64,000 nt of DNA, taken from positions 62,001-126,000 of the forward strand of contig NZ_JAAIVI010000020.1 of assembly GCF_011008905.1 (NCBI RefSeq). Reading direction: 5' to 3'. The position numbers and the translations under genes are program-made. This DNA comes from Wenzhouxiangella sp. XN201. Its GTDB lineage: Bacteria; Pseudomonadota; Gammaproteobacteria; Xanthomonadales; Wenzhouxiangellaceae. The notes beneath the pieces were generated by a model. The model had not been told where the DNA came from. It saw only the letters and a list, made by a program, of their open reading frames with translations, and did not search any database. Numbering within the stretch: position 1 is the stretch's first letter; each line of letters begins with the position of its first letter. Shown here piece after piece: positions 1 to 64,000 of this stretch.

Positions 1-155
1 CCTATCCGCAGGCCGATTTCCTGCGTCGTGCCCACGCCGAGGCTGCCGCGGTCGAGGCCCGGCCCTTCGTCGAGCAAGGGTTGGAAGGCCCCGCCATCGC
101 GCAGGCGGTCCACACCGAACGTGTTCGGCGTATAGCCGCCCTCTCACGAGCGTGA
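1..155 (+). CDS. cca: CCA tRNA nucleotidyltransferase, C-terminal end (partial)
   Basis: The window opens inside a gene read in the frame that starts at base 3 and stops at TGA 153-155. The roughly 50 visible residues include YPQADFLRR near the start and GLEGPAIAQAV further on. That ending is typical of the C-terminal helical domain of bacterial CCA-adding enzymes, which finish tRNA 3' ends with CCA without a template. The catalytic nucleotidyltransferase domain lies outside the window, so the call rests only on this short tail. Confidence 0.6.
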   Translation, partial: YPQADFLRRAHAEAAAVEARPFVEQGLEGPAIAQAVHTERVRRIAALSRA

Positions 156-265
156 AAATCTCATCAATCCGCCGGCACCATTTGTTCTGTTCGTTGTCAA
201 TTTACTGATCGCGAGTGCGGCATGATGCCCGCCCTCGTTACAAGAACAACATCGGAGAACCCGCC

Positions 266-3200
266 TTGCCTCTCACTCGACTCGGATTGAGCAACCCGGT
301 AGCCGTGGCCGTGGGCTGCATCCTGCTGGTGATCTTCGGGCTTTTGAGCCTGTCGCGCCTGCCGGTGCAGATGACGCCCAATATCGACCGGCCGACGATC
401 TCGATTTCCACCGGCTGGCGGGCGGCCGCGCCGTCTGAGGTCGAGTCGGAGATCATCGAACCGCAGGAGAACCAGCTGCGCGACGTCCCGGGTCTGCAAC
501 GCATGACCGCGTCGGCCGGACAGGGTAACGGCTCGATCAACCTCGAGTTCGACGTCGGCGCCGATCTCAATCGCGCCCTGATCGAAGTCATCAACCGGCT
601 CAACCAGGTGCCACGCTACCCGGCCGACGTCACCGAGCCGACGGTGCGGGTGGGTTCCGATCAGTTCGGCGACACGGTCGCCTGGTTCGCCATCCGGCCG
701 ATGCCGGACAACAACCGGTCGATCATCGAGTACCAGGACTTTATCGATGAAGTCGTCAAGGAGCGCCTGGAGCGGATTTCGGGCGTGTCCTCGGCCAATC
801 CGCGTGGCGGCCGGCCCTTCGAAGTCCGCATCACCTTCGACCCCTACCAGGCGGCCGCCATTGGTGTTGACCTGACCCGCATCGGCCAGCGCCTGGGTCA
901 GAACAACGATGTTTCCGGTGGCTTCCAGGAAGTCGGGCGGCGACAGTACACCCTGCGCTTTGCCGGGCAGTACGAAATTGCCGATCTCGAGAATCTCGTA
1001 CTCGATTGGCGCGAGGGACGGCCGGTCTACCTGCGTGACGTCGCCCGCGTGGAGCGTGTCATGCGCGACTCCTCGGGCGTGATGACCCAGAATGGCGGCC
1101 CGTCGATCGCCATGAACGTGACCGCCGAACCGGGCGTGAACGTCCTCGATGTCATGGGCGAGATTCAGTCGGCCGTCGAGGAATTGCGACGCAGCCATCT
1201 CACCCCGGCCGGGCTGGAGATCGAGCAGGTCAGTGACGACACGGTCTACATCCGTCAGTCCGTGAGCATGGTGGCCACCAACCTGATCGTGGGCATGAGT
1301 CTGGCGGTCCTCGTGCTGTGGTGGTTCTTCCGCAAGCTGCGCGCCACGCTGATGGTCGCGCTGGCCATTCCGCTGTGTCTTTGCTTCGCGTTCCTGGTCC
1401 TCAGCGGGGTCGGGCGCACGCTCAACGTGATCTCGCTCGCCGGGTTGGCGTTTGCCACCGGCATGGTGCTCGATGCCGCCATCGTCGTGCTCGAGAACAT
1501 CGTGCGCCAGCGCGAACAGGGCCGCGCGCCGATGGAAGCCGCGGATCGCGGCACCGGCCAGGTCTGGGGTGCCTTGCTGGCCTCCACCGCCACGACCGTG
1601 GCCATCTTCCTGCCGGTGATGTTCCTGCAGGACGAGGCCGGCCAGTTGTTCGCCGACCTGGCGGTGGTCATTTCCGCCGCCATCGTCTGTTCCCTGCTGG
1701 TGGCTATCGTGGTTCTCCCTACAGCCAGCTATCGCCTGCTGGGCAAGGCTTCGCTGGCGGACCGGCACGCGTCCTGGTGGCAGAGCGGCTCGGACTTCAT
1801 CATGTCGCTGACCGATACACCGCGGCGGCGCTGGGGCTGGATCGCCGGCCTGACCATCGTGCCGATCCTGGTTGGGGCGCTGCTGATTCCGCCGGCCGAC
1901 TACCTGCCCGAGGGCAAGCGCAATTTCATCTTCGGATTCCTGCAGACGCCCTCGGGGATGGGGCCGGATACCGCCGAGGAAGAGCTGATCAAACCGATCA
2001 ACGAACGCCTGATTCCGTACATCAATGGTGAAAAGGAGCCGGCGATCGAAAACACCTTCCTCGGCTTTTTTGGCAGCGGCGCCTTCCTGGGTATGCGGGC
2101 TGCCGACGAGGATCAGGTCGATGAACTGATCGACGTGGTCAACGAGGAGATCCTGACCGGGTTTCCCGATACTTTCGGCCGCGCCAACCGTTCGCCGATT
2201 TTCGGCGGCCGCGGCAGCCGGCAGATCGACATCGACCTGCAGGCGGCCGACGTCGAGGAGCTGCTCGGCGCCGGGCAATTGGCCTTCGGGCTGATCCAGG
2301 AGAAGATGCCCGGTGCCACCATCCGGCCCCAGCCCGGGCTGGAGCTGGCCGAGCCGGAACTGCGGCTCAAGCCTGACGACCGGCGCATCGCCGAGATGGG
2401 CTGGACCCGCGGCGACGTCGCCACCCTGATGCGCGCTTTCGGCAATGGTGCCTACCTGGGCGACTATTTCGATGGCGACCGGCGCCTCGATGTGATCTTG
2501 CGTGGCACCGAGTGGGTCACGCCCGAAGAACTGATGAGCATGCCGCTGGCCACGCCGTCAGGACGAATCGCCACGCTGGGCGAACTGACCGACCTGGAAC
2601 GCACGGCCGGGCCCAACCAGATCCGCCGCGTCGACCGGCGCCGCACGCTGTCGCTGCAGGTCACGCCGCCGTCGGGCATGCCGATGGAGACCGCGCTCGC
2701 CTTCCTGCAGGAAGAGGTCGAGCCACAGATTCGAAGTGCTTTGCCGCCCGATGGCGTGATCACCTACCGTGGGACGGCCGAAGCCCTGGGTGAGACGCTG
2801 TCGAACCTGGCCGGCAGCTTCCTGCTGGCAATCGTGATCCTGTACCTGCTGATTTCGGCGCTGTTCCGCTCGTTCAAGGACTCGATCCTGGTCCTGATGA
2901 CCATTCCGATGGCGACCGTCGGCGGCATCGTCGCGCTGCGCATCACCGGCTGGATCACCGGCCAGGCCATGGACATGCTCACCATGATCGGCTTCGTGAT
3001 CCTGCTCGGCCTGGTGGTCAATAACGCCATCCTGCTGGTCTATCGCGCCCGCGAAGGCGAGCGCGAGGAAGGCCTGAGCCGGCGTGAGGCGGTCGAGACG
3101 GCCGTGCGCCTGCGCCTGCGCCCGATCCTGATGAGCACTACCACCAGCGTATTCGGCATGATGCCCTTGCTGGTGCTGCCGGGCGCGGGTACCGAACTGT

Positions 3201-3334
3201 ATCGTGGCCTGGCCGCGGTCATCGTCGGCGGCATGGCGGTCAGCACCCTGTTTACCCTGGTGCTGCTGCCGTCGCTTTTGAGAACCAATGAGGACACACA
3301 AGGCGCCGCCGAAGGCGAGGTGGTGCCGGCATGA
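266..3334 (+). CDS. RND-family efflux transporter, inner-membrane permease
   Basis: This encodes a protein of about 1022 residues with the full AcrB-type layout: a first transmembrane helix, a large periplasmic porter domain, a central bundle around residues 330-530, a second periplasmic loop, and a final bundle. It should pump drugs, lipids or other amphiphiles out using the proton gradient, with the adaptor encoded next door. I chose TTG 266 because GGAGAA sits about seven bases upstream and the protein then starts MPLTRLGLSNPVAV; an in-frame GTG at 215 lacks such a site. In the proton relay, the first aspartate of TM4 is kept (D403, motif GMVLDAAIVV). The second is alanine, and the TM10 lysine of AcrB is asparagine (N919, GLVVNNAIL). 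The substrate cannot be told, and no outer-membrane channel gene is nearby. Confidence 0.9.
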   Translation: MPLTRLGLSNPVAVAVGCILLVIFGLLSLSRLPVQMTPNIDRPTISISTGWRAAAPSEVESEIIEPQENQLRDVPGLQRMTASAGQGNGSINLEFDVGADLNRALIEVINRLNQVPRYPADVTEPTVRVGSDQFGDTVAWFAIRPMPDNNRSIIEYQDFIDEVVKERLERISGVSSANPRGGRPFEVRITFDPYQAAAIGVDLTRIGQRLGQNNDVSGGFQEVGRRQYTLRFAGQYEIADLENLVLDWREGRPVYLRDVARVERVMRDSSGVMTQNGGPSIAMNVTAEPGVNVLDVMGEIQSAVEELRRSHLTPAGLEIEQVSDDTVYIRQSVSMVATNLIVGMSLAVLVLWWFFRKLRATLMVALAIPLCLCFAFLVLSGVGRTLNVISLAGLAFATGMVLDAAIVVLENIVRQREQGRAPMEAADRGTGQVWGALLASTATTVAIFLPVMFLQDEAGQLFADLAVVISAAIVCSLLVAIVVLPTASYRLLGKASLADRHASWWQSGSDFIMSLTDTPRRRWGWIAGLTIVPILVGALLIPPADYLPEGKRNFIFGFLQTPSGMGPDTAEEELIKPINERLIPYINGEKEPAIENTFLGFFGSGAFLGMRAADEDQVDELIDVVNEEILTGFPDTFGRANRSPIFGGRGSRQIDIDLQAADVEELLGAGQLAFGLIQEKMPGATIRPQPGLELAEPELRLKPDDRRIAEMGWTRGDVATLMRAFGNGAYLGDYFDGDRRLDVILRGTEWVTPEELMSMPLATPSGRIATLGELTDLERTAGPNQIRRVDRRRTLSLQVTPPSGMPMETALAFLQEEVEPQIRSALPPDGVITYRGTAEALGETLSNLAGSFLLAIVILYLLISALFRSFKDSILVLMTIPMATVGGIVALRITGWITGQAMDMLTMIGFVILLGLVVNNAILLVYRAREGEREEGLSRREAVETAVRLRLRPILMSTTTSVFGMMPLLVLPGAGTELYRGLAAVIVGGMAVSTLFTLVLLPSLLRTNEDTQGAAEGEVVPA

Positions 3335-3348
3335 CAAGGGATGATCGA

Positions 3349-4380
3349 ATGAAACGATTGATGGTTGCCGCAGCCGGTCTGCTGCTGGCTGCGCCGCTAT
3401 GGGCTCAATTCGGTGGCGAGCCGACGGTGGAAGTGGCTGTGGCCGAACAACGCGAAATGGCGCCGACGATGCAGGTCTCGGGCACGGTGCTGTCGCGCGC
3501 CGATGCCAGCCTGTCGGCCGAAGTCGAGGGCCGCCTGGTCGAAGTTGCCGACGTGGGCACGCGCGCGGCCGAAGGCGACGTGATCGCGCGGATCGAGGAC
3601 ACGGTGCTCAGCCTGCGCCTTTCGGAGCTCGAGGCCGAAATTTCCCGCGGCGAGGCTCGTTTGAAATTTCTCGATGCCGAGCTCGCCCGCGTCGAGCGAC
3701 TCGCCGAGACCAATCTGGCCGCAGAAAGTCAGATCGATCAGACCCGCTCGGAGCGCGACATGGCGCAGAGCGACCTGGCGGTCACACGCTCGCGCCTGGC
3801 TCAGCTCAAGGATCAGATCGAGCGCTCCCGTGTCCGCGCGCCGTTTTCCGGCGTGGTGGTCGAGCGTGTCGCCCGGGCCGGCGAGCGGGTCGGTGTCGGC
3901 GCGCGCATCCTGCGCCTGGTCGACCCGGACAGTCTGGAGGTCGTGGCGCGTGCCCCCCTTCGTTACTACCGCTATGTCCAGCCGGGCGATGAGCTCGCGA
4001 TCGACGCCGAGGACGAGGTCTTCGAAGCGCCGCTTCGGACCGTCGTCAGCGTGGGCAATGAGGATCTTCACGTGTTCGAGCTCAGGCTGGATATCGAGCA
4101 GCCGCTCCCGGTGGGTCAGACCGTGCGTGTGACCATTCCCACCGCCGAGCTGCGCGAAGTGCTCGCCGTGCCGCGCGACGCCCTCGTACTGCGGGGGTCG
4201 GGAACGGCCGTGTTCGTGATCGAGGATGACGGTACCGCCCGGCGCGCCACTGTATCGACCGGCATCGGTCAGGGCGACTGGATCGAAGTGGCCGGCCCCG
4301 TTCAGGCGGGCGACCGGGTCGTCATCCGCGGCAACGAACGCCTCAGGGACGGCCAGACGGTGGAAATCGCCAACGGCTAA
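3349..4380 (+). CDS. RND efflux periplasmic adaptor subunit (membrane fusion protein)
   Basis: A protein of about 343 residues with an N-terminal signal peptide (MKRLMVAAAGLLLAAPLWAQ). It continues with a lipoyl-type half-motif, a short coiled-coil hairpin around residues 80-140, the second lipoyl half (RVRAPFSGVVVERV), a beta-barrel and a membrane-proximal domain. It should bridge the RND permease to an outer-membrane channel. I prefer ATG 3349 because AAGGGA stands seven bases before it; an alternative ATG at 3331 overlaps the permease stop. Permease before adaptor is the reverse of the acrAB order. It is co-transcribed with the permease. Confidence 0.88.
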   Translation: MKRLMVAAAGLLLAAPLWAQFGGEPTVEVAVAEQREMAPTMQVSGTVLSRADASLSAEVEGRLVEVADVGTRAAEGDVIARIEDTVLSLRLSELEAEISRGEARLKFLDAELARVERLAETNLAAESQIDQTRSERDMAQSDLAVTRSRLAQLKDQIERSRVRAPFSGVVVERVARAGERVGVGARILRLVDPDSLEVVARAPLRYYRYVQPGDELAIDAEDEVFEAPLRTVVSVGNEDLHVFELRLDIEQPLPVGQTVRVTIPTAELREVLAVPRDALVLRGSGTAVFVIEDDGTARRATVSTGIGQGDWIEVAGPVQAGDRVVIRGNERLRDGQTVEIANG

Positions 4381-4400
4381 TCGCGCCCCCGGCCGACCAC

Positions 4401-5207
<807 letters not shown>

Positions 5208-5209
5208 GC

Positions 5210-6181
5210 CTAGCGAATCCTGGCCGCGCGATAGAGCAATAGCAGGAAAAGGGGGACACCGATCAAGGCGGTGAGTACGCCCACGGGAAGTTGTCTTGGT
5301 CCCAGCAGGCTGCGCGCGGCGGTGTCGGCCAGCACCAGGAAGCCGCCACCGAACAGCGCCGAGGCTGGCAGCAGGACACGATGATCGGCACCCACGAGCA
5401 ATCGCATCAGATGCGGCACGATCAGGCCGACAAAGCCGATTGCTCCGGCCAGCGACACGGCCAGGGCGGTCAGCAGCGAGGCGACCACGTAGATTTCCCA
5501 GAAGCGCGCCCGGGCCGATTCGCCCAACAGCGCGGCCTGAAGTTCACCGCCGCTCATCACGTTGAGGCTGCGGGCGCGCAGCCACAGCAGACCCACGCCG
5601 GCGGCCAAGGGCAGCAGCCACAGTGCCGACAACCCGGCCTGGCTCAGGTCGCCCATCAGCCAGTACAGCATCGAGCGCAGGCTGGCATCGGGTCCGGTGG
5701 CAAGGATCAGCGAAATCAGCGCGCCCCAGCCGGCGGCGATCACCACGCCGGTGAGCAGCACGCGGGTGGTACTCCACGGCCCGCGGCCGCGCGCCAGGAC
5801 GAAGACGATGATCATCGTCAGCATGGCGCCGGCGAAGGCCAACAGCGGCACCGGCAGAAAGCTCAGGCCCAGGCTCATACCGATCAGGGCGAAGGCCGCG
5901 GCCCCGCCCGAAAGGCCCAGCACGTAGGGATCGGCCAGCGGGTTTCGCAACAGCACCTGCATCAGGCAACCGGCCTGGGCCAGCATTGCGCCGGTGACCA
6001 GCGCGGCAATCGCACGCGGCAGGCGCAGTTCGAGCACCACGCGCTGCATGGCACCGTCGGCGGCAAACGGCCAGACCCAGCCGCCGCTGCCCCAACTCGC
6101 CGCCAGCAGCAGGGCCAGCGGCGGCAGGGCCAGCAGCGCCGGCCAGATAATCAGCCGCCGTTTGGCTGGTGTGTGGCGCAT
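5210..6181 (-). CDS. FecCD/BtuC-family ABC transporter permease
   Basis: A 323-residue, very hydrophobic protein of the FecCD family, with about ten membrane helices expected. It has the family's LRLPRAIAALVTGAMLAQAG motif near the start and GFVGLIVPHLMR in the region that contacts the ATPase. I set the start at ATG 6181 (MRHTPAKRR), which gives the usual family length; the frame stays open upstream but that part runs across rppH. The Shine-Dalgarno is weak. It is divergent from rppH with about 70 bases between, and is followed directly by its ATPase gene. Confidence 0.9.
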   Translation of the reverse strand: MRHTPAKRRLIIWPALLALPPLALLLAASWGSGGWVWPFAADGAMQRVVLELRLPRAIAALVTGAMLAQAGCLMQVLLRNPLADPYVLGLSGGAAAFALIGMSLGLSFLPVPLLAFAGAMLTMIIVFVLARGRGPWSTTRVLLTGVVIAAGWGALISLILATGPDASLRSMLYWLMGDLSQAGLSALWLLPLAAGVGLLWLRARSLNVMSGGELQAALLGESARARFWEIYVVASLLTALAVSLAGAIGFVGLIVPHLMRLLVGADHRVLLPASALFGGGFLVLADTAARSLLGPRQLPVGVLTALIGVPLFLLLLYRAARIR

Positions 6182-6253
6182 GAATTGATTACCATTCGGG
6201 GTAGTTGAATATTTCGCGGTCCGCCATGATAGCTGGCCGCGCTGACCATCACC

Positions 6254-6751
6254 ATGATTGATCCGGACGGATTCAGACCCAACGTCGGGATCGTGCTGGC
6301 CAGGGATGACGGGCGCGTCTTCTGGGCGCGCCGTGCCGGCAAGGATGGCTGGCAGTTTCCCCAGGGCGGCATGAACACCGACGAAACGCCCATCGAAGCC
6401 ATGTATCGCGAACTCGGCGAGGAGACGGGGTTGACCCCGGACCACGTCGATGTGCTCGGACAGACGCCCGGCTGGCTGCGCTACCGCCTGCCGCGGCGCT
6501 ATCGGCGACGCCACCAGAAGCCCATGTGCGTGGGCCAGAAGCAGGTCTGGTTCCTGCTGCGCTTTCTGGCCGACGATGATGCCTTTGACCTCAGCGCCGG
6601 CGAGCGGCCGGAGTTCGATCGCTATCGCTGGGTCGACTTCTGGTATCCCGTGCGTCATGTCATTCCGTTCAAACGGCGTGTTTATGTCCGGGCATTGCGG
6701 CATCTCGAGCCGATGTTGCCCGATGTTCCGGGGCAGTCGAATTTTGGCTGA
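6254..6751 (+). CDS. rppH: RNA pyrophosphohydrolase (Nudix)
   Basis: A 165-residue protein of the RppH/NudH type, which removes pyrophosphate from triphosphorylated RNA 5' ends and so starts mRNA decay. The start [14 protein letters not shown] and the Nudix box ([20 protein letters not shown], with the metal-binding REx2EE core) are diagnostic. The downstream WFLLRFL and WVDFWYPV stretches also match the family. It is cytoplasmic and stands alone, divergent from the ABC importer. Confidence 0.95.
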
Positions 6752-6761
6752 GTGTTCGTGA

Positions 6762-6955
6762 AACCGCAGATTTCGCAGATGGACGCAGATTTTTGAGAAT
6801 GGCGATTATCTGCTGGTTGAAAACCTGATCTGTGTGCAGGGCGACTGTGTGATCAGCGAACACTCGGGGTCATTTTCACGATGGTGTCTGCTTGAAGAAG
6901 ATAAACCACCTGCGTGTTGGGGTAAGTCTCATTCAATCTGCGCGAATCTGCGGTT
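6762..6955. repeat. Intergenic inverted-repeat element
   Basis: In the 244-base gap between rppH and the M28 peptidase gene, bases 6762-6780 (AACCGCAGATTTCGCAGAT) are matched in inverse by 6936-6955, with one small length difference. About 155 bases lie between the arms. The wording CGCAGAT...CGCAGAT is typical of dispersed intergenic repeats in many proteobacteria. I see no ORF worth calling inside it. It may form the 3' end of the rppH transcript. Confidence 0.55.
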
Positions 6956-6995
6956 CCCTGAAGTCCAAAGTCTATTTCCAAGGAGAAGGAGCGAA

Positions 6996-8420
6996 ATGAA
7001 TTTCACGCTTTTGCTGGCCGCCGGCCTGCTATTGGCCGGTCCGCTGGCTGCCGAAACTTTTCCCAAAGATGATCTGGTCGTCGCGCGGGAGCTGCGCGAG
7101 GCGGCACTGGCCGGTGACGGTGGCTACGAGATCGTCGCCGACCTGACCACCCGCATCGGGCCGCGTCTGGCCGGCAGCGAGGCCGACGCAAGGGCGGTGG
7201 AGTGGGCCGTAAAGATGTTCGAGGAAATGGGCTTCGACCGCGTCTGGACCGAGCCGGCGACTTTTCCGACCTGGCATCGGGGGCTGGAGCGCACCGAAAT
7301 CGTGTCGCCGGCACATCACGAACTGGTCACCCTGGCGCTCGGGTTTTCTCCGGCGACCCCCGAGGGCGGCATCGAGGCCGAAGTGGCGATGTTCGACGAC
7401 CTGGCCGCGCTCGAGGCGGCCGACGAGTCCGAGGTTGCCGACCGCATCGTGTTTATCCGCAACCGCATGGAGCGCACGCGAACGGGCGCGGGTTACGGCC
7501 GCGCGGTGGGCGCGCGCTCGGTCGGCAGCCGGGTGGCGGAAGAGAAGGGCGCCCTGGCGCTGGTCATCCGTTCGATCGGCACTTCCAACAACCGCTTCGC
7601 CCACACCGGCATGCAGCGCTTCGATTCCGACGTACGGTTGCTGCCGGCCGTGGCTATTTCCAACCCCGATGCTGACCTGCTCGAACGCCTGATGGGCGGT
7701 GACGAGCCGGTGCGCATCCAGGTGGAGGTCGATGCCGAGACGGTCGAGTCCTACACCTCGCAAAACGTCATTGCCGAGATAACCGGTGCCGAAAAGCCCG
7801 AAGAGATCGTGGCGCTGGGCGCGCACCTGGATTCCTGGGATGTTGGAACCGGTGCCATTGATGACGGCGCCGGTGTGGCCATCGTGACCGAAGCGGCGCG
7901 CTTGATCCATGAACTGGAGCAGCGTCCGGACCGCTCGATTCGCGTCATCCTGTTTGCCGCCGAGGAGATCGGCCTGTGGGGCGGTCGCGCCTGGGCCGAG
8001 GCGCGCGCCGAAGACATCGAAGACTACCAGCTCGTGGCCGAATCGGATTTCGGTGCCGGCGAGATCTACGCCATCAGCGCCCGCGTGCGCGACGAAGCCT
8101 GGCCGATGATCGAGGCGATTCAGGCCGAACTCGAACCCCTGGGAATCGAACTGGGACGGCGCCAGGCTTCCGGCGGACCGGATTTCTCGCCGGCCCGGCC
8201 GCTTGGCGTGGCCGCCGTGGATCTGCATCAGGACGGCACCGAGTATTTCGATTACCACCACACAGTCAACGACACCCTCGACAAGATCGAGCCCGAGGCG
8301 CTCAAGCAGAATGCCGCGGCCTATGCGGTGCTGGCGTGGCTGGGCGCCCAGTCGCCAGTGTCCTTTGGTTCGGGCGAGACCATTCTTGCCGAGGAAGCGG
8401 AAGCCGAGGGGGGTGACTGA
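6996..8420 (+). CDS. Secreted M28-family zinc aminopeptidase/carboxypeptidase
   Basis: A 474-residue exported peptidase. The start ATG 6996 follows AAGGAGAAGGAG and gives a clean signal peptide (MNFTLLLAAGLLLAGPLAAE). A protease-associated insert occupies roughly residues 110-230. The M28 metal ligands are visible in order: H in GAHLDSW, D in AIDDGAG, the EE pair in AAEEIGLWG, D in AESDFG, and H in DYHHTVNDTLD. The arrangement resembles carboxypeptidase Q (PGCP) enzymes that cut dipeptides in the periplasm. The C-terminal tail is acidic. It converges on the methyltransferase gene. Confidence 0.9.
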   Translation: MNFTLLLAAGLLLAGPLAAETFPKDDLVVARELREAALAGDGGYEIVADLTTRIGPRLAGSEADARAVEWAVKMFEEMGFDRVWTEPATFPTWHRGLERTEIVSPAHHELVTLALGFSPATPEGGIEAEVAMFDDLAALEAADESEVADRIVFIRNRMERTRTGAGYGRAVGARSVGSRVAEEKGALALVIRSIGTSNNRFAHTGMQRFDSDVRLLPAVAISNPDADLLERLMGGDEPVRIQVEVDAETVESYTSQNVIAEITGAEKPEEIVALGAHLDSWDVGTGAIDDGAGVAIVTEAARLIHELEQRPDRSIRVILFAAEEIGLWGGRAWAEARAEDIEDYQLVAESDFGAGEIYAISARVRDEAWPMIEAIQAELEPLGIELGRRQASGGPDFSPARPLGVAAVDLHQDGTEYFDYHHTVNDTLDKIEPEALKQNAAAYAVLAWLGAQSPVSFGSGETILAEEAEAEGGD

Positions 8421-8436
8421 GCGTTTGGCTCAGTCG
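8416..8436. terminator. Hairpin between convergent genes
   Basis: GACTGAGC (8416-8423) and GCTCAGTC (8429-8436) form an eight-base perfect stem with a five-base loop. It overlaps the stop of the M28 peptidase gene and the stop of the methyltransferase gene on the other strand. There is no T-run on either side, so it may act only as a weak bidirectional terminator or an RNA 3'-end protector. Confidence 0.45.
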
Positions 8437-9218
8437 AGCGCCTCGAGGGCAGTAATCCAGCGTTCGTCTCGCTCGGCCTCGTGTACCGGCGGGATGACCA
8501 GGGTGGTATGCGGGTGCAGTTCGGCGCTCGGCAACTCGGACAAAGCCAGGCGTTCGGCCCGAAAGTCCTCGATCGGCAGCCAGGCGGCTTCGTAGAGAAT
8601 CCCTTCCGAATCGGGCGGGTAGAAACGGCCGAGCTTGTCCACCAGAACCTGCAAACGATCGGGTCTGGCCGTGAAGCCGGTGCAGTCGAGGCTGCCGGCC
8701 AGGGCGACCTGCCACAGTAGGAGCAGCGAGCTTGGGTTGAGCGCGTACTTGAAGACCAGAAATCGCGTCGCCTCGATTGACTGCACACCGCGATGACCGG
8801 GATCCATTCCCAGGTCGGCATACAGACATGCTTCCGCCGAAATCCCTGGTTCCATGCGGGTCTCGAATCCTTCGGCCCGAGCCTGGCGCATGGCCGTGTG
8901 CGGAACCTGGGCGAACACCCCGGGATGGCCGTAGAACACGGCACATACCAGCGAGCCGGCCCTGACCTCGTCGAGCAGGGCCTGTTCCATGTCGCGGTAG
9001 CTGTCGCGCCGGTCGCGTTGATCGTCGTAGTACTCGCTCAGGTTGCGGGTGTTGGGGTTGAGTGAGTGAACCCAGTCGATGGCGAACGGATCGGCGAGCA
9101 CGAATACTACATCGGCGCGACGAATCTCGGAGATCGTTCTTTCGCCGGTATGACGTGAAGGCTGCAGGCCACAGCCGACCACGATCAACTTCCCGTGCCG
9201 GCGATCAGGACGAGGCAT
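8430..9218 (-). CDS. Borosin-type peptide backbone alpha-N-methyltransferase (tetrapyrrole-methylase fold)
   Basis: A 262-residue SAM-dependent enzyme of the tetrapyrrole methylase fold. It has the N-terminal VVGCGLQP loop, VFVLADPF, and the segment EYYDDQRDRRDSYRDME, followed by VFYGHPGVF (about residues 94-102) and MEPGISAEACLYADLG. These match the borosin methyltransferases (OphMA-like and bacterial SonM-like), not cobalamin or siroheme enzymes. Y64, R70 and Y74 line up with the active-site Tyr/Arg/Tyr set of that family. There is no fused C-terminal core peptide, so it would be a split, trans-acting enzyme. I start it at ATG 9218 (MPRPDRRHGK); this overlaps the end of the cyclase gene upstream by 14 bases and implies translational coupling. 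Its likely substrate is the peptide encoded at 11089-11301. Family assignment is strong; activity is inferred. Confidence 0.85.
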   Translation of the reverse strand: MPRPDRRHGKLIVVGCGLQPSRHTGERTISEIRRADVVFVLADPFAIDWVHSLNPNTRNLSEYYDDQRDRRDSYRDMEQALLDEVRAGSLVCAVFYGHPGVFAQVPHTAMRQARAEGFETRMEPGISAEACLYADLGMDPGHRGVQSIEATRFLVFKYALNPSSLLLLWQVALAGSLDCTGFTARPDRLQVLVDKLGRFYPPDSEGILYEAAWLPIEDFRAERLALSELPSAELHPHTTLVIPPVHEAERDERWITALEALD

Positions 9219-11067
9219 CGACGAACACGACGCGATCGCGCCCTTCCCGCTTGGCCTTATAGAGGGCTTCGTCGGCACGGCGGCGCAACTCGATCAGCGA
9301 CGCCTCATCATTGGACTGTGCCACCCCGAAGCTCATGGAGACTCTGATGCGGTCATCTTCACTCCGGCTCGATCGCAATTTTTCACGCAACTCATCCAGT
9401 GGTTCGCGAACATCCGCCAGTTCATAGCCGGGGAGCGCGATCGCGAACTCCTCGCCCCCGATACGGCCTACGATGCCCGTGTCGCCGAACACCTCCCGCA
9501 AGCGCGCTGCAACCCGGCGAAGCACCTCGTCGCCGGTCAGGTGACCGTGTTCGTCGTTGACGCGCTTGAACAGGTCGATGTCAGCGAGGATCAGCGTGAA
9601 AGGATTACCGTTCGCGCGGGCCGAAGAGAACGCCGGATCGGCGATCTCGAAAAACCGCGTGTGGTTGTTCAGACCGGTCAGGCCGTCCTGGTGGGACAGC
9701 CGGCGATAGCGGCGGCGGTCGCGCGTGGTATGGGCCAGCAGCAGTATCAGGATCAGGACCAGGAAGGCGGCGACGATATAGCCCATGTACATCAGCCGGC
9801 GTTGCTGTTTTTGAGATTCTTCCTGCAAATCGCGTACGCGCGCCTGCTCCCGCAGGAGTGCCAGTTCCTGCTCGGTAATCTGCGTTTGAAATTCGACTTC
9901 GAGGTAGGCCAGCTGTCGAGCCCGGTCCATGTCGAGAAAACGTTCACGTGCCGCCTTCTGTGACTTCAGGTGACGCAGGGCCTGCTCATGATCGCCACGC
10001 CTTTCCGCGATGGTGCCGAGTGTTTCATGGGTTTTCGCCAGATCGTCCCAACGTTCGGATTCTGTGAAATGTTCGACCAGCTCGGGCAGCATTGCCTCGG
10101 CCTGATCGAGGTCGCCTCGTTCAAGATGCAGGCGGGCGAGCACCATGCGTGTTTCCGCCACGCCCGTGGCGTAATCGTTCTTGCGGTGGCGCTCGAGCGC
10201 CGACTCCAGCAGCTCCCGCGCTTCGTCCAATCGCCCCGTCATTCTGAGCGTGTCGCCCAGGCCGAATTCGACAATCCCGATGTAGACCGGGTCACCGGCG
10301 TCTTGACAGCGTTCCATTGCCCGGCGGTACTCACGCATGGCGGACTCGAGATCGTTGTTGGCCTTGTAGGCAGCCGACAGGCGCATTCGCGCGACGCAGT
10401 CAGTTCGGACATTGCCACGTGCCGCCGCGACTTCGACCCCTTTGTTGCCGTGCTCGATGGCGGCATCGAACTTGCCGATCGAACGCAATATATCGGCTGC
10501 CAAGCTGTGGGCGTCGGCCGGCAGGTCGGGATGGTCGATTTGCGGCTCCAGCTTCAGCGTGCGATCGAGATAGTCGAAGGCTTCCTCGAAGCGGCGGAGG
10601 TTCATTGCAAGGTTGGCGCCGCGCATCAGGGCATTGAGGCGTTGGTGGTCGGGAATGTCCTGTTCGAGCAATTCTTCTGTAAGTTCGAGCGCCTTCTGGA
10701 AGTCCCCGTCCAGCGCCAGGTTACGAATCCTGAGATGCTTGTAGGTGGCGTACTGATCGGGTGTGGCGTATTCGAGCAGCGGTTCGATCTCATCGAGGAT
10801 GGCCTGGGATTCCGGCCACGGTGCCGTGACGTTGAGCCTGGCTGCCTGATCGAGCCGTTCCTGCAGGAGCCTCCGTGAGTCAGCGGGATCGAGTTGGTCC
10901 GTCACGGCGAGCCCCGGCAGCGCGGCGAGCAGCCACGCTGCCAGAAGAACTGCCGCGCGCAGACCGCGTTCTCGGCACCGTTTCGACCGGTGTGCGGAGC
11001 CGGCGGGCGAGCCGGCATCCGCTTCGAGGTTTCGTGGGCTGCCGGCAGTTTCGCGATTCGATTTCAT
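9205..11067 (-). CDS. TPR-GGDEF diguanylate cyclase, copy 1 (between precursor peptide and methyltransferase)
   Basis: A 620-residue sensor. A long basic N-terminus leads to a hydrophobic signal segment (around 38-55). Then come a tetratricopeptide-repeat region (about 60-390) likely in the periplasm, a coiled coil (EQELALLREQARVRDLQEE), one membrane helix (around 430-452) and a cytoplasmic GGDEF domain. The catalytic motif is GGEEF, so it should make cyclic-di-GMP. The RxxD inhibitory site expected just before it is absent (FGDTGIVGRI). It sits 21 bases after the precursor peptide stop and overlaps the methyltransferase start, placing it in the same operon. TPRs bind peptides in other proteins, so sensing the peptide is plausible but unproven. 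It has two paralogues next door. Confidence 0.88.
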   Translation of the reverse strand: MKSNRETAGSPRNLEADAGSPAGSAHRSKRCRERGLRAAVLLAAWLLAALPGLAVTDQLDPADSRRLLQERLDQAARLNVTAPWPESQAILDEIEPLLEYATPDQYATYKHLRIRNLALDGDFQKALELTEELLEQDIPDHQRLNALMRGANLAMNLRRFEEAFDYLDRTLKLEPQIDHPDLPADAHSLAADILRSIGKFDAAIEHGNKGVEVAAARGNVRTDCVARMRLSAAYKANNDLESAMREYRRAMERCQDAGDPVYIGIVEFGLGDTLRMTGRLDEARELLESALERHRKNDYATGVAETRMVLARLHLERGDLDQAEAMLPELVEHFTESERWDDLAKTHETLGTIAERRGDHEQALRHLKSQKAARERFLDMDRARQLAYLEVEFQTQITEQELALLREQARVRDLQEESQKQQRRLMYMGYIVAAFLVLILILLLAHTTRDRRRYRRLSHQDGLTGLNNHTRFFEIADPAFSSARANGNPFTLILADIDLFKRVNDEHGHLTGDEVLRRVAARLREVFGDTGIVGRIGGEEFAIALPGYELADVREPLDELREKLRSSRSEDDRIRVSMSFGVAQSNDEASLIELRRRADEALYKAKREGRDRVVFVDASS

Positions 11068-11088
11068 GACTGCCGGGTTTCGACGCGC

Positions 11089-11301
11089 TCAGGAATCGTA
11101 GGCGTGGACGTTGCCGTTGCTCTTGAGGTTATCCAGGCCGCTCAGTTTCTTGATCTTGTCGAGGTCCTTTTCGAGCATGGCCTGCATTTCTTCGTCAGAG
11201 AGCCCGTAGCGAGCCATGACTTCCTTCGGGTCGCTTTCGTAAGCATCCTTCAGGTCGGCGTTCTTTCCCAGGTCGATGAGCAGATCTGCAAGCTTGGACA
11301 T
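11089..11301 (-). CDS. Putative split-borosin precursor peptide
   Basis: A 70-residue protein with an excellent ribosome site (AAGGGAG, seven bases before ATG 11301). Residues 1-52 look like the small helical borosin-binding domain: SKLADLLIDLGKN, then YESDPKEVMARYGLSDEEM, then a helix rich in K and D. Residues 53-70 form a separate tail (LSG, then LDNLKSNGNVHAYDS), which would be the core to be N-methylated. The layout matches bacterial split precursors of the SonA type. Automatic pipelines may call this domain LigA-like. It is followed by the cyclase and then the methyltransferase. No dedicated protease or exporter is in the cluster. Which residues are methylated cannot be told from sequence. 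Confidence 0.8.
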   Translation of the reverse strand: MSKLADLLIDLGKNADLKDAYESDPKEVMARYGLSDEEMQAMLEKDLDKIKKLSGLDNLKSNGNVHAYDS

Positions 11302-11416
11302 AACTTAACTCCCTTTCTGTTGGTGCCGTGTCGCGGGGCTCCCCCGACGGCGATGACCCATGAAAGCCCATCACGGCCGCTGCGGGTCCACGAGTGTTCT
11401 GATTCGAACCGTCCCG

Positions 11417-11444
11417 ATTGTAGTCGTTAATGCCGTCCGCGGAC
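11417..11444 (-). promoter_or_regulatory. Candidate promoter of the precursor-cyclase-methyltransferase operon
   Basis: The 226 bases between the precursor peptide gene and the next cyclase gene hold a minus-strand TACAAT (11417-11422). A perfect ten-base palindrome GTCCGCGGAC (11435-11444) stands where a -35 element or operator would be. No good TTGACA is present, so an activator may be needed. The gap suggests the precursor operon has its own promoter. I see nothing else coding in this gap. Confidence 0.35.
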
Positions 11445-11527
11445 AGGCGCTACCGGCGACTGATCATCACCTGGCCCCGGCCATGACGAATCAATTGTCG
11501 CGCCACACCAGCCTTCGGTGACACGCA

Positions 11528-13318
11528 TCATCGCCCGAAACTGTCGGCGACGACGACGGTGTCGCGCCCGCCGCGCTTGGCGCGGTAAAGGGCCGCGTCG
11601 GCGCGTTCTCGCAGTTGCTCCAGTGACTCGTGAGGAGCCAGTTGGGCGATGCCGAAACTCATGGTCAGCCGATCGGCGTCATCGCCGTACTCGATGGCGG
11701 CAAGTGCTCTCCGGAAAACTTCAAGTCCGGCCAGCACCGTGTTCAGGTCTGCGCCGGGCAGGCAAACGGCAAACTCCTCGCCACCGATGCGGCCTACCTT
11801 TCCGTCGCCGGGGAAGTGGTCGCACAGGAGTCGAGCGACTGCGCGCAACACGCGATCGCCCGCGATGTGACCGTGCCGGTCGTTAACCCGCTTGAAGTGA
11901 TCGATATCGCCCAGCACGAGCACCAGTGGTTTTCCGTTTCGATGCGAGTCATTCACCGTCGTGCGAGCGGTGTCGAAGAACCGGGTGTGGTTGCTTACCC
12001 GGGTCAATCCGTCGATTCGCGACAGGCGGCGAAAATGCCGCCGGTCGCGCAGGACGCGCCTGAGGATGACTACTAGCATCAGGACCATTCCTATCGCCAG
12101 CGCCGTGAGCAGCATTCGGAACCGGGCCTGCTGGCGGCGCGATTCTGCCTCGAGTTTGCTCACTCGCTGCTGTTCGCGCAGCAGCGCCAGCTCCTGTTCA
12201 TGGCGGTCAACGTTGAATGCAACCTCCAGCATCGCCATCCGCCGGTTGCGGTCCTTGTCGAGGAACCGACGACGTGATTCGACTTGCTTGATCCGATGGT
12301 TGTATGCGGCTTCGTACTCCCCGAGTTCCGCGTGGGCTGTTGCCGCGAGACGGTGCAGCGAAGCCTTTCGCTCCCATAATTCGCGGTCACCGACGCGGTC
12401 GATCAAACGCTCGGCCAATTCGATCGTTCGTTGGTGTTCGCCGCGGGCGGCGGCCAGGCGGGTGCGGAGCTGTTCGGCCGTCAGGATGCCGTCTGCCCAG
12501 ACTGCATCGCGCAGACGTTGCATTCCGCGGTCGATCCGGGCTTCCGCGGCTTCCAGCTCATCGTTCTCCAGGGCGAGGTAGGCCAGCTCCAGCTCCACCG
12601 TGCCCAGGTAGACCTGATCGTTGGCCTGCCTGCAATCGTCCAGCGCCCTCTTCGCGGCCTCTTCGGCGAGGTCGAACCGTTCGGCATAGCGATAGGCGAC
12701 CGAAAGCCGCTGTCCGGCCGAGCACCGCTGGGAGATGTCCCCGGAATCCACGGCGATCCGATAGGCCCGGGTTGCGTAGCGCATGGCTCTTTGATGGTCG
12801 CCGGCCAGGCTGTGCGTGAAACCGGCCAGGCTGTAGATCCGGGATGCCTCGACGGGATCGTCCGTTTGCGGAACCAGGCCGAGTGCCGCCTTGAGGTGGC
12901 CGAAGCCCGACTCATAACGCCCGATGTTGATATCGAGGTTGGCGGCCAGGCGAAGGGCGCGCAGCCTCTGGTCCTTGTCCAGCTTCGAATCAAGCAGCGC
13001 TGCAAGCCGATCGATGGCTTGGGAATAGCCGCCTCGCAGCGCCTGGTTGCGGATGTCGAGCAGGCGAATCTCGACTCGCTGGCGAGGCGTCGCCTCGTCC
13101 AGCCGTCGCATCAGCTCGTCGATCTTCGGCTGGGAGGCATTGACTGCCTCGGTGACGCTCAGCTGGCGGGCCCGCTCGATGGCCGCTTCGAGATCGTCAT
13201 CGTTGTCGGCGAAGGCCTGTGCCGTCAGGAGTCCCAGTGTCAGTGTCAGGCACGCCGGGAGCAGCCTTGGAATCGTGCACATGAGAAAGCGATTGCCGCG
13301 TGGACTCAGTCCCCGCAT
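11528..13318 (-). CDS. TPR-GGDEF diguanylate cyclase, copy 2
   Basis: A 596-residue paralogue of the neighbouring cyclases with the same order: signal peptide (MCTIPRLLPACLTLTLGLLTAQAFA if started at the inner ATG 13282), TPR region, coiled coil (EQELALLREQQRVSKLEAE), membrane helix (MLLTALAIGMVLMLVVIL) and GGDEF domain. The active motif is GGEEF (VGRIGGEEFAVCLPG); the RxxD inhibitory site is missing. ATG 13318 overlaps a 12-codon ORF that carries the only strong ribosome site here, so translation may be coupled to that leader. It lies 66 bases after the copy 3 stop, probably on the same transcript. Confidence 0.87.
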   Translation of the reverse strand: MRGLSPRGNRFLMCTIPRLLPACLTLTLGLLTAQAFADNDDDLEAAIERARQLSVTEAVNASQPKIDELMRRLDEATPRQRVEIRLLDIRNQALRGGYSQAIDRLAALLDSKLDKDQRLRALRLAANLDINIGRYESGFGHLKAALGLVPQTDDPVEASRIYSLAGFTHSLAGDHQRAMRYATRAYRIAVDSGDISQRCSAGQRLSVAYRYAERFDLAEEAAKRALDDCRQANDQVYLGTVELELAYLALENDELEAAEARIDRGMQRLRDAVWADGILTAEQLRTRLAAARGEHQRTIELAERLIDRVGDRELWERKASLHRLAATAHAELGEYEAAYNHRIKQVESRRRFLDKDRNRRMAMLEVAFNVDRHEQELALLREQQRVSKLEAESRRQQARFRMLLTALAIGMVLMLVVILRRVLRDRRHFRRLSRIDGLTRVSNHTRFFDTARTTVNDSHRNGKPLVLVLGDIDHFKRVNDRHGHIAGDRVLRAVARLLCDHFPGDGKVGRIGGEEFAVCLPGADLNTVLAGLEVFRRALAAIEYGDDADRLTMSFGIAQLAPHESLEQLRERADAALYRAKRGGRDTVVVADSFGR

Positions 13319-13344
13319 CTCTTCCCGTCCTGAAATGCATCCAT
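13306..13344 (-). CDS. 12-residue leader ORF overlapping cyclase copy 2
   Basis: ATG 13344 opens a 12-codon frame (MDAFQDGKRCGD) ending at TGA 13306-13308. It is preceded by AGGGAGGGAG with six bases between, a near-perfect ribosome site. Its last 13 bases overlap the start of cyclase copy 2 in another frame. The peptide is too short for homology. It could be a leader that couples translation, a signalling peptide, or chance. The matching arrangement at copies 1 and 3 is the main reason to list it. Confidence 0.35.
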   Translation of the reverse strand: MDAFQDGKRCGD

Positions 13345-13384
13345 AGCCGTCTCCCTCCCTGGCAGCGTCGATTCTAGCCGCCCG

Positions 13385-15166
13385 CTAACGTGGATCGGCG
13401 ACGACCACGACGTTGCGGCCGCCGTGCTTGGCGCGATAGAGCGCGTCGTCGGCGCGCTGGCGCAATTTTTCCAGCGGCTCGTTCGGCTGCAATTCGGCCA
13501 AGCCGAAGCTCATCGACAGCGGGCTTTGGTTTCCACCGTAGTCGATTCGCGCCAGCGCCGCACGGACTTCGTCGAGTTTAGGCATCGTCTGGCCGGCGGT
13601 CTTGCCGGGCAGGCAGATGGCGAACTCCTCGCCGCCGATTCGGCCGATGAGCCCGGGCTCCGGGAAGGCTTCCTCCAGAACGCGCGCCACTTCGATCAGT
13701 GCCCGGTCGCCGGCGATATGCCCCAACTCGTCGTTGACCCGCTTGAAGTAGTCAATGTCTCCGACGGCGAACACCATGGGACGATGATCCTGATGGGCCT
13801 TGTCGACCATCATGCGTGCCGTATCGAACAGGCGCGTGTGATTGCTCAGTCCGGTCAGGCTGTCCAGTCCGGCCAGACGCCGGAAATGCCGCCGCTCGCG
13901 CAGCACATGGGCGAGCAGCAGGGCCAGGATCAGGACCAGGAAGGCGGTGACCGCGTAAACCAGCCAGCGCAACCGGTCACGGTTGTGCCTGGACTCGTTC
14001 TCGAGTTCGTCGGCCCTGCGCTGCTCGCGCAGCAGGGCCAGTTCCTGCTCGCGCGAACTCATGTCGAAGGCGACCTGCAGGTGAGCGAGTTGGCGGGCGC
14101 GGTCGAGGTCGAGGTAGCGCTCGCGCGATTCGAGTTGTTGGCTCATGTGTTCCAGGGCCCGTTCATGATTGCCGCGAGCCATGGCGATCTCGCCCAGCAC
14201 CTGGTGCGCCTCGGCGACATAGTCCCAGGCCTGATCCTGTACCAGCGGGGGCAGCGCCTGCTCGAGCAGATTCTCGGTCATCTCTTGTTCGCCCCGCTCC
14301 CAGTGGAGCCGGGCCTTGTAGAAGCGGGCTTCGCCCAGGCCGAAGTGGTAGTCGGTTTCCTTCAGTCTGGCCAGGGCCTGACGGAACAGGTCTTCGGCCT
14401 GCTCCAACTCGCCGGTGGCGCGCAGCAGGTCGGCCAGGCCGCTCTCCACGATGCCGGTGATCAATTCGTCGTCCGATTCCCGGCAGGTCTCGACGGCTTC
14501 ACGGTAGACGGTGCGCGCCAGCTCGAACATCCGGGCCGTCTTGTAGACGAAGGCGAGACGGCCCCGGCTCACGCACAGATCGCGTGCAGTGCCGTGCTCC
14601 CTGGCGATGGCAACCGCTCGTTTGCCGTAGTCGATGGCCTGATCCGTCTCCCCGATCTTGGCGTATACGTAGGCAGCCAGGCTGAAGGGCTGATCAGAAA
14701 ACTCCGAGGGATCGAGTTCCGCACTCAGTTCAAGGGCCCGGTTCAGGTAGTCGAAGGTCTCCTCCCAGCGGCGCAGCAGCATGGCCACATTGGCCGCCAG
14801 TGAGTAGGCCCGGACCTCCTGCTTGCGCGTCATCGGCTCGTTGAACAGGGACTCGAGCGTCTCCAGGGCCGCTTCCATCCGGCCCGAAAGCGACTGGTTG
14901 CGCGCCCGGATCAGCCAGAAACGGGCGCGTTGCTCTGGTGTCGCTTCCGACAGGCGTGTCTGGATTTCTTCGAGCAGGGCTTCCGATTCGTTCCACGGGG
15001 CCGTGATGCTCAGTTCGTGAGCCCGCTCGAGTTGTCGACCGAGGGAGTCCTCGCCTGTGGCCTGGGCATTGACCAGGACGCCCAGGGCCAGTGCAATGCC
15101 CGCGAGGAATCGCCGGGCGAGGAGAGCACCCGGTCGCGAGGCTTGAAGGCGGCGGTTCAGTCGCAA
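13385..15166 (-). CDS. TPR-GGDEF diguanylate cyclase, copy 3
   Basis: About 593 residues from TTG 15166 (then RLNRRLQASRPG and a hydrophobic signal segment FLAGIALALGVLVNAQA). The frame runs open further upstream to 15304, but that part crosses a small ORF with its own ribosome site, so I reject the longer start. TPR units, the coiled coil (EQELALLREQRRADELENE), a membrane helix (LVYAVTAFLVLILALLLAHV) and a GGDEF domain with GGEEF (IGRIGGEEFAICLPG) follow. The inhibitory RxxD is absent. Residues after the signal (SITAPWNESEALLEEIQ) closely match copy 1 (NVTAPWPESQAILDEIE), showing recent tandem duplication. Confidence 0.87.
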   Translation of the reverse strand: MRLNRRLQASRPGALLARRFLAGIALALGVLVNAQATGEDSLGRQLERAHELSITAPWNESEALLEEIQTRLSEATPEQRARFWLIRARNQSLSGRMEAALETLESLFNEPMTRKQEVRAYSLAANVAMLLRRWEETFDYLNRALELSAELDPSEFSDQPFSLAAYVYAKIGETDQAIDYGKRAVAIAREHGTARDLCVSRGRLAFVYKTARMFELARTVYREAVETCRESDDELITGIVESGLADLLRATGELEQAEDLFRQALARLKETDYHFGLGEARFYKARLHWERGEQEMTENLLEQALPPLVQDQAWDYVAEAHQVLGEIAMARGNHERALEHMSQQLESRERYLDLDRARQLAHLQVAFDMSSREQELALLREQRRADELENESRHNRDRLRWLVYAVTAFLVLILALLLAHVLRERRHFRRLAGLDSLTGLSNHTRLFDTARMMVDKAHQDHRPMVFAVGDIDYFKRVNDELGHIAGDRALIEVARVLEEAFPEPGLIGRIGGEEFAICLPGKTAGQTMPKLDEVRAALARIDYGGNQSPLSMSFGLAELQPNEPLEKLRQRADDALYRAKHGGRNVVVVADPR

Positions 15167-15240
15167 ATCTTGACGCTGCCGTTGAAATTCAGCCAGTCGG
15201 GGATCCCCCACTGCTTGAGTGATTGGCCGAGTTCCGACAT
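15157..15240 (-). CDS. 27-residue small peptide upstream of and overlapping cyclase copy 3
   Basis: ATG 15240 opens a 27-codon frame with a strong ribosome site (AAGAAGGGAG, six bases before). It begins MSELGQSL and ends DWLNFNGSVKICD. The start recalls the borosin-type precursor (MSKLADLL) and the end recalls that precursor's tail (NLKSNGNVHAYDS), as though the middle helical domain had been lost. Its stop overlaps the TTG start of cyclase copy 3 by ten bases. It may be a signalling peptide, a second, leaderless core, or a translational-coupling leader. It has its own promoter-like region upstream. Confidence 0.55.
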   Translation of the reverse strand: MSELGQSLKQWGIPDWLNFNGSVKICD

Positions 15241-15261
15241 GGTAGGCTCCCTTCTTGCGGT

Positions 15262-15309
15262 GGTCGTGCGCACGACCTACAAGCCTGCGAAACGACCCGA
15301 TCAATTATA
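15262..15309 (-). promoter_or_regulatory. Promoter and palindromic site for the small peptide and cyclases 3 and 2
   Basis: On the minus strand a perfect TATAAT lies at 15304-15309, about 64 bases before the small-peptide ATG. Between them is a perfect 16-base palindrome, GGTCGTGCGCACGACC (15262-15277). This could be a repressor operator or an RNA hairpin in the 5' leader. No clear TTGACA stands 17 bases upstream of the TATAAT. Confidence 0.45.
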
Positions 15310-15357
15310 CGCACAGGGTGTTTCGGTCCGCTCGACCCCTACACGGAGATCCGAACT

Positions 15358-15732
15358 GTGCCCCGTCTATTGCTCAATCTGCGTCACGTTCCCGACGACG
15401 AGATCGACGAGGTGCGCGCCCTGATGGACGCGCACGGCATCGAGTGCTACGACACGCCGCCGGGGCCCTTCGGGATTACGGCCGGTGGCATCTGGCTGAA
15501 GAACCCCGACGATTACACGCGCGCCCGCGAACTCATGGACAGCTACCAGGACGAGCGCAGAGAGCGTGTACGTGCCGAGTGGCAGGCCACGCGCGATCGG
15601 GGAGAGACAGAAACGCTGGCTTCGGTCGCTCGTCGGCACCCATTGAAAATCACCCTGATCGTTCTCGGCAGCATTTTTGTGCTGATGGTGCTGTTCGCGC
15701 CGCTGGTCGTGTTCTTCCGCCTGGCCGGCTGA
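15358..15732 (+). CDS. DUF6164 family protein
   Basis: A 124-residue protein starting at GTG 15358 (PRLLLNLRHVPDDEIDEVRAL), with GGAG upstream. The first 75 residues form a small ferredoxin-like domain (HGIECYDTPPGPFGITAGGIWL) seen in DUF6164 proteins of gammaproteobacteria. A basic linker and a single C-terminal membrane helix (ITLIVLGSIFVLMVLFAPLVV) follow. The function of the family is not known to me. It is divergent from the small-peptide/cyclase region and converges on recQ, with the two stops adjacent. Confidence 0.75.
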   Translation: MPRLLLNLRHVPDDEIDEVRALMDAHGIECYDTPPGPFGITAGGIWLKNPDDYTRARELMDSYQDERRERVRAEWQATRDRGETETLASVARRHPLKITLIVLGSIFVLMVLFAPLVVFFRLAG

Positions 15733-17553
<1,821 letters not shown>

Positions 17554-17652
17554 CTTCTGGGGGTGCGGGGAGTGACCATCACGCGTCACAGACTGCCACA
17601 AAGCAATCTCCTCGGGGTCGGTAATTCGACTCGTCCGGCTGTGGGAAAACCG

Positions 17653-18369
17653 CTATGGCGTATTGAGGAGGTCCGCCAGCTGTCGGGCCCAAAGCGCGTG
17701 GGCGCGGGCGTTGGGATGGAATCCGTCGCGGCAGAACAGCCCGTCCGGATGTTCGACGAAATTCATCGGCGCATGCAAAACATCATCTTCGGATTCGGCG
17801 AATTGCCGGGTGGCCGCGTCGAGTAGGGTGGCCCGCAAGCCCAGCATGGCCGAGAGCGGAATCGGCAGCGCCGGGAAATGTTGCATCGGCGGGACGCCGG
17901 CCAGCACGATCCGGCCCGGTTCGAGCCGGGACCGGATGGCATCGATCAATCGTGCCAGTTCGACACGCCAGCGGCGCACGGAGCTCAGCCGAAGGCAGTC
18001 GTTGACTCCCAGGGCGACGATCACGACATCGGTCGGGTCGGCATCGAGAAGCGGCAGCAGCCTGGTGCGCGTGAAATCGATCGTGGCGCCACTGCGGGCG
18101 GCGGTTTGCCAATCGACGCCACGGTTCCTGCGGGAGGCCACTTCGGCCGCCAGTCGCGGCACGACGGATTCGGCCTGGTCGGCCAGGCCCACGGCAGCCA
18201 TCGGTGATTCACCCAGGCCGGCGATCCGCATGACTGCCTCCGGGCCGGCGACGCTTCCGGATCGTTCGCCGGGCGCCTCATCCAGGTGCGGTGTCTTGCG
18301 GCGTACATGCCGCCCTTGCAGCCAGTACAGCGGCGCGCCGGCCAGCGCCAGCGTGGCCAGCGCCTGCAA
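17653..18369 (-). CDS. SGNH/GDSL hydrolase
   Basis: About 238 residues if started at TTG 18369, just after the hemH stop; the start is uncertain, because the frame is open further upstream inside hemH. After a hydrophobic N-terminal segment (ATLALAGAPLYWLQG) it shows block I IAGLGESPMAAVGL with the nucleophile serine, block III ALGVNDC, and block V DGFHPNARAHALWA with the Asp-His pair. It is probably an exported or membrane-anchored esterase or lipase. The substrate is unknown. It is likely co-transcribed with hemH. Confidence 0.8.
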   Translation of the reverse strand: MQALATLALAGAPLYWLQGRHVRRKTPHLDEAPGERSGSVAGPEAVMRIAGLGESPMAAVGLADQAESVVPRLAAEVASRRNRGVDWQTAARSGATIDFTRTRLLPLLDADPTDVVIVALGVNDCLRLSSVRRWRVELARLIDAIRSRLEPGRIVLAGVPPMQHFPALPIPLSAMLGLRATLLDAATRQFAESEDDVLHAPMNFVEHPDGLFCRDGFHPNARAHALWARQLADLLNTP

Positions 18370-18382
18370 CGCAACGTTACGG

Positions 18383-19522
18383 CTACTCGAGGCCAAGCTG
18401 CTCGGCGGCGGCCGCAGCGCGTTCGACCCGGGCCTCGAGCGTCGATTCACCGGCGTCGCGGCCGCCGGCAAACTCCGGCCAGCCTTGACCGTGCCGCCGG
18501 CACAGCCCATTCAATACCTTGACGTGCTCAGGCGAGTCGTTCAGGCAGGGAATGTATTCGAGCGATTCGCCGCCGGCCTGGATGAATTCCTGTCGCCCTT
18601 CGACGGCAATCTCGTCGAGCGTTTCAAGGCAGTCGACCGAGAATCCCGGGCAGACCACCTGCAGCTTCTTCACGCCCTGCCGCGCCAGCGCCTTGAGGGT
18701 CTGGTCGGTATAGGGCTTGAGCCACTCGGCCCGGCCCAGGCGCGACTGGAACGTCAGCGTCCAGGCCTCGTCGGCCAGCCCCAGCTGCCCGGCGATCTCC
18801 CGCGCGCTGGCCTGGCACTGGCAGTAATAGGGGTCGCCGGCGAGCAGGTTGCGCTTGGGAATACCGTGGAACGAAAACAGCAGCTTGTCGGGCGCGCCGC
18901 GCGCTTGCCGGAATCGCCGGATCGATCCGGCCACCGCCGCCTGCCAGTTCTGGTCGTGATGGAAGTCGTTGACGAAGCGAACTTCCGGCAGCCAGCGCAG
19001 GCGCTTGAGCGAGTCGGTTACCCGGTCGAAGACCGAGGCGGTGGTGGTGGCCGAGTACTGCGGATACAGCGGCAGAACCAGCAGCCGCTGAATGTTCTCG
19101 CGCCGGATCCGGTCGATGGCCGAGTCGATGTCGGGCTGGCCGTAGGTCATGGCGAGCATGACCTTGACCCGGGGCAGATCCTTGCGGAATTCGGCTTCGA
19201 GCTTGTGGGCCAGATTGCGGCTGGTGACCAGCAGTGGCGAGCCATGCTCGGTCCAGACGCGGGCGTAAGCCTTGGCCGAACGCGGTGAACGAAACGGCAG
19301 GATGATGCCGTGCAGGATGAACCACCACAACAATTTCGGCACCTCGATGACCCGCCGGTCGGACAGGAACTGCTTGAGGTAGGGTCGCAACGCCTTGGCA
19401 GTCGGCGCCTCGGGTGTGCCGAGATTGACCATCAGCACGGCGGCCCTGGCGGCCTCGCGGTGGGGCTTGACCTGGCGGGTGGCATCGATCGACTCGACCA
19501 GGTGCTCGCGTGAACCGGACAT
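18383..19522 (-). CDS. hemH: Ferrochelatase
   Basis: A 379-residue enzyme that inserts ferrous iron into protoporphyrin IX, the last step of heme synthesis. VLMVNLGTPEAPTAKALRPYL marks the N-terminus. YPQYSATTT and FSFHGIPKR (with the conserved catalytic histidine) follow, and the C-terminal part carries the conserved glutamate region (PGFSVDCLETLDEI). I chose ATG 19522 (MSGSREHLVES) with GGGGAG upstream; an in-frame ATG at 19540 is the alternative. A C-terminal extension of about 30 residues, rich in A and E, is longer than in E. coli. Confidence 0.94.
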   Translation of the reverse strand: MSGSREHLVESIDATRQVKPHREAARAAVLMVNLGTPEAPTAKALRPYLKQFLSDRRVIEVPKLLWWFILHGIILPFRSPRSAKAYARVWTEHGSPLLVTSRNLAHKLEAEFRKDLPRVKVMLAMTYGQPDIDSAIDRIRRENIQRLLVLPLYPQYSATTTASVFDRVTDSLKRLRWLPEVRFVNDFHHDQNWQAAVAGSIRRFRQARGAPDKLLFSFHGIPKRNLLAGDPYYCQCQASAREIAGQLGLADEAWTLTFQSRLGRAEWLKPYTDQTLKALARQGVKKLQVVCPGFSVDCLETLDEIAVEGRQEFIQAGGESLEYIPCLNDSPEHVKVLNGLCRRHGQGWPEFAGGRDAGESTLEARVERAAAAAEQLGLE

Positions 19523-19670
19523 GGGGGCTCCCCGTTGCATGACAATTGGCTTAGTGTACTGAGTGGGCGTGAGGGCAGGGACGAAATATCCCCGAAGAGC
19601 TTGCGAGTGGGGATTTCTGGACAATTCTGCTATGATCGGTCATGTCGGAGTAGAAGGATAAAAAAGAAGA

Positions 19671-20633
19671 ATGCGCGTCTGCACGCCTCTCTGTTGGAGA
19701 AGTGTGATCCTGGTTGTCGCTATGGCAGCCAGCGTTTCGGCGTGGGCGCAGCCCTACGGCTACGCGATCAATTCCAAGGGCTACGATCTCGATGACTCGC
19801 GCGTGGCAGCGTTGTGGCGCATCGATCTGGCCACCGGCGCGGAAGAGTATATCGGCTGGACCGGGCGGGGCGACTTCATCGATGTCGAGGGCCTCGGTTT
19901 CAGTGAAGACGGTCGGCTCTACGGTGCCGACGACAGCACCCACACCCTTGTTTTGATCGGAACCGAGACCGGCAACGCCATTCCCGTGGGGGGCTCGCGT
20001 TCCAATATGGGGATCCGGCTCGGCACCAGCATGGATTTCGGGCTGACATTCACCTGCCAGGGCGATCTGCTGGTCTCCTCGTCAGGCACCGAGTCGCTCT
20101 ACAGCGCCGACCCGGATACCGGGGAGGTCGAGCTGATTGGTTCGCTGGGCGTGCCCATCGTCGACCTGACCGTCATCGGCGAGACGGTCTTCGGCATCGG
20201 CCTGGGGACCGATGGGGCAGGTGGCGTGGCCGCGCCCAACCTCTACCGGATTGATCCGGAAGCACCGGCAGCCGAATTGATCGGGGCGCTTGGCCCGGAT
20301 GCCAGCCCCTACATCCAGGCCGGGCTGGCCGCCGACGAAGACGGCCAGCTCTGGGCAATTACCGACCGCAACAGTGTTCCACCTTCCGAGGACCGGCTGC
20401 CCAGCGAAATCCTGCGCATCGATCCTCATTCGGGTGAAGCGACGCGGGTCGCCGAGACCCTGGTCGGCATCGAGTCGCTGGCCATTGCATCACCCGGGGC
20501 CTGTGACCGCGGGCTGGCGCCACCGACGGGCTCGGTCGATGTACCGCTGCTGTCACCGGCCGGCCTCCTGTTTCTCGCTGCCCTGATGCTGATCCTGGCC
20601 ATGCGCCAGCTTCGCCTCCGGGCGACAAACTGA
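19671..20633 (+). CDS. Exported protein with beta-propeller-like repeats and IPTL-CTERM-like C-terminus
   Basis: A 320-residue protein with a signal peptide (VILVVAMAASVSAWAQ). The body has repeating units of the type GLGFSEDGRLYGADD, LYSADPDTGEVELIGSLG and LYRIDPEAPAAELIGALG, as in DUF6923/six-bladed propeller folds. The end is VPLLSPAGLLFLAALMLILAMRQLRLR: a short motif, one membrane helix and a basic tail, like IPTL/PEP-CTERM sorting signals. It would be placed at the cell surface by an exosortase-like system, which is not in this window. ATG 19671 follows AAGAAG. Function unknown. Confidence 0.7.
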   Translation: MRVCTPLCWRSVILVVAMAASVSAWAQPYGYAINSKGYDLDDSRVAALWRIDLATGAEEYIGWTGRGDFIDVEGLGFSEDGRLYGADDSTHTLVLIGTETGNAIPVGGSRSNMGIRLGTSMDFGLTFTCQGDLLVSSSGTESLYSADPDTGEVELIGSLGVPIVDLTVIGETVFGIGLGTDGAGGVAAPNLYRIDPEAPAAELIGALGPDASPYIQAGLAADEDGQLWAITDRNSVPPSEDRLPSEILRIDPHSGEATRVAETLVGIESLAIASPGACDRGLAPPTGSVDVPLLSPAGLLFLAALMLILAMRQLRLRATN

Positions 20634-20687
20634 TAAACTCAGGGTCCGGTTTTCACGGGGCTTAGGCTCCAGCAGAGGTCGCGGCGC

Positions 20688-20924
20688 ATGGGTATCAGCG
20701 GTATCAGTCTGCCCCAGATTCTGATCATTCTCCTGATCGTCCTGCTCATTTTCGGCACCAAGCGCATTCGCAACATCGGCAGCGATCTCGGCGGTGCGAT
20801 CCGCGAGTTTCGCCAAGGTGTGCGCGACGATGATGACAAGGAGGACGACTCGCAACAGGAATCGGGAGACAAGAAGTCCGCCGAGGAAACGCGCAAGCGT
20901 TCGGCCTCGGACCCGGATTCCTGA
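20688..20924 (+). CDS. tatA: Sec-independent translocase subunit TatA
   Basis: 78 residues: a short periplasmic start ([10 protein letters not shown]), one membrane helix ([13 protein letters not shown]), the family's hinge-amphipathic segment ([21 protein letters not shown]) and a charged tail rich in D, E, K and S. TatA oligomers form the pore for folded twin-arginine substrates. It is the first gene of tatABC. Confidence 0.95.
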
Positions 20925-20927
20925 TTC

Positions 20928-21203
20928 GTGGGCGGCATCGGCTTCAGCGAGCTGCTGCTGCTGGCACTGATTGCATTGTTCGTGGTGGGACCGCGCCGCC
21001 TGCCCGAGGCGGCCCGGACGATTGGCCGCTGGACGCGCCAGGCGCGTCGTGCCTGGGACGGCCTGAAGTCCGAGTTCGACGCCGAGATGGATCGCGATCA
21101 CAACCGGCGTATTCTCGAGGCCGAGCAGACCGGCAGCGATCCGGCATCATCCGCCTCGGCCGATGCCAAGGGATCGAATGAGCACCGAACCGACGCCGAC
21201 TGA
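20928..21203 (+). CDS. tatB: Sec-independent translocase subunit TatB
   Basis: 91 residues from GTG 20928, three bases after the tatA stop. The start GGIGFSELLLLALIALFVVGP RRLPEAART carries the conserved glutamate in the helix and the GP hinge typical of TatB. TatB pairs with TatC to recognise twin-arginine signals. It is shorter than the E. coli protein (171 residues), mainly in the disordered tail. It overlaps the tatC start. Confidence 0.92.
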   Translation: MGGIGFSELLLLALIALFVVGPRRLPEAARTIGRWTRQARRAWDGLKSEFDAEMDRDHNRRILEAEQTGSDPASSASADAKGSNEHRTDAD

Positions 21204-21942
21204 GCCGGAGCCGACCCTGATCGACCACTTGCTGGAGCTGCGTTCCCGGCTGCTCAAGGCGGCGGTCGCGGTCGTAGTCGTACTGCTCGTGCTGGCGCCT
21301 TTCGCCCGGACTCTCTACACCATGCTGGCCGAGCCGCTTGCCCGCCACCTGCCCGAAGGCGCCAGCATGATCGCCATTGATGTCGCCTCGCCGTTCCTGG
21401 CGCCCTTCAAGCTGGCGCTGGTCCTGGCCTTGCTGCTCGCCATGCCGGTGGTGCTCTACCAGCTCTGGGCGTTCGTTGCGCCGGGTCTGTACCGGCACGA
21501 GCAGCGCCTGGCGCGCCCGGTGCTGGCCATGGCAGTGCTGCTGTTCTATGCAGGATGTGCATTCGCCTATTTCGTCGTCTTTCCAGTCGTGTTCGCGTTC
21601 TTCACCGCCGTTGCGCCTGAAGGCGTGACAGTGATGACCGACATCAACAGCTACCTGGATTTCGTGCTGACCTTATTCATCGCCTTCGGCCTGGCTTTCC
21701 AGGTGCCGGTGGCCACGGTCATCCTGGTCGCTCTGGGTGTGACCACCCCCCGGGCCCTGGGGCGCATGCGCGGCTATATCGCCCTGGGTGCGTTCACCAT
21801 CGCCATGCTGATCACCCCGCCCGACCTGATTTCCCAGACCCTGCTGGCGGTACCGGTGTTGCTGCTTTTCGAACTCGGCCTGGTGGCTGCCCGGCTTCTG
21901 GTCCGGCAGCCCGAAGATTCGGGCGATCAGGCCAGCAGCTGA
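21178..21942 (+). CDS. tatC: Sec-independent translocase subunit TatC
   Basis: 254 residues, six membrane helices. Family motifs are LIDHLLELRSRLLKA at the start (conserved Glu in the signal-binding site), YQLWAFVAPGLYRHEQR, and FVVFPVVFAFF. I chose ATG 21178 with AAGGGA upstream over an in-frame ATG at 21163. It overlaps tatB by 26 bases, so translation is likely coupled. Its 3' end overlaps the end of the convergent BPSS1780-like gene by 16 bases. Confidence 0.95.
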   Translation: MSTEPTPTEPEPTLIDHLLELRSRLLKAAVAVVVVLLVLAPFARTLYTMLAEPLARHLPEGASMIAIDVASPFLAPFKLALVLALLLAMPVVLYQLWAFVAPGLYRHEQRLARPVLAMAVLLFYAGCAFAYFVVFPVVFAFFTAVAPEGVTVMTDINSYLDFVLTLFIAFGLAFQVPVATVILVALGVTTPRALGRMRGYIALGAFTIAMLITPPDLISQTLLAVPVLLLFELGLVAARLLVRQPEDSGDQASS

Positions 21943-22766
21943 TCGTCTTCGGGCGGATCCGGCCGCTTATCATCCGAACCGAAGATCTCGCGGAAGGCCA
22001 CCCACTGAGTGCCGGCCATCAGCACTTGCACCAGCATGGCCATCAGCATGAACAGAACCTGGCCGATCATCTGGCCGGCACCGCCCAGGGCCAGGCCCAG
22101 GCTCAGCGTCAGTAACCCGAATATCAGTCCCAGCCCGAACACCAGGGCGATCAGGGCCAGGCCCAGTCCGAGAAAGGCTGCCCAGTTGGCCAGTACGGCG
22201 CGCAGGCTGATCCACAGTGCCTGCCCGACCGGGGCGTCCGCAAAGGCCGCCAGCGGGATGGCGAAATACATCGCCGAAAGTACGATCGCCATGGCCACGC
22301 CGGCCAGCAGCAGGACCGGCCCGAACGAGATGGCATTCAACAGTTCGGCCATGGCTTCCGGTGAAGTCTGGGCAGCCTCGATCTGTTCGGGCGTTGCCTG
22401 ACCGCCGAGCCAGGCCGCCAGCAGGACCAGGGCGATCAGGCTGCCGACCAGGAAGAAACCACCAATGCCGAGCAGCCGGCTGCGCAGATTTGGGTGGCGC
22501 CAGGCCGAGACCAGCGCCGTGGGCACGGGTCGCCGGCCGGCCTCGACTTCGGAAAAAGCCGCCATGGCGCCGGCTGTCAGGCTCGGTGTGATCAGCATCA
22601 GCAGCAGCTGGCCGATCAGCGGTACGACCGCCAGCAGGCTGATCAGCATCCACAAGGCGGCCAGCCCGGCCATCGGGCCGAAAGCGGAAAACAGCCGTTC
22701 GGCCGCGGCCGGCAGCCAGCGCAAGCCGCGCAGGAACCCGGCCTTGTGATAGGGAAACGAGTTCAT
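21927..22766 (-). CDS. BPSS1780-like integral membrane protein
   Basis: 279 residues with a soluble start (KAGFLRGLRWLPAAAERLFSAF) and about six membrane helices. A central segment (QATPEQIEAAQTSPEAMAELLNA) lies between helices. The N-terminal pattern and topology fit the BPSS1780/DUF-type membrane family of beta- and gammaproteobacteria, whose function I do not know. Its ATG overlaps the stop of the LOG-family gene upstream (ATGA), so the two are translationally coupled. Confidence 0.65.
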   Translation of the reverse strand: MNSFPYHKAGFLRGLRWLPAAAERLFSAFGPMAGLAALWMLISLLAVVPLIGQLLLMLITPSLTAGAMAAFSEVEAGRRPVPTALVSAWRHPNLRSRLLGIGGFFLVGSLIALVLLAAWLGGQATPEQIEAAQTSPEAMAELLNAISFGPVLLLAGVAMAIVLSAMYFAIPLAAFADAPVGQALWISLRAVLANWAAFLGLGLALIALVFGLGLIFGLLTLSLGLALGGAGQMIGQVLFMLMAMLVQVLMAGTQWVAFREIFGSDDKRPDPPEDDQLLA

Positions 22767-23362
22767 CGGACGGGCTTGACCGATGCGGTTGCCAGGGCCT
22801 CGCGTGCCGACCAGCTGGTTGCGCGGCGTATCGCCTCGATCACCGCTTCGGGCTCGTCGACCGTCTGCCAGAGGTCGAGATGGGCGGGGTTCATGAAGTG
22901 CTGTTCGGTGCTGTAGCGCAGGAACTTGATCAGACCGTCGTAGTAGTCGGCCGTGTTGACCAGAACGATCGGCCCGAGGAATTGTCCGAGGCGCTTGAGG
23001 GTCATGGCCTCGAACAGTTCCTCGAAGGTGCCGCAGCCGCCCGGCAGGGCAACGACGGCATCGGCCTTTTCGAGCATGCGGGCCTTGCGCTCACGCATGT
23101 CGCCCACCACCTCGAGTGTGTGCAAATGCTGGTGGCCGCGCTCGACACGTGTGAGAAACTCGGGGATGATGCCGTGAACCCGTCCGTCAACGGCCAGGGC
23201 GCCGTCAGCCATCGCGCCCATCAGGCCGGTGCTGCCGCCGCCGTAAACGATTTCCAGGCCGGCCTCGGCCAGCGTGCGGCCGAGACGACCGGCGGCCTGG
23301 ACGTAGACCGGGTCGAGCGCCTGGCTGGAAGCGGCATAGACGGTGACGGACTTGATCGACAT
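22763..23362 (-). CDS. LOG-family protein (nucleotide 5'-monophosphate phosphoribohydrolase, TIGR00730 type)
   Basis: 199 residues from ATG 23362, after GGGGAA. It has the Rossmann-like start SVTVYAASSQ, YGGGSTGLMGAMADGAL, and the catalytic PGGCGTFEELFEAMT motif (PGGxGTxxE) with MRERKARM. LOG proteins split cytokinin riboside monophosphates or other NMPs to base and ribose 5-phosphate; in bacteria this is usually purine recycling. The frame is open further upstream but that part overlaps the divergent cytochrome gene, so I reject it. Confidence 0.9.
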   Translation of the reverse strand: MSIKSVTVYAASSQALDPVYVQAAGRLGRTLAEAGLEIVYGGGSTGLMGAMADGALAVDGRVHGIIPEFLTRVERGHQHLHTLEVVGDMRERKARMLEKADAVVALPGGCGTFEELFEAMTLKRLGQFLGPIVLVNTADYYDGLIKFLRYSTEQHFMNPAHLDLWQTVDEPEAVIEAIRRATSWSAREALATASVKPVR

Positions 23363-23386
23363 GGATTCCCCGCAACGGACGGCGCA

Positions 23387-23863
23387 ATGAGCACACATTG
23401 TAAACAGACTCTCTTCATAACGCTGCTGGTCGTAGTCGGCCTGACCGCCTGCCAGCCCGAGTCCGATGAAGAACAATCGCTGGCGCCGGGACAGGAGCCG
23501 TACCTGCGCTACTGTGCCTCCTGTCACGGCAATCAGGGGCAGGGCCGGCCGCCAAGCTTTCCGCCGCTGGCGGGCTCGGAATGGACCGAGCTTGCGCCCG
23601 AGGGACTGGCGGCCATCGTGCTGCTCGGCCTGCGCGGCGAAATCGAAGTCGCGGGCGAACGTTATCGGGGTTTCATGCCGCCGCTGAAGCATATCGACGA
23701 TGCCCAACTGGCTGCCATCGTCAACTTCATGACCGCACAGTGGGCCGATTCCGGCTCGGAGCTGGCGCCGGCCGACATCGCCGAGCTGCGTGCCAGCCTT
23801 GCCGGCCGCGGGCCGCTGGAAGGGCGCGAGGGGCTTGACGAATTGATCGGGGAACGACCATGA
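23387..23863 (+). CDS. Lipoprotein cytochrome c, class I
   Basis: 158 residues from ATG 23387. The lipobox LTAC lies after a hydrophobic segment (TLFITLLVVVGLTAC), so the protein is probably lipid-anchored. One heme site, CASCH, is followed by GNQGQGRPP, and the distal methionine is likely in GFMPPLKH. It should carry electrons in the periplasm; the partner is unknown. It is divergent from the LOG gene with only 24 bases between starts, and its stop overlaps the rhomboid ATG. Confidence 0.88.
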   Translation: MSTHCKQTLFITLLVVVGLTACQPESDEEQSLAPGQEPYLRYCASCHGNQGQGRPPSFPPLAGSEWTELAPEGLAAIVLLGLRGEIEVAGERYRGFMPPLKHIDDAQLAAIVNFMTAQWADSGSELAPADIAELRASLAGRGPLEGREGLDELIGERP

Positions 23864-24513
23864 ATCAGCCGTTTCCCCAGGGACAGCGCAACGGGCCACC
23901 GGCGTCAATGATCGTGCTCGGCATCACGGTGGCGGCCTATTTCGTGCAGATGACTGCGCTGACCGATGTGATTCGCCTGTTTGCCCTGTGGCCGCTGGCC
24001 ACCCCCGAGATGATCCGCTTTGCCGATACCGGGGCCATTGAGACCGGTTTTGCGCCCTGGCAGCTGGTGACCTACGGTTTCCTGCACGGCGACCTGATGC
24101 ATCTGTTTTTCAACATGTTCGCGCTCTACATGTTCGGCCTGCCGGTCGAGCGCGCCTGGGGCGCCCGGCGTTTCCTGATTTACTACTTCGTCTGTCTGGT
24201 TGGGGCTGCCATCATCCAGCTGCTGGTGGCCGCGATCTCCGGGGATGTCTATCCCACCATCGGCGCCTCCGGTGCGGTATTCGGGCTGTTGCTGGCCTAC
24301 GGCCTGATGTTTCCCAACAGCACCATCATGTTGCTGATTCCGCCGATCCCCATGAAAGCCAAGTATTTCGTGGTCGGTTATGGTTTGCTGACCCTGTTTT
24401 TCGGCATGACCGGCACGATGGCCGGCGTGGCGCATTTCGCCCATCTCGGCGGCATGCTTTTCGGTTTCGGCCTGATCCTCTACTGGGGAAGCCGGGGCAA
24501 GCGGTCTCGCTGA
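23860..24513 (+). CDS. Rhomboid-family intramembrane serine protease
   Basis: 217 residues with six predicted membrane helices. HGDLMHLFFNMFALYMFG is the loop-helix 2 motif with the conserved HxxxN. The nucleophile serine is in GASGAVFG, and the second catalytic residue is the histidine in AHLGG. It cuts membrane-embedded proteins. The start ATGA overlaps the cytochrome stop; the functional link between the two is unknown. Confidence 0.92.
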   Translation: MNQPFPQGQRNGPPASMIVLGITVAAYFVQMTALTDVIRLFALWPLATPEMIRFADTGAIETGFAPWQLVTYGFLHGDLMHLFFNMFALYMFGLPVERAWGARRFLIYYFVCLVGAAIIQLLVAAISGDVYPTIGASGAVFGLLLAYGLMFPNSTIMLLIPPIPMKAKYFVVGYGLLTLFFGMTGTMAGVAHFAHLGGMLFGFGLILYWGSRGKRSR

Positions 24514-24600
24514 CCGCTGCGAGGGCTTTGATCAGAAAGCCCATATCCTACTGATAGTGAAGATTTATTTCCGGATTCTGCGGTTGTGAGGTACTTTTTC

Positions 24601-24650
24601 GGCAAATGATTAGCCGCAAAGCTGTTTTTTGGCATATAATTAGCTGCAAA
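24601..24650 (+). promoter_or_regulatory. Direct-repeat operator and promoter upstream of the ectoine regulator
   Basis: Bases 24601-24620 (GGCAAATGATTAGCCGCAAA) recur at 24631-24650 with 17 of 20 identical, exactly 30 bases apart. The first copy contains an imperfect 15-base palindrome, GGCnAATnATTnGCC, the size expected for a MarR dimer site. A perfect TATAAT at 24635-24640 lies in the second copy, so a bound regulator would cover the promoter. The rest of the 136-base gap after the rhomboid gene shows nothing further. Confidence 0.55.
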
Positions 24651-25210
24651 TGAGATCAGACGACGTAAAAATGACAGCGGCCAACGGTCGAAATCCCGCA
24701 TTGCGAACCGCGGGTGAAGGGCCGGTGGTCAATGAACCCGACGACACGCGCGTCATCGGCGTGGTGCGGAATTTCCGCGTCGCCGTGCGTGCCGTCCAGG
24801 CGCACTCGGCGTGGGTCGAACGCCAGTGCGGCTTGAGTGCTGCCCAGCTTTGGGCGCTGTGGGAAGTCGATCGTGCGCCGGGCATCAGTGTTTCCGAGAT
24901 CGCGCGCCGCCTTTCGATCAAGCCGGCCACGGCCAGCAACTTGCTCGACAAGATCGAAGGCAAGGACTTGCTGCGACGCTCGCGCGAAGGTCCGGATCAG
25001 CGCGTGGTGCAGCTTTTCGTGACCGAAGAAGGTGCGAAGCTGCTGGCGACCGCGCCATTGCCGGCCCAGGGCGCGTTGCTCGATGCGCTCACCCGCCTGC
25101 GCAATGACGAGCTTGACGAGCTCAGTCAGGGCCTGGAAGCGCTGGTCGACATCCTGCACACCAAGGACGAAGGCTCGGCGATGTCGCCCATGCATCCGGG
25201 CAAGGATTGA
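24650..25210 (+). CDS. MarR-family regulator, probable ectoine operon regulator (EctR/CosR-like)
   Basis: 186 residues with a winged-helix domain: LSAAQLWALWEVDRAPGISVSEIARRLSIKPATASNLLDKIEGKDLLRR, then the wing GPDQRVVQLFVTEEG. The N-terminal 40 residues are disordered-looking. It lies 61 bases before the ectoine aspartokinase and shares its strand. MarR regulators beside ect genes (EctR1 in methylotrophs, CosR in Vibrio) repress them at low salt. The repeats at 24601-24650 would allow it also to control itself. ATG 24650 lacks a strong ribosome site; ATG 24671 is an alternative. Confidence 0.85.
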   Translation: MRSDDVKMTAANGRNPALRTAGEGPVVNEPDDTRVIGVVRNFRVAVRAVQAHSAWVERQCGLSAAQLWALWEVDRAPGISVSEIARRLSIKPATASNLLDKIEGKDLLRRSREGPDQRVVQLFVTEEGAKLLATAPLPAQGALLDALTRLRNDELDELSQGLEALVDILHTKDEGSAMSPMHPGKD

Positions 25211-25271
25211 TTGCCGCAACGCCGGCACAGAACAACAAATTCAGACACTCAAATCGAGAAGACAGGAAGAA

Positions 25272-26471
25272 ATGGAGATTATCGTTCAGAAATACGGCGG
25301 CTCCTCGCTGGCAGAAGACGGACAGTTGCGGGACGTTGCCCGACGCGTGGCGCGTTGTCGCGAGGAAGGCAAGGGCGTGGTGGTCGTGGTCTCGGCCCGG
25401 GGCAAGACCACCAGCCAGCTGCTCGCGCGCGCCGGCAAGCTCAATTCCAATCCCGAGCATCGCGAACTCGACATGCTGCTGGCTGCCGGTGAGCAGGCCT
25501 CGGCGTCGATGCTGAGCCTGGCCCTGCACGACCTGGGCCACGAAGCCATGGCCCTGACCGGCCCTCAGGCCGGCGTCAAGACCTGTGATGCGCACTTGAA
25601 TGCGCGCATCAAGTGCGTCGACCCCGAACGCATGCTCGAAACGCTCGAGGAAGGAAAGATTGCCGTGATCGCGGGCTTCCAGGGTGAAAGCCCGGAAGGC
25701 GACATCACCACCCTGGGCCGGGGCGGTTCGGATACGACGGCCGTGGCCATCGCCGCTGCCGTTGGCGCCGGACGTTGTGAGATCTATTCCGATGTGGATG
25801 GTGTCTACACCGCCGATCCGCGCAAGGTTCCCGACGCGACACGGCTGAGCATGATCAGCCTGGCCGAGATGAAGACCCTGGCGCACCACGGCGCCGGCGT
25901 GCTCAATGAGCGGGCCATCGACTATGCCATCGAGCACGGGGTGACCATCGTTTGCCGTAAGGCGCATGGGGAGGGTGGCGAAACCATCGTTCGCGCCGAA
26001 CCCGGCCTGGGCCGTTCACGCATTGTCGGCGTGGCCTGCCACGACGAACTGATGCAGGTCGAGTTCGATGAGACGGCCGACCATGCCACGCTGTCCGAGC
26101 GTCTTGATGATCTGGACGTGTTCGTGCCCGAGCTGGCCGAAGGCAAATCCGGTCGCTATCTGATTTCGATCGGGCAGTTGGCCGACGACGAAGGCCTGGC
26201 CAATTCCATCCGCGATGAGTTCGATCATGGTGTGGTGGTCAGTGGACCGCTGGCCAGCGTCTCGGCAGTCGGCTACAAGGCCGGCACAGACGCCAGGGCC
26301 GAGGTCATCGCCCGCGAGGAACTGGAAGCCGAAGGTATCGCCGTGCACGAGTCGATGCGCTTTGAACATGCAGTCACCTGCCTGATTGACTGCAATGCCG
26401 TCGAACGGGCGATGCGGATCTTCCACGATCGCTTCGAGATTACCGACACCGAGGTGGCCGATGTCGCCTGA
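25272..26471 (+). CDS. Aspartate kinase of the ectoine pathway
   Basis: 399 residues from ATG 25272 (GGAAGAA upstream). The kinase domain starts with VQKYGGSSLAEDG and includes TTLGRGGSDTTAVAIAA and YSDVDGVYTADPR; two ACT-like domains fill residues 260-399. It makes L-4-aspartyl phosphate, the first step to aspartate semialdehyde and diaminobutyrate. Dedicated aspartokinases in ectoine operons escape feedback by lysine and threonine; whether this one does cannot be seen. The usual KYGG(S/T)S motif is complete. It overlaps ectA by 11 bases. Confidence 0.9.
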   Translation: MEIIVQKYGGSSLAEDGQLRDVARRVARCREEGKGVVVVVSARGKTTSQLLARAGKLNSNPEHRELDMLLAAGEQASASMLSLALHDLGHEAMALTGPQAGVKTCDAHLNARIKCVDPERMLETLEEGKIAVIAGFQGESPEGDITTLGRGGSDTTAVAIAAAVGAGRCEIYSDVDGVYTADPRKVPDATRLSMISLAEMKTLAHHGAGVLNERAIDYAIEHGVTIVCRKAHGEGGETIVRAEPGLGRSRIVGVACHDELMQVEFDETADHATLSERLDDLDVFVPELAEGKSGRYLISIGQLADDEGLANSIRDEFDHGVVVSGPLASVSAVGYKAGTDARAEVIAREELEAEGIAVHESMRFEHAVTCLIDCNAVERAMRIFHDRFEITDTEVADVA

Positions 26472-26979
26472 AGGCGCACAAGTCCTCGCTGAACCGGAAT
26501 TCCGCAGGGCGCGCCCCGAAGACGGGGCCCGCATGTACGAACTGGTGCGCGAGATGGGTGGTCTCGAATTGAACACCGCCTATTTCTACGTGCTGTTCTG
26601 CATCGACTTTGCCGACACCTGCGTGGTCGCGGAGGTCGACGGCAAGCTGGCCGGCTTCGTGCTCGGCCACCGGCCGCCGGAGCGCCAGGATGCGGTGTTC
26701 GTCTGGCAAGTGGGCGTTGCACCCTTCATGCGCAAGCGGGGCATGGCGCGCCGGTTGCTGGAAGCGTTCCTGGAGCAGAATCCGGACGCTCGCTGGATGG
26801 AAGCGTCGGTGACGCCGGGCAATACGGCGTCGCGCAAGCTGTTCCGATCAGTCGCCCGCGACCACGGCGTCGAATGCCAGGTGAGCGATTTCATGCTGGC
26901 CGAACATTTTCCCGACGGTCACGAGCCGGAAGAGCTATTCCGAATCGGACCGTTCAAAACGAATTCAAACTTGAAGTAA
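26461..26979 (+). CDS. ectA: L-2,4-diaminobutyrate N-acetyltransferase
   Basis: 172-residue GNAT enzyme that acetylates L-2,4-diaminobutyrate in ectoine synthesis. EctA hallmarks include LELNTAYFYVLFCIDFADTCVVAE and VWQVGVAPFMRKRGMARRLLEAFL (acetyl-CoA loop R-K-R-G-M-A), then ASVTPGNTASRKLFRSVA. ATG 26461 overlaps the aspartokinase stop. The next gene, ectB, starts 12 bases after the stop. Confidence 0.95.
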   Translation: MSPEGAQVLAEPEFRRARPEDGARMYELVREMGGLELNTAYFYVLFCIDFADTCVVAEVDGKLAGFVLGHRPPERQDAVFVWQVGVAPFMRKRGMARRLLEAFLEQNPDARWMEASVTPGNTASRKLFRSVARDHGVECQVSDFMLAEHFPDGHEPEELFRIGPFKTNSNLK

Positions 26980-26991
26980 GTGAGTAAAGAC

Positions 26992-28278
26992 ATGAGTCAT
27001 CATCTCGACACAATCAATCGGCTCGAATCGGATGTGCGCAGTTATGTGCGCAACTTCCCGACCGTATTCACGCATTCGCGCGGCGCACGCCTGACAGACG
27101 AAGACGGTCGCGAATTCATCGATTTCTTTGCCGGCGCCGGCGTGCTCAACTACGGGCACAACAATCCCGAGATCAAGTCCGCCTTGATGGACTATCTGGC
27201 CGAGGATCACATCGTCCACAGCCTGGACATGGCCACCAGCGCCCGGGCGAAGTTCCTGGAGCGTTTCGAGGAGGTCATCCTCAAGCCGCGCGGCATGGAC
27301 TACAAGGTCCAGTTCCCGGGGCCGACCGGTACCAATGCGGTCGAGGCTGCGCTGAAACTGGCACGCAAGGTGACCGGGCGGCAGAACGTGATTTCGTTCA
27401 CCAACGGTTTCCACGGCATGACCCTGGGTTCGCTGGCGGTGACGGGTAATGCCATGAAGCGCGCCGGTGCCGGCGTCCCGCTCGGCAATACCTCGCAGAT
27501 GCCCTTCGACGGTTATCTGGAGCAGGGCAGCGACCACAGCCTGGAGTTACTCGAGCATATCCTCAGTGATGAGGGCTCGGGTATCGACAAGCCGGCGGCG
27601 GTCATTCTCGAGACCGTGCAGGCCGAAGGTGGCGTTAACGTTGCGCGCATGGAATGGCTCAAGGAACTCTCTCAGATCGTCAAGCGTCACGATGTGCTGC
27701 TGATCGTCGACGACATCCAGGTCGGCTGCGGCCGCACGGGGCCGTTCTTCAGCTTCGAGCCGATTGGCCTCAAGCCGGATATCGTTTGCCTGTCGAAGTC
27801 GTTGAGCGGCTTCGGTCTGCCCTTCGCCGTGACCCTGTTCAAGCCCGAGCTTGATCAGTGGCAGCCGGGTGAGCACAACGGCACGTTCCGTGGCCACAAC
27901 CTGGCTTTCGTGACGGCGACCAAGGCACTCGACTACTGGACCGATGACGAATTGACCAATGAGGTCGGGCGCAAGACCGAAATCATCGAGTCACGTCTGG
28001 GCGCGCTGGCTGAGCGCATCCCGGTCGACGCAACGCTGCGTGGTCGGGGATTCATCCAGGGTATCGCCTTCGACGATGCCGAGCTGGCCGGCAAGGCCTC
28101 GGCCGAGTGCTTCAAGCTGGGCCTGGTGATCGAGACCGCCGGCATCGACGACCAGGTGCTCAAGCTGCTGCCGCCACTGACCATTTCCGATGAAGACCTG
28201 GAAAAGGGTCTGAGCATCATCGAGAAAGCAGTGACCAAGGTGGCGAACGAAGCTTCGACGGACCGCAAGGTCGCCTGA
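26992..28278 (+). CDS. ectB: Diaminobutyrate-2-oxoglutarate (4-)transaminase
   Basis: 428-residue PLP aminotransferase that turns aspartate semialdehyde into L-2,4-diaminobutyrate, with glutamate as amino donor. Marks are [61 protein letters not shown], the [19 protein letters not shown] stretch, and the PLP lysine in [15 protein letters not shown] 26992 is preferred; an in-frame GTG at 26980 touches the ectA stop. Confidence 0.95.
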
Positions 28279-28334
28279 TCTGCCAGTCGAGGCGGCTAGC
28301 AGGCCGCGCCCTCTGACGTACGCCAATTGATAAC

Positions 28335-28367
28335 AGTCGCGTCAGGGACGACCGGCGCGACTTTTTT
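28335..28367 (+). terminator. Intrinsic terminator or attenuator between ectB and ectC
   Basis: AGTCGCG (28335-28341) pairs with CGCGACT (28356-28362) and is followed by a run of six T (28362-28367). This looks like a rho-independent terminator inside the ectoine operon, 24 bases before the ectC start. It could lower ectC expression, or the loop could be part of a switch. The stem is only seven bases with a 14-base loop, so partial read-through is likely. Confidence 0.6.
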
Positions 28368-28391
28368 ATCGAATTTCAGGAGATACCCAAT

Positions 28392-28784
28392 ATGATCGTC
28401 AAGAAACTGCAGGACATTCTAGGCACCAAGGACGACGTCGATACCGAAGGCTGGAACAGCCGCCGGCTTCTGCTGAAAGACGCCGGCATGGGCTATTCGG
28501 TGCATGACACCGTGATCAAGGAAGGCGCCGAGTTGCACATGCACTACAAAAACCATCTCGAGGCGGTCTACCTGATCGAGGGCAAGGGCGAGATCGAGAC
28601 GGTCGAGGACGGCAAGGTCTACCCGCTGGAAGCCTTCACCATCTATGCCCTCGACCAGCACGACAAGCACATCCTGCGTGCCAACAAGGGCTCGCACATG
28701 CGCATGGTCTGTGTGTTCAACCCGCCGGTTTCCGGCCGCGAAGTCCACGGCGAGGATGGTGCGTATCCGGCCGACCTCGACTGA
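28392..28784 (+). CDS. ectC: L-ectoine synthase
   Basis: 130-residue cupin enzyme that cyclises N-gamma-acetyl-diaminobutyrate to ectoine. The family start [28 protein letters not shown], the metal-site stretch [21 protein letters not shown] and [18 protein letters not shown] are all present. Ribosome site AGGAGAT precedes ATG 28392. No ectD hydroxylase gene follows, so hydroxyectoine production is not indicated here. Confidence 0.96.
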
Positions 28785-28793
28785 GGGTGGCTG

Positions 28794-29006
28794 GAACGGG
28801 TGGTGCCGGGCGTGAGCGGGCGCCAGTCGGCCAACGCCCACTCCGTCTTCTCCAAATGAGGTGGCGCCTTGGTGCCGGTGAAATTGACGGAGTGCCGACC
28901 ATCGATGCCAGGCATCGATCTGGCCTTGCCGCATCTGAGATTGCGGTTGAAACTGTGCCCGCCGCCGGGCCGACTTCTGCCCCCTCACGCCCGGCACCAC
29001 CCGTTC
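28794..29006. repeat. Inverted-repeat element A downstream of ectC
   Basis: Perfect 23-base inverted arms at 28794-28816 and 28984-29006 enclose about 167 bases. Inside are smaller hairpins: CACTCCGTC with GACGGAGTG, the near-continuous palindrome ATCGATGCCAGGCATCGAT, and CCGCA with TTGCGG. The whole could fold into a branched structure. No transposase or convincing ORF is inside. It looks like a MITE-type or structured repeat and, with element B, fills the gap from ectC to alkB. Confidence 0.6.
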
Positions 29007-29015
29007 TGACGGGTG
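28998..29015 (+). terminator. Possible ectoine operon terminator
   Basis: CACCCGT (28998-29004) and ACGGGTG (29009-29015) form a seven-base stem with loop TCTG, followed by TTATAAAAC. The T-run is poor. It overlaps the right arm of element A and could end the ectoine transcript. Confidence 0.35.
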
Positions 29016-29037
29016 TTATAAAACTCCAACCCTTCCG

Positions 29038-29248
29038 GATGGTGGGTGGGGGTGGCTTTTCCGGAAAGTGCAGCGCGGGAATGAGCTGCAAGCCATCCGA
29101 ACTCGGATTTTTTGCCGGGCTGTTCGGAGCCTGTCCGCTTTGAAATCGAGATTCGCCCATTCGATCAGCACCCAAGAGCCCCCGATTCTCGATGAGCTTA
29201 CGAGGGCGTTCGCTGTGCTTTCCGGAAAAGCCACCCCCACCCACCATC
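29038..29248. repeat. Inverted-repeat element B
   Basis: Perfect 31-base inverted arms at 29038-29068 and 29218-29248 (core GGTGGCTTTTCCGGAAAG) enclose about 149 bases that contain a further partial inverted pair (ATCGAGATTCG with CGATTCTCGAT). It has the same size and design as element A but other arm sequences. It ends 12 bases before the alkB stop. No ORF inside is credible. Confidence 0.6.
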
Positions 29249-29260
29249 GCCCGCAATTCC

Positions 29261-29929
29261 CTATCCGGCTTTACGGAACGTCAAGTTGATGCGCTGGGCA
29301 CCAAGCAGCGGATGTTCGCCCTCGGGTAGCGGCAGGATACCGTGGTAACGCAGGCGGTCCGGGCCGCCCCAGACGAGGACATCGCCGTGTTCGAGCAACA
29401 GTCGCTTCGGCTTGTCCTTGCGTCGAAACCCGCCCCAGAGAAACGTAGCCGGCAGTCCGAGTGAAAACGACACGACCGGGTGGGCGTAGTCTTGCTCGTC
29501 CTTGTCCTGGTGCAGCGACAGTCTGGCACCGGGTCGGTAGCGGTTGATCAGGCAGGCATCAGGTTCGTAGCCGGGGAAGCCCGCGTCTGCAGCAGCGGAT
29601 TGCGCGAGTTCGAAAAACAGTTTGGGCATCGCTGGCCAGGGCTGGTCACTTCTCGGGTCGGTCGAGGTATAGCGATAACCCTTGCGGTCCGTCATCCAGC
29701 CCAGCTCACCGCAGGAAGTCATCGACACGGACATCGTGTGGCCGCCCGGAGTGACCAGGTGCCAAAAGGGTGCGTCGCGATTGATGTCGCGGATGGCCTC
29801 GACGATCGCCTCGGCCTGCTCGGCAACCCGGCGGTGAAACAGCACAGCGCCTTCCGAGAGCCATTCGGCCGAACCTCTTGCGTCAGTGTTGTCAAAAAGT
29901 TGACCTGAAACGTGCATGCTGGAATCCAT
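29261..29929 (-). CDS. alkB: DNA oxidative demethylase AlkB
   Basis: 222-residue Fe(II)/2-oxoglutarate dioxygenase that repairs 1-methyladenine and 3-methylcytosine. Iron ligands are H and D in LSLHQDKDEQD and H in LRYHGIL. The 2-oxoglutarate arginine is in QRINLTFR, and the nucleotide-lid region SCGELGWMTDRKGYRYTSTDP matches AlkB. The start is ATG 29929, or the inner ATG 29917. Either one overlaps or touches the start of the divergent serine hydrolase gene, so the two genes have no separate promoter spacer. Confidence 0.92.
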   Translation of the reverse strand: MDSSMHVSGQLFDNTDARGSAEWLSEGAVLFHRRVAEQAEAIVEAIRDINRDAPFWHLVTPGGHTMSVSMTSCGELGWMTDRKGYRYTSTDPRSDQPWPAMPKLFFELAQSAAADAGFPGYEPDACLINRYRPGARLSLHQDKDEQDYAHPVVSFSLGLPATFLWGGFRRKDKPKRLLLEHGDVLVWGGPDRLRYHGILPLPEGEHPLLGAQRINLTFRKAG

Positions 29930-30956
29930 GACTCGTCTTTTTCAATTGCGGCCGGTCGTGTCCATGCTGGGCCTGTTCGCCATTCTAGCGCTGGGGCCAG
30001 CCGCTTGGCTTCACGCCGGCGAAATCTCGGCAAGCGAGCGGCAGAACATCATCGATCGCACGGATTCTCTCTCCCGACTGCACAGTCTGCTGGTGCTGCA
30101 TGAAGGCGAGCCAGTGGTGGAGTATGTGCGCCAGGGGCCAGGGCTGTCTGCGCCGGCCAACCTCAAATCCCTGTCGAAGACAGTGCTCTCGGCGCTGGCC
30201 GGTATTGCCATCGAGAGAGGCTATGTTGATGGCCCAAATCAACCGCTGGTGGATCTGCTCGGATCACGCGTGCCCGATGGCATCGCTCCCGAGGTCCGTA
30301 ACATTACCTTTGGCCATGCGCTGTCGCTGCAGGCCGGCCTGCGAAAAACCTCCGGACGTCATTACGGTACCTGGGTACAGAGCGACGACTGGGTCGCGCA
30401 TGCACTGACACGCCCAATGGTGGCCGAGCCCGGCGGGCGCATGATCTATTCCACCGGTTCGACGCACCTGGCCGGTGCTGCGCTGGTCGAGGCCAGCGGT
30501 CAATCGCTCCTGGCACTGGCGCGAGCATGGCTGGGTGAGCCGCTCAACATCCGAATTCCCGACTGGATGCAGGATCCGCAAGGTATTCATTTCGGCGGCA
30601 ACGAAATGCGCCTGAGTCCACGTGCACTGGCTCGAATTGGAGAAACCTATCGGCTAGGCGGCGTCATCGACGGCAAGCGCGTGATTCCCGAAGCGTGGAT
30701 CGAGGCCTCCTGGACACCGCGGGGGCGCTCGCCCTGGAGCGGTGACCGCTACGGCTACGGTTGGTTTATTACCGAGTTGGCCGGAACGCGGTCCTATCAT
30801 GGCCGCGGTTACGGTGGACAGGCGCTGTTCGTGATCCCGGAGGCGGGGCTGACCATTGTGGTCATCTCCGACCCCTCGCCGCCATCGAACGGTAGCTATT
30901 TTTCTCGCATCAAGCGGGTGGTGGCGAGGATTGTGGAGGCTGCAGTGTCTCCCTGA
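29928..30956 (+). CDS. Serine hydrolase, beta-lactamase/penicillin-binding family
   Basis: About 342 residues with a signal peptide (RPVVSMLGLFAILALGPAAWLHA). Family motifs are SLSK (SxxK nucleophile, residues near 80), YSTGS (the YxN/YxS equivalent) and YHGRGYGGQ near the C-terminus (the KTG-box region). This is the class C beta-lactamase-like esterase/peptidase group; real beta-lactamase activity is doubtful. ATG 29928 is chosen; ATG 29916 in frame is possible. It overlaps alkB head to head. Confidence 0.85.
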   Translation: MTRLFQLRPVVSMLGLFAILALGPAAWLHAGEISASERQNIIDRTDSLSRLHSLLVLHEGEPVVEYVRQGPGLSAPANLKSLSKTVLSALAGIAIERGYVDGPNQPLVDLLGSRVPDGIAPEVRNITFGHALSLQAGLRKTSGRHYGTWVQSDDWVAHALTRPMVAEPGGRMIYSTGSTHLAGAALVEASGQSLLALARAWLGEPLNIRIPDWMQDPQGIHFGGNEMRLSPRALARIGETYRLGGVIDGKRVIPEAWIEASWTPRGRSPWSGDRYGYGWFITELAGTRSYHGRGYGGQALFVIPEAGLTIVVISDPSPPSNGSYFSRIKRVVARIVEAAVSP

Positions 30957-30996
30957 CGAGGCTTGGTACTAGGTGGGCGCCACTGGTCGCGGCGCG

Positions 30997-31531
30997 GGCC
31001 TCGACAAGTCAAAAGCGATTTCGCCCGCCTGCTTCGCAGGCTGATGGCGAGTAACTTTTGTCAGTCGCGACAAAAGTCACCAAAAACGCTCTTAGAAGAC
31101 GCGGTTGGTGCGCAGCACCAGATGGCTCCGGGGCTTAACGGAGATACTGCTCTTGCCTTCGCTAATGCTCGGTCGTGAAACATGGCGTTCTCGATAAAGG
31201 CTTGGCGTAGCCCGCACCCAGACAGCACGACTTCGATCGGGGTCGGCTTCGATTGAGGATGGGACAAACCCCCACGGTGGAACGCCACCCGAAGTCACAG
31301 TGCCAGATGCGGGCCTCTACAGGCGTCATCGCACGCCAGCATGTTCCGCAGCCGGGCCCAAGCAAAGCCCCAGTCGCAGTCCGTGAAGCCACTCCGACCA
31401 GGTATTCCTGAAACGTGACCGTCATCTTTTAAGCGCATTTTTTGGGTACTTTTTTGGCGCGACAAAAAAGTACCTCGCCGCAAGAGCGCGCGAAGCGCGC
31501 CGGGCGAAACCGCCTTTGACTTGTCGAGGCC
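30997..31531. repeat. 535-bp element with 31-base terminal inverted repeats
   Basis: Arms 30997-31027 and 31501-31531 are inverted copies matching at 29 of 31 bases (outer part GGCCTCGACAAGTCAAA). Just inside each arm is an A/T-rich hairpin: ACTTTTGTC with GACAAAAGT (31054-31077), and TACTTTTTTG with CAAAAAAGTA (31447-31472). The middle holds only short open frames on the minus strand without ribosome sites. It fills the gap between the serine hydrolase gene and hemF. It looks like a non-autonomous mobile or dispersed repeat; no target duplication is obvious. Confidence 0.6.
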
Positions 31532-31589
31532 TCCACAGCGTGGAACAACAAAGAAAAACCTAGCGCCTGCGGGCAGGACGCGCCGACTA

Positions 31590-34924
<3,335 letters not shown>

Positions 34925-34946
34925 CAGATACGTTCGATCGGCGTTC

Positions 34947-35423
34947 TCAGTGCCGATACTCTCCCTCTTCGTCGAACACCAGATCCTCCATCCAGGCGTA
35001 GTTGGCTTCCTGTCCGGGCTGGTTGAACAGCACCATCAGGACTACCCACTTGACGTCCTCGAGGCTGATGTCCTCGGTTTCGAGCGCGGCCAGGCGGTCG
35101 ATGACCATTTCGCGGCGCAGTGGATCGAGCACGCCGACGTTCTCCAGGTACAGGATGAAGCCGCGGGCGTGCACGTCCAGCCGTTGGCTTTCGTCATCGG
35201 TGAAAATCCGGATGGGATTGTCTTCGTGGCCGCCGAGCTCGGGCAACTTGCGCTGTTCGGCCAGGCCGTCGAGCCAGCGAAAGGCCCGATCGATCTCGCC
35301 GCTGGAGAAGCCGGCTTCTTCCAGGCTCTGGCTCAGCGACTCGCGGTCCGGCTCTTCTTCCGGCTCGTCGTAGATATAGTTCTCGAACAGGTACATCAGC
35401 AGATCGAGCACGTTTTCCTTCAT
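34947..35423 (-). CDS. smg: Smg family protein (DUF494)
   Basis: 158 residues, acidic. It starts KENVLDLLMYLFENY, contains GFSSGEIDRAFRWLDGL, FILYLENVGVLDPLRREMVIDRLAAL, and ends KWVVLMVLFNQPGQE plus an acidic tail, as in Smg proteins. Smg is encoded with dprA in many gammaproteobacteria; its exact role is unknown. It is 13 bases after dprA and 22 before topA. Confidence 0.92.
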   Translation of the reverse strand: MKENVLDLLMYLFENYIYDEPEEEPDRESLSQSLEEAGFSSGEIDRAFRWLDGLAEQRKLPELGGHEDNPIRIFTDDESQRLDVHARGFILYLENVGVLDPLRREMVIDRLAALETEDISLEDVKWVVLMVLFNQPGQEANYAWMEDLVFDEEGEYRH

Positions 35424-35436
35424 TCAGAGACCTTCC

Positions 35437-36585
35437 TCAGGCGTTTCGACTGTAGCGTCCACCGGCATGGGCGCTGATTCTGCCGTCCAGTTCCAGCATC
35501 AGCAGCATCGAGGATACAGCGGCGGGTGTCAATTGTGAACGCTCGATGATGACGTCGACCGGCGTCGGGTCGAATCCGATCGCATCGAGCAGGCGCGAAT
35601 ATTCGGGGTCATTCTCCATATGCGGCAATTCAGTCGATTCCTCAAGCCCTGTCGCCACCGGATTTGGTTGTGGAGCCAGCAGGTGCTCGATCTCACCGGC
35701 CAGCTCCTGCGCCAGCGGCGCGAGTTCCTCGACCACTTCGTCGGCCGTCTCGACCAGCCTTGCGCCGTCGCGAATCAGTCGGTGACAGCCGCGCGAGAGC
35801 GGATTGTGCACCGATCCGGGGATGGCGAAGACTTCCCGACCCTGCTCATTGGCCAGTCGGGCGGTGATCAGCGATCCGCTCTTGAGGCTGGCCTCGACCA
35901 CCAGCACGCCCAGGCTCATGCCCGAGATGATGCGGTTGCGGGCCGGGAAGTTGCCGGGCAGGGGGCCAAAACCCGGTGGGAACTGGCTGACCAGGGCGCC
36001 GGAGGCGGCAATTTCCCGGGCCAGGTCCCGGTGCCGGGCCGGATAGACCTGGTCGAGGCCCGTTCCGGCCACCGCCAGGGTGCGGCCACCCCCGTCCAGG
36101 GCGCCCTGGTGCGCCGCACCGTCGATACCGGCGGCCAGGCCGCTGGTGATCACGAAGCCCGCGCGCGCCAGCGTCGAAGCGAAGGAGCGGGCGTGGTCAA
36201 GGCCGCCGCGCGTGGCGTTGCGGCTGCCGACAATGGCGATCTGCGGGCTGACCAGTGTTTCCGGAAGGCCGGTGACGAACAGCGCCACCGGCGCGTCGGG
36301 GATGCGCTTGAGCAGCGGCGGATAGTAGGGGTCGTCCTGGGTGATCAGCCAGCGGTCGTCGCCCTCGAGCCAGGCCAGGCAGCGTTCCAGGCGCTCGTCG
36401 TCGGGATGGCGCAACTGCCGAATATGCTTGGCCGACAGTCCGGCGCGCGCGAGTTCGGTGTCACTGGCCGAGAGCCACTCGCCCGGGCCGGAAAAATGCT
36501 CGTAGAGACCGGCCAGACGCTTTGGTCCCAGCCCATCGGCCAGGACCAGTGTCAGCCACTGCCGTGCTTGCTCCGGTGCGGGCAC
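35437..36585 (-). CDS. dprA: DNA-processing protein DprA
   Basis: 382 residues. An N-terminal helical domain (SAM-like, about 1-75) precedes the Rossmann core with AIVGSRNATRGG, TSGLAAGIDGAAHQGAL, FPPGFGPLPGNFPARNRIISG and SLITARLANEQGREVFAIPGS. A C-terminal winged-helix-like domain follows (IGFDPTPVDVIIERSQL). DprA loads RecA on incoming single-stranded DNA in transformation. It comes nine bases after the LysM gene. Confidence 0.94.
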   Translation of the reverse strand: MPAPEQARQWLTLVLADGLGPKRLAGLYEHFSGPGEWLSASDTELARAGLSAKHIRQLRHPDDERLERCLAWLEGDDRWLITQDDPYYPPLLKRIPDAPVALFVTGLPETLVSPQIAIVGSRNATRGGLDHARSFASTLARAGFVITSGLAAGIDGAAHQGALDGGGRTLAVAGTGLDQVYPARHRDLAREIAASGALVSQFPPGFGPLPGNFPARNRIISGMSLGVLVVEASLKSGSLITARLANEQGREVFAIPGSVHNPLSRGCHRLIRDGARLVETADEVVEELAPLAQELAGEIEHLLAPQPNPVATGLEESTELPHMENDPEYSRLLDAIGFDPTPVDVIIERSQLTPAAVSSMLLMLELDGRISAHAGGRYSRNA

Positions 36586-36594
36586 GGCCCGCGT

Positions 36595-37791
36595 TCAGAG
36601 ACGCCGGTCGGGGTGATCGAGGTGGTCGTCGACTCTCACGGTGTTGGCGCTGCCTTCGAGCACGATGGCATAGCTGAGTCGATCGAAGGCCCGGAACACC
36701 ATGAGCTGGCCGGCGAACTCGTCAGGCAGGTCGACGTAGCGCTCGTCGCGGTTCTGTGCGGCCTTCCTGGACCAGGCCGGGTATCCGCGCTCGTCGCGCA
36801 CGGTGGAACCCGGCCGGAAGACCGAGAATACGTGCCCGGCTTCCACGCCGTCGGAGGCACCCAGATTGATCGCCACGATCTGGTAGTGACCCGCGCCGTA
36901 GCTGCTTTCGGTCATCGCCAGCACGCGCGCGTGATCCGGCACCGAATCCATGGCGCGCGGGTAGAAGTGCGGGTCGTACTGGTAGTCGTCGATCGGCAGC
37001 GCGAAGTCGCCGGCAACCGTTTCCCGGCGACCGGACACGATTTCCAGAATGGCCGGATCGCCGGCCTTGAGCACACGCGCCCGCGCCGTCTCCCACAACT
37101 CGTAACCGATGATCGGGTAATTGAAACGATCCATCCGGCCGATCGTGGCCTTCCAGATGGCGCTCGGCGGGCGCACGTCCGAGGGAACCTGCCCCTTGGT
37201 CGCCAGAATGCGGTTGCGCTTGATTTTGATCTCGCTGTCGGGATCGACGCTGCGGTCCTCGAACTGGTAGGTCACGCGTGCCAGAACGAACTCTTCGCCG
37301 ACCCGGGCGTCTTCCAAGCCACGCACGTAAGTGCGGTCACCCGGACCGGCATAGATGCGCTCTTCATTGTTGGCGATGACGTAGGGCAACTGCTCGAATT
37401 CTTCCGCGCCGATGATACGCGGCCGACGGATGAAAGCCTCGATGGCATCGAACGGGATGGTCGAGATCGGGCCCTCGATTGGTTCCCGGCGCACCTCCGG
37501 TGACAGCCGCCGGACCGAATCGTCGACTCGCAGTCGCGGCTCGCCGCCGACGAAAACCAGCGAGATGACGTCACCGGGGTATATGAGATGCGGATTCTCG
37601 ATTTCCGGATTGGCGTCCCAGATGGCCGGCCACTGCCACGGCCGGGTCAGGAAGCGACCAGCGATGTCCCAGAGCGTGTCCCCCTCCTGAACCACGTATT
37701 CGCGCGGATGATCATCGCGCAGTTCCACGTCCTGAGCCTGTACGGTGAACGCCGCCAGTACAATGACGGTCAATATGATTATGCGTTTCAC
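36595..37791 (-). CDS. LysM-domain exported protein
   Basis: 398 residues from GTG 37791, which has GGAGGGAG upstream and gives a signal peptide (KRIIILTVIVLAAFTVQAQ). A LysM domain comes first (YVVQEGDTLWDIAGRFLTRPWQWPAIW...HLIYPGDVISL, about 33-85), followed by a long beta-rich region of unknown fold. It probably binds peptidoglycan in the periplasm. The position before dprA-smg-topA is common in gammaproteobacteria. It is divergent from def, with about 100 bases between starts that must hold both promoters. Confidence 0.88.
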   Translation of the reverse strand: MKRIIILTVIVLAAFTVQAQDVELRDDHPREYVVQEGDTLWDIAGRFLTRPWQWPAIWDANPEIENPHLIYPGDVISLVFVGGEPRLRVDDSVRRLSPEVRREPIEGPISTIPFDAIEAFIRRPRIIGAEEFEQLPYVIANNEERIYAGPGDRTYVRGLEDARVGEEFVLARVTYQFEDRSVDPDSEIKIKRNRILATKGQVPSDVRPPSAIWKATIGRMDRFNYPIIGYELWETARARVLKAGDPAILEIVSGRRETVAGDFALPIDDYQYDPHFYPRAMDSVPDHARVLAMTESSYGAGHYQIVAINLGASDGVEAGHVFSVFRPGSTVRDERGYPAWSRKAAQNRDERYVDLPDEFAGQLMVFRAFDRLSYAIVLEGSANTVRVDDHLDHPDRRL

Positions 37792-37893
37792 GGAGCGACT
37801 CCCTCCAGCAATGCCCACAGGCTTGATTTTTCGCAGACTATCATAAACATTATCATTGCAAAACGCACCCTTAACGCGGATTCTTGAATTTCC

Positions 37894-38403
37894 ATGTCAA
37901 AACTGAATATCCTCGAATTCCCAGATCCTCGCCTGAGGCGGGTCGCCCGACCGGTCGAAACGGTCGGTGAGCGCGAGCGCCAGCTGGCCGAAGACATGCT
38001 CGAGACCATGTACGAGGCCCGTGGTATCGGGTTGGCGGCCACCCAGGTCAACGAGGGCATCCGCCTGGTCGTCATGGACTTGAGCGAAGAGCGCGACGAG
38101 CCGCGTGTGTTCATCAATCCCGAGATTGTCGAGCGGGATGGCAGCCAGACCTGCGAAGAGGGCTGTCTGTCGGTGCCGGGTGTGTATGCCGAGGTCGAGC
38201 GGGCCGAAAAGATCACGGTACGTTCGCTCGACCTGGATGGTGAATCCCGGGAGCTCGAGGCTGATGGCCTGCTGGCGGTTTGCATTCAACACGAAATCGA
38301 TCACCTCGACGGCAAGGTTTTTATCGACTACCTGTCGCCGTTGAAGCGGCGCATGGTCGAAAAGCGCCTGCGCAAGCAGCAGCGCGAAAAAGCCACGGCC
38401 TGA
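37894..38403 (+). CDS. def: Peptide deformylase
   Basis: 169 residues. All three metal-site motifs are present: [18 protein letters not shown] and QHEIDHLDG. It removes the formyl group from new proteins. It heads the rightward def-fmt-rsmB operon, and fmt starts 12 bases after its stop. Confidence 0.97.
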
Positions 38404-38415
38404 TCCGGAACGGGT

Positions 38416-39333
38416 ATGCGGATTCTCTATGCCGGAACCCCGGCCTTCGCCGTTCCGGCTCTGGAAGTGCTGATCGAATCCGCAGACTGGCGGCCGGCAG
38501 CGGTCCTGACCCAGCCTGACCGCGGTGCCGGACGCGGGCGCCGGGTGCGCTTCGGCCCGGTCAAGCAGCGGGCCCTGGATGCCGGCATCGAGGTGCTGCA
38601 ACCGGTTTCGCTCAAGCAACCCGAGGTGCAGTCCTTGCTGGCCGAGTGTCGCCCCGACCTGCTGGTCACGGCGGCCTATGGCCTGATCCTGCCGCAGGCG
38701 GTGCTCGACCTGCCGCAATACGGCTGCTGGAACCTGCACGCCTCGCTCTTGCCGCGCTGGCGCGGCGCCAGCCCTATCAACCAGGCCATTCTCGCCGGCG
38801 ATGCCGAGTCCGGCGTTTCGCTGATGCAAATGGAAGCCGGCCTCGATACCGGTCCGGTCATCCTGCAGCGTGCGACGCCGATCGGCACCGATGAGACCGC
38901 CGGTGAACTGCACGATCGCCTCGCCGAGTTGGCCGCCGAAGTGCTGGTCGAAGGCCTGAGTCGCCTGGAGCAGGGCCGGTTGCCGTCGCCGCAGCCGCAG
39001 GATGAAGCCGCGGCCACCCATGCGCCCCTGATCGACAAGCATGATGCCCGGCTCGACTGGCAGCGCCCGGCCGTGGAACTGGCCCGGATGGTGCGCGCCT
39101 ATCATCCCTGGCCGGTGGCGTTCGGCGAGATCGAGGGCGTGACCTGGCGCATTCACCGTGCCCGCCCCGGAGAGGGTCGGGCCGCTCCCGGCGAATTGCT
39201 GCCTGCGCGGGGGCCGGATGTTGTGGCGATCGGTTGCGGTGAAGGGGTGCTGGAAATTCTGGAACTGCAGGGCCCGGGTCGCAAGCCGGTGGCGGCGCGC
39301 GACTGGTTCAATGCCCGACGTGGAAAGGCGTGA
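38416..39333 (+). CDS. fmt: Methionyl-tRNA formyltransferase
   Basis: 305 residues. MRILYAGTPAFAVPALEVL begins the formyl-transfer domain; TQPDRGAGRGRR, and the catalytic region WNLHASLLPRWRGASPINQAI and GLDTGPV follow. The C-terminal OB-like domain binds tRNA. It puts formyl on initiator Met-tRNA. Confidence 0.96.
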   Translation: MRILYAGTPAFAVPALEVLIESADWRPAAVLTQPDRGAGRGRRVRFGPVKQRALDAGIEVLQPVSLKQPEVQSLLAECRPDLLVTAAYGLILPQAVLDLPQYGCWNLHASLLPRWRGASPINQAILAGDAESGVSLMQMEAGLDTGPVILQRATPIGTDETAGELHDRLAELAAEVLVEGLSRLEQGRLPSPQPQDEAAATHAPLIDKHDARLDWQRPAVELARMVRAYHPWPVAFGEIEGVTWRIHRARPGEGRAAPGELLPARGPDVVAIGCGEGVLEILELQGPGRKPVAARDWFNARRGKA

Positions 39334-39355
39334 ATGGGTAACCGGAGTTGGTGCC

Positions 39356-40666
39356 ATGGCGAGTGACGGTGCACTGCCCCGGCAGTTGGCTGCACGCGCA
39401 CTGACGGCCGTACTCGACAACGGTCGCGCGCTCGATGCCACGCTGGCGCCGCTGCTCGAACCGCTTGGCGAGGCCCGCGACCGGGCGCTGACGCGTCGCT
39501 TGTGCCATGGGGTTCTGCGCGACTGGCCGGCGCTGGACCGCTTGATCGGGCGGCTGGTGGAAAAGCCGCTGAAGGGCCGCAATCGCCGCCTGCATTTCCT
39601 GCTCGCTGTCGCCCTGCACGAGCTGCGCGATGGGCGCGAACCCGATCATGCTGTCGTGCATGCAGCCGTTGCTGCTGCGCGTTCCCTGTGCGGGTCGCGT
39701 CTGGCTGGACTGACCAACGGCGTGTTGCGGAATTTCGGTCGCCGGCGTGAGGCGCTGCTGGCCGAATTGCCCGACACCGCCGCCTTTCGATTGGGTTATC
39801 CGGGCTGGCTGGTCGAGGCGATCGAGGCGGATCGGGGCGATAAGACGCAAGCCATCCTGGCCGCCGGCAACCAGTCGCCGCCGCTGTGGCTGCGGGTCAA
39901 TCGTCGGCGCATCGCGCGCGAGACCTATCGGGAGCAGCTCGCGCAGGCCGGGATCGAGGCCCGTGCCGTCGACGGCTTTGCCGATGCCCTGGTACTGGCC
40001 GAACGGATCGCCGTCAGCCGCCTGCCCGGATTCGACCAGGGCCTGGTGTCGATCCAGGATGGCGCTGCCCAGTTGGCCGCCGATTACCTCGAGCTGGAAG
40101 CGGGTCAACGCGTGCTCGACGCCTGCGCCGCACCCGGTGGCAAGTCCGCGCATATTCTCGAGCGCGCCGAGGTCGAGCTCACCGCACTGGATATCGACGG
40201 CGAGCGACTGGTTCGGATCGGCAGCACACTCGACCGGCTCGGGTTCGAGGCTCGCCTCGTCGAAGGCGACGCAGCCAGCCCCGACAGCTGGTGGGACGGC
40301 CGGCACTTCGATCGCATCCTGATCGACGCACCCTGTTCGGCCACGGGGGTCATCCGGCGCCATCCGGATATCCGCTGGCTGCGGCGGCCGGAGGATATCG
40401 AGCACCTGGTCGCAACCCAGCGCGAAATCCTCGACGCCTTGTGGTCCCTGCTCCGTCCCGGCGGTATCCTTGTCTACGCGACCTGTTCGCTGCTGAGGGT
40501 CGAAAACGACGAACAGGCCCGTGCCTTTCTGGAGCGCCATGCCGATGCCCGCGCAATCGACAATCCCGACATGCCCGGTCGGCCGGCTCGGCCGGGCCGC
40601 CAGATTCTGCCTGGCGAGCGTGATTGCGACGGTTTTTATTACCTTGCCGCTCGCCGGGTGCCGTGA
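39356..40666 (+). CDS. rsmB: 16S rRNA (cytosine-967-C5)-methyltransferase
   Basis: 436 residues from ATG 39356, with GGAG upstream. An N-terminal NusB-like domain (QLAARALTAVLDNG...LCHGVLRDWPALD...NGVLRNFGRRR) precedes the SAM methyltransferase domain. That domain has VLDACAAPGGKSAHILE, DAPCSATGVIRRHPDIRW (catalytic cysteine) and YATCSLLRVENDEQ (second cysteine). It overlaps the next gene by more than 100 bases in another frame. Confidence 0.95.
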   Translation: MASDGALPRQLAARALTAVLDNGRALDATLAPLLEPLGEARDRALTRRLCHGVLRDWPALDRLIGRLVEKPLKGRNRRLHFLLAVALHELRDGREPDHAVVHAAVAAARSLCGSRLAGLTNGVLRNFGRRREALLAELPDTAAFRLGYPGWLVEAIEADRGDKTQAILAAGNQSPPLWLRVNRRRIARETYREQLAQAGIEARAVDGFADALVLAERIAVSRLPGFDQGLVSIQDGAAQLAADYLELEAGQRVLDACAAPGGKSAHILERAEVELTALDIDGERLVRIGSTLDRLGFEARLVEGDAASPDSWWDGRHFDRILIDAPCSATGVIRRHPDIRWLRRPEDIEHLVATQREILDALWSLLRPGGILVYATCSLLRVENDEQARAFLERHADARAIDNPDMPGRPARPGRQILPGERDCDGFYYLAARRVP

Positions 40667-41177
40667 CGCCGATCGCGGTCAGTGGCAGGTCGATTTCATC
40701 GAGCCGCGCCTGGTCCGAACCGGGGAAGGCCTGGATTTCATCGCCGGCGTTGATCTCGAGCCCAGCCCGGCCATGCTGGACGCACTCGACCGCGGCGTGG
40801 CGCTGACCTTTCTGGTCGCGCTGCGCGCCTCCTCCGGCAAGGTCTGGCTGCCCGGGCTGGACGAGCGCCGTCGGCACCGCTTCGAGATCAGTTACCTGCC
40901 GCTGAGCCAGCATTTCCAGCTGGTGGATTTCCATAACGACACGCGCGTGACCTTTCCGCGGCTGAGCATGCTCACCGAGGCCCTGCGGGCGCCACGGGCC
41001 TGGTCGATTCCGCTCGAACCCGGCGACGAGGTCAGCCGTGTTCGGGCGCGCATCCAGCTCGACCGCACACGCCTGCCATCACCAATGCGCCTGCCGACCT
41101 GGTTCGAGGAACAGTGGCGGCTGGGCAGCGGTTGGCAGACCCTGGTGCCGCCGGAGGCAACTGAAAGTGATCGGTAA
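40539..41177 (+). CDS. DUF4390 lipoprotein-like protein
   Basis: About 212 residues. The likely start ATG 40539 has GGAG just upstream. It has a hydrophobic signal ending in a lipobox (TLPLAGC) and then a beta-rich body (VDFIEPRLVRTGEGLDFIAGVDLEPS...RHRFEISYLPLSQHFQLVD). DUF4390 genes regularly stand between rsmB and ntrY-like kinases in proteobacteria, which suggests a periplasmic partner of the kinase, but this is unproven. It overlaps rsmB upstream and the kinase gene downstream. Confidence 0.8.
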   Translation: MPMPAQSTIPTCPVGRLGRAARFCLASVIATVFITLPLAGCRDADRGQWQVDFIEPRLVRTGEGLDFIAGVDLEPSPAMLDALDRGVALTFLVALRASSGKVWLPGLDERRRHRFEISYLPLSQHFQLVDFHNDTRVTFPRLSMLTEALRAPRAWSIPLEPGDEVSRVRARIQLDRTRLPSPMRLPTWFEEQWRLGSGWQTLVPPEATESDR

Positions 41178-43299
41178 GCGCGGCCGACTGCGCATCCTGC
41201 GCGCCATTCCCATCGCCGCAGTCCTGCTGATGCTGCTGACCGCGCTTTACCTGGTCTCGACGGTCGAGCAGGAGGCAACCCAGCTCGGCCGCCTGGCGCA
41301 GTGGATTTTTGCCCTGACCGGCGTGGCCGTGCTGGTGCTGCTGGGCGTAATCGTCGGCCGGGTCGTGCGCCTGTTCCGACGTTTGCGACGGGACGAGCCC
41401 GGCGCGCGGCTGACCGCGCGACTGGTCGCCGTGTTCGTGACCCTGACCTTGCCGCCGGTCGTCATTCTCTATCTGTTCGCCATCCAGTTCCTGAGTGACA
41501 CCATCGATGGCTGGATGGATATTGCCGCCGAGCAGGCGCTGGCCGACTCGATAGAATTGGGGCAGATGTTTCTCGATCTTCGAACGCGCGATGCGCGCGA
41601 CGAAATCGCGCGCATTTCCGGGCGACTCGACATGGGCGATGAGGATCGCCTGTTCCGTCAGCTGCTCAGCCAGGTCAGCAGTTCCGGTCCGACCGAGCTT
41701 TCGGTGCTCGACGCCTCCGGATCGGCGCGCGTGAGTGCAAGCATCAATCCCGGTCGGATCGTCACCGACCGGCCCAACGATTTTGCCCTGAGTCAGGCCC
41801 TGGACGACCAGGAATACGCTGCGGCCGAGCCGGTCGAGGGCGGCATCCGCATTCGCGTCCTGAACGATCTCGGACGCCAGACGCTCGACGGTGAAACCCT
41901 GATCCTGCAGGCGCTCTATCCGCTGCCGGAAGAGTTCAGTGAACTGGCCGGCCGCATCGAGTCGGCCTATCACCGCTATCAGAACGTGGCCTATCTGCGG
42001 GTGCGCCTGCAGCAGAGCCTGGTCCTGATCCTGTCACTCGTGCTGCTGCTGACCGTGCTGCTGGCAATGCTGCTGGCATTCAATGCCGCACGGCGTCTGA
42101 CCCAGCCGATTCGTGAGCTGGCCCAGGCGACCGAGGAACTGGCCGCAGGTCGCTTCCCCGAGGACCTTGAGGTCACGACCCGCGACGAGCTCGGATTCCT
42201 GGTGCGCTCGTTCAACACCATGACGCGCGAGCTGGCCTCGAGCCGCCAGCAACTCGAAGCCCAGCGCCGCTACCTGGAGATCGTGCTCGGCCGGCTGTCG
42301 GCCGGGGTGCTGGCAATCGATACCGAAGACCGCATCAGCGCGTTCAACGAATCGGCTACCCGAATTCTCTCGCTCGATCCGGCAGCCTGCCGCGGTCATG
42401 CACTCTCAGAGCTGGCGGCCGGACGTCCGGACCTGGCACCGCTGTTCGAACTGATCATCGGACGCCACGCCGCGCCGGGCGCCGACTGGCGCCAGGAGAT
42501 CAAGCTGGGCACGGCCGAGCAGCCGCTGGTGCTGGTTTGTCGCGGCTCCGACCTGCCCGCCGAGACCGGTGGCCACGTCGTGGTATTCGACGATGTGACC
42601 GTGCTCGACCAGGCACAGCGCGAGGCGGCATGGGCCGAAGTGGCGCGGCGCCTGGCGCACGAGGTCAAGAACCCGCTCACACCGATTCAGCTGGCGGCCG
42701 AACGCCTGGCCTGGAAGCTCGAACCCGTGCTCGAGTCCGAACAGCGCGACCTGCTGATGCGCTCGACTTCGACCATCCGCGCCCAGGTCGATGCCCTGCG
42801 GCGCCTGGTCGACAATTTCGGCGATTACGCCCGGCCGTCCCGGCTGAAGGTCGAGCGCATCGATCTCCGCCAGGTCATCAGCGAAGTCATCGACCTCTAC
42901 GCCACCGGCGACATGCCGATCCAGTTCGAGCTGCATGCCGATGACGAGGCCGGCTTCGTTCTGGCCGATGCCGGACAGATCCGCCAGCTGTTGATCAACC
43001 TGGTGCGTAACGCCCAGGAAGCGCAACCGGAGGGCCAGCCGCATATCCGGCTCGATCTGCGCCTGGCTGATCTGGGTGGGCGCCGCGGCGTTGAGCTGTT
43101 GTTGTACGACGACGGCCCCGGTTTTTCCGACGAAGTGCTCGCGCGCATCTTCGAGCCTTATGTCACGACCAAGCCGCGCGGTTCCGGTCTGGGTCTGGCC
43201 ATTGTTCGCCGCATTGTCGAGGATCACGGTGGCCGCATCCGTGTCGCCAATTCCGCCGCCGGCGGCGCCGAAGTCCGCATCTGGTTGCCGGCCGGGTGA
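41167..43299 (+). CDS. NtrY-like sensor histidine kinase
   Basis: 710 residues from GTG 41167 (GGAGG ten bases before). Several N-terminal membrane helices (two to three in the first 120 residues, another near 280-305) flank a periplasmic sensor region. Then come a HAMP domain (RRLTQPIRELAQATEEL), a PAS domain, the phospho-acceptor histidine in RRLAHEVKNPLTPIQ, and the ATPase domain (LVRNAQEA, DDGPGF, GSGLGLAIV). It should phosphorylate the regulator encoded next. It overlaps the DUF4390 stop by 11 bases. Confidence 0.92.
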   Translation: MIGKRGRLRILRAIPIAAVLLMLLTALYLVSTVEQEATQLGRLAQWIFALTGVAVLVLLGVIVGRVVRLFRRLRRDEPGARLTARLVAVFVTLTLPPVVILYLFAIQFLSDTIDGWMDIAAEQALADSIELGQMFLDLRTRDARDEIARISGRLDMGDEDRLFRQLLSQVSSSGPTELSVLDASGSARVSASINPGRIVTDRPNDFALSQALDDQEYAAAEPVEGGIRIRVLNDLGRQTLDGETLILQALYPLPEEFSELAGRIESAYHRYQNVAYLRVRLQQSLVLILSLVLLLTVLLAMLLAFNAARRLTQPIRELAQATEELAAGRFPEDLEVTTRDELGFLVRSFNTMTRELASSRQQLEAQRRYLEIVLGRLSAGVLAIDTEDRISAFNESATRILSLDPAACRGHALSELAAGRPDLAPLFELIIGRHAAPGADWRQEIKLGTAEQPLVLVCRGSDLPAETGGHVVVFDDVTVLDQAQREAAWAEVARRLAHEVKNPLTPIQLAAERLAWKLEPVLESEQRDLLMRSTSTIRAQVDALRRLVDNFGDYARPSRLKVERIDLRQVISEVIDLYATGDMPIQFELHADDEAGFVLADAGQIRQLLINLVRNAQEAQPEGQPHIRLDLRLADLGGRRGVELLLYDDGPGFSDEVLARIFEPYVTTKPRGSGLGLAIVRRIVEDHGGRIRVANSAAGGAEVRIWLPAG

Positions 43300-43353
43300 T
43301 CGACGTGCGCCTGGGTTATCCTTTGCGGCCATGATCGGTGACACAATAACGAC

Positions 43354-44703
43354 ATGAGCAGCGCCCGCATTCTCATCGTCGACGACGAACCCGATATCCG
43401 CGAGATGATCGGCGAAATCCTGGCCGATGAAGGTCATGAAGTGGCCTTTGCGGCCGACGCCGGCGAGGCGCGCGAGCGACTGCGCGAATCCGCACCGGAA
43501 CTGATCCTGCTCGATGTCTGGATGCCGGACACCGACGGCATCAGCCTGCTGCGTGAGTGGCGCGATGCCGACGTCCTCAACTGCCCGGTGGTGATGATCT
43601 CCGGCCACGGCTCGGTCGAGACCGCGGTCGAGGCCACGCGCCTGGGCGCTTTCGACTTCATCGAGAAGCCCGTGTCGATGGCGCGCCTGATGGTCACCAT
43701 CGAAAACGCGCTCGAGGCCGGTCGCCTCAAGCGCGAGAACGAGGGACTCAAGCGCAGCCAGCCGGCCGTGCTCGAGCCGATCGGCCGCTCGGCGGTGGTG
43801 CAGCAGTTGCGCCAGCGGCTGGAACGGGTGGCCCAGCACGAGGCACCCGTACTGGTCACCGGCGAACCCGGGGTCGGCAAGCTCGAGGCCGCGCGCTGGA
43901 TTCACGCCCACTCGCGCCGCAGCGATGGCCCCTTTGTCAGTGCCGCCACCCGCGTCGACGGTCAGTCCTTCCAGGTCATGCTGGTCGGCGAGAACGGCTC
44001 CGGCGGCTTGCTGGCCGAAGCCCAGGGCGGAGTGCTGTTCATCGACGACGTCTCGCGCCTGGACCGCAGCGCCCAGACGGTGCTGCTCAAGGTGCTCGAG
44101 TCGGGCCGCTTGTCGCCCGACCAGAGCGACAGCGCCGAGCTCGATCTGCGCCTGATCGCCGGCACCGGCCAGCCGCTCGAGAAACTGGTACGTGAAGGCC
44201 GCTTCGACGAGTCGCTGTTCTACCAGCTCAACGTCCTGCCGCTCGAGATTCCGCCGCTGCGGGAACGACAGGAGGATGTGCCCGACCTGGTGCGCTTCTA
44301 TGCCGAGTTCTATCCGGGTCGCGACGGCACGCCCTACCGACACTTTCCCGTGGCGGTGCAGAACCGCCTCAGGCAGTATCACTGGCCTGGAAACCTGCGC
44401 GAACTGCGCAACCTGGTCCAGCGCCTGCTGATTCTCGGCGGCGGCGAGGAAGTGACCGTGGCTGAGGTCGAAGAGGCCCTGGCTCAGTCCGATACCGGCG
44501 AGACCGTCGGCGACCGCAAGGTGCCGGCCCTCTACAATCTGCCGCTGAGAGAAGCGCGCGAGGAGTTCGAGCGCCAGTACCTGACCTTCAAGTTGCAGTC
44601 GGTGGAAGGCAGTGTCGGCAAGCTGGCGGAAATCGTCGAGATGGAGCGCACCCATCTCTATCGCAAGCTCAAGCAGCTGGGCATCGACCCCAAGCAGTTC
44701 TAG
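43354..44703 (+). CDS. NtrX-like response regulator with degenerate AAA+ domain
   Basis: 449 residues. The receiver domain is intact (VDDEPDI; phospho-acceptor D54 in LLDVWMPDTDG; IEKPVS). The central domain keeps the outline of sigma-54 activators but loses key parts. The GAFTGA loop is missing where LVGENGSGGLLAEAQGG stands. Walker A is GEPGVGKLE, Walker B reads FIDDV, and both arginines of the FRxDLxxRL region are gone (FDESLFYQLNVLP). The C-terminal Fis-like helix-turn-helix is kept (GKLAEIVEMERTHLYRKLKQLG). It most likely regulates as a DNA-binding dimer with ordinary RNA polymerase, not by sigma-54 ATPase action. Confidence 0.88.
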   Translation: MSSARILIVDDEPDIREMIGEILADEGHEVAFAADAGEARERLRESAPELILLDVWMPDTDGISLLREWRDADVLNCPVVMISGHGSVETAVEATRLGAFDFIEKPVSMARLMVTIENALEAGRLKRENEGLKRSQPAVLEPIGRSAVVQQLRQRLERVAQHEAPVLVTGEPGVGKLEAARWIHAHSRRSDGPFVSAATRVDGQSFQVMLVGENGSGGLLAEAQGGVLFIDDVSRLDRSAQTVLLKVLESGRLSPDQSDSAELDLRLIAGTGQPLEKLVREGRFDESLFYQLNVLPLEIPPLRERQEDVPDLVRFYAEFYPGRDGTPYRHFPVAVQNRLRQYHWPGNLRELRNLVQRLLILGGGEEVTVAEVEEALAQSDTGETVGDRKVPALYNLPLREAREEFERQYLTFKLQSVEGSVGKLAEIVEMERTHLYRKLKQLGIDPKQF

Positions 44704-44730
44704 GGACGGGATACCGAGGGGAGTCGCACC

Positions 44731-46107
44731 ATGCAGATCATCATTCTCGGAGCGGGACAGGTCGGCACCGGCATGGCCCGCAGCCTGTCGGCCGAGGATT
44801 TCGACATCACCGTCGTCGACACCGACCCGGAGCGCCTGCGCGAGCTGCAGGAAAAGCTCGATATCCGCACCGTGCTGGGGCACGCCGCGCATCCGGAAAC
44901 CCTGATTCGCGCCGGCATCGAGGATGCCGACCTGCTGATCGCGCTGACCAATTCAGACGAGACCAACATGGTCGCCTGCCAGGTGGCCTACTCGCTGTTC
45001 AACACGCCGACCAAGGTCGCGCGGGTGCGCGCTGCCGACTACCTCGCCCACCCCGAGCTGTTCAATCGCGAAAATACCCCCATCGACTTGCTGATCAGCC
45101 CGGAAGGCCTGGTTACCGACCACATCCAGCGACTGATCGACTATCCCGGCGCCCTGCAGGTGCTCGACTTCGCCGACGGCCGCGCCCAGCTGGTCGGCAC
45201 GCGCGCCTTTCATGACGGGCCGCTGGTCGGCCATGAACTCAGGGCGCTGCGCGACAAGCTGCCGCGCGGGGTCGATGCCCGGGTGGCCGCAATTTTCCGC
45301 AACGACGTGCCGATCATTCCCGAGGGCGATACGGTCATCGAGGTCGATGACACCGTCTTCTTCCTGGCGGCCCGCGACGACATTCCCGTGGTGATGCGAG
45401 AGCTCAGGCGCATGAGCGAACCGGGCCACCGTATTCTGCTTGCCGGCGGTGGCAACATCGGTGCCAACCTGGCGCGCCGGCTGGAGCGCAGCCATCACGT
45501 CAAATTGATCGAGCGCGACCCGGTCCGGGCCGAGCGCATCGCTGAGGATCTCGATACCGCCATCGTGCTGGTCGGAGACTGTGCCGACGAGGATCTGCTG
45601 CACGAGGAAGGGATCGACGAGACCGATGTTTACTGCGCCCTGACCAACGACGACGAAGCCAATATCCTCTCTTCGATGCTGGCCAAGCGAATGGGCGCCG
45701 ACAAAGTCATCGCGCTGATCAATCGCCCGGCCTACGTCGACCTGGTCGAGTCCGATCGCATCGACGTGGCGGTCAGCCCGCAGCAGGTCACCATCGGTGC
45801 GCTGCTGACGCATATCCGCAAGGGTCACATGGTGCGCGTGCATTCGCTCAGGCGTGGTGCGGCCGAGGCGATCGAGGCGGTCGCCCACGGCACACCGGGG
45901 CAGTCGAAAGTGGTCGGCAAGCGCATCGAGGAGATCGAACTTCCGCCGGCGACCACTATCGGCGGCATCATCCGCGGCGAACAGGTGATCATCGCCCATC
46001 ACGATGTGACGATCGAGACCGACGATCATGTCATTCTGTTCGTCGCCGACCAGCGCTCCATCAAGCGCGTCGAGCGGTTGTTCGCGGTCGACGCCGTGTT
46101 CGTGTAG
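44731..46107 (+). CDS. trkA: Trk potassium uptake regulator TrkA
   Basis: 458 residues: two RCK modules in tandem. The nucleotide-binding loops are ILGAGQVGTGMARSL and LLAGGGNIGANLARRL, each followed by TrkA_C domains. It gates TrkH with NAD(H)/ATP. The gene follows the two-component pair and precedes trkH, as in many alpha- and gammaproteobacteria. High-affinity K+ uptake fits the salt-stress theme with ectoine. Confidence 0.96.
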   Translation: MQIIILGAGQVGTGMARSLSAEDFDITVVDTDPERLRELQEKLDIRTVLGHAAHPETLIRAGIEDADLLIALTNSDETNMVACQVAYSLFNTPTKVARVRAADYLAHPELFNRENTPIDLLISPEGLVTDHIQRLIDYPGALQVLDFADGRAQLVGTRAFHDGPLVGHELRALRDKLPRGVDARVAAIFRNDVPIIPEGDTVIEVDDTVFFLAARDDIPVVMRELRRMSEPGHRILLAGGGNIGANLARRLERSHHVKLIERDPVRAERIAEDLDTAIVLVGDCADEDLLHEEGIDETDVYCALTNDDEANILSSMLAKRMGADKVIALINRPAYVDLVESDRIDVAVSPQQVTIGALLTHIRKGHMVRVHSLRRGAAEAIEAVAHGTPGQSKVVGKRIEEIELPPATTIGGIIRGEQVIIAHHDVTIETDDHVILFVADQRSIKRVERLFAVDAVFV

Positions 46108-46114
46108 ATCGTCG

Positions 46115-47569
46115 ATGAACTTGCGAACTTACGCACCGGTTCAGCGCATCGTCGGGGTGCTGCTGCTGTTTCTCAGCCTCGGTTTTGTCCCGCCTTTGCT
46201 GTTTGCCATTTTTTCGGCCGATGGCACGGAAATCGCGTTTTTCGTGAGCTTGGTCTTCGTTGCGATAGCCGGCTTGTTGATGTACCTACCCGTTCGCAGT
46301 TCAAGGCGGGAGTTGCGAATCCGCGACGGCTTTCTGGTCGTGGTCGCGTGTTGGGGGGCAGTATGTCTGGCCGGTGCTTTACCGTTCATGCTCGCCATTG
46401 GCGCTAGTCCGGCCGATGCAGTTTTTGAATCGACGTCTGGCATCACCACGACCGGAGCAACAGTATTTACAGGCTTGGACAAGATGCCTATTTCAATCCT
46501 CTGGTATCGCCAGCAGCTGCAGTGGATGGGTGGTCTGGGCATTATTGTGTTGGCTGTGGCCATCCTGCCGATGCTGCGCATCGGCGGGATGCAGGTTTAC
46601 AAGGCAGAAGTGACAGGGCCAGTCAAAGAGCGTCGCCTGACGCCTCGCATCGCCGAGACGGCCAAGGCATTGTGGCTGATTTACATTGGATTGACGGTTA
46701 TATGTGCAGCTGCCTACTGGGCGGCGGGCATGAATCTCTTTGACGCTATTGGGCATTCTTTTTCGACCGTTTCGACTGCTGGATTTTCACCGCACGATGC
46801 TTCCATTGGTTTTTTTGAGTCGGCGCTGATTGAATGGCTTGTCGTCCTCTTCATGTTTGTTGCCAGCATCAATTTCACATTGCATTTTCTCGCGCTCAGG
46901 CAAGCAACCGCTCAAGTCTATTTGCGTGACCCTGAACTGAAGTTGTTCGTGGGATTGCTGTTGGTGGTTTGGGCCCTTGCGACCGTTCTGTTGTGGCAGC
47001 AGCACGTTTTTGATGATTTCTGGGAGTCTACGCGGCACGCGGTTTTTCAGACAGTTTCCTACATGACGACGACCGGTTACGGGACAGATGCCGTCTATTT
47101 ATGGCCTGGCACCTTACCTCTGCTGCTCTTGCTGATCAGTGCATTGGGCGGCTGTGCGGGTGCGACCACGGGCGGGTTCAAGATCATCCGCGTCTACCTG
47201 TTGACCAAGCAGGGTATCCGCGAACTCAAACGACTCATCCATCCTCGTTCCGTCGTGCCTCTCAAGCTCGGTGGGCGTACTCTCAATCAGGAAGTGGCCA
47301 ATGCCGTTTGGGGTTTCGTCTCGCTCTACATTTTATGCATCGTCGTACTGACGCTCATTGTTTCCGGCCTCGAGTACGACCTCGTCACTGCTGTGTCGGT
47401 GGTTTTTTCGGCTATGAACAACCTCGGCCCAGCGCTGGGAGAGGCTGGCCCGCACTGGGGCGGATTGAGCGATATGACCAAGTGGCTGATGAGTTTCGCA
47501 ATGCTTCTCGGACGGCTGGAAATTTTCACCATCCTGGTGTTGTTGACGCCGACCTATTGGAAACACTGA
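46115..47569 (+). CDS. trkH: Trk potassium uptake channel TrkH
   Basis: 484 residues from ATG 46115, eight bases after the trkA stop. Four pore-loop repeats are seen, with filter motifs TSGITTTGATV, FSTVSTAGFS, VSYMTTTGYGT and MNNLGPALGE. It conducts K+ (and H+) with TrkA. The gene is visibly poorer in G+C than its neighbours, with many T-rich codons, which suggests a different history or relaxed codon use. Confidence 0.95.
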   Translation: MNLRTYAPVQRIVGVLLLFLSLGFVPPLLFAIFSADGTEIAFFVSLVFVAIAGLLMYLPVRSSRRELRIRDGFLVVVACWGAVCLAGALPFMLAIGASPADAVFESTSGITTTGATVFTGLDKMPISILWYRQQLQWMGGLGIIVLAVAILPMLRIGGMQVYKAEVTGPVKERRLTPRIAETAKALWLIYIGLTVICAAAYWAAGMNLFDAIGHSFSTVSTAGFSPHDASIGFFESALIEWLVVLFMFVASINFTLHFLALRQATAQVYLRDPELKLFVGLLLVVWALATVLLWQQHVFDDFWESTRHAVFQTVSYMTTTGYGTDAVYLWPGTLPLLLLLISALGGCAGATTGGFKIIRVYLLTKQGIRELKRLIHPRSVVPLKLGGRTLNQEVANAVWGFVSLYILCIVVLTLIVSGLEYDLVTAVSVVFSAMNNLGPALGEAGPHWGGLSDMTKWLMSFAMLLGRLEIFTILVLLTPTYWKH

Positions 47570-47587
47570 AACAAGTGGGAAGTGTTC

Positions 47588-47657
47588 AGTGTGAAGTGTT
47601 AAGCAGTACAGAACCCCAAGACTACCCCTTCACACTTCACGCTTATCACTTCACACT
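47588..47657. repeat. Small inverted repeat after trkH
   Basis: AGTGTGAAGTG (47588-47598) and CACTTCACACT (47647-47657) are perfect inverse copies 48 bases apart; further partial copies (CACACTTCACGC) lie between. The short TGTGAAGTG units look like a dispersed intergenic repeat. It may act as the trkH 3' end. It fills nearly all of the gap to the TPR gene. Confidence 0.5.
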
Positions 47658-47663
47658 ATCCTG

Positions 47664-47981
47664 ATGGATCCAAAAGTCATTGAAAAACTCATCGACCAGG
47701 GCCGCGATTCCTACGAAGCCCGCCTGGCTGCCGGGCAGGCGCGGCTGAAGGCAGGCGATCTCGATAGGGCCATCGATCACCTTCAAAAGGCCACGGCTCA
47801 CAAGCCCGAACAAACCATGGCCTGGCAGGAATTGGGCAAGGCCCGCAACGAGTCGGGTGATGCGGATGGTGCCCGTGCAGCTTGGGAGCGGGGCCTGAAA
47901 GCGGCCGGGGCCAACGGCGACAAGCAGGCTGAAAAGGTGATCACTGTCTGGCTCCGGCGCCTGGACCGGCGCGATGACTGA
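47664..47981 (+). CDS. Small tetratricopeptide-repeat protein
   Basis: 105 residues, with two to three TPR units: SYEARLAAGQARLKAGDLDRAIDHLQKA and AWQELGKARNESGDADGARAAWERGL. No signal peptide is seen, so it is cytoplasmic. The partner is unknown. The ribosome site is weak, but the TPR pattern makes the frame certain. It is downstream of trkH. Confidence 0.8.
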   Translation: MDPKVIEKLIDQGRDSYEARLAAGQARLKAGDLDRAIDHLQKATAHKPEQTMAWQELGKARNESGDADGARAAWERGLKAAGANGDKQAEKVITVWLRRLDRRDD

Positions 47982-48072
47982 AGATGGAAAGCGTGTTGAC
48001 CTTCTGGTTTTGAATTTCGGTATTTTTTACCAAGTAGCTTGGCAGTATTGGCCAATGCCGACTCAGGATTGG

Positions 48073-48100
48073 TTCTGTTGTCAGAAAAGTGGCCTATAAT
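48073..48100 (+). promoter_or_regulatory. Candidate promoter of the unknown membrane protein gene
   Basis: The 200-base gap before the 48184 gene contains TATAAT at 48095-48100. A weak TTCTGT lies 16 bases upstream (48073-48078). The gap is A/T-rich and shows no ORF of note. Confidence 0.35.
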
Positions 48101-48183
48101 CAAACAGATATCCAGGCCCTGAAGCTGGCGCGCGTCTTGCATAGCATCTTCTGGACGCAAATGACCTGAATCGAAGGAATGAC

Positions 48184-49002
48184 ATGGACAGCGGGAAATC
48201 TTCGTCGAATATTCATGAGCTGGGCAGCGGTCGCTCCGGCGACGCGTTCGAGGTCCCGGCCGATCAGCTCGAGCGCATCATCGCCCGCGCCGCGGTGTTT
48301 CAAAACGCCAGCGGTGAGGGCGAGCAGCGTCGCCTGAGCGAGGAGGAGGTGATCAGCATCGGTGAGGAGGTAGGGCTGTCGCCCGGTCACGTCCGCCGTG
48401 CCCTGGCCGAGTGGCGCGCCGACACGCTTGCACCACCGGCACCGGAAGATGATCCGATCGCGACACGCCTGGTCGGCCCGGCCCATGTCCGGGTCCGCCG
48501 GGTCATCGAAGGGGAGGCGGCCGCCGTACATCGCCGGTTCGAACGACACCTCCGCGAAACCGAGCATATGCGGCCGATTCGAATGCGGGCCAATGAATCC
48601 TTCTGGGAGCCAATCGACGGGCTGGCCACTACCCTGCGCAAGGGACTGTCGTGGATGCTGGATGAGGAAGGTCGCAATGATGCGCTCTCAGAGGTTCAGT
48701 CTCTGAGCATCGTGACCGCGCCGGCCGGTGATGATCAGACCATGGTCACGCTCAGTGCCGATCAATCCGAGGATCGTTCAAAGCTGTTGCAGGGCTGGGG
48801 CTGGAGCTTGGCGTCGTTACTGGTCGTCGCCGTCGTTTTGGGTTGGACGGAGTCGACCTGGCTGGGTGCGCTGTTGTTCGGCGCCGCAGTGGTCGGTGCC
48901 GTCCTGGCGCCATTCATGATGAGCCGCAACTTCCGCGCCACGCGCCGGCGTACAGCGTTATTGCTCGAAGGCCTGCTCGACCAGCTCGAATATCGCCGCT
49001 AG
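48184..49002 (+). CDS. Unknown protein with helical N-terminal domain and two C-terminal membrane helices
   Basis: 272 residues; ATG 48184 has GAAGGA upstream. The N-terminal part contains a helical module (VPADQLERIIARAAVFQ...LSEEEVISIGEEVGLSPGHVRRALAEW) that looks like a short DNA- or protein-binding helix set. A basic middle region (VRRVIEGEAAAVHRRFERHL) follows. Two membrane helices stand near the end (SLASLLVVAVVLGW; LGALLFGAAVVGAVLAPFM). I do not recognise the family. It is convergent with the ABC permease gene. Confidence 0.75.
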   Translation: MDSGKSSSNIHELGSGRSGDAFEVPADQLERIIARAAVFQNASGEGEQRRLSEEEVISIGEEVGLSPGHVRRALAEWRADTLAPPAPEDDPIATRLVGPAHVRVRRVIEGEAAAVHRRFERHLRETEHMRPIRMRANESFWEPIDGLATTLRKGLSWMLDEEGRNDALSEVQSLSIVTAPAGDDQTMVTLSADQSEDRSKLLQGWGWSLASLLVVAVVLGWTESTWLGALLFGAAVVGAVLAPFMMSRNFRATRRRTALLLEGLLDQLEYRR

Positions 49003-49035
49003 TTCAAGGGACCAGCCGCGCCCCAGGCGTCTCGA

Positions 49036-51462
49036 TCAATCTTCCCCGAGCAGCTCCCCCGGCTGCGATCGGGCGGCCCGCATGGCCGGTTGCAGGCTGG
49101 CTGTCAGCATCAGCAACAGCAGTGTGATGCTGACCGCGGTGCCGATCAGGATCACGGACACATCGGCGCTGATCAGATCGTCGCTCAGCCAGCCGGCGGT
49201 GATCAGCGCCAGCAGCGAGCCGATTACCAGGCCAGGCAGGCCGAGCTTCAGGCCCTGAACCAGCACATGCCGGCGAGTCAGGCGCGGCCCGGCGCCCAGG
49301 GCCATGCGAATGGCGGTCTCGCGCCGGCCGGCGTCGACCAGGAAACGCTGCATGGCGAAAAAGCCGAAGCCGGCCATCAGCACGACCACCAATCCGAACA
49401 GTCCGGTCAGCATGGCTCGGGCGCGGTCGGGGGCGGTCAGTTCGCCCACGATTTCGGTCAGGGCCGTGACCTGGTGGACGTGCAGGATGTCGAAGCGCGC
49501 GGCCAGGATTTCGTTTACCGCGGTCTCGATCGCGTCGACATCGGGCGATCCCTCAATCAGGATCGAACCGGTGACGCCAACCACGCCGCTGTGGGTGCTG
49601 AACAGCAAAGGCTCGTGCGGACGGTCGGGATGGTCGTAGTGGACGTCTTCGACGACACCGATCACCTGCCCGCGCTGGCCGGTGTCCGGATCGTCGGTAC
49701 GAAAGATGAAGCGACCGATCGCGTCAATTTCGCCCCAGGCCTGCTCGGCCAGGGTTCTCGACACGACCACGCCCTGTTCACCGTGATGCTCGAATCCGCG
49801 CCCGTGCAGTAACCGAATGTCGAGCAGATCGAAGAACCCGGCGTCGACGTTGATCATCCGCGCGGTCATTTTCCGGCCTTCGATGTCCAGGCTCATTGAC
49901 GCGCGCATGATCTGGCCCGGCACCGGTGCACCGAAGCTGACACGCTCGATGCCTGCGATGCCCTCCAGTCGCTCGCGCACGGCCTCTCGGTAGGCCTGCA
50001 CGGCTTCCGGACCAGGATGCTCGTAGCCGCCGCCGGGCTGCTCGCTGAACGTGACCGACGCGACCAGCACGCCCTCGGTCGACAGGCCCAGGTCGCGCCG
50101 CTCCATCATCCAGACATGAGCCAGAAAGGCGAGGGCGGCGGCGCCGACCAGGCCGGCCAGGCTCAGCTGGATCAGCCCGGCGGCGAACTGGAACGGCCCC
50201 GGTCGGGCGCTGGTCTGTCGGCCCATCTGGCCCAGGCGGCGGCCGCGCACCATGAATATCGGCACCAGGGCGACCAGCACGGTAAACAGCGCCGCCAGGC
50301 CGGCGGCCATGGCCAAGGCGGGCAGGTTCAGCACCGCGTCGGAAAAGCCGGCTCGCTCGAGAAATGCCAGCTCGCGCATCAAGGCGGTCAGCCAGATCGA
50401 CAGCAGCATGCCGACCGCGGTCGCCAGAAAGACCAGCAGTCCGGCCTCGGTGATCAACTGTCGGGCCAGGCGACTGCGAGTCGCACCCAAGGTTTGTCGC
50501 AGCGCCAGCTCGCGGCGTCGGGCGGGGGCGCGGGCCAACAGGAAGATGCCGATGTTTACGGCGGCCACGGTGGCGACCAGCACGCTGGCGGCCAGCAGCA
50601 GCGACACCTGGCGTTGGGCGGCCTGGCGCGCCTGGGGACGGGCAACAAGCCCAGGCAGGACGAGAACCTCCCCAGCGCGGAGAGCGGAGCCCAGGCGCGC
50701 GGAGAAATCGTAGTCGGCCACGAAGCGGTTGACTTCAGCCTCCACGGCCCGCGGGCTGGCACCGGTGGCGCTGCGCCCGGCCACCTGCCACATGGCAAAG
50801 CGATCGATCATGTTTTCGGGGAAGTTCGGCACCACGTGGGCGAAGAAGCGTCGCCACGGTATCCAGAAGGCGGGGGTCCGCCCGCGCAGGCCGGTGAAAT
50901 CCGGGTCGGCCACGCCGATTACGCGCCAGCGCTCGCCGGCCAGATCGAGTTCGCGCTGAAGGATGCCCGGATCGGCGTCGAGGTGTTCCTCCCAGAAGTC
51001 GTGACTGAGAACCAACACCCGGTCGCCTTCGCCCTCGAGTTCGGCGGTGGTCGGCGCCCGACCCAGATGCATGCGCGGGCGCAGGGTCTTGAAATAACCC
51101 GAGCGCACCGGTTCGGCAATCTGGGTCAGCGGCTCGCCCTCGAAGTCGACGTTGCTGAAGCTGCCGAACAGGGCCGCGGCAGCCACCGACTCGAGCGTCT
51201 GCGTCACCGTCTCGAAGTTTTCCAGCGCAGTGTGGTCGAACAGCCCTGTGGGGATGTCGCGGCGCAGACCGATGGTGACCAGGCCGCGATCGTCTTCAAC
51301 GCCAGGCGTGGCGCTCAGGTACAGGTCCGACCACAAAGTGGCCGTGGCCGCGACCAGGGCCATGGCGGCGGCCATCATCAGGATCGCCAGCGCGCTCTGC
51401 CAGGGCGTTCTGCGGTAGACACGGAAGGCGTGTCGCAGGTCCGCGATCAGGCCGGACATCAT
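49036..51462 (-). CDS. ABC transporter permease, MacB/FtsX type (ADOP-like)
   Basis: 808 residues with the doubled layout of ADOP permeases: an N-terminal helix, a large periplasmic MacB core, three helices (near 280-430), a second MacB core and three final helices. Motifs such as ARRRELALRQTLGATRSRLARQLI and GRRETAIRMALGAGPRLTRRHVLV mark the FtsX modules. It overlaps the ATPase gene by four bases. It probably exports a peptide, lipid or antibiotic by mechanotransmission; the substrate is unknown. Confidence 0.9.
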   Translation of the reverse strand: MMSGLIADLRHAFRVYRRTPWQSALAILMMAAAMALVAATATLWSDLYLSATPGVEDDRGLVTIGLRRDIPTGLFDHTALENFETVTQTLESVAAAALFGSFSNVDFEGEPLTQIAEPVRSGYFKTLRPRMHLGRAPTTAELEGEGDRVLVLSHDFWEEHLDADPGILQRELDLAGERWRVIGVADPDFTGLRGRTPAFWIPWRRFFAHVVPNFPENMIDRFAMWQVAGRSATGASPRAVEAEVNRFVADYDFSARLGSALRAGEVLVLPGLVARPQARQAAQRQVSLLLAASVLVATVAAVNIGIFLLARAPARRRELALRQTLGATRSRLARQLITEAGLLVFLATAVGMLLSIWLTALMRELAFLERAGFSDAVLNLPALAMAAGLAALFTVLVALVPIFMVRGRRLGQMGRQTSARPGPFQFAAGLIQLSLAGLVGAAALAFLAHVWMMERRDLGLSTEGVLVASVTFSEQPGGGYEHPGPEAVQAYREAVRERLEGIAGIERVSFGAPVPGQIMRASMSLDIEGRKMTARMINVDAGFFDLLDIRLLHGRGFEHHGEQGVVVSRTLAEQAWGEIDAIGRFIFRTDDPDTGQRGQVIGVVEDVHYDHPDRPHEPLLFSTHSGVVGVTGSILIEGSPDVDAIETAVNEILAARFDILHVHQVTALTEIVGELTAPDRARAMLTGLFGLVVVLMAGFGFFAMQRFLVDAGRRETAIRMALGAGPRLTRRHVLVQGLKLGLPGLVIGSLLALITAGWLSDDLISADVSVILIGTAVSITLLLLMLTASLQPAMRAARSQPGELLGED

Positions 51463-52160
51463 GCCGCGCGGGCTCCGTCGCGCTCGATCCGCCCGTCCCT
51501 GAGCTGGATGCGGCGACCGGCGCGGCTGGCGTAGTCGGGATTGTGGGTGACCATCACCAGCGTCGCCCCGGATTGATGCAATTCGCCGAGCAGATCCATG
51601 ACCTGTTCGCCGGTTTCAGTATCCAGATTGCCGGTTGGCTCGTCGGCCAGCAATAGCGACGGTTTGCCCACCAGCGCCCGGGCAATGGCGGCACGTTGCT
51701 GCTGGCCGCCGGAGAGCTGCCCAGGCTGGTGATCGGCGCGCGCGCTCATATCGACGCGTTCAAGCGCCTCATCGACGGCGACGCGGCGCTCGATGGCGCT
51801 CAGTCCACCGCGGTAGAGCAAAGGCAACTCGACGTTCTCGCGCACGCTCATTTCGGGAATCAGGTTGAAACTCTGGAAGATGAAGCCGATCTCGCGGTTT
51901 CTCAGGCGGGCCTGCTCTTCGGCATCGATCTCGGTCACCGGCACACCGGAGAGCGTGTAGTGGCCCGAGCTCGGTTCGTCGAGCAGGCCCAGGATCGAAA
52001 GCAGGGTGGACTTGCCGCATCCCGACGGGCCTTCGATGGCGACGTATTCGCCCTCGTGAATGTCGAGATCGATCCCGTCCAGGGCGTGGGTTTCGAGCTG
52101 ATCAGTGGTGTAGATGCGGCGCAAGTTGCGCAGGTGGATCAATGTTTGTTGTTCTGTCAC
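51459..52160 (-). CDS. ABC transporter ATP-binding protein, MacB/LolD type
   Basis: 233 residues. Walker A is GPSGCGKST, the signature is [32 protein letters not shown] with Walker B, and the switch histidine is in VTHNPDY. It belongs to the LolD/MacB class that powers FtsX-like permeases. It is between the adaptor gene and the permease gene, all leftward. Confidence 0.93.
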
Positions 52161-52223
52161 GCAATCTCCTTGAATCTCCCCGTCGAAGGGGTCTCTTGAT
52201 CTCGCCTGGGCCAGGATATGTCG

Positions 52224-53471
52224 TTACTCGATTCTGACCACTTCCCGATCCTCGTAATCACTCATGTCGGCCAAGATGACCTGCTCGCCTGGCGCGAGAC
52301 CCGAGCGCACCTCCGCCCGGGTGGCCGACAGCCGACCGATCTCCACCGTCACGCGGCGGGCCACGTCGTCCTCGACCACGAACAGGGTCGCTGACTGATT
52401 TTCCTCGCGCAGACTTGATGGCCGGGGAATGTGCACCACGTCATCCAGTCGGTCGAGCTCGATGCGGCCGCTGATGCTCTGATCGGGTCGCAGGGTGGGC
52501 AGGTTCTCGTCGGTCAGGGCGACATCTACGGTGATGCTGCGATCGGCCGCAACCGGGTCGATCCGGGCAACCTCGCCAGAGATCTTCGTCTGCCCGAGTT
52601 CCAGGGTGACCGGGAAGCCCGGCAGGATATCGGCGGCTTCGCGTTCGGGCACGCTCAGCTGGGCGATGAGGTGACTGGGGTCGACGATGCGGGCGACCAG
52701 CGCGCCGGCGGACAATTGCTCGCCTTCGGTGATGTTGACTTCCTGGATCACGCCGGCCGTGCCGGCACGAACTTGCAACTGCTCGACCAGGGACTCCAGA
52801 TGTGCCACCTGATCGCGTTGCCGTGACAGGCGCGCCTCCGTTGCACTTTCCTTGGCCGCTCTGAAGCGGGGCGAACGGTCGAATCGTGCCTGCTCGGCCT
52901 CGAGTCGCTTCTTGAGCTGCTCGACGCGCAGACGCTGTCGCTCCAGTTCGATGGCCGAATACACCTGGGCCTCGCTCAGTTCCTGCTGCGCCTGCAGTTC
53001 CATTAGCGCGCCCGTGTACTCGGCCTCTGCGCTGGCCAACTGGGCGATGATGTCGAGCTGGCGATTTTCGGCCTCGACTTCCTCGACGGCTTCTTCGGCC
53101 TCGGCCGCCGCCAGGTCCCAGCGAGCCTGGGTCAGTTCTTCCTCCAGCTGCGGGCTGCTCATGACCACCAGAGTGTCGTCGGCGTCGACCCGGTCGCCTG
53201 GCAGGACGAGGACTTCCTCGACCACGCCGGCATTGCGGTTGGTCACGGCACGAATGCGCGGTGCAACCAGGCGGCCGGAAGCCGAGACCTCGTGCAGCAT
53301 CTCGCCGCGCTCGGCCGGTCCTGTCCAGATGCGCTCGCCATCGACGGCCGGTGGGCGATCGAGCACGGCGAAAGCCATCGCCGTGAGTGCCACCACCGTG
53401 ACGAAGAGAAGCAGTGCCGGGGCCCGTTTCAGCCATCGCCGCTTGCGCGACGGGGAACGCTTTACATCCAT
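52224..53471 (-). CDS. HlyD-type periplasmic adaptor for the ABC exporter
   Basis: 415 residues. An N-terminal membrane anchor (ALLLFVTVVALTAMAFAVL) precedes the lipoyl half NAGVVEEVLVLPGDRVDADDTLV, a long acidic coiled-coil hairpin (about 100-215), the second lipoyl half GTAGVIQEVNITEGEQL, and barrel domains. It would connect the FtsX-like permease to an outer-membrane channel; no such channel gene is nearby. It is the first gene of the trio. Confidence 0.88.
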   Translation of the reverse strand: MDVKRSPSRKRRWLKRAPALLLFVTVVALTAMAFAVLDRPPAVDGERIWTGPAERGEMLHEVSASGRLVAPRIRAVTNRNAGVVEEVLVLPGDRVDADDTLVVMSSPQLEEELTQARWDLAAAEAEEAVEEVEAENRQLDIIAQLASAEAEYTGALMELQAQQELSEAQVYSAIELERQRLRVEQLKKRLEAEQARFDRSPRFRAAKESATEARLSRQRDQVAHLESLVEQLQVRAGTAGVIQEVNITEGEQLSAGALVARIVDPSHLIAQLSVPEREAADILPGFPVTLELGQTKISGEVARIDPVAADRSITVDVALTDENLPTLRPDQSISGRIELDRLDDVVHIPRPSSLREENQSATLFVVEDDVARRVTVEIGRLSATRAEVRSGLAPGEQVILADMSDYEDREVVRIE

Positions 53472-53526
53472 GGATTTCGCTGCCTTGCCTGAACGTTCGC
53501 CGAGCCAAAGGACCGGCCCGATGAAA

Positions 53527-54459
53527 CTACCTGTTCAAGTCCATCTGATCAACTTCCTTCTTGCGGGTTCCCTTGTCTCGGGCCGGATAGGGCGAGGGCT
53601 GGTCATCCGGCTGGCGGCTGAAACGCTTGTAGTTCCACAGGTACTGGGCTGGGTTGCGCTGGACTTCTGCTTCCAGCCAGGCATGCATGGCCGCCATTGC
53701 AAGGGCCGGGTCCTCGTCGGCGATGGCGGCTGGGGCCGGCTCGAAGCGCATATGCCAGCCGCGGCCGGGCAGCCGTTCGGCGCTGGCGAACAGCACGGCG
53801 CAGCCGGTGCGCCGGGCCAGGCGATTGACCAGGGTCATGGTCAGGGCGGGCTGTCCGAAGAAGTCGACGAAGACGCCCTCGCCCTGCTTGGGCTGCTGAT
53901 CGGCCAGCAGGCCGATGAGCTCGCCCCGGCGCAGCCCGGCCAGCAGCCGGCGCATGGCTGGGCTGCCACTGGCCACCAACTGCGCACCGAAACGCTCGCG
54001 GCTGCGGGTGATCTGCCGGTCGTATTCGGCCTGGCGCGGGGCCTTGTACAGCGCGGTGAATTCCCGCTGCAGCGAAACCCACAGCGGCATGATCTCCCAG
54101 TTGCCGAAATGGGCGCCGACCAGCAGCACGCCGCGGCCGTTATTGGCGGCACGAACTACGGCTTCCCAGCCATCGACCTGACGGACATGGCGCTGCAACC
54201 GATCACCGGGCCAGTACCAGATGGCACCCGATTCCAGCACCAGCCGCATCATTTCGCGCAGATGCTGCCGGTAGAGCCGCTCGCGTTCGCTGGAAGATAA
54301 ATCCGGAAAGCAGAGGGCCAGGTTGGTGCGCGCAACATCATGACCGCGCCAGGGCGTCCAGCGCGCCAGCCAGGCCAGCGGCACGGCCAGCCCGTGCAGC
54401 AAGCGTAGCGGCATCCAGGACAGCAACCGCAGCAATGCGAGGATGATTCGAACTTTCAT
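53527..54459 (-). CDS. Lipid A biosynthesis acyltransferase (LpxL/LpxM family)
   Basis: 310 residues from ATG 54459; an upstream in-frame ATG at 54522 overlaps the dtd promoter region. It starts with a hydrophobic anchor (ILALLRLLSWMPLRLLHGL). The acyltransferase box is GAHFGNWE (H-x4-E), followed by LYKAPRQAEYD and LADQQPKQGEGVFVDFFG. It transfers a secondary acyl chain to lipid A at the inner membrane. Which of LpxL or LpxM cannot be decided. Confidence 0.9.
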   Translation of the reverse strand: MKVRIILALLRLLSWMPLRLLHGLAVPLAWLARWTPWRGHDVARTNLALCFPDLSSSERERLYRQHLREMMRLVLESGAIWYWPGDRLQRHVRQVDGWEAVVRAANNGRGVLLVGAHFGNWEIMPLWVSLQREFTALYKAPRQAEYDRQITRSRERFGAQLVASGSPAMRRLLAGLRRGELIGLLADQQPKQGEGVFVDFFGQPALTMTLVNRLARRTGCAVLFASAERLPGRGWHMRFEPAPAAIADEDPALAMAAMHAWLEAEVQRNPAQYLWNYKRFSRQPDDQPSPYPARDKGTRKKEVDQMDLNR

Positions 54460-54534
54460 GTCGTGTCGGCCTTGGCTGTCGACTGCCTGGGTGAATGTGT
54501 AGGATAGCGGCTTGGCCAGCACGGGAGTGAGCGG

Positions 54535-54975
54535 GTGATCGGACTGCTGCAGCGCGTCAGTTCGGCGTCAGTAAGGATCGAGGGTGAGACCATCGGTGAA
54601 ATCGGACCGGGCCTGTTGATGCTGGCCGGCTTTCGAAGCGGGGATCGGGCCGAGCGTATTCCACGCTTGGTCGAGCGAGTACTCAACTATCGCGTGTTTG
54701 CCGATGAGCAAGGCCGCATGAATCGCAGCCTGCGCGATACGGGCGGCGGCCTGCTTGTGGTGCCGCAGTTCACCCTGGCCGCCGATACCAACTCGGGTAA
54801 CCGGCCGAGCTTCACCCCCGCGGCCTCGCCGTCCGAAGGCGAGTCCTTGTTCGAAGCCCTGGTCGAGCAGGTGAAACGCGACTGGTCCGATAGCGCTTTC
54901 GGGTGCTTCGGTGCGGACATGCAGGTAACTCTGGTCAATGACGGGCCAGTGACGTTTTGGATTGAAGTCGACTAG
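54535..54975 (+). CDS. dtd: D-aminoacyl-tRNA deacylase
   Basis: 146 residues from GTG 54535. IGLLQRVSSASVRIEGETIGEIGPGLLML opens the fold. The conserved catalytic stretch is VVPQFTLAADTNSGNRPSF (usually SQFTL; here P replaces S), and the second motif is NDGPVTFWIE. It hydrolyses D-aminoacyl and glycyl mischarged tRNAs. It is divergent from the acyltransferase gene. Confidence 0.93.
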   Translation: MIGLLQRVSSASVRIEGETIGEIGPGLLMLAGFRSGDRAERIPRLVERVLNYRVFADEQGRMNRSLRDTGGGLLVVPQFTLAADTNSGNRPSFTPAASPSEGESLFEALVEQVKRDWSDSAFGCFGADMQVTLVNDGPVTFWIEVD

Positions 54976-55011
54976 GGTTCTAGGATTTAGGTGTTACAGG
55001 GAGAACCGGCG

Positions 55012-55884
55012 ATGAACAGAGTCATGATCGGCGCCGCCTTACTGCTGGCGCTTTTCGCGATGCCTGTCGCACAGGCATCAAACGATGCCTGGTGGGTCTT
55101 CTGCGGCATTTGTGAGTCCGATATGGACTTCCGCGAAGCTGTGCTTGCAGCACCCGGCGGCGACCGCGTGTACTTCGTCTCCAATCCCGAAACGGGCGAG
55201 TCGCGCAAGTTCGAGAAGCGCTCTGCCCTGGAAGAAGTCAGCGGCGGTGTGGTGCAGACCACGCACGTTGAAGATCTGCGCCTGGCCGGCGACGAGGCGG
55301 AGGGATTTGCAGCCATGATCGATTCGGCACGGATCCTGCAGATCGAAATCGACCGCGCGGACCTGCTGAGTGAGGCATTCGAAAAAGAAGCCCAATCGGT
55401 CGCCGACGACCTGCACTGGGGTGTGCTGTCGGCCTCACTGCTCTCCGGGTTGCGAATCGCGCTCTACCGACAGGGACTATTCCCCGACGCCTACGAGGCG
55501 AGCGAGGCGGTGGGAACGCCCATCTCGCGGGTGTTCTGGTTCCATGACAGGGATAGCGTCAGGTGGTGGCCCCTGAGCATCCAGGTCGATTACCCGGACG
55601 GCAGCCTGCTGGCAATTACGCTCTCTGCCGATGCACTGACCTGGAGCCTGCTACATATCGAAGATGCCGACGGCAATGAGATGCCGGTGTATGGTCCGGA
55701 TTCAACGGGTCATGCACCGGTGGATGCAGCGGGCTTCGTCGCCCGGGAATTCCTGTTCGGCTCCGGATCAGGGGTGAAGAAAATGCTTGAATGGCTGAAC
55801 GCGCAGTCGAACCCGGTGCTGGACTGCGATGGGGAGTCGGCAGACAACGGCCGAGTTCGGGTGACCTGCCAACGCGCGGAATGA
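55012..55884 (+). CDS. Secreted protein of unknown function
   Basis: 290 residues from ATG 55012 (AGGGAGAA upstream) with a signal peptide (MIGAALLLALFAMPVAQAS). The mature part starts NDAWWVFCGICESDMDFREA, with a CxxC-like CGIC, and later has aromatic strands (FWFHDRDSVRWWPLSIQVDYPDG). A C-terminal pair of cysteines (VLDCDGES; VTCQRAE) may form a disulfide. I do not recognise a family. It follows dtd by 36 bases. Confidence 0.75.
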   Translation: MNRVMIGAALLLALFAMPVAQASNDAWWVFCGICESDMDFREAVLAAPGGDRVYFVSNPETGESRKFEKRSALEEVSGGVVQTTHVEDLRLAGDEAEGFAAMIDSARILQIEIDRADLLSEAFEKEAQSVADDLHWGVLSASLLSGLRIALYRQGLFPDAYEASEAVGTPISRVFWFHDRDSVRWWPLSIQVDYPDGSLLAITLSADALTWSLLHIEDADGNEMPVYGPDSTGHAPVDAAGFVAREFLFGSGSGVKKMLEWLNAQSNPVLDCDGESADNGRVRVTCQRAE

Positions 55885-55980
55885 CCCCAGGCGACGCTGA
55901 AGGTCTGAACACGCGTAGCCAAGTGTGAACACGGTTTAAACGTTGTCCGTCGGCGATGTAACCCCGACCTACGATGCCGC

Positions 55981-56092
55981 GAGTCCCGAGTCCCGAGTTC
56001 CGAGTTCCGAGTTCCGAGTTCCGAGTTCCGAGTTCCGAGTTCCGAGTTCCGAGTTCCGAGTTCCGAGTTCCGAGTTCCGAGTTCCGAGTCCC
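55981..56092. repeat. Heptanucleotide tandem repeat, 16 copies
   Basis: Sixteen exact 7-base units without gaps: two GAGTCCC, thirteen GAGTTCC and a last GAGTCCC. It lies in the 212-base gap between the secreted-protein gene and the 3' end of ntrC, ending four bases before the ntrC stop. Because seven is not a multiple of three, reading it in any frame gives a 7-residue repeat, which explains small spurious ORFs here. Such runs change copy number by slippage. Confidence 0.9.
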
Positions 56093-56096
56093 GAAA

Positions 56097-57458
56097 CTAC
56101 CCCTTCAACATCCGCGCCAGGGTGTTGCGGCTGATGCCCAGGCGGCGGGCGGCCCTGGACTGGTTGCCGTCGCAGGCCGTGAGTGCGGTTTCGGCCAGGC
56201 GGCTTTCGAACTGCTTGTTCAGGCGGGCGTGCAGGTCGCGCTCGCCGGCAGCCACGCGGCGCTCGAGTTCCTCGGCCAGAAGTTGTGTCCAGTCTGCCTG
56301 GGGTGCGGAATCGATTCGGCGATAGTCGGCGGGCAGGTCGTCCGGGCCGACGATCTCGCCCGGCGCCAGCGCGGCCAGGGACTGGCACAGGTGCTTGAGC
56401 TCGCGCACGTTGCCGGGCCAGTCCAGCGATTCCAGGTGCGCGATCAGGGCCGGGTCGGGGCTGCGCCGGGGCAGGTTGAACTCGGCCGCCGCCTCGCGCA
56501 GGAAATGCCGGGTCAGGGCCTCGATGTCCTCGCGGCGACGACGTAACGGCGGCACTTCCAGTTCGATGACCTTGAGGCGATGGTACAGGTCGGCGCGGAA
56601 TCGCCCTTGCGCCACCAACTCGGCCAGGTCGCGATGGGTGGCGGTGATCACGCGCACATCGGTTCGGATCAGGTCGTGGCCACCGAGGCGGTAGTACTCC
56701 CCCTCGGCCAGAACGCGCAGCAGCCGCGACTGGAGTTCGAGCGGCATGTCGCCGATTTCGTCGAGGAACAGGGTGCCGCCCTCGGCCTGCTCGAAGCGCC
56801 CGGCGCGTCGTCCTTCCGCGCCGGTAAAGGCGCCCTTTTCGTGGCCGAACAGCTCGGACTCGAGCAATTCCTGGGGAATGGCGGCGGTGTTGATGGCGAC
56901 AAAGGCCCGGCTGGCGCGCGGCGAGTGGCGGTGCAGGGCGCGGGCAACCAGTTCCTTGCCGGTGCCGGTCTCGCCGGTGATCAGCACCGGCACGTCGCTG
57001 GCCGACAGGCGGCCGATCATGCGGACCAGGTGCTGGAAGGCCGGCGAGGCGCCGATCAGGCCTTCGCTTTGGTTCTGCGCTTCGCCACGCTCGGGTGCCC
57101 GGCGCAGGGCCTTGGCCACCAGGCGGCCGACCTCGTCGAGATCGAAGGGTTTGGCCAGGAACTCGAAGGCTCCGCCCTGGAAGGCGCGCACCGCCGAATC
57201 GAGATCCGAATAGGCGGTCATGACGATCACCGGCAGGTTGGGCAGCTGGCGGCGCAGGCGCTGCATCAGATCGAGCCCGTTCTCGCCCTGCAGGCGCACG
57301 TCGGCCATGACCAGATCCGGCGCGCCCTCGTTGAGAGCACGCATCAGCCCGGCGCCGTCGGCGAAAGTGCGCGCCTGCAGATTCTGGCTGGCGAAATACT
57401 CGGCCAGCACGTAGCGCACGGCCTCGTCGTCGTCGATGATCCAGATCGATTCAGTCAC
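56097..57458 (-). CDS. glnG: Nitrogen regulation response regulator NtrC
   Basis: 453 residues. Receiver (IIDDDEAVR; phospho-acceptor D53 in VMADVRL), a complete sigma-54 AAA+ domain with GETGTGKELVARALH, ESELFGHEKGAFTGAEGRR (GAFTGA), GGTLFLDEIGDMP and FRADLYHRLKVIEL, and a Fis-type helix-turn-helix (NQSRAARRLGISRNTLARML). It should activate glnA and other nitrogen genes with sigma-54. It overlaps ntrB by eight bases. Confidence 0.94.
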   Translation of the reverse strand: MTESIWIIDDDEAVRYVLAEYFASQNLQARTFADGAGLMRALNEGAPDLVMADVRLQGENGLDLMQRLRRQLPNLPVIVMTAYSDLDSAVRAFQGGAFEFLAKPFDLDEVGRLVAKALRRAPERGEAQNQSEGLIGASPAFQHLVRMIGRLSASDVPVLITGETGTGKELVARALHRHSPRASRAFVAINTAAIPQELLESELFGHEKGAFTGAEGRRAGRFEQAEGGTLFLDEIGDMPLELQSRLLRVLAEGEYYRLGGHDLIRTDVRVITATHRDLAELVAQGRFRADLYHRLKVIELEVPPLRRRREDIEALTRHFLREAAAEFNLPRRSPDPALIAHLESLDWPGNVRELKHLCQSLAALAPGEIVGPDDLPADYRRIDSAPQADWTQLLAEELERRVAAGERDLHARLNKQFESRLAETALTACDGNQSRAARRLGISRNTLARMLKG

Positions 57459-58470
57459 GCGATGGCTCCACAGCGGTCTTCAGCGGCAGGCGCAGGCAGA
57501 ACCGGCTACCGTGCTCGAGCGGCTGGTATTCGACCAGGCCGCCATGGGCGCGGGCGATCTGCTGGACGATGGCCAGGCCGAAGCCGCTGCCCTGATCGCG
57601 GCCGGTGGCCAGGGGCAGGAACAGGCGCTCGCGCAGTTCCTCCGGAACCCCCTGGCCGTCGTCCTCGATGTCGACGCGCACCGCGTGGCCGCCGGGCCGG
57701 TCGATGAGTGGTGAATGGTGTTCAATCCGGGTGCTGGCGCGGATGGTGGTGGCGCCGGCCTGGGCGCTGTTGCGCATCAGGTTGAGAAACAGCTGGTGAA
57801 GCTGGCCGCCGTCGGCGCTCATTTCGGGAATGCTCGGATCGAAATCCTGTTCCAGGGACAGTCTCCCGTGCTGCTCGGCGATGACCAGTTCGGCAGCCTC
57901 GGTCAGTGTGCGGTGCAGGTTGACCGGCTCGCTGGCCCGGCGATCACTTTGGGCGAAGCGATCGATCAGCGCCGTGATGCGGTCGACTTCACGCTGGATC
58001 ATGGCTGCGTGCCGGCCGCTGGTCTCATCGAGCTTGCGGGCGGCGATAAGCTGGGCGGCACCGCGCACGCCAGCCAGCGGGTTGCGCAATTCGTGCGCCA
58101 GTTGCCGGGCCATCAGCGACAGGGCCTGGCGGCGATCTGCCTGTTCGGCCAGTTCCCGCTGGCGGACACGCTCGGAGACCGGATGTAACTCGATGACGAC
58201 CGAATCCCCGTCGGGCTGCAGGCAGACATCGAAGATGCGGTCGTCCCCTTCGAGCGAGGCCTCGGGCGCCTGCAGCGTGCGTCCCTGGGCCAGGACCCTG
58301 GCCAGCCATTCGGCCAGCGCGGGCGAGACCCGGTCGATGGGCTGGTTACGCAGCGACGCCCCGGCCGGCCCCAGCAGAGTGGTGGCGGCCCGGTTCAGCC
58401 ACTGGATACGGCCGTTTTCGGCGACCCGGATCAGGCCGGTGGCCAGTTCGTCCGGATCAATCTTTTCCAT
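57451..58470 (-). CDS. glnL: Nitrogen regulation sensor kinase NtrB
   Basis: 339 residues, soluble. An N-terminal PAS domain (LIRVAENGRIQWLNRAATTLLG) precedes the phospho-acceptor histidine in LMARQLAHELRNPLAGVRGAAQL and the ATPase domain (LFLNLMRNSAQAGA, DDGQGVPEELRERLFLP, GSGFGLAIVQQIARAHGG). It phosphorylates NtrC under nitrogen limitation and answers to PII. Its ATG abuts the DUF4124 stop. Confidence 0.93.
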   Translation of the reverse strand: MEKIDPDELATGLIRVAENGRIQWLNRAATTLLGPAGASLRNQPIDRVSPALAEWLARVLAQGRTLQAPEASLEGDDRIFDVCLQPDGDSVVIELHPVSERVRQRELAEQADRRQALSLMARQLAHELRNPLAGVRGAAQLIAARKLDETSGRHAAMIQREVDRITALIDRFAQSDRRASEPVNLHRTLTEAAELVIAEQHGRLSLEQDFDPSIPEMSADGGQLHQLFLNLMRNSAQAGATTIRASTRIEHHSPLIDRPGGHAVRVDIEDDGQGVPEELRERLFLPLATGRDQGSGFGLAIVQQIARAHGGLVEYQPLEHGSRFCLRLPLKTAVEPSRD

Positions 58471-58983
58471 TCAGCCGTTGTCGTCATCAGCGATGCTGAA
58501 GCTGATCGCAGCAGTGGTTCCGAGCACGCGGCCGGACGGCGTCTGCAGACGGGCGAACAGTCGGTGCTCGCCCGGCGGCGGGGCCGGGATGGTTGTAGTC
58601 AGGGATCGAACCGGGGGCTCCATCGGCTCACCGTCGAGAACCAGCGCGATCTCGGCCGTCGGCGGGATATCGATTGCGATGTCCATGATGATTTCCACGA
58701 TGTCGCCGACGATTGTTTCGCCGTCGGCCGGCTGCTCGATGCGGAAGTCGAGTTCGGCCGGTCCTTCCGGCGGCTGGCCGGTCACTTCCAGCGGCAGTTC
58801 CTCTTCCTCGCCCTCGAGCACGTTGAGCTCGGGCAGTTCCATCGGTTCGGCATTGTCGTCCGGCTTTTCGTCGGTGTAGGTGACGTTGCCGTCCTTGTCG
58901 ACGACGCGATAGACCTTGTCCTGGGCAAGGGCCGGAGTGAGGGCGAGCAGTGCGACGGTCAGGCCTGTCAGGAGTCTGTTCAT
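58471..58983 (-). CDS. DUF4124 exported protein in the glnA-ntrBC cluster
   Basis: 170 residues with a signal peptide (LLTGLTVALLALTPALA). The DUF4124 motif follows: VYRVVDKDGNVTYTDEKPDD. An acidic linker then leads to a beta-sandwich-like domain (FRIEQPADGETIVGDIVEI...GEHRLFARLQ). Its role is unknown, but proteins of this type commonly sit between glnA and ntrB in gammaproteobacteria. The stop is immediately followed by the ntrB ATG. Confidence 0.85.
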   Translation of the reverse strand: MNRLLTGLTVALLALTPALAQDKVYRVVDKDGNVTYTDEKPDDNAEPMELPELNVLEGEEEELPLEVTGQPPEGPAELDFRIEQPADGETIVGDIVEIIMDIAIDIPPTAEIALVLDGEPMEPPVRSLTTTIPAPPPGEHRLFARLQTPSGRVLGTTAAISFSIADDDNG

Positions 58984-59046
58984 AACGATTGTGATGCGGA
59001 GTGGGGCCCGCTGATCATTCTACCCCTCGCCGGCTGGCTGGGGAAC

Positions 59047-59072
59047 GGTGGCCCGGCGCGCGCCGGGCCACC
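59047..59072 (-). terminator. Perfect 26-base palindrome after glnA
   Basis: An 11-base perfect G/C stem (GGTGGCCCGGC and its inverse) with a four-base GCGC loop lies six bases after the glnA stop on its strand. There is no T-run, so it probably slows or processes the transcript and separates strong glnA expression from weaker DUF4124-ntrBC expression. Confidence 0.55.
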
Positions 59073-59078
59073 AGGTAC

Positions 59079-60488
59079 TCAACTCGAGTAGTACATGTCG
59101 AACTCCACCGGATGGGTCGACATCCGGAAACGCGTGACTTCCTTCATCTTGAGGTTGATATAGGCGTCGATCAGGTCGTCGGTGAACACATCCCCGGCCT
59201 TGAGGAAATCGCGGTCGTTGTCGAGCGCATCCAGGGCCTGGTCGAGGGCGTGGCACACGCGCGGGATGTCGCGTTCCTCTTCCGGCGGCAGGTCGTAGAG
59301 ATCCTTGTCCATCGGCGCGCCCGGATCGATCTTGTTGATCACCCCGTCGAGGCCGGCCATCAGCATGGCGGCGAAGGTGAGATACGGGTTCCCGGCGGCG
59401 TCGCCGAAACGAATCTCGATGCGGCGGGCCTTGTCGGTTCCGACCCAGGGCACCCGGCAGGAGGCCGAGCGGTTGCGGGCCGAGTAGGCCAGCAGGACCG
59501 GCGCCTCGAAACCTGGCACCAGGCGCTTGTAGCTGTTGGTGGTGGAGTTGGCGAAGGCGTTGATGGCACGGGCGTGCTTGAAGATGCCACCGATGTAGTG
59601 CAGTGCCGTTTCACTCAGACCACCGTAGCCGTCGCCGGCGAACATGTTCGTGCCGTCCTTGGAGAAGCTCTGGTGGACGTGCATGCCCGAGCCGTTGTCG
59701 CCCACGAGCGGCTTGGGCATGAACGTGGCCGTCTGGCCCTGACGGTGCGCCACGTTGTGGACCACGTACTTGAATATCATCATTTCATCGGCTTTGCGCA
59801 CCAGGGTGTTGAAGCGTGTACCGATCTCGCACTGGCCCGCGGTGCCGACTTCGTGGTGGTGAACTTCGACCGGGATACCGATCGCTTCCAGCGTCGCGCA
59901 CATCAGGCTTCTCAGGTCGGCCAGGCCATCGACCGGCGGTACCGGGAAGTAGCCGCCCTTGACGCGCGGGCGATGTCCGTAGTTGCCGTCTTCGTAGGTC
60001 TTGTTGGTGTTCCAGGCCGCTTCCTCGGAGTCAATTTCGAACGAGCAGCCGGAAATGTCGTTCTTCCAGCGTACGTCGTCGAATACGAAAAACTCGGGTT
60101 CGGGGCCGAAGTACGCCTCGTCGGCGATGCCGCTCGACTGCAGGAATGCCTCGGCACGCTTGGCCAGGGAACGCGGGCAGCGGCTGTAGCCCTGCATGGT
60201 GTCCGGTTCGAGAATGTCGCAGGTCAGATTGAGCGTCTTGAATTCCGAGAACGGATCGATAAAAGCGGTCGCGGTATCCGGCATGAGCACCATGTCGGAC
60301 TCGCTGATGCCTTTCCATCCGACAATCGACGAACCGTCGAACATCTTGCCTTCCTCGAAAAAGTCATCGTCGACGGTGTGCGCCGGCAGGGTGACGTGCT
60401 GTTCCTTGCCCAGCGTGTCGGAGAAGCGCAGATCGACGAACTCGATTTCCTCGTCGGCGATTTTCTTGATGATGTCCTTTGCGGCCAT
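59079..60488 (-). CDS. glnA: Glutamine synthetase, type I
   Basis: 469 residues. It makes glutamine from glutamate, ammonia and ATP. Signatures are [51 protein letters not shown], and the adenylylation tyrosine region KPLVGD...[10 protein letters not shown]. Length and the DLYDLPPE site fit the beta-type enzyme that GlnE adenylylates. It has a sigma-54 type promoter and NtrC-like sites upstream (60541-60645). Confidence 0.97.
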
Positions 60489-60540
60489 GTCGTCTTGCTA
60501 CCTCATTAGGGTGTTTGAGTGGATGTCTGATGCCTTACAG

Positions 60541-60556
60541 TGCATGCGGCGTGCCA
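60541..60556 (-). promoter_or_regulatory. Sigma-54 promoter of glnA
   Basis: Read on the minus strand the bases are TGGCACGCCGCATGCA. This fits the sigma-54 consensus TGGCACn5TTGCA, with the invariant GG and GC separated by ten bases. It lies about 53 bases before the glnA ATG, a normal leader length. Confidence 0.75.
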
Positions 60557-60597
60557 GCCTCGGAAGGCCCGTCTTGCGGCGCTTCGTGATTCACATT

Positions 60598-60645
60598 TGC
60601 GCAGATTGTGAGCAATTCCAAGTCATTATGCTTAAATATTGAGCG
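60598..60645 (-). promoter_or_regulatory. Two NtrC-type enhancer sites upstream of glnA
   Basis: Minus-strand TGCTCACAATCTGCGCA (60598-60614) fits the NtrC dyad TGCxC-N7-GxGCA. A weaker copy, CGCTCAATATTTAAGCA (60629-60645), lies with its centre 31 bases further upstream, three helical turns, like the paired sites of E. coli glnAp2. The remaining bases between glnA and the PEBP gene show nothing else. Confidence 0.6.
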
Positions 60646-60654
60646 GCATGCAGA

Positions 60655-61284
60655 TCAATCGCGCAGGGCCGGATTGAGCGTGTACGTTCCGGTCAGGCTA
60701 GCCTGGTCAAGCACGTGCCCCTTGAGGGCTTCGACCACGTCATGACCGGTGAAATCCCCGGAGACTTCGAGCCGATCGATGTCGAGCGCATAGACGGTAA
60801 ACTCGTAGTGATGCACACGCTCGTCGTTCCATGGCGGGCAGGGACCGTCGTAGCCGTAGTAGTTGCCGGCCATGTCTTCGGCGCCGGCCAGGAAATTGGT
60901 GTAGTCGTTCAGGCCCTGGCGCGCGCCGGCCGGGCCGGGCGGATCCTGCTTGCCCTTGAGGGTGACGCCATCGCTGCATGCGCCCGTGGCCAGCTCGGTC
61001 ACTTCGGGTGCAACGTCGACCATCGCCCAGTGGCAGAAATCGACCCGCTCCATGTCAGCCGGCAGGGTCTTGCCTTCCTGGTTGACGTCGTCGGCAGAGG
61101 CCGGCACGTCGGGGTCCATGCATACGATCACGAAGGAGCGGGTGCCGGCCGGCGCGCCGGACCAATTCAGATGCGGGCTGATATTGTCGGCCAACGCCAT
61201 GTGCTCGTCCGGATCGGGCTTGCCGAATGCGAAGCGTTCGTCGATGGGTGCGCCCTCGCGCAGATCGTTCGACTCCAGTTGCAT
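60655..61284 (-). CDS. YbhB/YbcL-type Raf kinase inhibitor-like protein (PEBP)
   Basis: 209 residues from ATG 61284, with AGAAGGAG upstream. PEBP signatures are NISPHLNWSGAPAGTRSFVIVCMDPDVP, FCHWAMVDVAP, GNYYGYDGPCPPWNDERVHHYEFTVYALD and the end LTGTYTLNP. The family binds anionic ligands; its bacterial role is unclear. No signal peptide is seen. It is divergent from the M14 peptidase gene. Confidence 0.9.
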   Translation of the reverse strand: MQLESNDLREGAPIDERFAFGKPDPDEHMALADNISPHLNWSGAPAGTRSFVIVCMDPDVPASADDVNQEGKTLPADMERVDFCHWAMVDVAPEVTELATGACSDGVTLKGKQDPPGPAGARQGLNDYTNFLAGAEDMAGNYYGYDGPCPPWNDERVHHYEFTVYALDIDRLEVSGDFTGHDVVEALKGHVLDQASLTGTYTLNPALRD

Positions 61285-61359
61285 GTGAACTCCTTCTCGA
61301 TATCGACATTCCATCTCGTTTAAGCTTACCAGCCTGACTTCAACCCTGTGCCTGAACCG

Positions 61360-63912
61360 ATGACGAAAAGACTGCTGCTGGCAGCCGTGCTGCTCTTCCC
61401 CCTGACCGCTCTGGCGGCGCCCGGCCTGTCCGAAAGCATCGAGGTTGACGCCTCGATTCCGGCTCCGGCCGAAGTGCTTGGATTCGAGCCCGGCGAGCGT
61501 CATCCGCGGCACGATCAGATCGTGCGCTACCTGCATCGTTTGGCCGAGGCCTCCGACCGGGTCCTGATCGAGGAAATCGGCAGCACCCACGGCCACCGGC
61601 CGCAGGTGATGCTGACCTTCGCCTCGCCCGAGCGCCTGGCCAACATCGACGAACTGCGCGCCGACCGCACCCGGGCAGCGCGCGAGGGCGACGGACCGCC
61701 GGTGATCTGGTTGGGTTACTCGGTGCACGGCAACGAGTCTTCCGGCGTCAGCGCGGCACTGGTCATGGCCTGGTACCTGGCCGCCGGGCAGGACGAGCGC
61801 GTGCGGCGCTGGCTCGACGAGCTGGTGATCGTGATGGAGCCGGCGATCAATCCCGACGGCATCGACCGTTTCGCGCACTGGATCAACATGCATCGCGGCA
61901 ATCATCCCTCCGCCGACCCGAACGACCGCGAACATGCCGAAGGCTGGCCCAACGGCCGCACCAACTACTACTGGTTCGATCTCAACCGCGACTGGCTGCC
62001 GCTGATCCACCCCGAGTCGCAGAACCGCATCCGTCAGTACCGGCAGTGGCGCCCGCATGTGATCACCGATCACCACGAGATGGGGCGCAACAGCACCTTC
62101 TTTTTCCAGCCGGGGATTCCCGAGCGTGCCAACCCGCTCATTCCCGCGGCCAACCAGGAGCTGACCGGCACGATTGCCGAGTTCCACGGTCGTGAGCTCG
62201 ACGCCGCTGGTGAGCCCTTCTACGCGCGTGAATCCTTCGACGATTTCTACATCGGCAAGGGCTCGACCTATCCGGACGTTACCGGCGGCATCGGCATCCT
62301 GTTCGAACAGAGTTCGAGCCGCGGCGTGGTCCAGGAAAGCGACTACGGCCTGAAGCAATTCGACGCCACCGTGGCCAACCAGGTGCGGACCAGTCTGTCG
62401 ACCCTGGATGCAGCGGTAACGCACGCCGATGATCTGATTGATTATCAGCGCGATTTTTTCGCCGACGTCCGCGACCAGGCCGGCAGCTGGGAGCAGTCCG
62501 GCTGGCTGCTCGGCGATGGCGGCGACCCCGCGCGTGCGCGCGCCCTGATCGACATGCTGTTGATCCATGGCGTCGAGGTGCGGCCGGTCGATGAGGCCGT
62601 GACGATCGATGAACAGCGCCACGGCGCGGGTTCGGCCTGGGTCATCCCGGCCGATCAGGACCACTTCCTGCTGCTCAAGTCGATCTTCGAGCCGGTCACC
62701 GAGATGGAGGTCGAGACCTTCTACGACGTGTCCGCCTGGCCGATGCACCTGGCGCACGATCTGCCGCTCACCCCAGTCCGGCGCCTGCCGGCGGCGGGTG
62801 ATGCCCTGAACGAGCCGCCCGTTCATTCCGTGGCCGCACCGGCCAGTGAGGCCGTGGCCTGGATGATCCCATGGAACCAGTACCGGGCCGACTCGGTGCT
62901 GGCCGAATTGCTGGCCGACGACTACCGGGTTCAGGTCGTCTCGGAACCGTTGACGACGGCTACCGATCGCGGCGAACGCGATTTTGAACGCGGCACCCTG
63001 ATCATTCATGCCGGCATCCAGCCGGACGAAAGTGATCCGGTTGCGGACCGCCTGGCCGAGCTGTCGGCGGCGCACGGCGTCGAGGTCGTGGCCGTGGAGT
63101 CGGGCCTGGCGCGATCGGGCATCGACCTCGGCTCGCCCTCGGCACCGGTGCTCGAACCGGTTCGACCGGCATTGCTGACCGGGCACGGTGTGAGCCCCTA
63201 TGCGGCCGGGGCGACCTGGCACTGGTTCGATACCCGCCTGGGCCAGCCGGTCACGCAGCTCGACACGAGCGACATCGGCCGGACCGACCTGTCGGATTAC
63301 ACGCATCTGATCGTGCCGCCGGGCTGGTACGGCTCATCCGACGACGGACTGAAAAAGACATTGGCCGGCTTCGTGCGTGACGGTGGCACGGTCCTGGCCT
63401 TCGGTGGCGCGGCAACCATGGTCGAGTCGCTGGATCTCAAGTGGTCGATGGTCGAGGACGACGAGAAAGATGAGGAGGAAGCGGACGAAGAGGAGCTCGA
63501 ACGCCGGCCCTATGGCGACTTCCGCCAGGATTCCGCACGCGAACTGATTGGTGGCAGCGCCCTGCGCGTCGACATCGACCGCACCCACCCATTGGGCTGG
63601 GGCTATGCCGACGACGAACTGGTGCTGTTCCGCCAGGGCCGGCATGTACTAAAAGCCGTCGACAATCCCTACGCCCAGGTCGCGGTCTATGCCGACGAAC
63701 CGTTGGCGGCCGGCTATCTGTCGGAAGACAACCGTGAGCGCCTGGCCGGCACGGCGGCGGTCAGCGTCATCCGCCACGGCAGCGGCACGGTGATCCGCAT
63801 CGCCGACGAACCCCTGTTCCGCGGTTATTGGCGCGGCGGAGAAAAACTTTTCGCCAATGCGCTGTTCTTCAGCCAGTTGGTTTCGCCGACGAAACTGCCC
63901 GACGAGGACTGA
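61360..63912 (+). CDS. Exported M14-family zinc metallopeptidase
   Basis: 850 residues from ATG 61360 (GTG 61348 is in frame upstream), with a signal peptide (KRLLLAAVLLFPLTALAAP). Zinc-binding HxxE is in YSVHGNESSG. The third ligand histidine is probably in ITDHHEMGRNSTFFF, and NPDGIDRFAHWINMHRG and WFDLNRDW match the M14 fold. The C-terminal 300 residues resemble a glutamine-amidotransferase-like domain (LLTGHGVSPYAAGA...HLIVPPGWYG). A very acidic insert lies near 705-720. It probably degrades peptides in the periplasm or outside. Confidence 0.88.
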   Translation: MTKRLLLAAVLLFPLTALAAPGLSESIEVDASIPAPAEVLGFEPGERHPRHDQIVRYLHRLAEASDRVLIEEIGSTHGHRPQVMLTFASPERLANIDELRADRTRAAREGDGPPVIWLGYSVHGNESSGVSAALVMAWYLAAGQDERVRRWLDELVIVMEPAINPDGIDRFAHWINMHRGNHPSADPNDREHAEGWPNGRTNYYWFDLNRDWLPLIHPESQNRIRQYRQWRPHVITDHHEMGRNSTFFFQPGIPERANPLIPAANQELTGTIAEFHGRELDAAGEPFYARESFDDFYIGKGSTYPDVTGGIGILFEQSSSRGVVQESDYGLKQFDATVANQVRTSLSTLDAAVTHADDLIDYQRDFFADVRDQAGSWEQSGWLLGDGGDPARARALIDMLLIHGVEVRPVDEAVTIDEQRHGAGSAWVIPADQDHFLLLKSIFEPVTEMEVETFYDVSAWPMHLAHDLPLTPVRRLPAAGDALNEPPVHSVAAPASEAVAWMIPWNQYRADSVLAELLADDYRVQVVSEPLTTATDRGERDFERGTLIIHAGIQPDESDPVADRLAELSAAHGVEVVAVESGLARSGIDLGSPSAPVLEPVRPALLTGHGVSPYAAGATWHWFDTRLGQPVTQLDTSDIGRTDLSDYTHLIVPPGWYGSSDDGLKKTLAGFVRDGGTVLAFGGAATMVESLDLKWSMVEDDEKDEEEADEEELERRPYGDFRQDSARELIGGSALRVDIDRTHPLGWGYADDELVLFRQGRHVLKAVDNPYAQVAVYADEPLAAGYLSEDNRERLAGTAAVSVIRHGSGTVIRIADEPLFRGYWRGGEKLFANALFFSQLVSPTKLPDED

Positions 63913-63929
63913 GGGCGGAAGATAAGCAA

Positions 63930-63985
63930 ACCGCAAAGACGCGAAGAGCGCAAAGAATTAAGAGCGGCGCGTCTCTGCGCTTGGT
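63930..63985. repeat. Intergenic repeat fragment at window end
   Basis: After the M14 peptidase stop the sequence reads AACCGCAAAGACGCGAAGAG, then GCGCAAAG and, further on, CGCGTCTCTGCGC. Short CGCAAAG/GACGCGAAG units of this kind are typical of dispersed intergenic repeats in proteobacteria. The window ends before the second arm, so its extent is unknown. Confidence 0.4.
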
Positions 63986-64000
63986 CAGGAAGTCGCTGTC

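Follow-up and report, generated by a model that had tools for sequence, protein, structure and literature searches.

A split borosin locus with a membrane TPR-GGDEF sensor in Wenzhouxiangella: a candidate peptide-signalling module

The window analysed here, a stretch of 64,000 nucleotides from Wenzhouxiangella sp. XN201, contains split borosin genes together with the gene for a membrane sensor cyclase. We favor, at roughly even odds (a probability of about 0.5), the reading that they form a conserved borosin-plus-sensor module, in which a split borosin is paired with a membrane sensor carrying a periplasmic TPR domain and the processed peptide serves as that sensor's ligand. Taken on its own, a functional coupling of borosin and sensor is very likely; as to mechanism, recognition of the processed peptide by the TPR domain as its ligand is the most likely, at slightly less than an even chance.

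Three genes on the minus strand make up the locus: (i) a SonA-like borosin precursor peptide of 70 amino acids (11089-11301), with a helical leader resembling a borosin-binding domain and a C-terminal core; (ii) a TPR-TM-GGDEF sensor cyclase of 620 amino acids (9205-11067) and (iii) a SonM-like peptide backbone N-methyltransferase (MT) of 262 amino acids counted from its ATG (8430-9218), which overlaps the end of the cyclase gene by 14 bases. The preliminary description had reported these genes and the overlap, and had called the locus a split borosin of the SonA/SonM kind with active-site residues Y64, R70 and Y74; all of this was confirmed. The MT is 50% identical to SonM (7ltc_A, E=1.1e-71) and matches OphMA-type enzymes at 1e-37 and Pfam TP_methylase at 3.2e-15, whereas precorrin methyltransferases score no better than 0.03. 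A cobalamin or siroheme methyltransferase, the assignment against which the earlier identification had to be checked, is ruled out by this proximity to SonM and OphMA and by scores far under the NCBIfam cut-offs. Y64, R70, Y74, Y96, F102 and W169 align with SonM Y58, R67, Y71, Y93, F99 and W166, and each is conserved across 106-109 of the 109 related MTs; SonM E173 and Q178 are replaced by S176 and G181. Since the peptide is a SonA homologue and the MT a SonM homologue with its catalytic residues, the locus is, judged from homology, almost certainly a type IV-like split borosin. Type IV split borosins are defined by separately encoded MT and precursor (PMC8429565), which is the arrangement found here. 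There is a second borosin locus elsewhere in the same genome, outside the window, which the preliminary description does not list.

The precursor matches SonA (7ltc_B) with E=1e-9 over residues 1-60, which suggests a leader of the borosin-binding-domain kind, and it falls just below the cut-off for Pfam LigA (24.9 bits against 25.3). Aligned with 27 relatives of what we call group A, to which the window itself belongs, its last 12 residues (11092-11127, minus strand) are the presumed core and tail, with the boundary placed by analogy with SonA. Many of the related cores read roughly (T)N-x-[ST]-[IV]-x-x-[YH]-[DE]. The window core, SNGNVHAYDS, is polar, whereas the C-terminal SonA core (YLVISHGN) is hydrophobic, as are, judged by eye, many group-B and all nine group-C cores. 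Hydropathy revealed no hydrophobic export signal or transmembrane segment in the peptide, which counts against a periplasmic ligand.

In the sensor, Pfam detects TPR_12 (7.5e-24) and GGDEF (1.8e-37; residues 459-612, 9232-9693, minus strand). Hydropathy gives a hydrophobic N-terminal segment (residues 38-56), the TPR superhelix and a single transmembrane helix (residues 425-443, 9739-9795, minus strand) ahead of the GGDEF domain. The superhelix (residues 60-356, 10000-10890, minus strand) is predicted to be periplasmic, on the basis of the AF2 model, hydropathy and structural matches. The signature is an intact GGEEF, GG[DE]EF being kept in 101 of 104 TPR-linked GGDEFs, and no RxxD I-site was found on reading the window cyclase. 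The TPR model matches structures of Rap-pheromone and NprR with Z scores of 24-26, which we count in favor of a peptide ligand; the structural match singles out no pheromone receptor, as the TPRs of LGN and APPBP2 score alike, and this counts against it.

The association of these genes is kept far beyond the genus, a point on which the preliminary description could have failed and did not. Within 4 kb of the MT and on the same strand, a TPR sensor gene is present in 104 of 127 MT loci outside the window, across families, and in 0 of 20 control regions, although the locus counts are not independent because the loci are related and the genomes were drawn automatically. The first set of 111 loci comprises 77 with TPR-GGDEF, 8 with a fused gene, 4 with a TPR-histidine kinase (TPR-HK), 1 with both sensors, 9 with 7TMR-DISM-GGDEF and 12 with none; the second set of 16 comprises 8 with TPR-GGDEF, 6 with TPR-HK and 2 with none. 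As to sampling, L038-L063 are family-search matches from genomes other than that of the window; L084-L103 lean to close relatives because they are the top matches of the order search; L104-L143 were hand-picked from the listed order- and class-search hits to spread over genera; and L179-L198 and L279-L294 were taken from the G614 family, a phylum sample and one Shewanella genome. Both of the identical G001 contigs (L042, L043) are counted in the 111, and L005, L006 and L007 were left out as repeats of L042, L043 and L085. Among the 12 loci with no sensor, L009, L063 and L091 sit at the end of a contig, L127-L131 hold distant MTs (33-39% identity) and show none of the parts, the TPR-GGDEF gene of L193 is on the opposite strand, and L135, L143 and L190 match the peptide profile and have no same-strand TPR gene. 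We count against the favored reading both the 14 of 127 loci lacking a TPR or DISM sensor on the same strand and the nine in which the non-TPR DISM sensor takes its place.

Of the 103 peptides recognised in TPR loci, 100 lie directly 5' of a TPR gene, irrespective of the side on which the MT is found (within 900 nt in 90/93 of the first set and 10/10 of the second). As relatives of the parts stay together in so many bacteria, they are probably one signalling device. That three neighbours without any functional link came together by chance or by operon hitch-hiking is highly improbable. The 3.1-Mb genome encodes 49 GGDEF domains, which makes such neighbours common; full-length TPR-GGDEF relatives, however, number only three, all at the window locus, and the control regions yielded no TPR-GGDEF ORF or peptide (0/20), one GGDEF of any kind and one kinase. 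Those controls, the conservation across families and as fusions, and the rarity of TPR-GGDEF in the genome speak against this explanation, and we reject it. A search for recurrent neighbours (ORFs of at least 110 aa, families in at least 5 loci) recognised no exporter, which counts against a secreted ligand; besides the known parts it returned GNAT, aspartyl protease, RecQ and lipoamide-dehydrogenase-like families and three without a Pfam match, at least one of them probably a shadow frame. An M28 peptidase gene adjoins the window locus (6834-8420, plus strand) and formed no recurrent family in that search.

The eight fused loci encode TPR, GGDEF and MT as a single ORF (one is also recorded as Pseudoxanthomonas yeongjuensis), and they place the MT on the cytosolic side, which counts against the ligand mechanism. 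They would suit a coupling from inside the cell, in which the MT-peptide complex would act on the GGDEF domain, its binding or methylation state would set the cyclase or kinase, and the TPR domain would sense something else. The missing export signal is in keeping with this, as are the 14-base overlap in the window and the 3-120 nt that separate the cyclase stop from the first conserved MT residue in 20 group-A loci. GGDEF domains work as dimers. SonM is likewise a dimer (PMC8429565). We nevertheless regard this coupling as unlikely: in group B the MT is separate and ahead of the peptide, and kinases replace the GGDEF part in some loci while the TPR domain is retained. A TPR-HK stands in place of the cyclase in L125, L126, L191, L197, L286, L289, L290, L292, L293 and L294 and beside it in L124, making 11 such loci in all; eight have a match to the peptide profile and three (L191, L292, L293) just a small ORF at that position, and L124 and L125 retain a group-A core.

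Covariation bears on the same question. Among the group-B units (n=55), divergence of the peptide tracks that of the TPR domain and hardly that of GGDEF or MT, which speaks for the ligand mechanism and against the cytosolic coupling: the peptide-TPR partial rank correlation, given MT and GGDEF, is 0.475 (0 of 500 permutations, in a test that leaves shared ancestry in), against 0.065 for GGDEF (91/500) and 0.099 for MT (60/500). Restricting each locus to a single unit (n=48) gives a peptide-TPR value of 0.436. In the window's own group A (n=24), the peptide covaries about equally with TPR (0.195), GGDEF (0.214) and MT (0.242), which counts against the ligand mechanism and agrees with the cytosolic coupling. 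A swap test within six duplicated group-B loci failed to separate cognate pairs from non-cognate ones, which also counts against the ligand mechanism. Left out of these comparisons were the kinase units without GGDEF (L124, L125, L126, L197), L104, L043, L052 (gene order of group B, peptide of group A), one split hit of L136 and, in L123, the unit lying upstream.

A further possibility reverses the direction of control: the TPR domain would sense an outside cue and govern methylation or use of the borosin, an ordinary secreted product, with the cyclase as a co-expressed regulator. Three kinds of sensor (TPR-GGDEF, TPR-HK and DISM-GGDEF) adjoin borosin genes, and TPR-GGDEFs occur alone too; both count in its favor. 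We consider it improbable, somewhat more so than the cytosolic coupling, since it leaves unexplained the group-B covariation, the placement of the peptide beside the TPR gene and the multiplication of the two together; L101, L110, L113, L114, L123, L132 and L136 carry two or three [peptide + TPR-GGDEF] units per one MT.

TPR-GGDEFs away from known MTs were also surveyed. None of 20 such loci (14 from 12 genomes lacking any MT hit, the other 6 from 6 genomes whose MT hit lies elsewhere, in G024 just a fragment) had an MT or, by profile or by eye, an adjacent peptide, several of these stretches being short or ending at contig ends (L261 spans 4.4 kb); in L263 the peptide profile gives a single weak hit 4.6 kb off. 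An exclusive dedication of TPR-GGDEF to borosins is thereby ruled out. Such orphans are common, one (L260) even being a tandem resembling the window, and the window cyclase between peptide and MT is closest to orphan TPR-GGDEFs; both count against the favored reading. Two paralogues, absent from the preliminary description, lie upstream of the peptide on the same minus strand (11528-13318 and 13385-15304; Pfam, TPR tree). In the TPR tree the first is nearest to cyclases that are linked to a peptide in sister genomes (L038, L039), and the second to the upstream cyclase of L038, which is not peptide-linked, with the peptide-linked L049 next.

The proposal that the peptide belongs to a signalling circuit, made in the preliminary description, stands in part. 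Circumstantial evidence speaks for it (exchange of output domains, co-duplication, fusion and group-B covariation); TPR-specific covariation in group A and an export signal are lacking, and there are TPR-GGDEFs without a peptide. In the favored mechanism, the MT would methylate the peptide backbone near the C-terminus; a protease, none being identified in the operon, would free the mature core, which would reach the periplasm and bind in the groove formed by the TPR superhelix. This might then be relayed through the lone TM helix, altering the cyclase dimer and with it c-di-GMP output, and the module would provide a peptide signal for autocrine or neighbour sensing. More broadly, and more tentatively still, the split borosins of gammaproteobacteria, SonA/SonM included, may be peptide signals with dedicated receptors and not mainly antibiotic-like: a ribosomal peptide, N-methylated on its backbone, would be sensed by a periplasmic TPR domain encoded directly downstream and read out as c-di-GMP or a phosphorelay, with outputs exchanged and pairs duplicated as units in evolution. 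If the ligand mechanism holds, the signal would be a ribosomal peptide with backbone N-methylation and its receptor a membrane cyclase or kinase, and the receptor domain could be used for peptide-controlled c-di-GMP switches.

There is some resemblance to known peptide sensing. RRNPP receptors such as Rap and NprR share the TPR superhelix fold, which is common to other TPR proteins, and in both systems a sensor is accompanied by a small peptide gene. RRNPP receptors are cytosolic, have other outputs and take up a secreted peptide whose propeptide carries an export signal. By hydropathy, the window sensor instead has an N-terminal hydrophobic segment and a TM between TPR and GGDEF; its TPR domain, predicted to be periplasmic, is joined to GGDEF (a kinase in relatives), and its peptide comes with a leader of the folded type and with a methyltransferase. 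The GGDEF part is 28-36% identical (Foldseek) to those of DgcB and SiaD, cyclases with a stalk, from which the window differs in its sensor domain and borosin partner.

The typed borosin architectures probably stem from Imani 2022 (ACS Chem Biol). Our open-access literature search found no description of such a borosin signalling circuit. The earlier statement that none of this kind was known needs qualifying: a legend published in 2024 for a figure of borosin architectures (PMC11395268, Figure 1), from the sole paper found with both borosin and GGDEF, already names a 'GGDEF-sequence-containing domain'. That legend shares GGDEF with the window and gives neither borosin type nor placement; GGDEF occurs in the legend only (2 hits), and the introduction and discussion assign it no role. 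Passages of PMC8429565 and PMC11285071, and the introduction, discussion and legends of PMC11395268, offer no biological role for split borosins, and the main text of PMC8429565 has no hits for GGDEF or diguanylate. Among the closest known systems is SonA/SonM of Shewanella oneidensis (PDB 7LTC; PMC8429565), which like the window has a separate MT, a SonA-type precursor and the same catalytic residues; the window differs in that the cyclase sits between peptide and MT. In a Shewanella fodinae genome (L198), a SonA-like peptide with a similar core region is directly followed by a TPR-GGDEF gene, and this conserved sensor partner, found also beside a SonA-like gene, makes the role of split borosins directly testable.

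In the reading that we prefer, the SonA-like precursor peptide of the window would be a ligand, the TPR domain of a membrane sensor its receptor, and c-di-GMP or a phosphorelay the output. The genes lie on the minus strand in the order TPR-GGDEF paralogue (13385-15304), second TPR-GGDEF paralogue (11528-13318), peptide (11089-11301), TPR-GGDEF cyclase (9205-11067) and borosin-type methyltransferase (8430-9218). The methyltransferase ATG falls within the 3' end of the cyclase ORF, the two genes sharing 14 bases, and AAGGGAG precedes the ATG of the peptide; rechecked on this strand, the positions and residue numbers that the preliminary description had assigned to peptide, cyclase and methyltransferase proved correct. 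The genome encodes 49 GGDEF domains but only three full-length TPR-GGDEF relatives, which are all in this tandem. An M28-family peptidase gene (6834-8420, plus strand) is convergent with the methyltransferase gene, their ends about 10 bases apart; it was not a recurrent neighbour in our survey of families around methyltransferase loci.

The methyltransferase matches SonM, the enzyme of the Shewanella oneidensis type IV split borosin, with E=1.1e-71 (122 of 242 aligned residues identical) and fungal OphMA-type enzymes at E ~1e-37. A cobalamin methyltransferase identity was rejected, such enzymes matching only at E 0.03 and above. Ten SonM positions were compared, taken with their roles from PMC8429565; eight are identical in the window enzyme (Y58, R67, Y71, Y93, F99, E146, W166 and Q167), with 106 to 109 of the 109 related methyltransferases keeping each of them, and E173 and Q178 differ. 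The peptide (70 residues) matches SonA over residues 1-60 (E=1e-9). From its N terminus the cyclase comprises a hydrophobic stretch, a TPR superhelix, one transmembrane helix and a GGDEF domain bearing GGEEF, a layout that should place the TPR portion in the periplasm and the GGDEF portion in the cytosol. In a set of 104 related ORFs, judged by hydropathy only, a transmembrane segment is predicted between TPR and GGDEF in 103, and a hydrophobic segment stands ahead of the TPR in 99.

The association of borosin genes with such sensors is widespread. Domains (methyltransferase, peptide, TPR, GGDEF, kinase and DISM) were mapped around methyltransferase genes, and in a first set of 111 loci outside the window we found 77 with a same-strand TPR-GGDEF within 4 kb, 8 TPR-GGDEF-methyltransferase fusions, 4 with a TPR-histidine kinase, 1 with both, 9 with a 7TMR-DISM-GGDEF and 12 with none of these sensors. 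A second set of 16 gave 8 TPR-GGDEF, 6 TPR-kinase and 2 with none, so that over both sets a TPR sensor was present at 104/127 loci and a membrane sensor of these kinds at 113/127. Among 20 control regions from the same genomes there was no TPR-GGDEF ORF and no peptide; GGDEF occurred in one and a kinase in one.

Gene order points to the pairing of peptide and TPR gene as the constant element. The window belongs to group A (peptide, TPR-GGDEF, methyltransferase), in the fused form of which the peptide is followed by a single TPR-GGDEF-methyltransferase ORF; Pfam confirmed GGDEF and TP_methylase in the 849-residue Pseudoxanthomonas yeongjuensis fusion. Group B (methyltransferase, peptide, TPR-GGDEF) is found in Shewanella, in the family of G614 (a genome whose family was also sampled) and across many genomes of the order to which the window belongs. 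While the methyltransferase position varies between these groups, a recognised peptide lies directly 5' of the TPR gene in 90/93 and 10/10 cases in the two sets; the three exceptions (L106, L113, L136) exceed the distance limits, yet the TPR gene is still 3' of the peptide, and in L106 a second peptide gene intervenes. Twelve loci without a profile-detected peptide each have, by eye, a small ORF of similar plan immediately ahead of the TPR gene. At L100, L105, L106, L113, L123 and L181 a single TPR-GGDEF is preceded by a row of two or three different peptide genes, possibly indicating multi-ligand receptors. A GNAT acetyltransferase recurs beside group-B methyltransferases, upstream or between methyltransferase and TPR gene (15 loci by phmmer, for example L193:5989-6549, L115, L180 and L184); it may serve in an additional modification step or as an immunity enzyme. 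Group C (nine loci) has the order DISM-GGDEF, flavin amine oxidase, peptide, methyltransferase; the second split borosin locus of the window's genome (G000:C19, L003:6863-11379) is of this kind, with a 7TMR-DISM-GGDEF and hydrophobic residues at the C-terminal end of its peptide. At L279:4343-7873, from another class of the window's phylum, a 1177-residue open frame carries a borosin-like methyltransferase as its N-terminal portion and also contains repeat-like stretches and, late in the frame, a hydrophobic segment.

The output domain can be exchanged. L124 and L125 have the order peptide, TPR-TM-HisKA-HATPase-receiver, methyltransferase and keep the group-A core (SNTTVSSYD, SNTTFKSYD), with an additional TPR-GGDEF behind the methyltransferase in L124, and L126 has methyltransferase, peptide and a TPR-kinase with two receivers. 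One-ORF TPR-kinases were also found at L191, L197, L286, L289, L290, L292, L293 and L294; the peptide profile matches 8 of the 11 TPR-kinase loci, L191, L292 and L293 having just a small ORF in its place. At loci where kinase and cyclase take each other's place, the TPR domain is therefore the sensor part that stays with the peptide.

Covariation was measured over 55 group-B units, for which distance matrices were compared by rank correlation, partials and 500 permutations. Peptide and TPR gave a rank correlation of 0.675 and a partial of 0.475 given methyltransferase and GGDEF, with 0/500 permutations as high, in a permutation test that leaves shared ancestry in place. Partials were 0.065 for GGDEF, encoded by the same gene as the TPR (91/500 as high), and 0.099 for the methyltransferase (60/500). 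One unit per locus (n=48) gave 0.436, 0.035 and 0.089 for TPR, GGDEF and methyltransferase, and ten random 80-column TPR subsets a mean of 0.380 (lowest 0.237). By peptide part, correlation with the TPR was 0.416 for the leader, 0.267 for the core and 0.268 for the tail; the leader also correlates with the methyltransferase (0.273). Evolution is probably faster in TPR than in GGDEF domains, so part of the peptide-TPR signal may reflect a better clock. No partner stood out in group A (n=24; TPR 0.195, GGDEF 0.214, methyltransferase 0.242), and a swap test inside six duplicated group-B loci did not tell cognate from non-cognate pairs.

Counting against a dedicated receptor, TPR-GGDEFs that lack a neighbouring methyltransferase are common in the window's family, and 20 TPR-GGDEF loci away from methyltransferases had neither a methyltransferase (0/20) nor an adjacent peptide (0/20). 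Among 43 genomes of this family, a TPR match (E of 1e-15 or lower) occurs in 30 and a methyltransferase in 20. In a FastTree TPR tree of 136 rows, group-A cyclases intermingle with such orphans: the cyclase at 9205-11067 has its nearest neighbours among orphans in four sister genomes, and the one at 11528-13318 is nearest to the peptide-linked cyclases of L038 and L039. For 13385-15304 the nearest is the L038 upstream cyclase, where no peptide was recognised immediately 5' of the gene, followed by the peptide-linked L049. It seems that the sensor family is older and that the borosin pair joined it or was lost from it. Four sister-genome loci (L259, L260, L261 and L262, from G031, G026, G027 and G024) carry window-related TPR-GGDEFs, tandem in three of the four, with neither peptide nor methyltransferase within the stretches examined, as if the two had been lost or gained together.

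With regard to mechanism, structural matches of the TPR superhelix, from a cyclase model with mean pLDDT 86 and pTM 0.58 (8 sequences), include APPBP2 with degron, the pheromone receptors Rap (with pheromones) and NprR, and LGN with peptides; for this model they fit peptide binding but are generic for such folds. Transport is a gap in the ligand reading, since hydropathy revealed no export signal on the peptide and no recurrent exporter was recognised among neighbour families of methyltransferase loci. A pepsin-like aspartyl protease gene lies on the same strand, ~0.5-4 kb upstream of the methyltransferase, in 10 group-B loci (L011, L096, L097, L105, L115, L180, L183, L185, L188 and L192) plus L283. 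Shewasin D, a bacterial pepsin of Shewanella denitrificans, is described as mainly cytosolic (PMC4814920). Bacterial pepsins of this kind may be borosin maturation proteases. As guesses, the hydrophobic core could be cut loose by an enzyme of this type, and N-methylation might then aid its passage across the membrane.

A figure legend on borosin architectures names a GGDEF domain (PMC11395268), so the borosin-GGDEF association has probably been partly recorded already. No signalling role for it was found in the open-access literature searched, and GGDEF and diguanylate are absent from the Nat Commun text on SonM and SonA (PMC8429565). Over the first 60 positions, the L282 peptide shares 38 residues with SonA (the window peptide 23) and is followed by a TPR-GGDEF, and Shewanella fodinae (L198) has a methyltransferase, a SonA-like peptide and a TPR-GGDEF, the core region FLIVNHGN of its peptide aligning with YLVISHGN of SonA.
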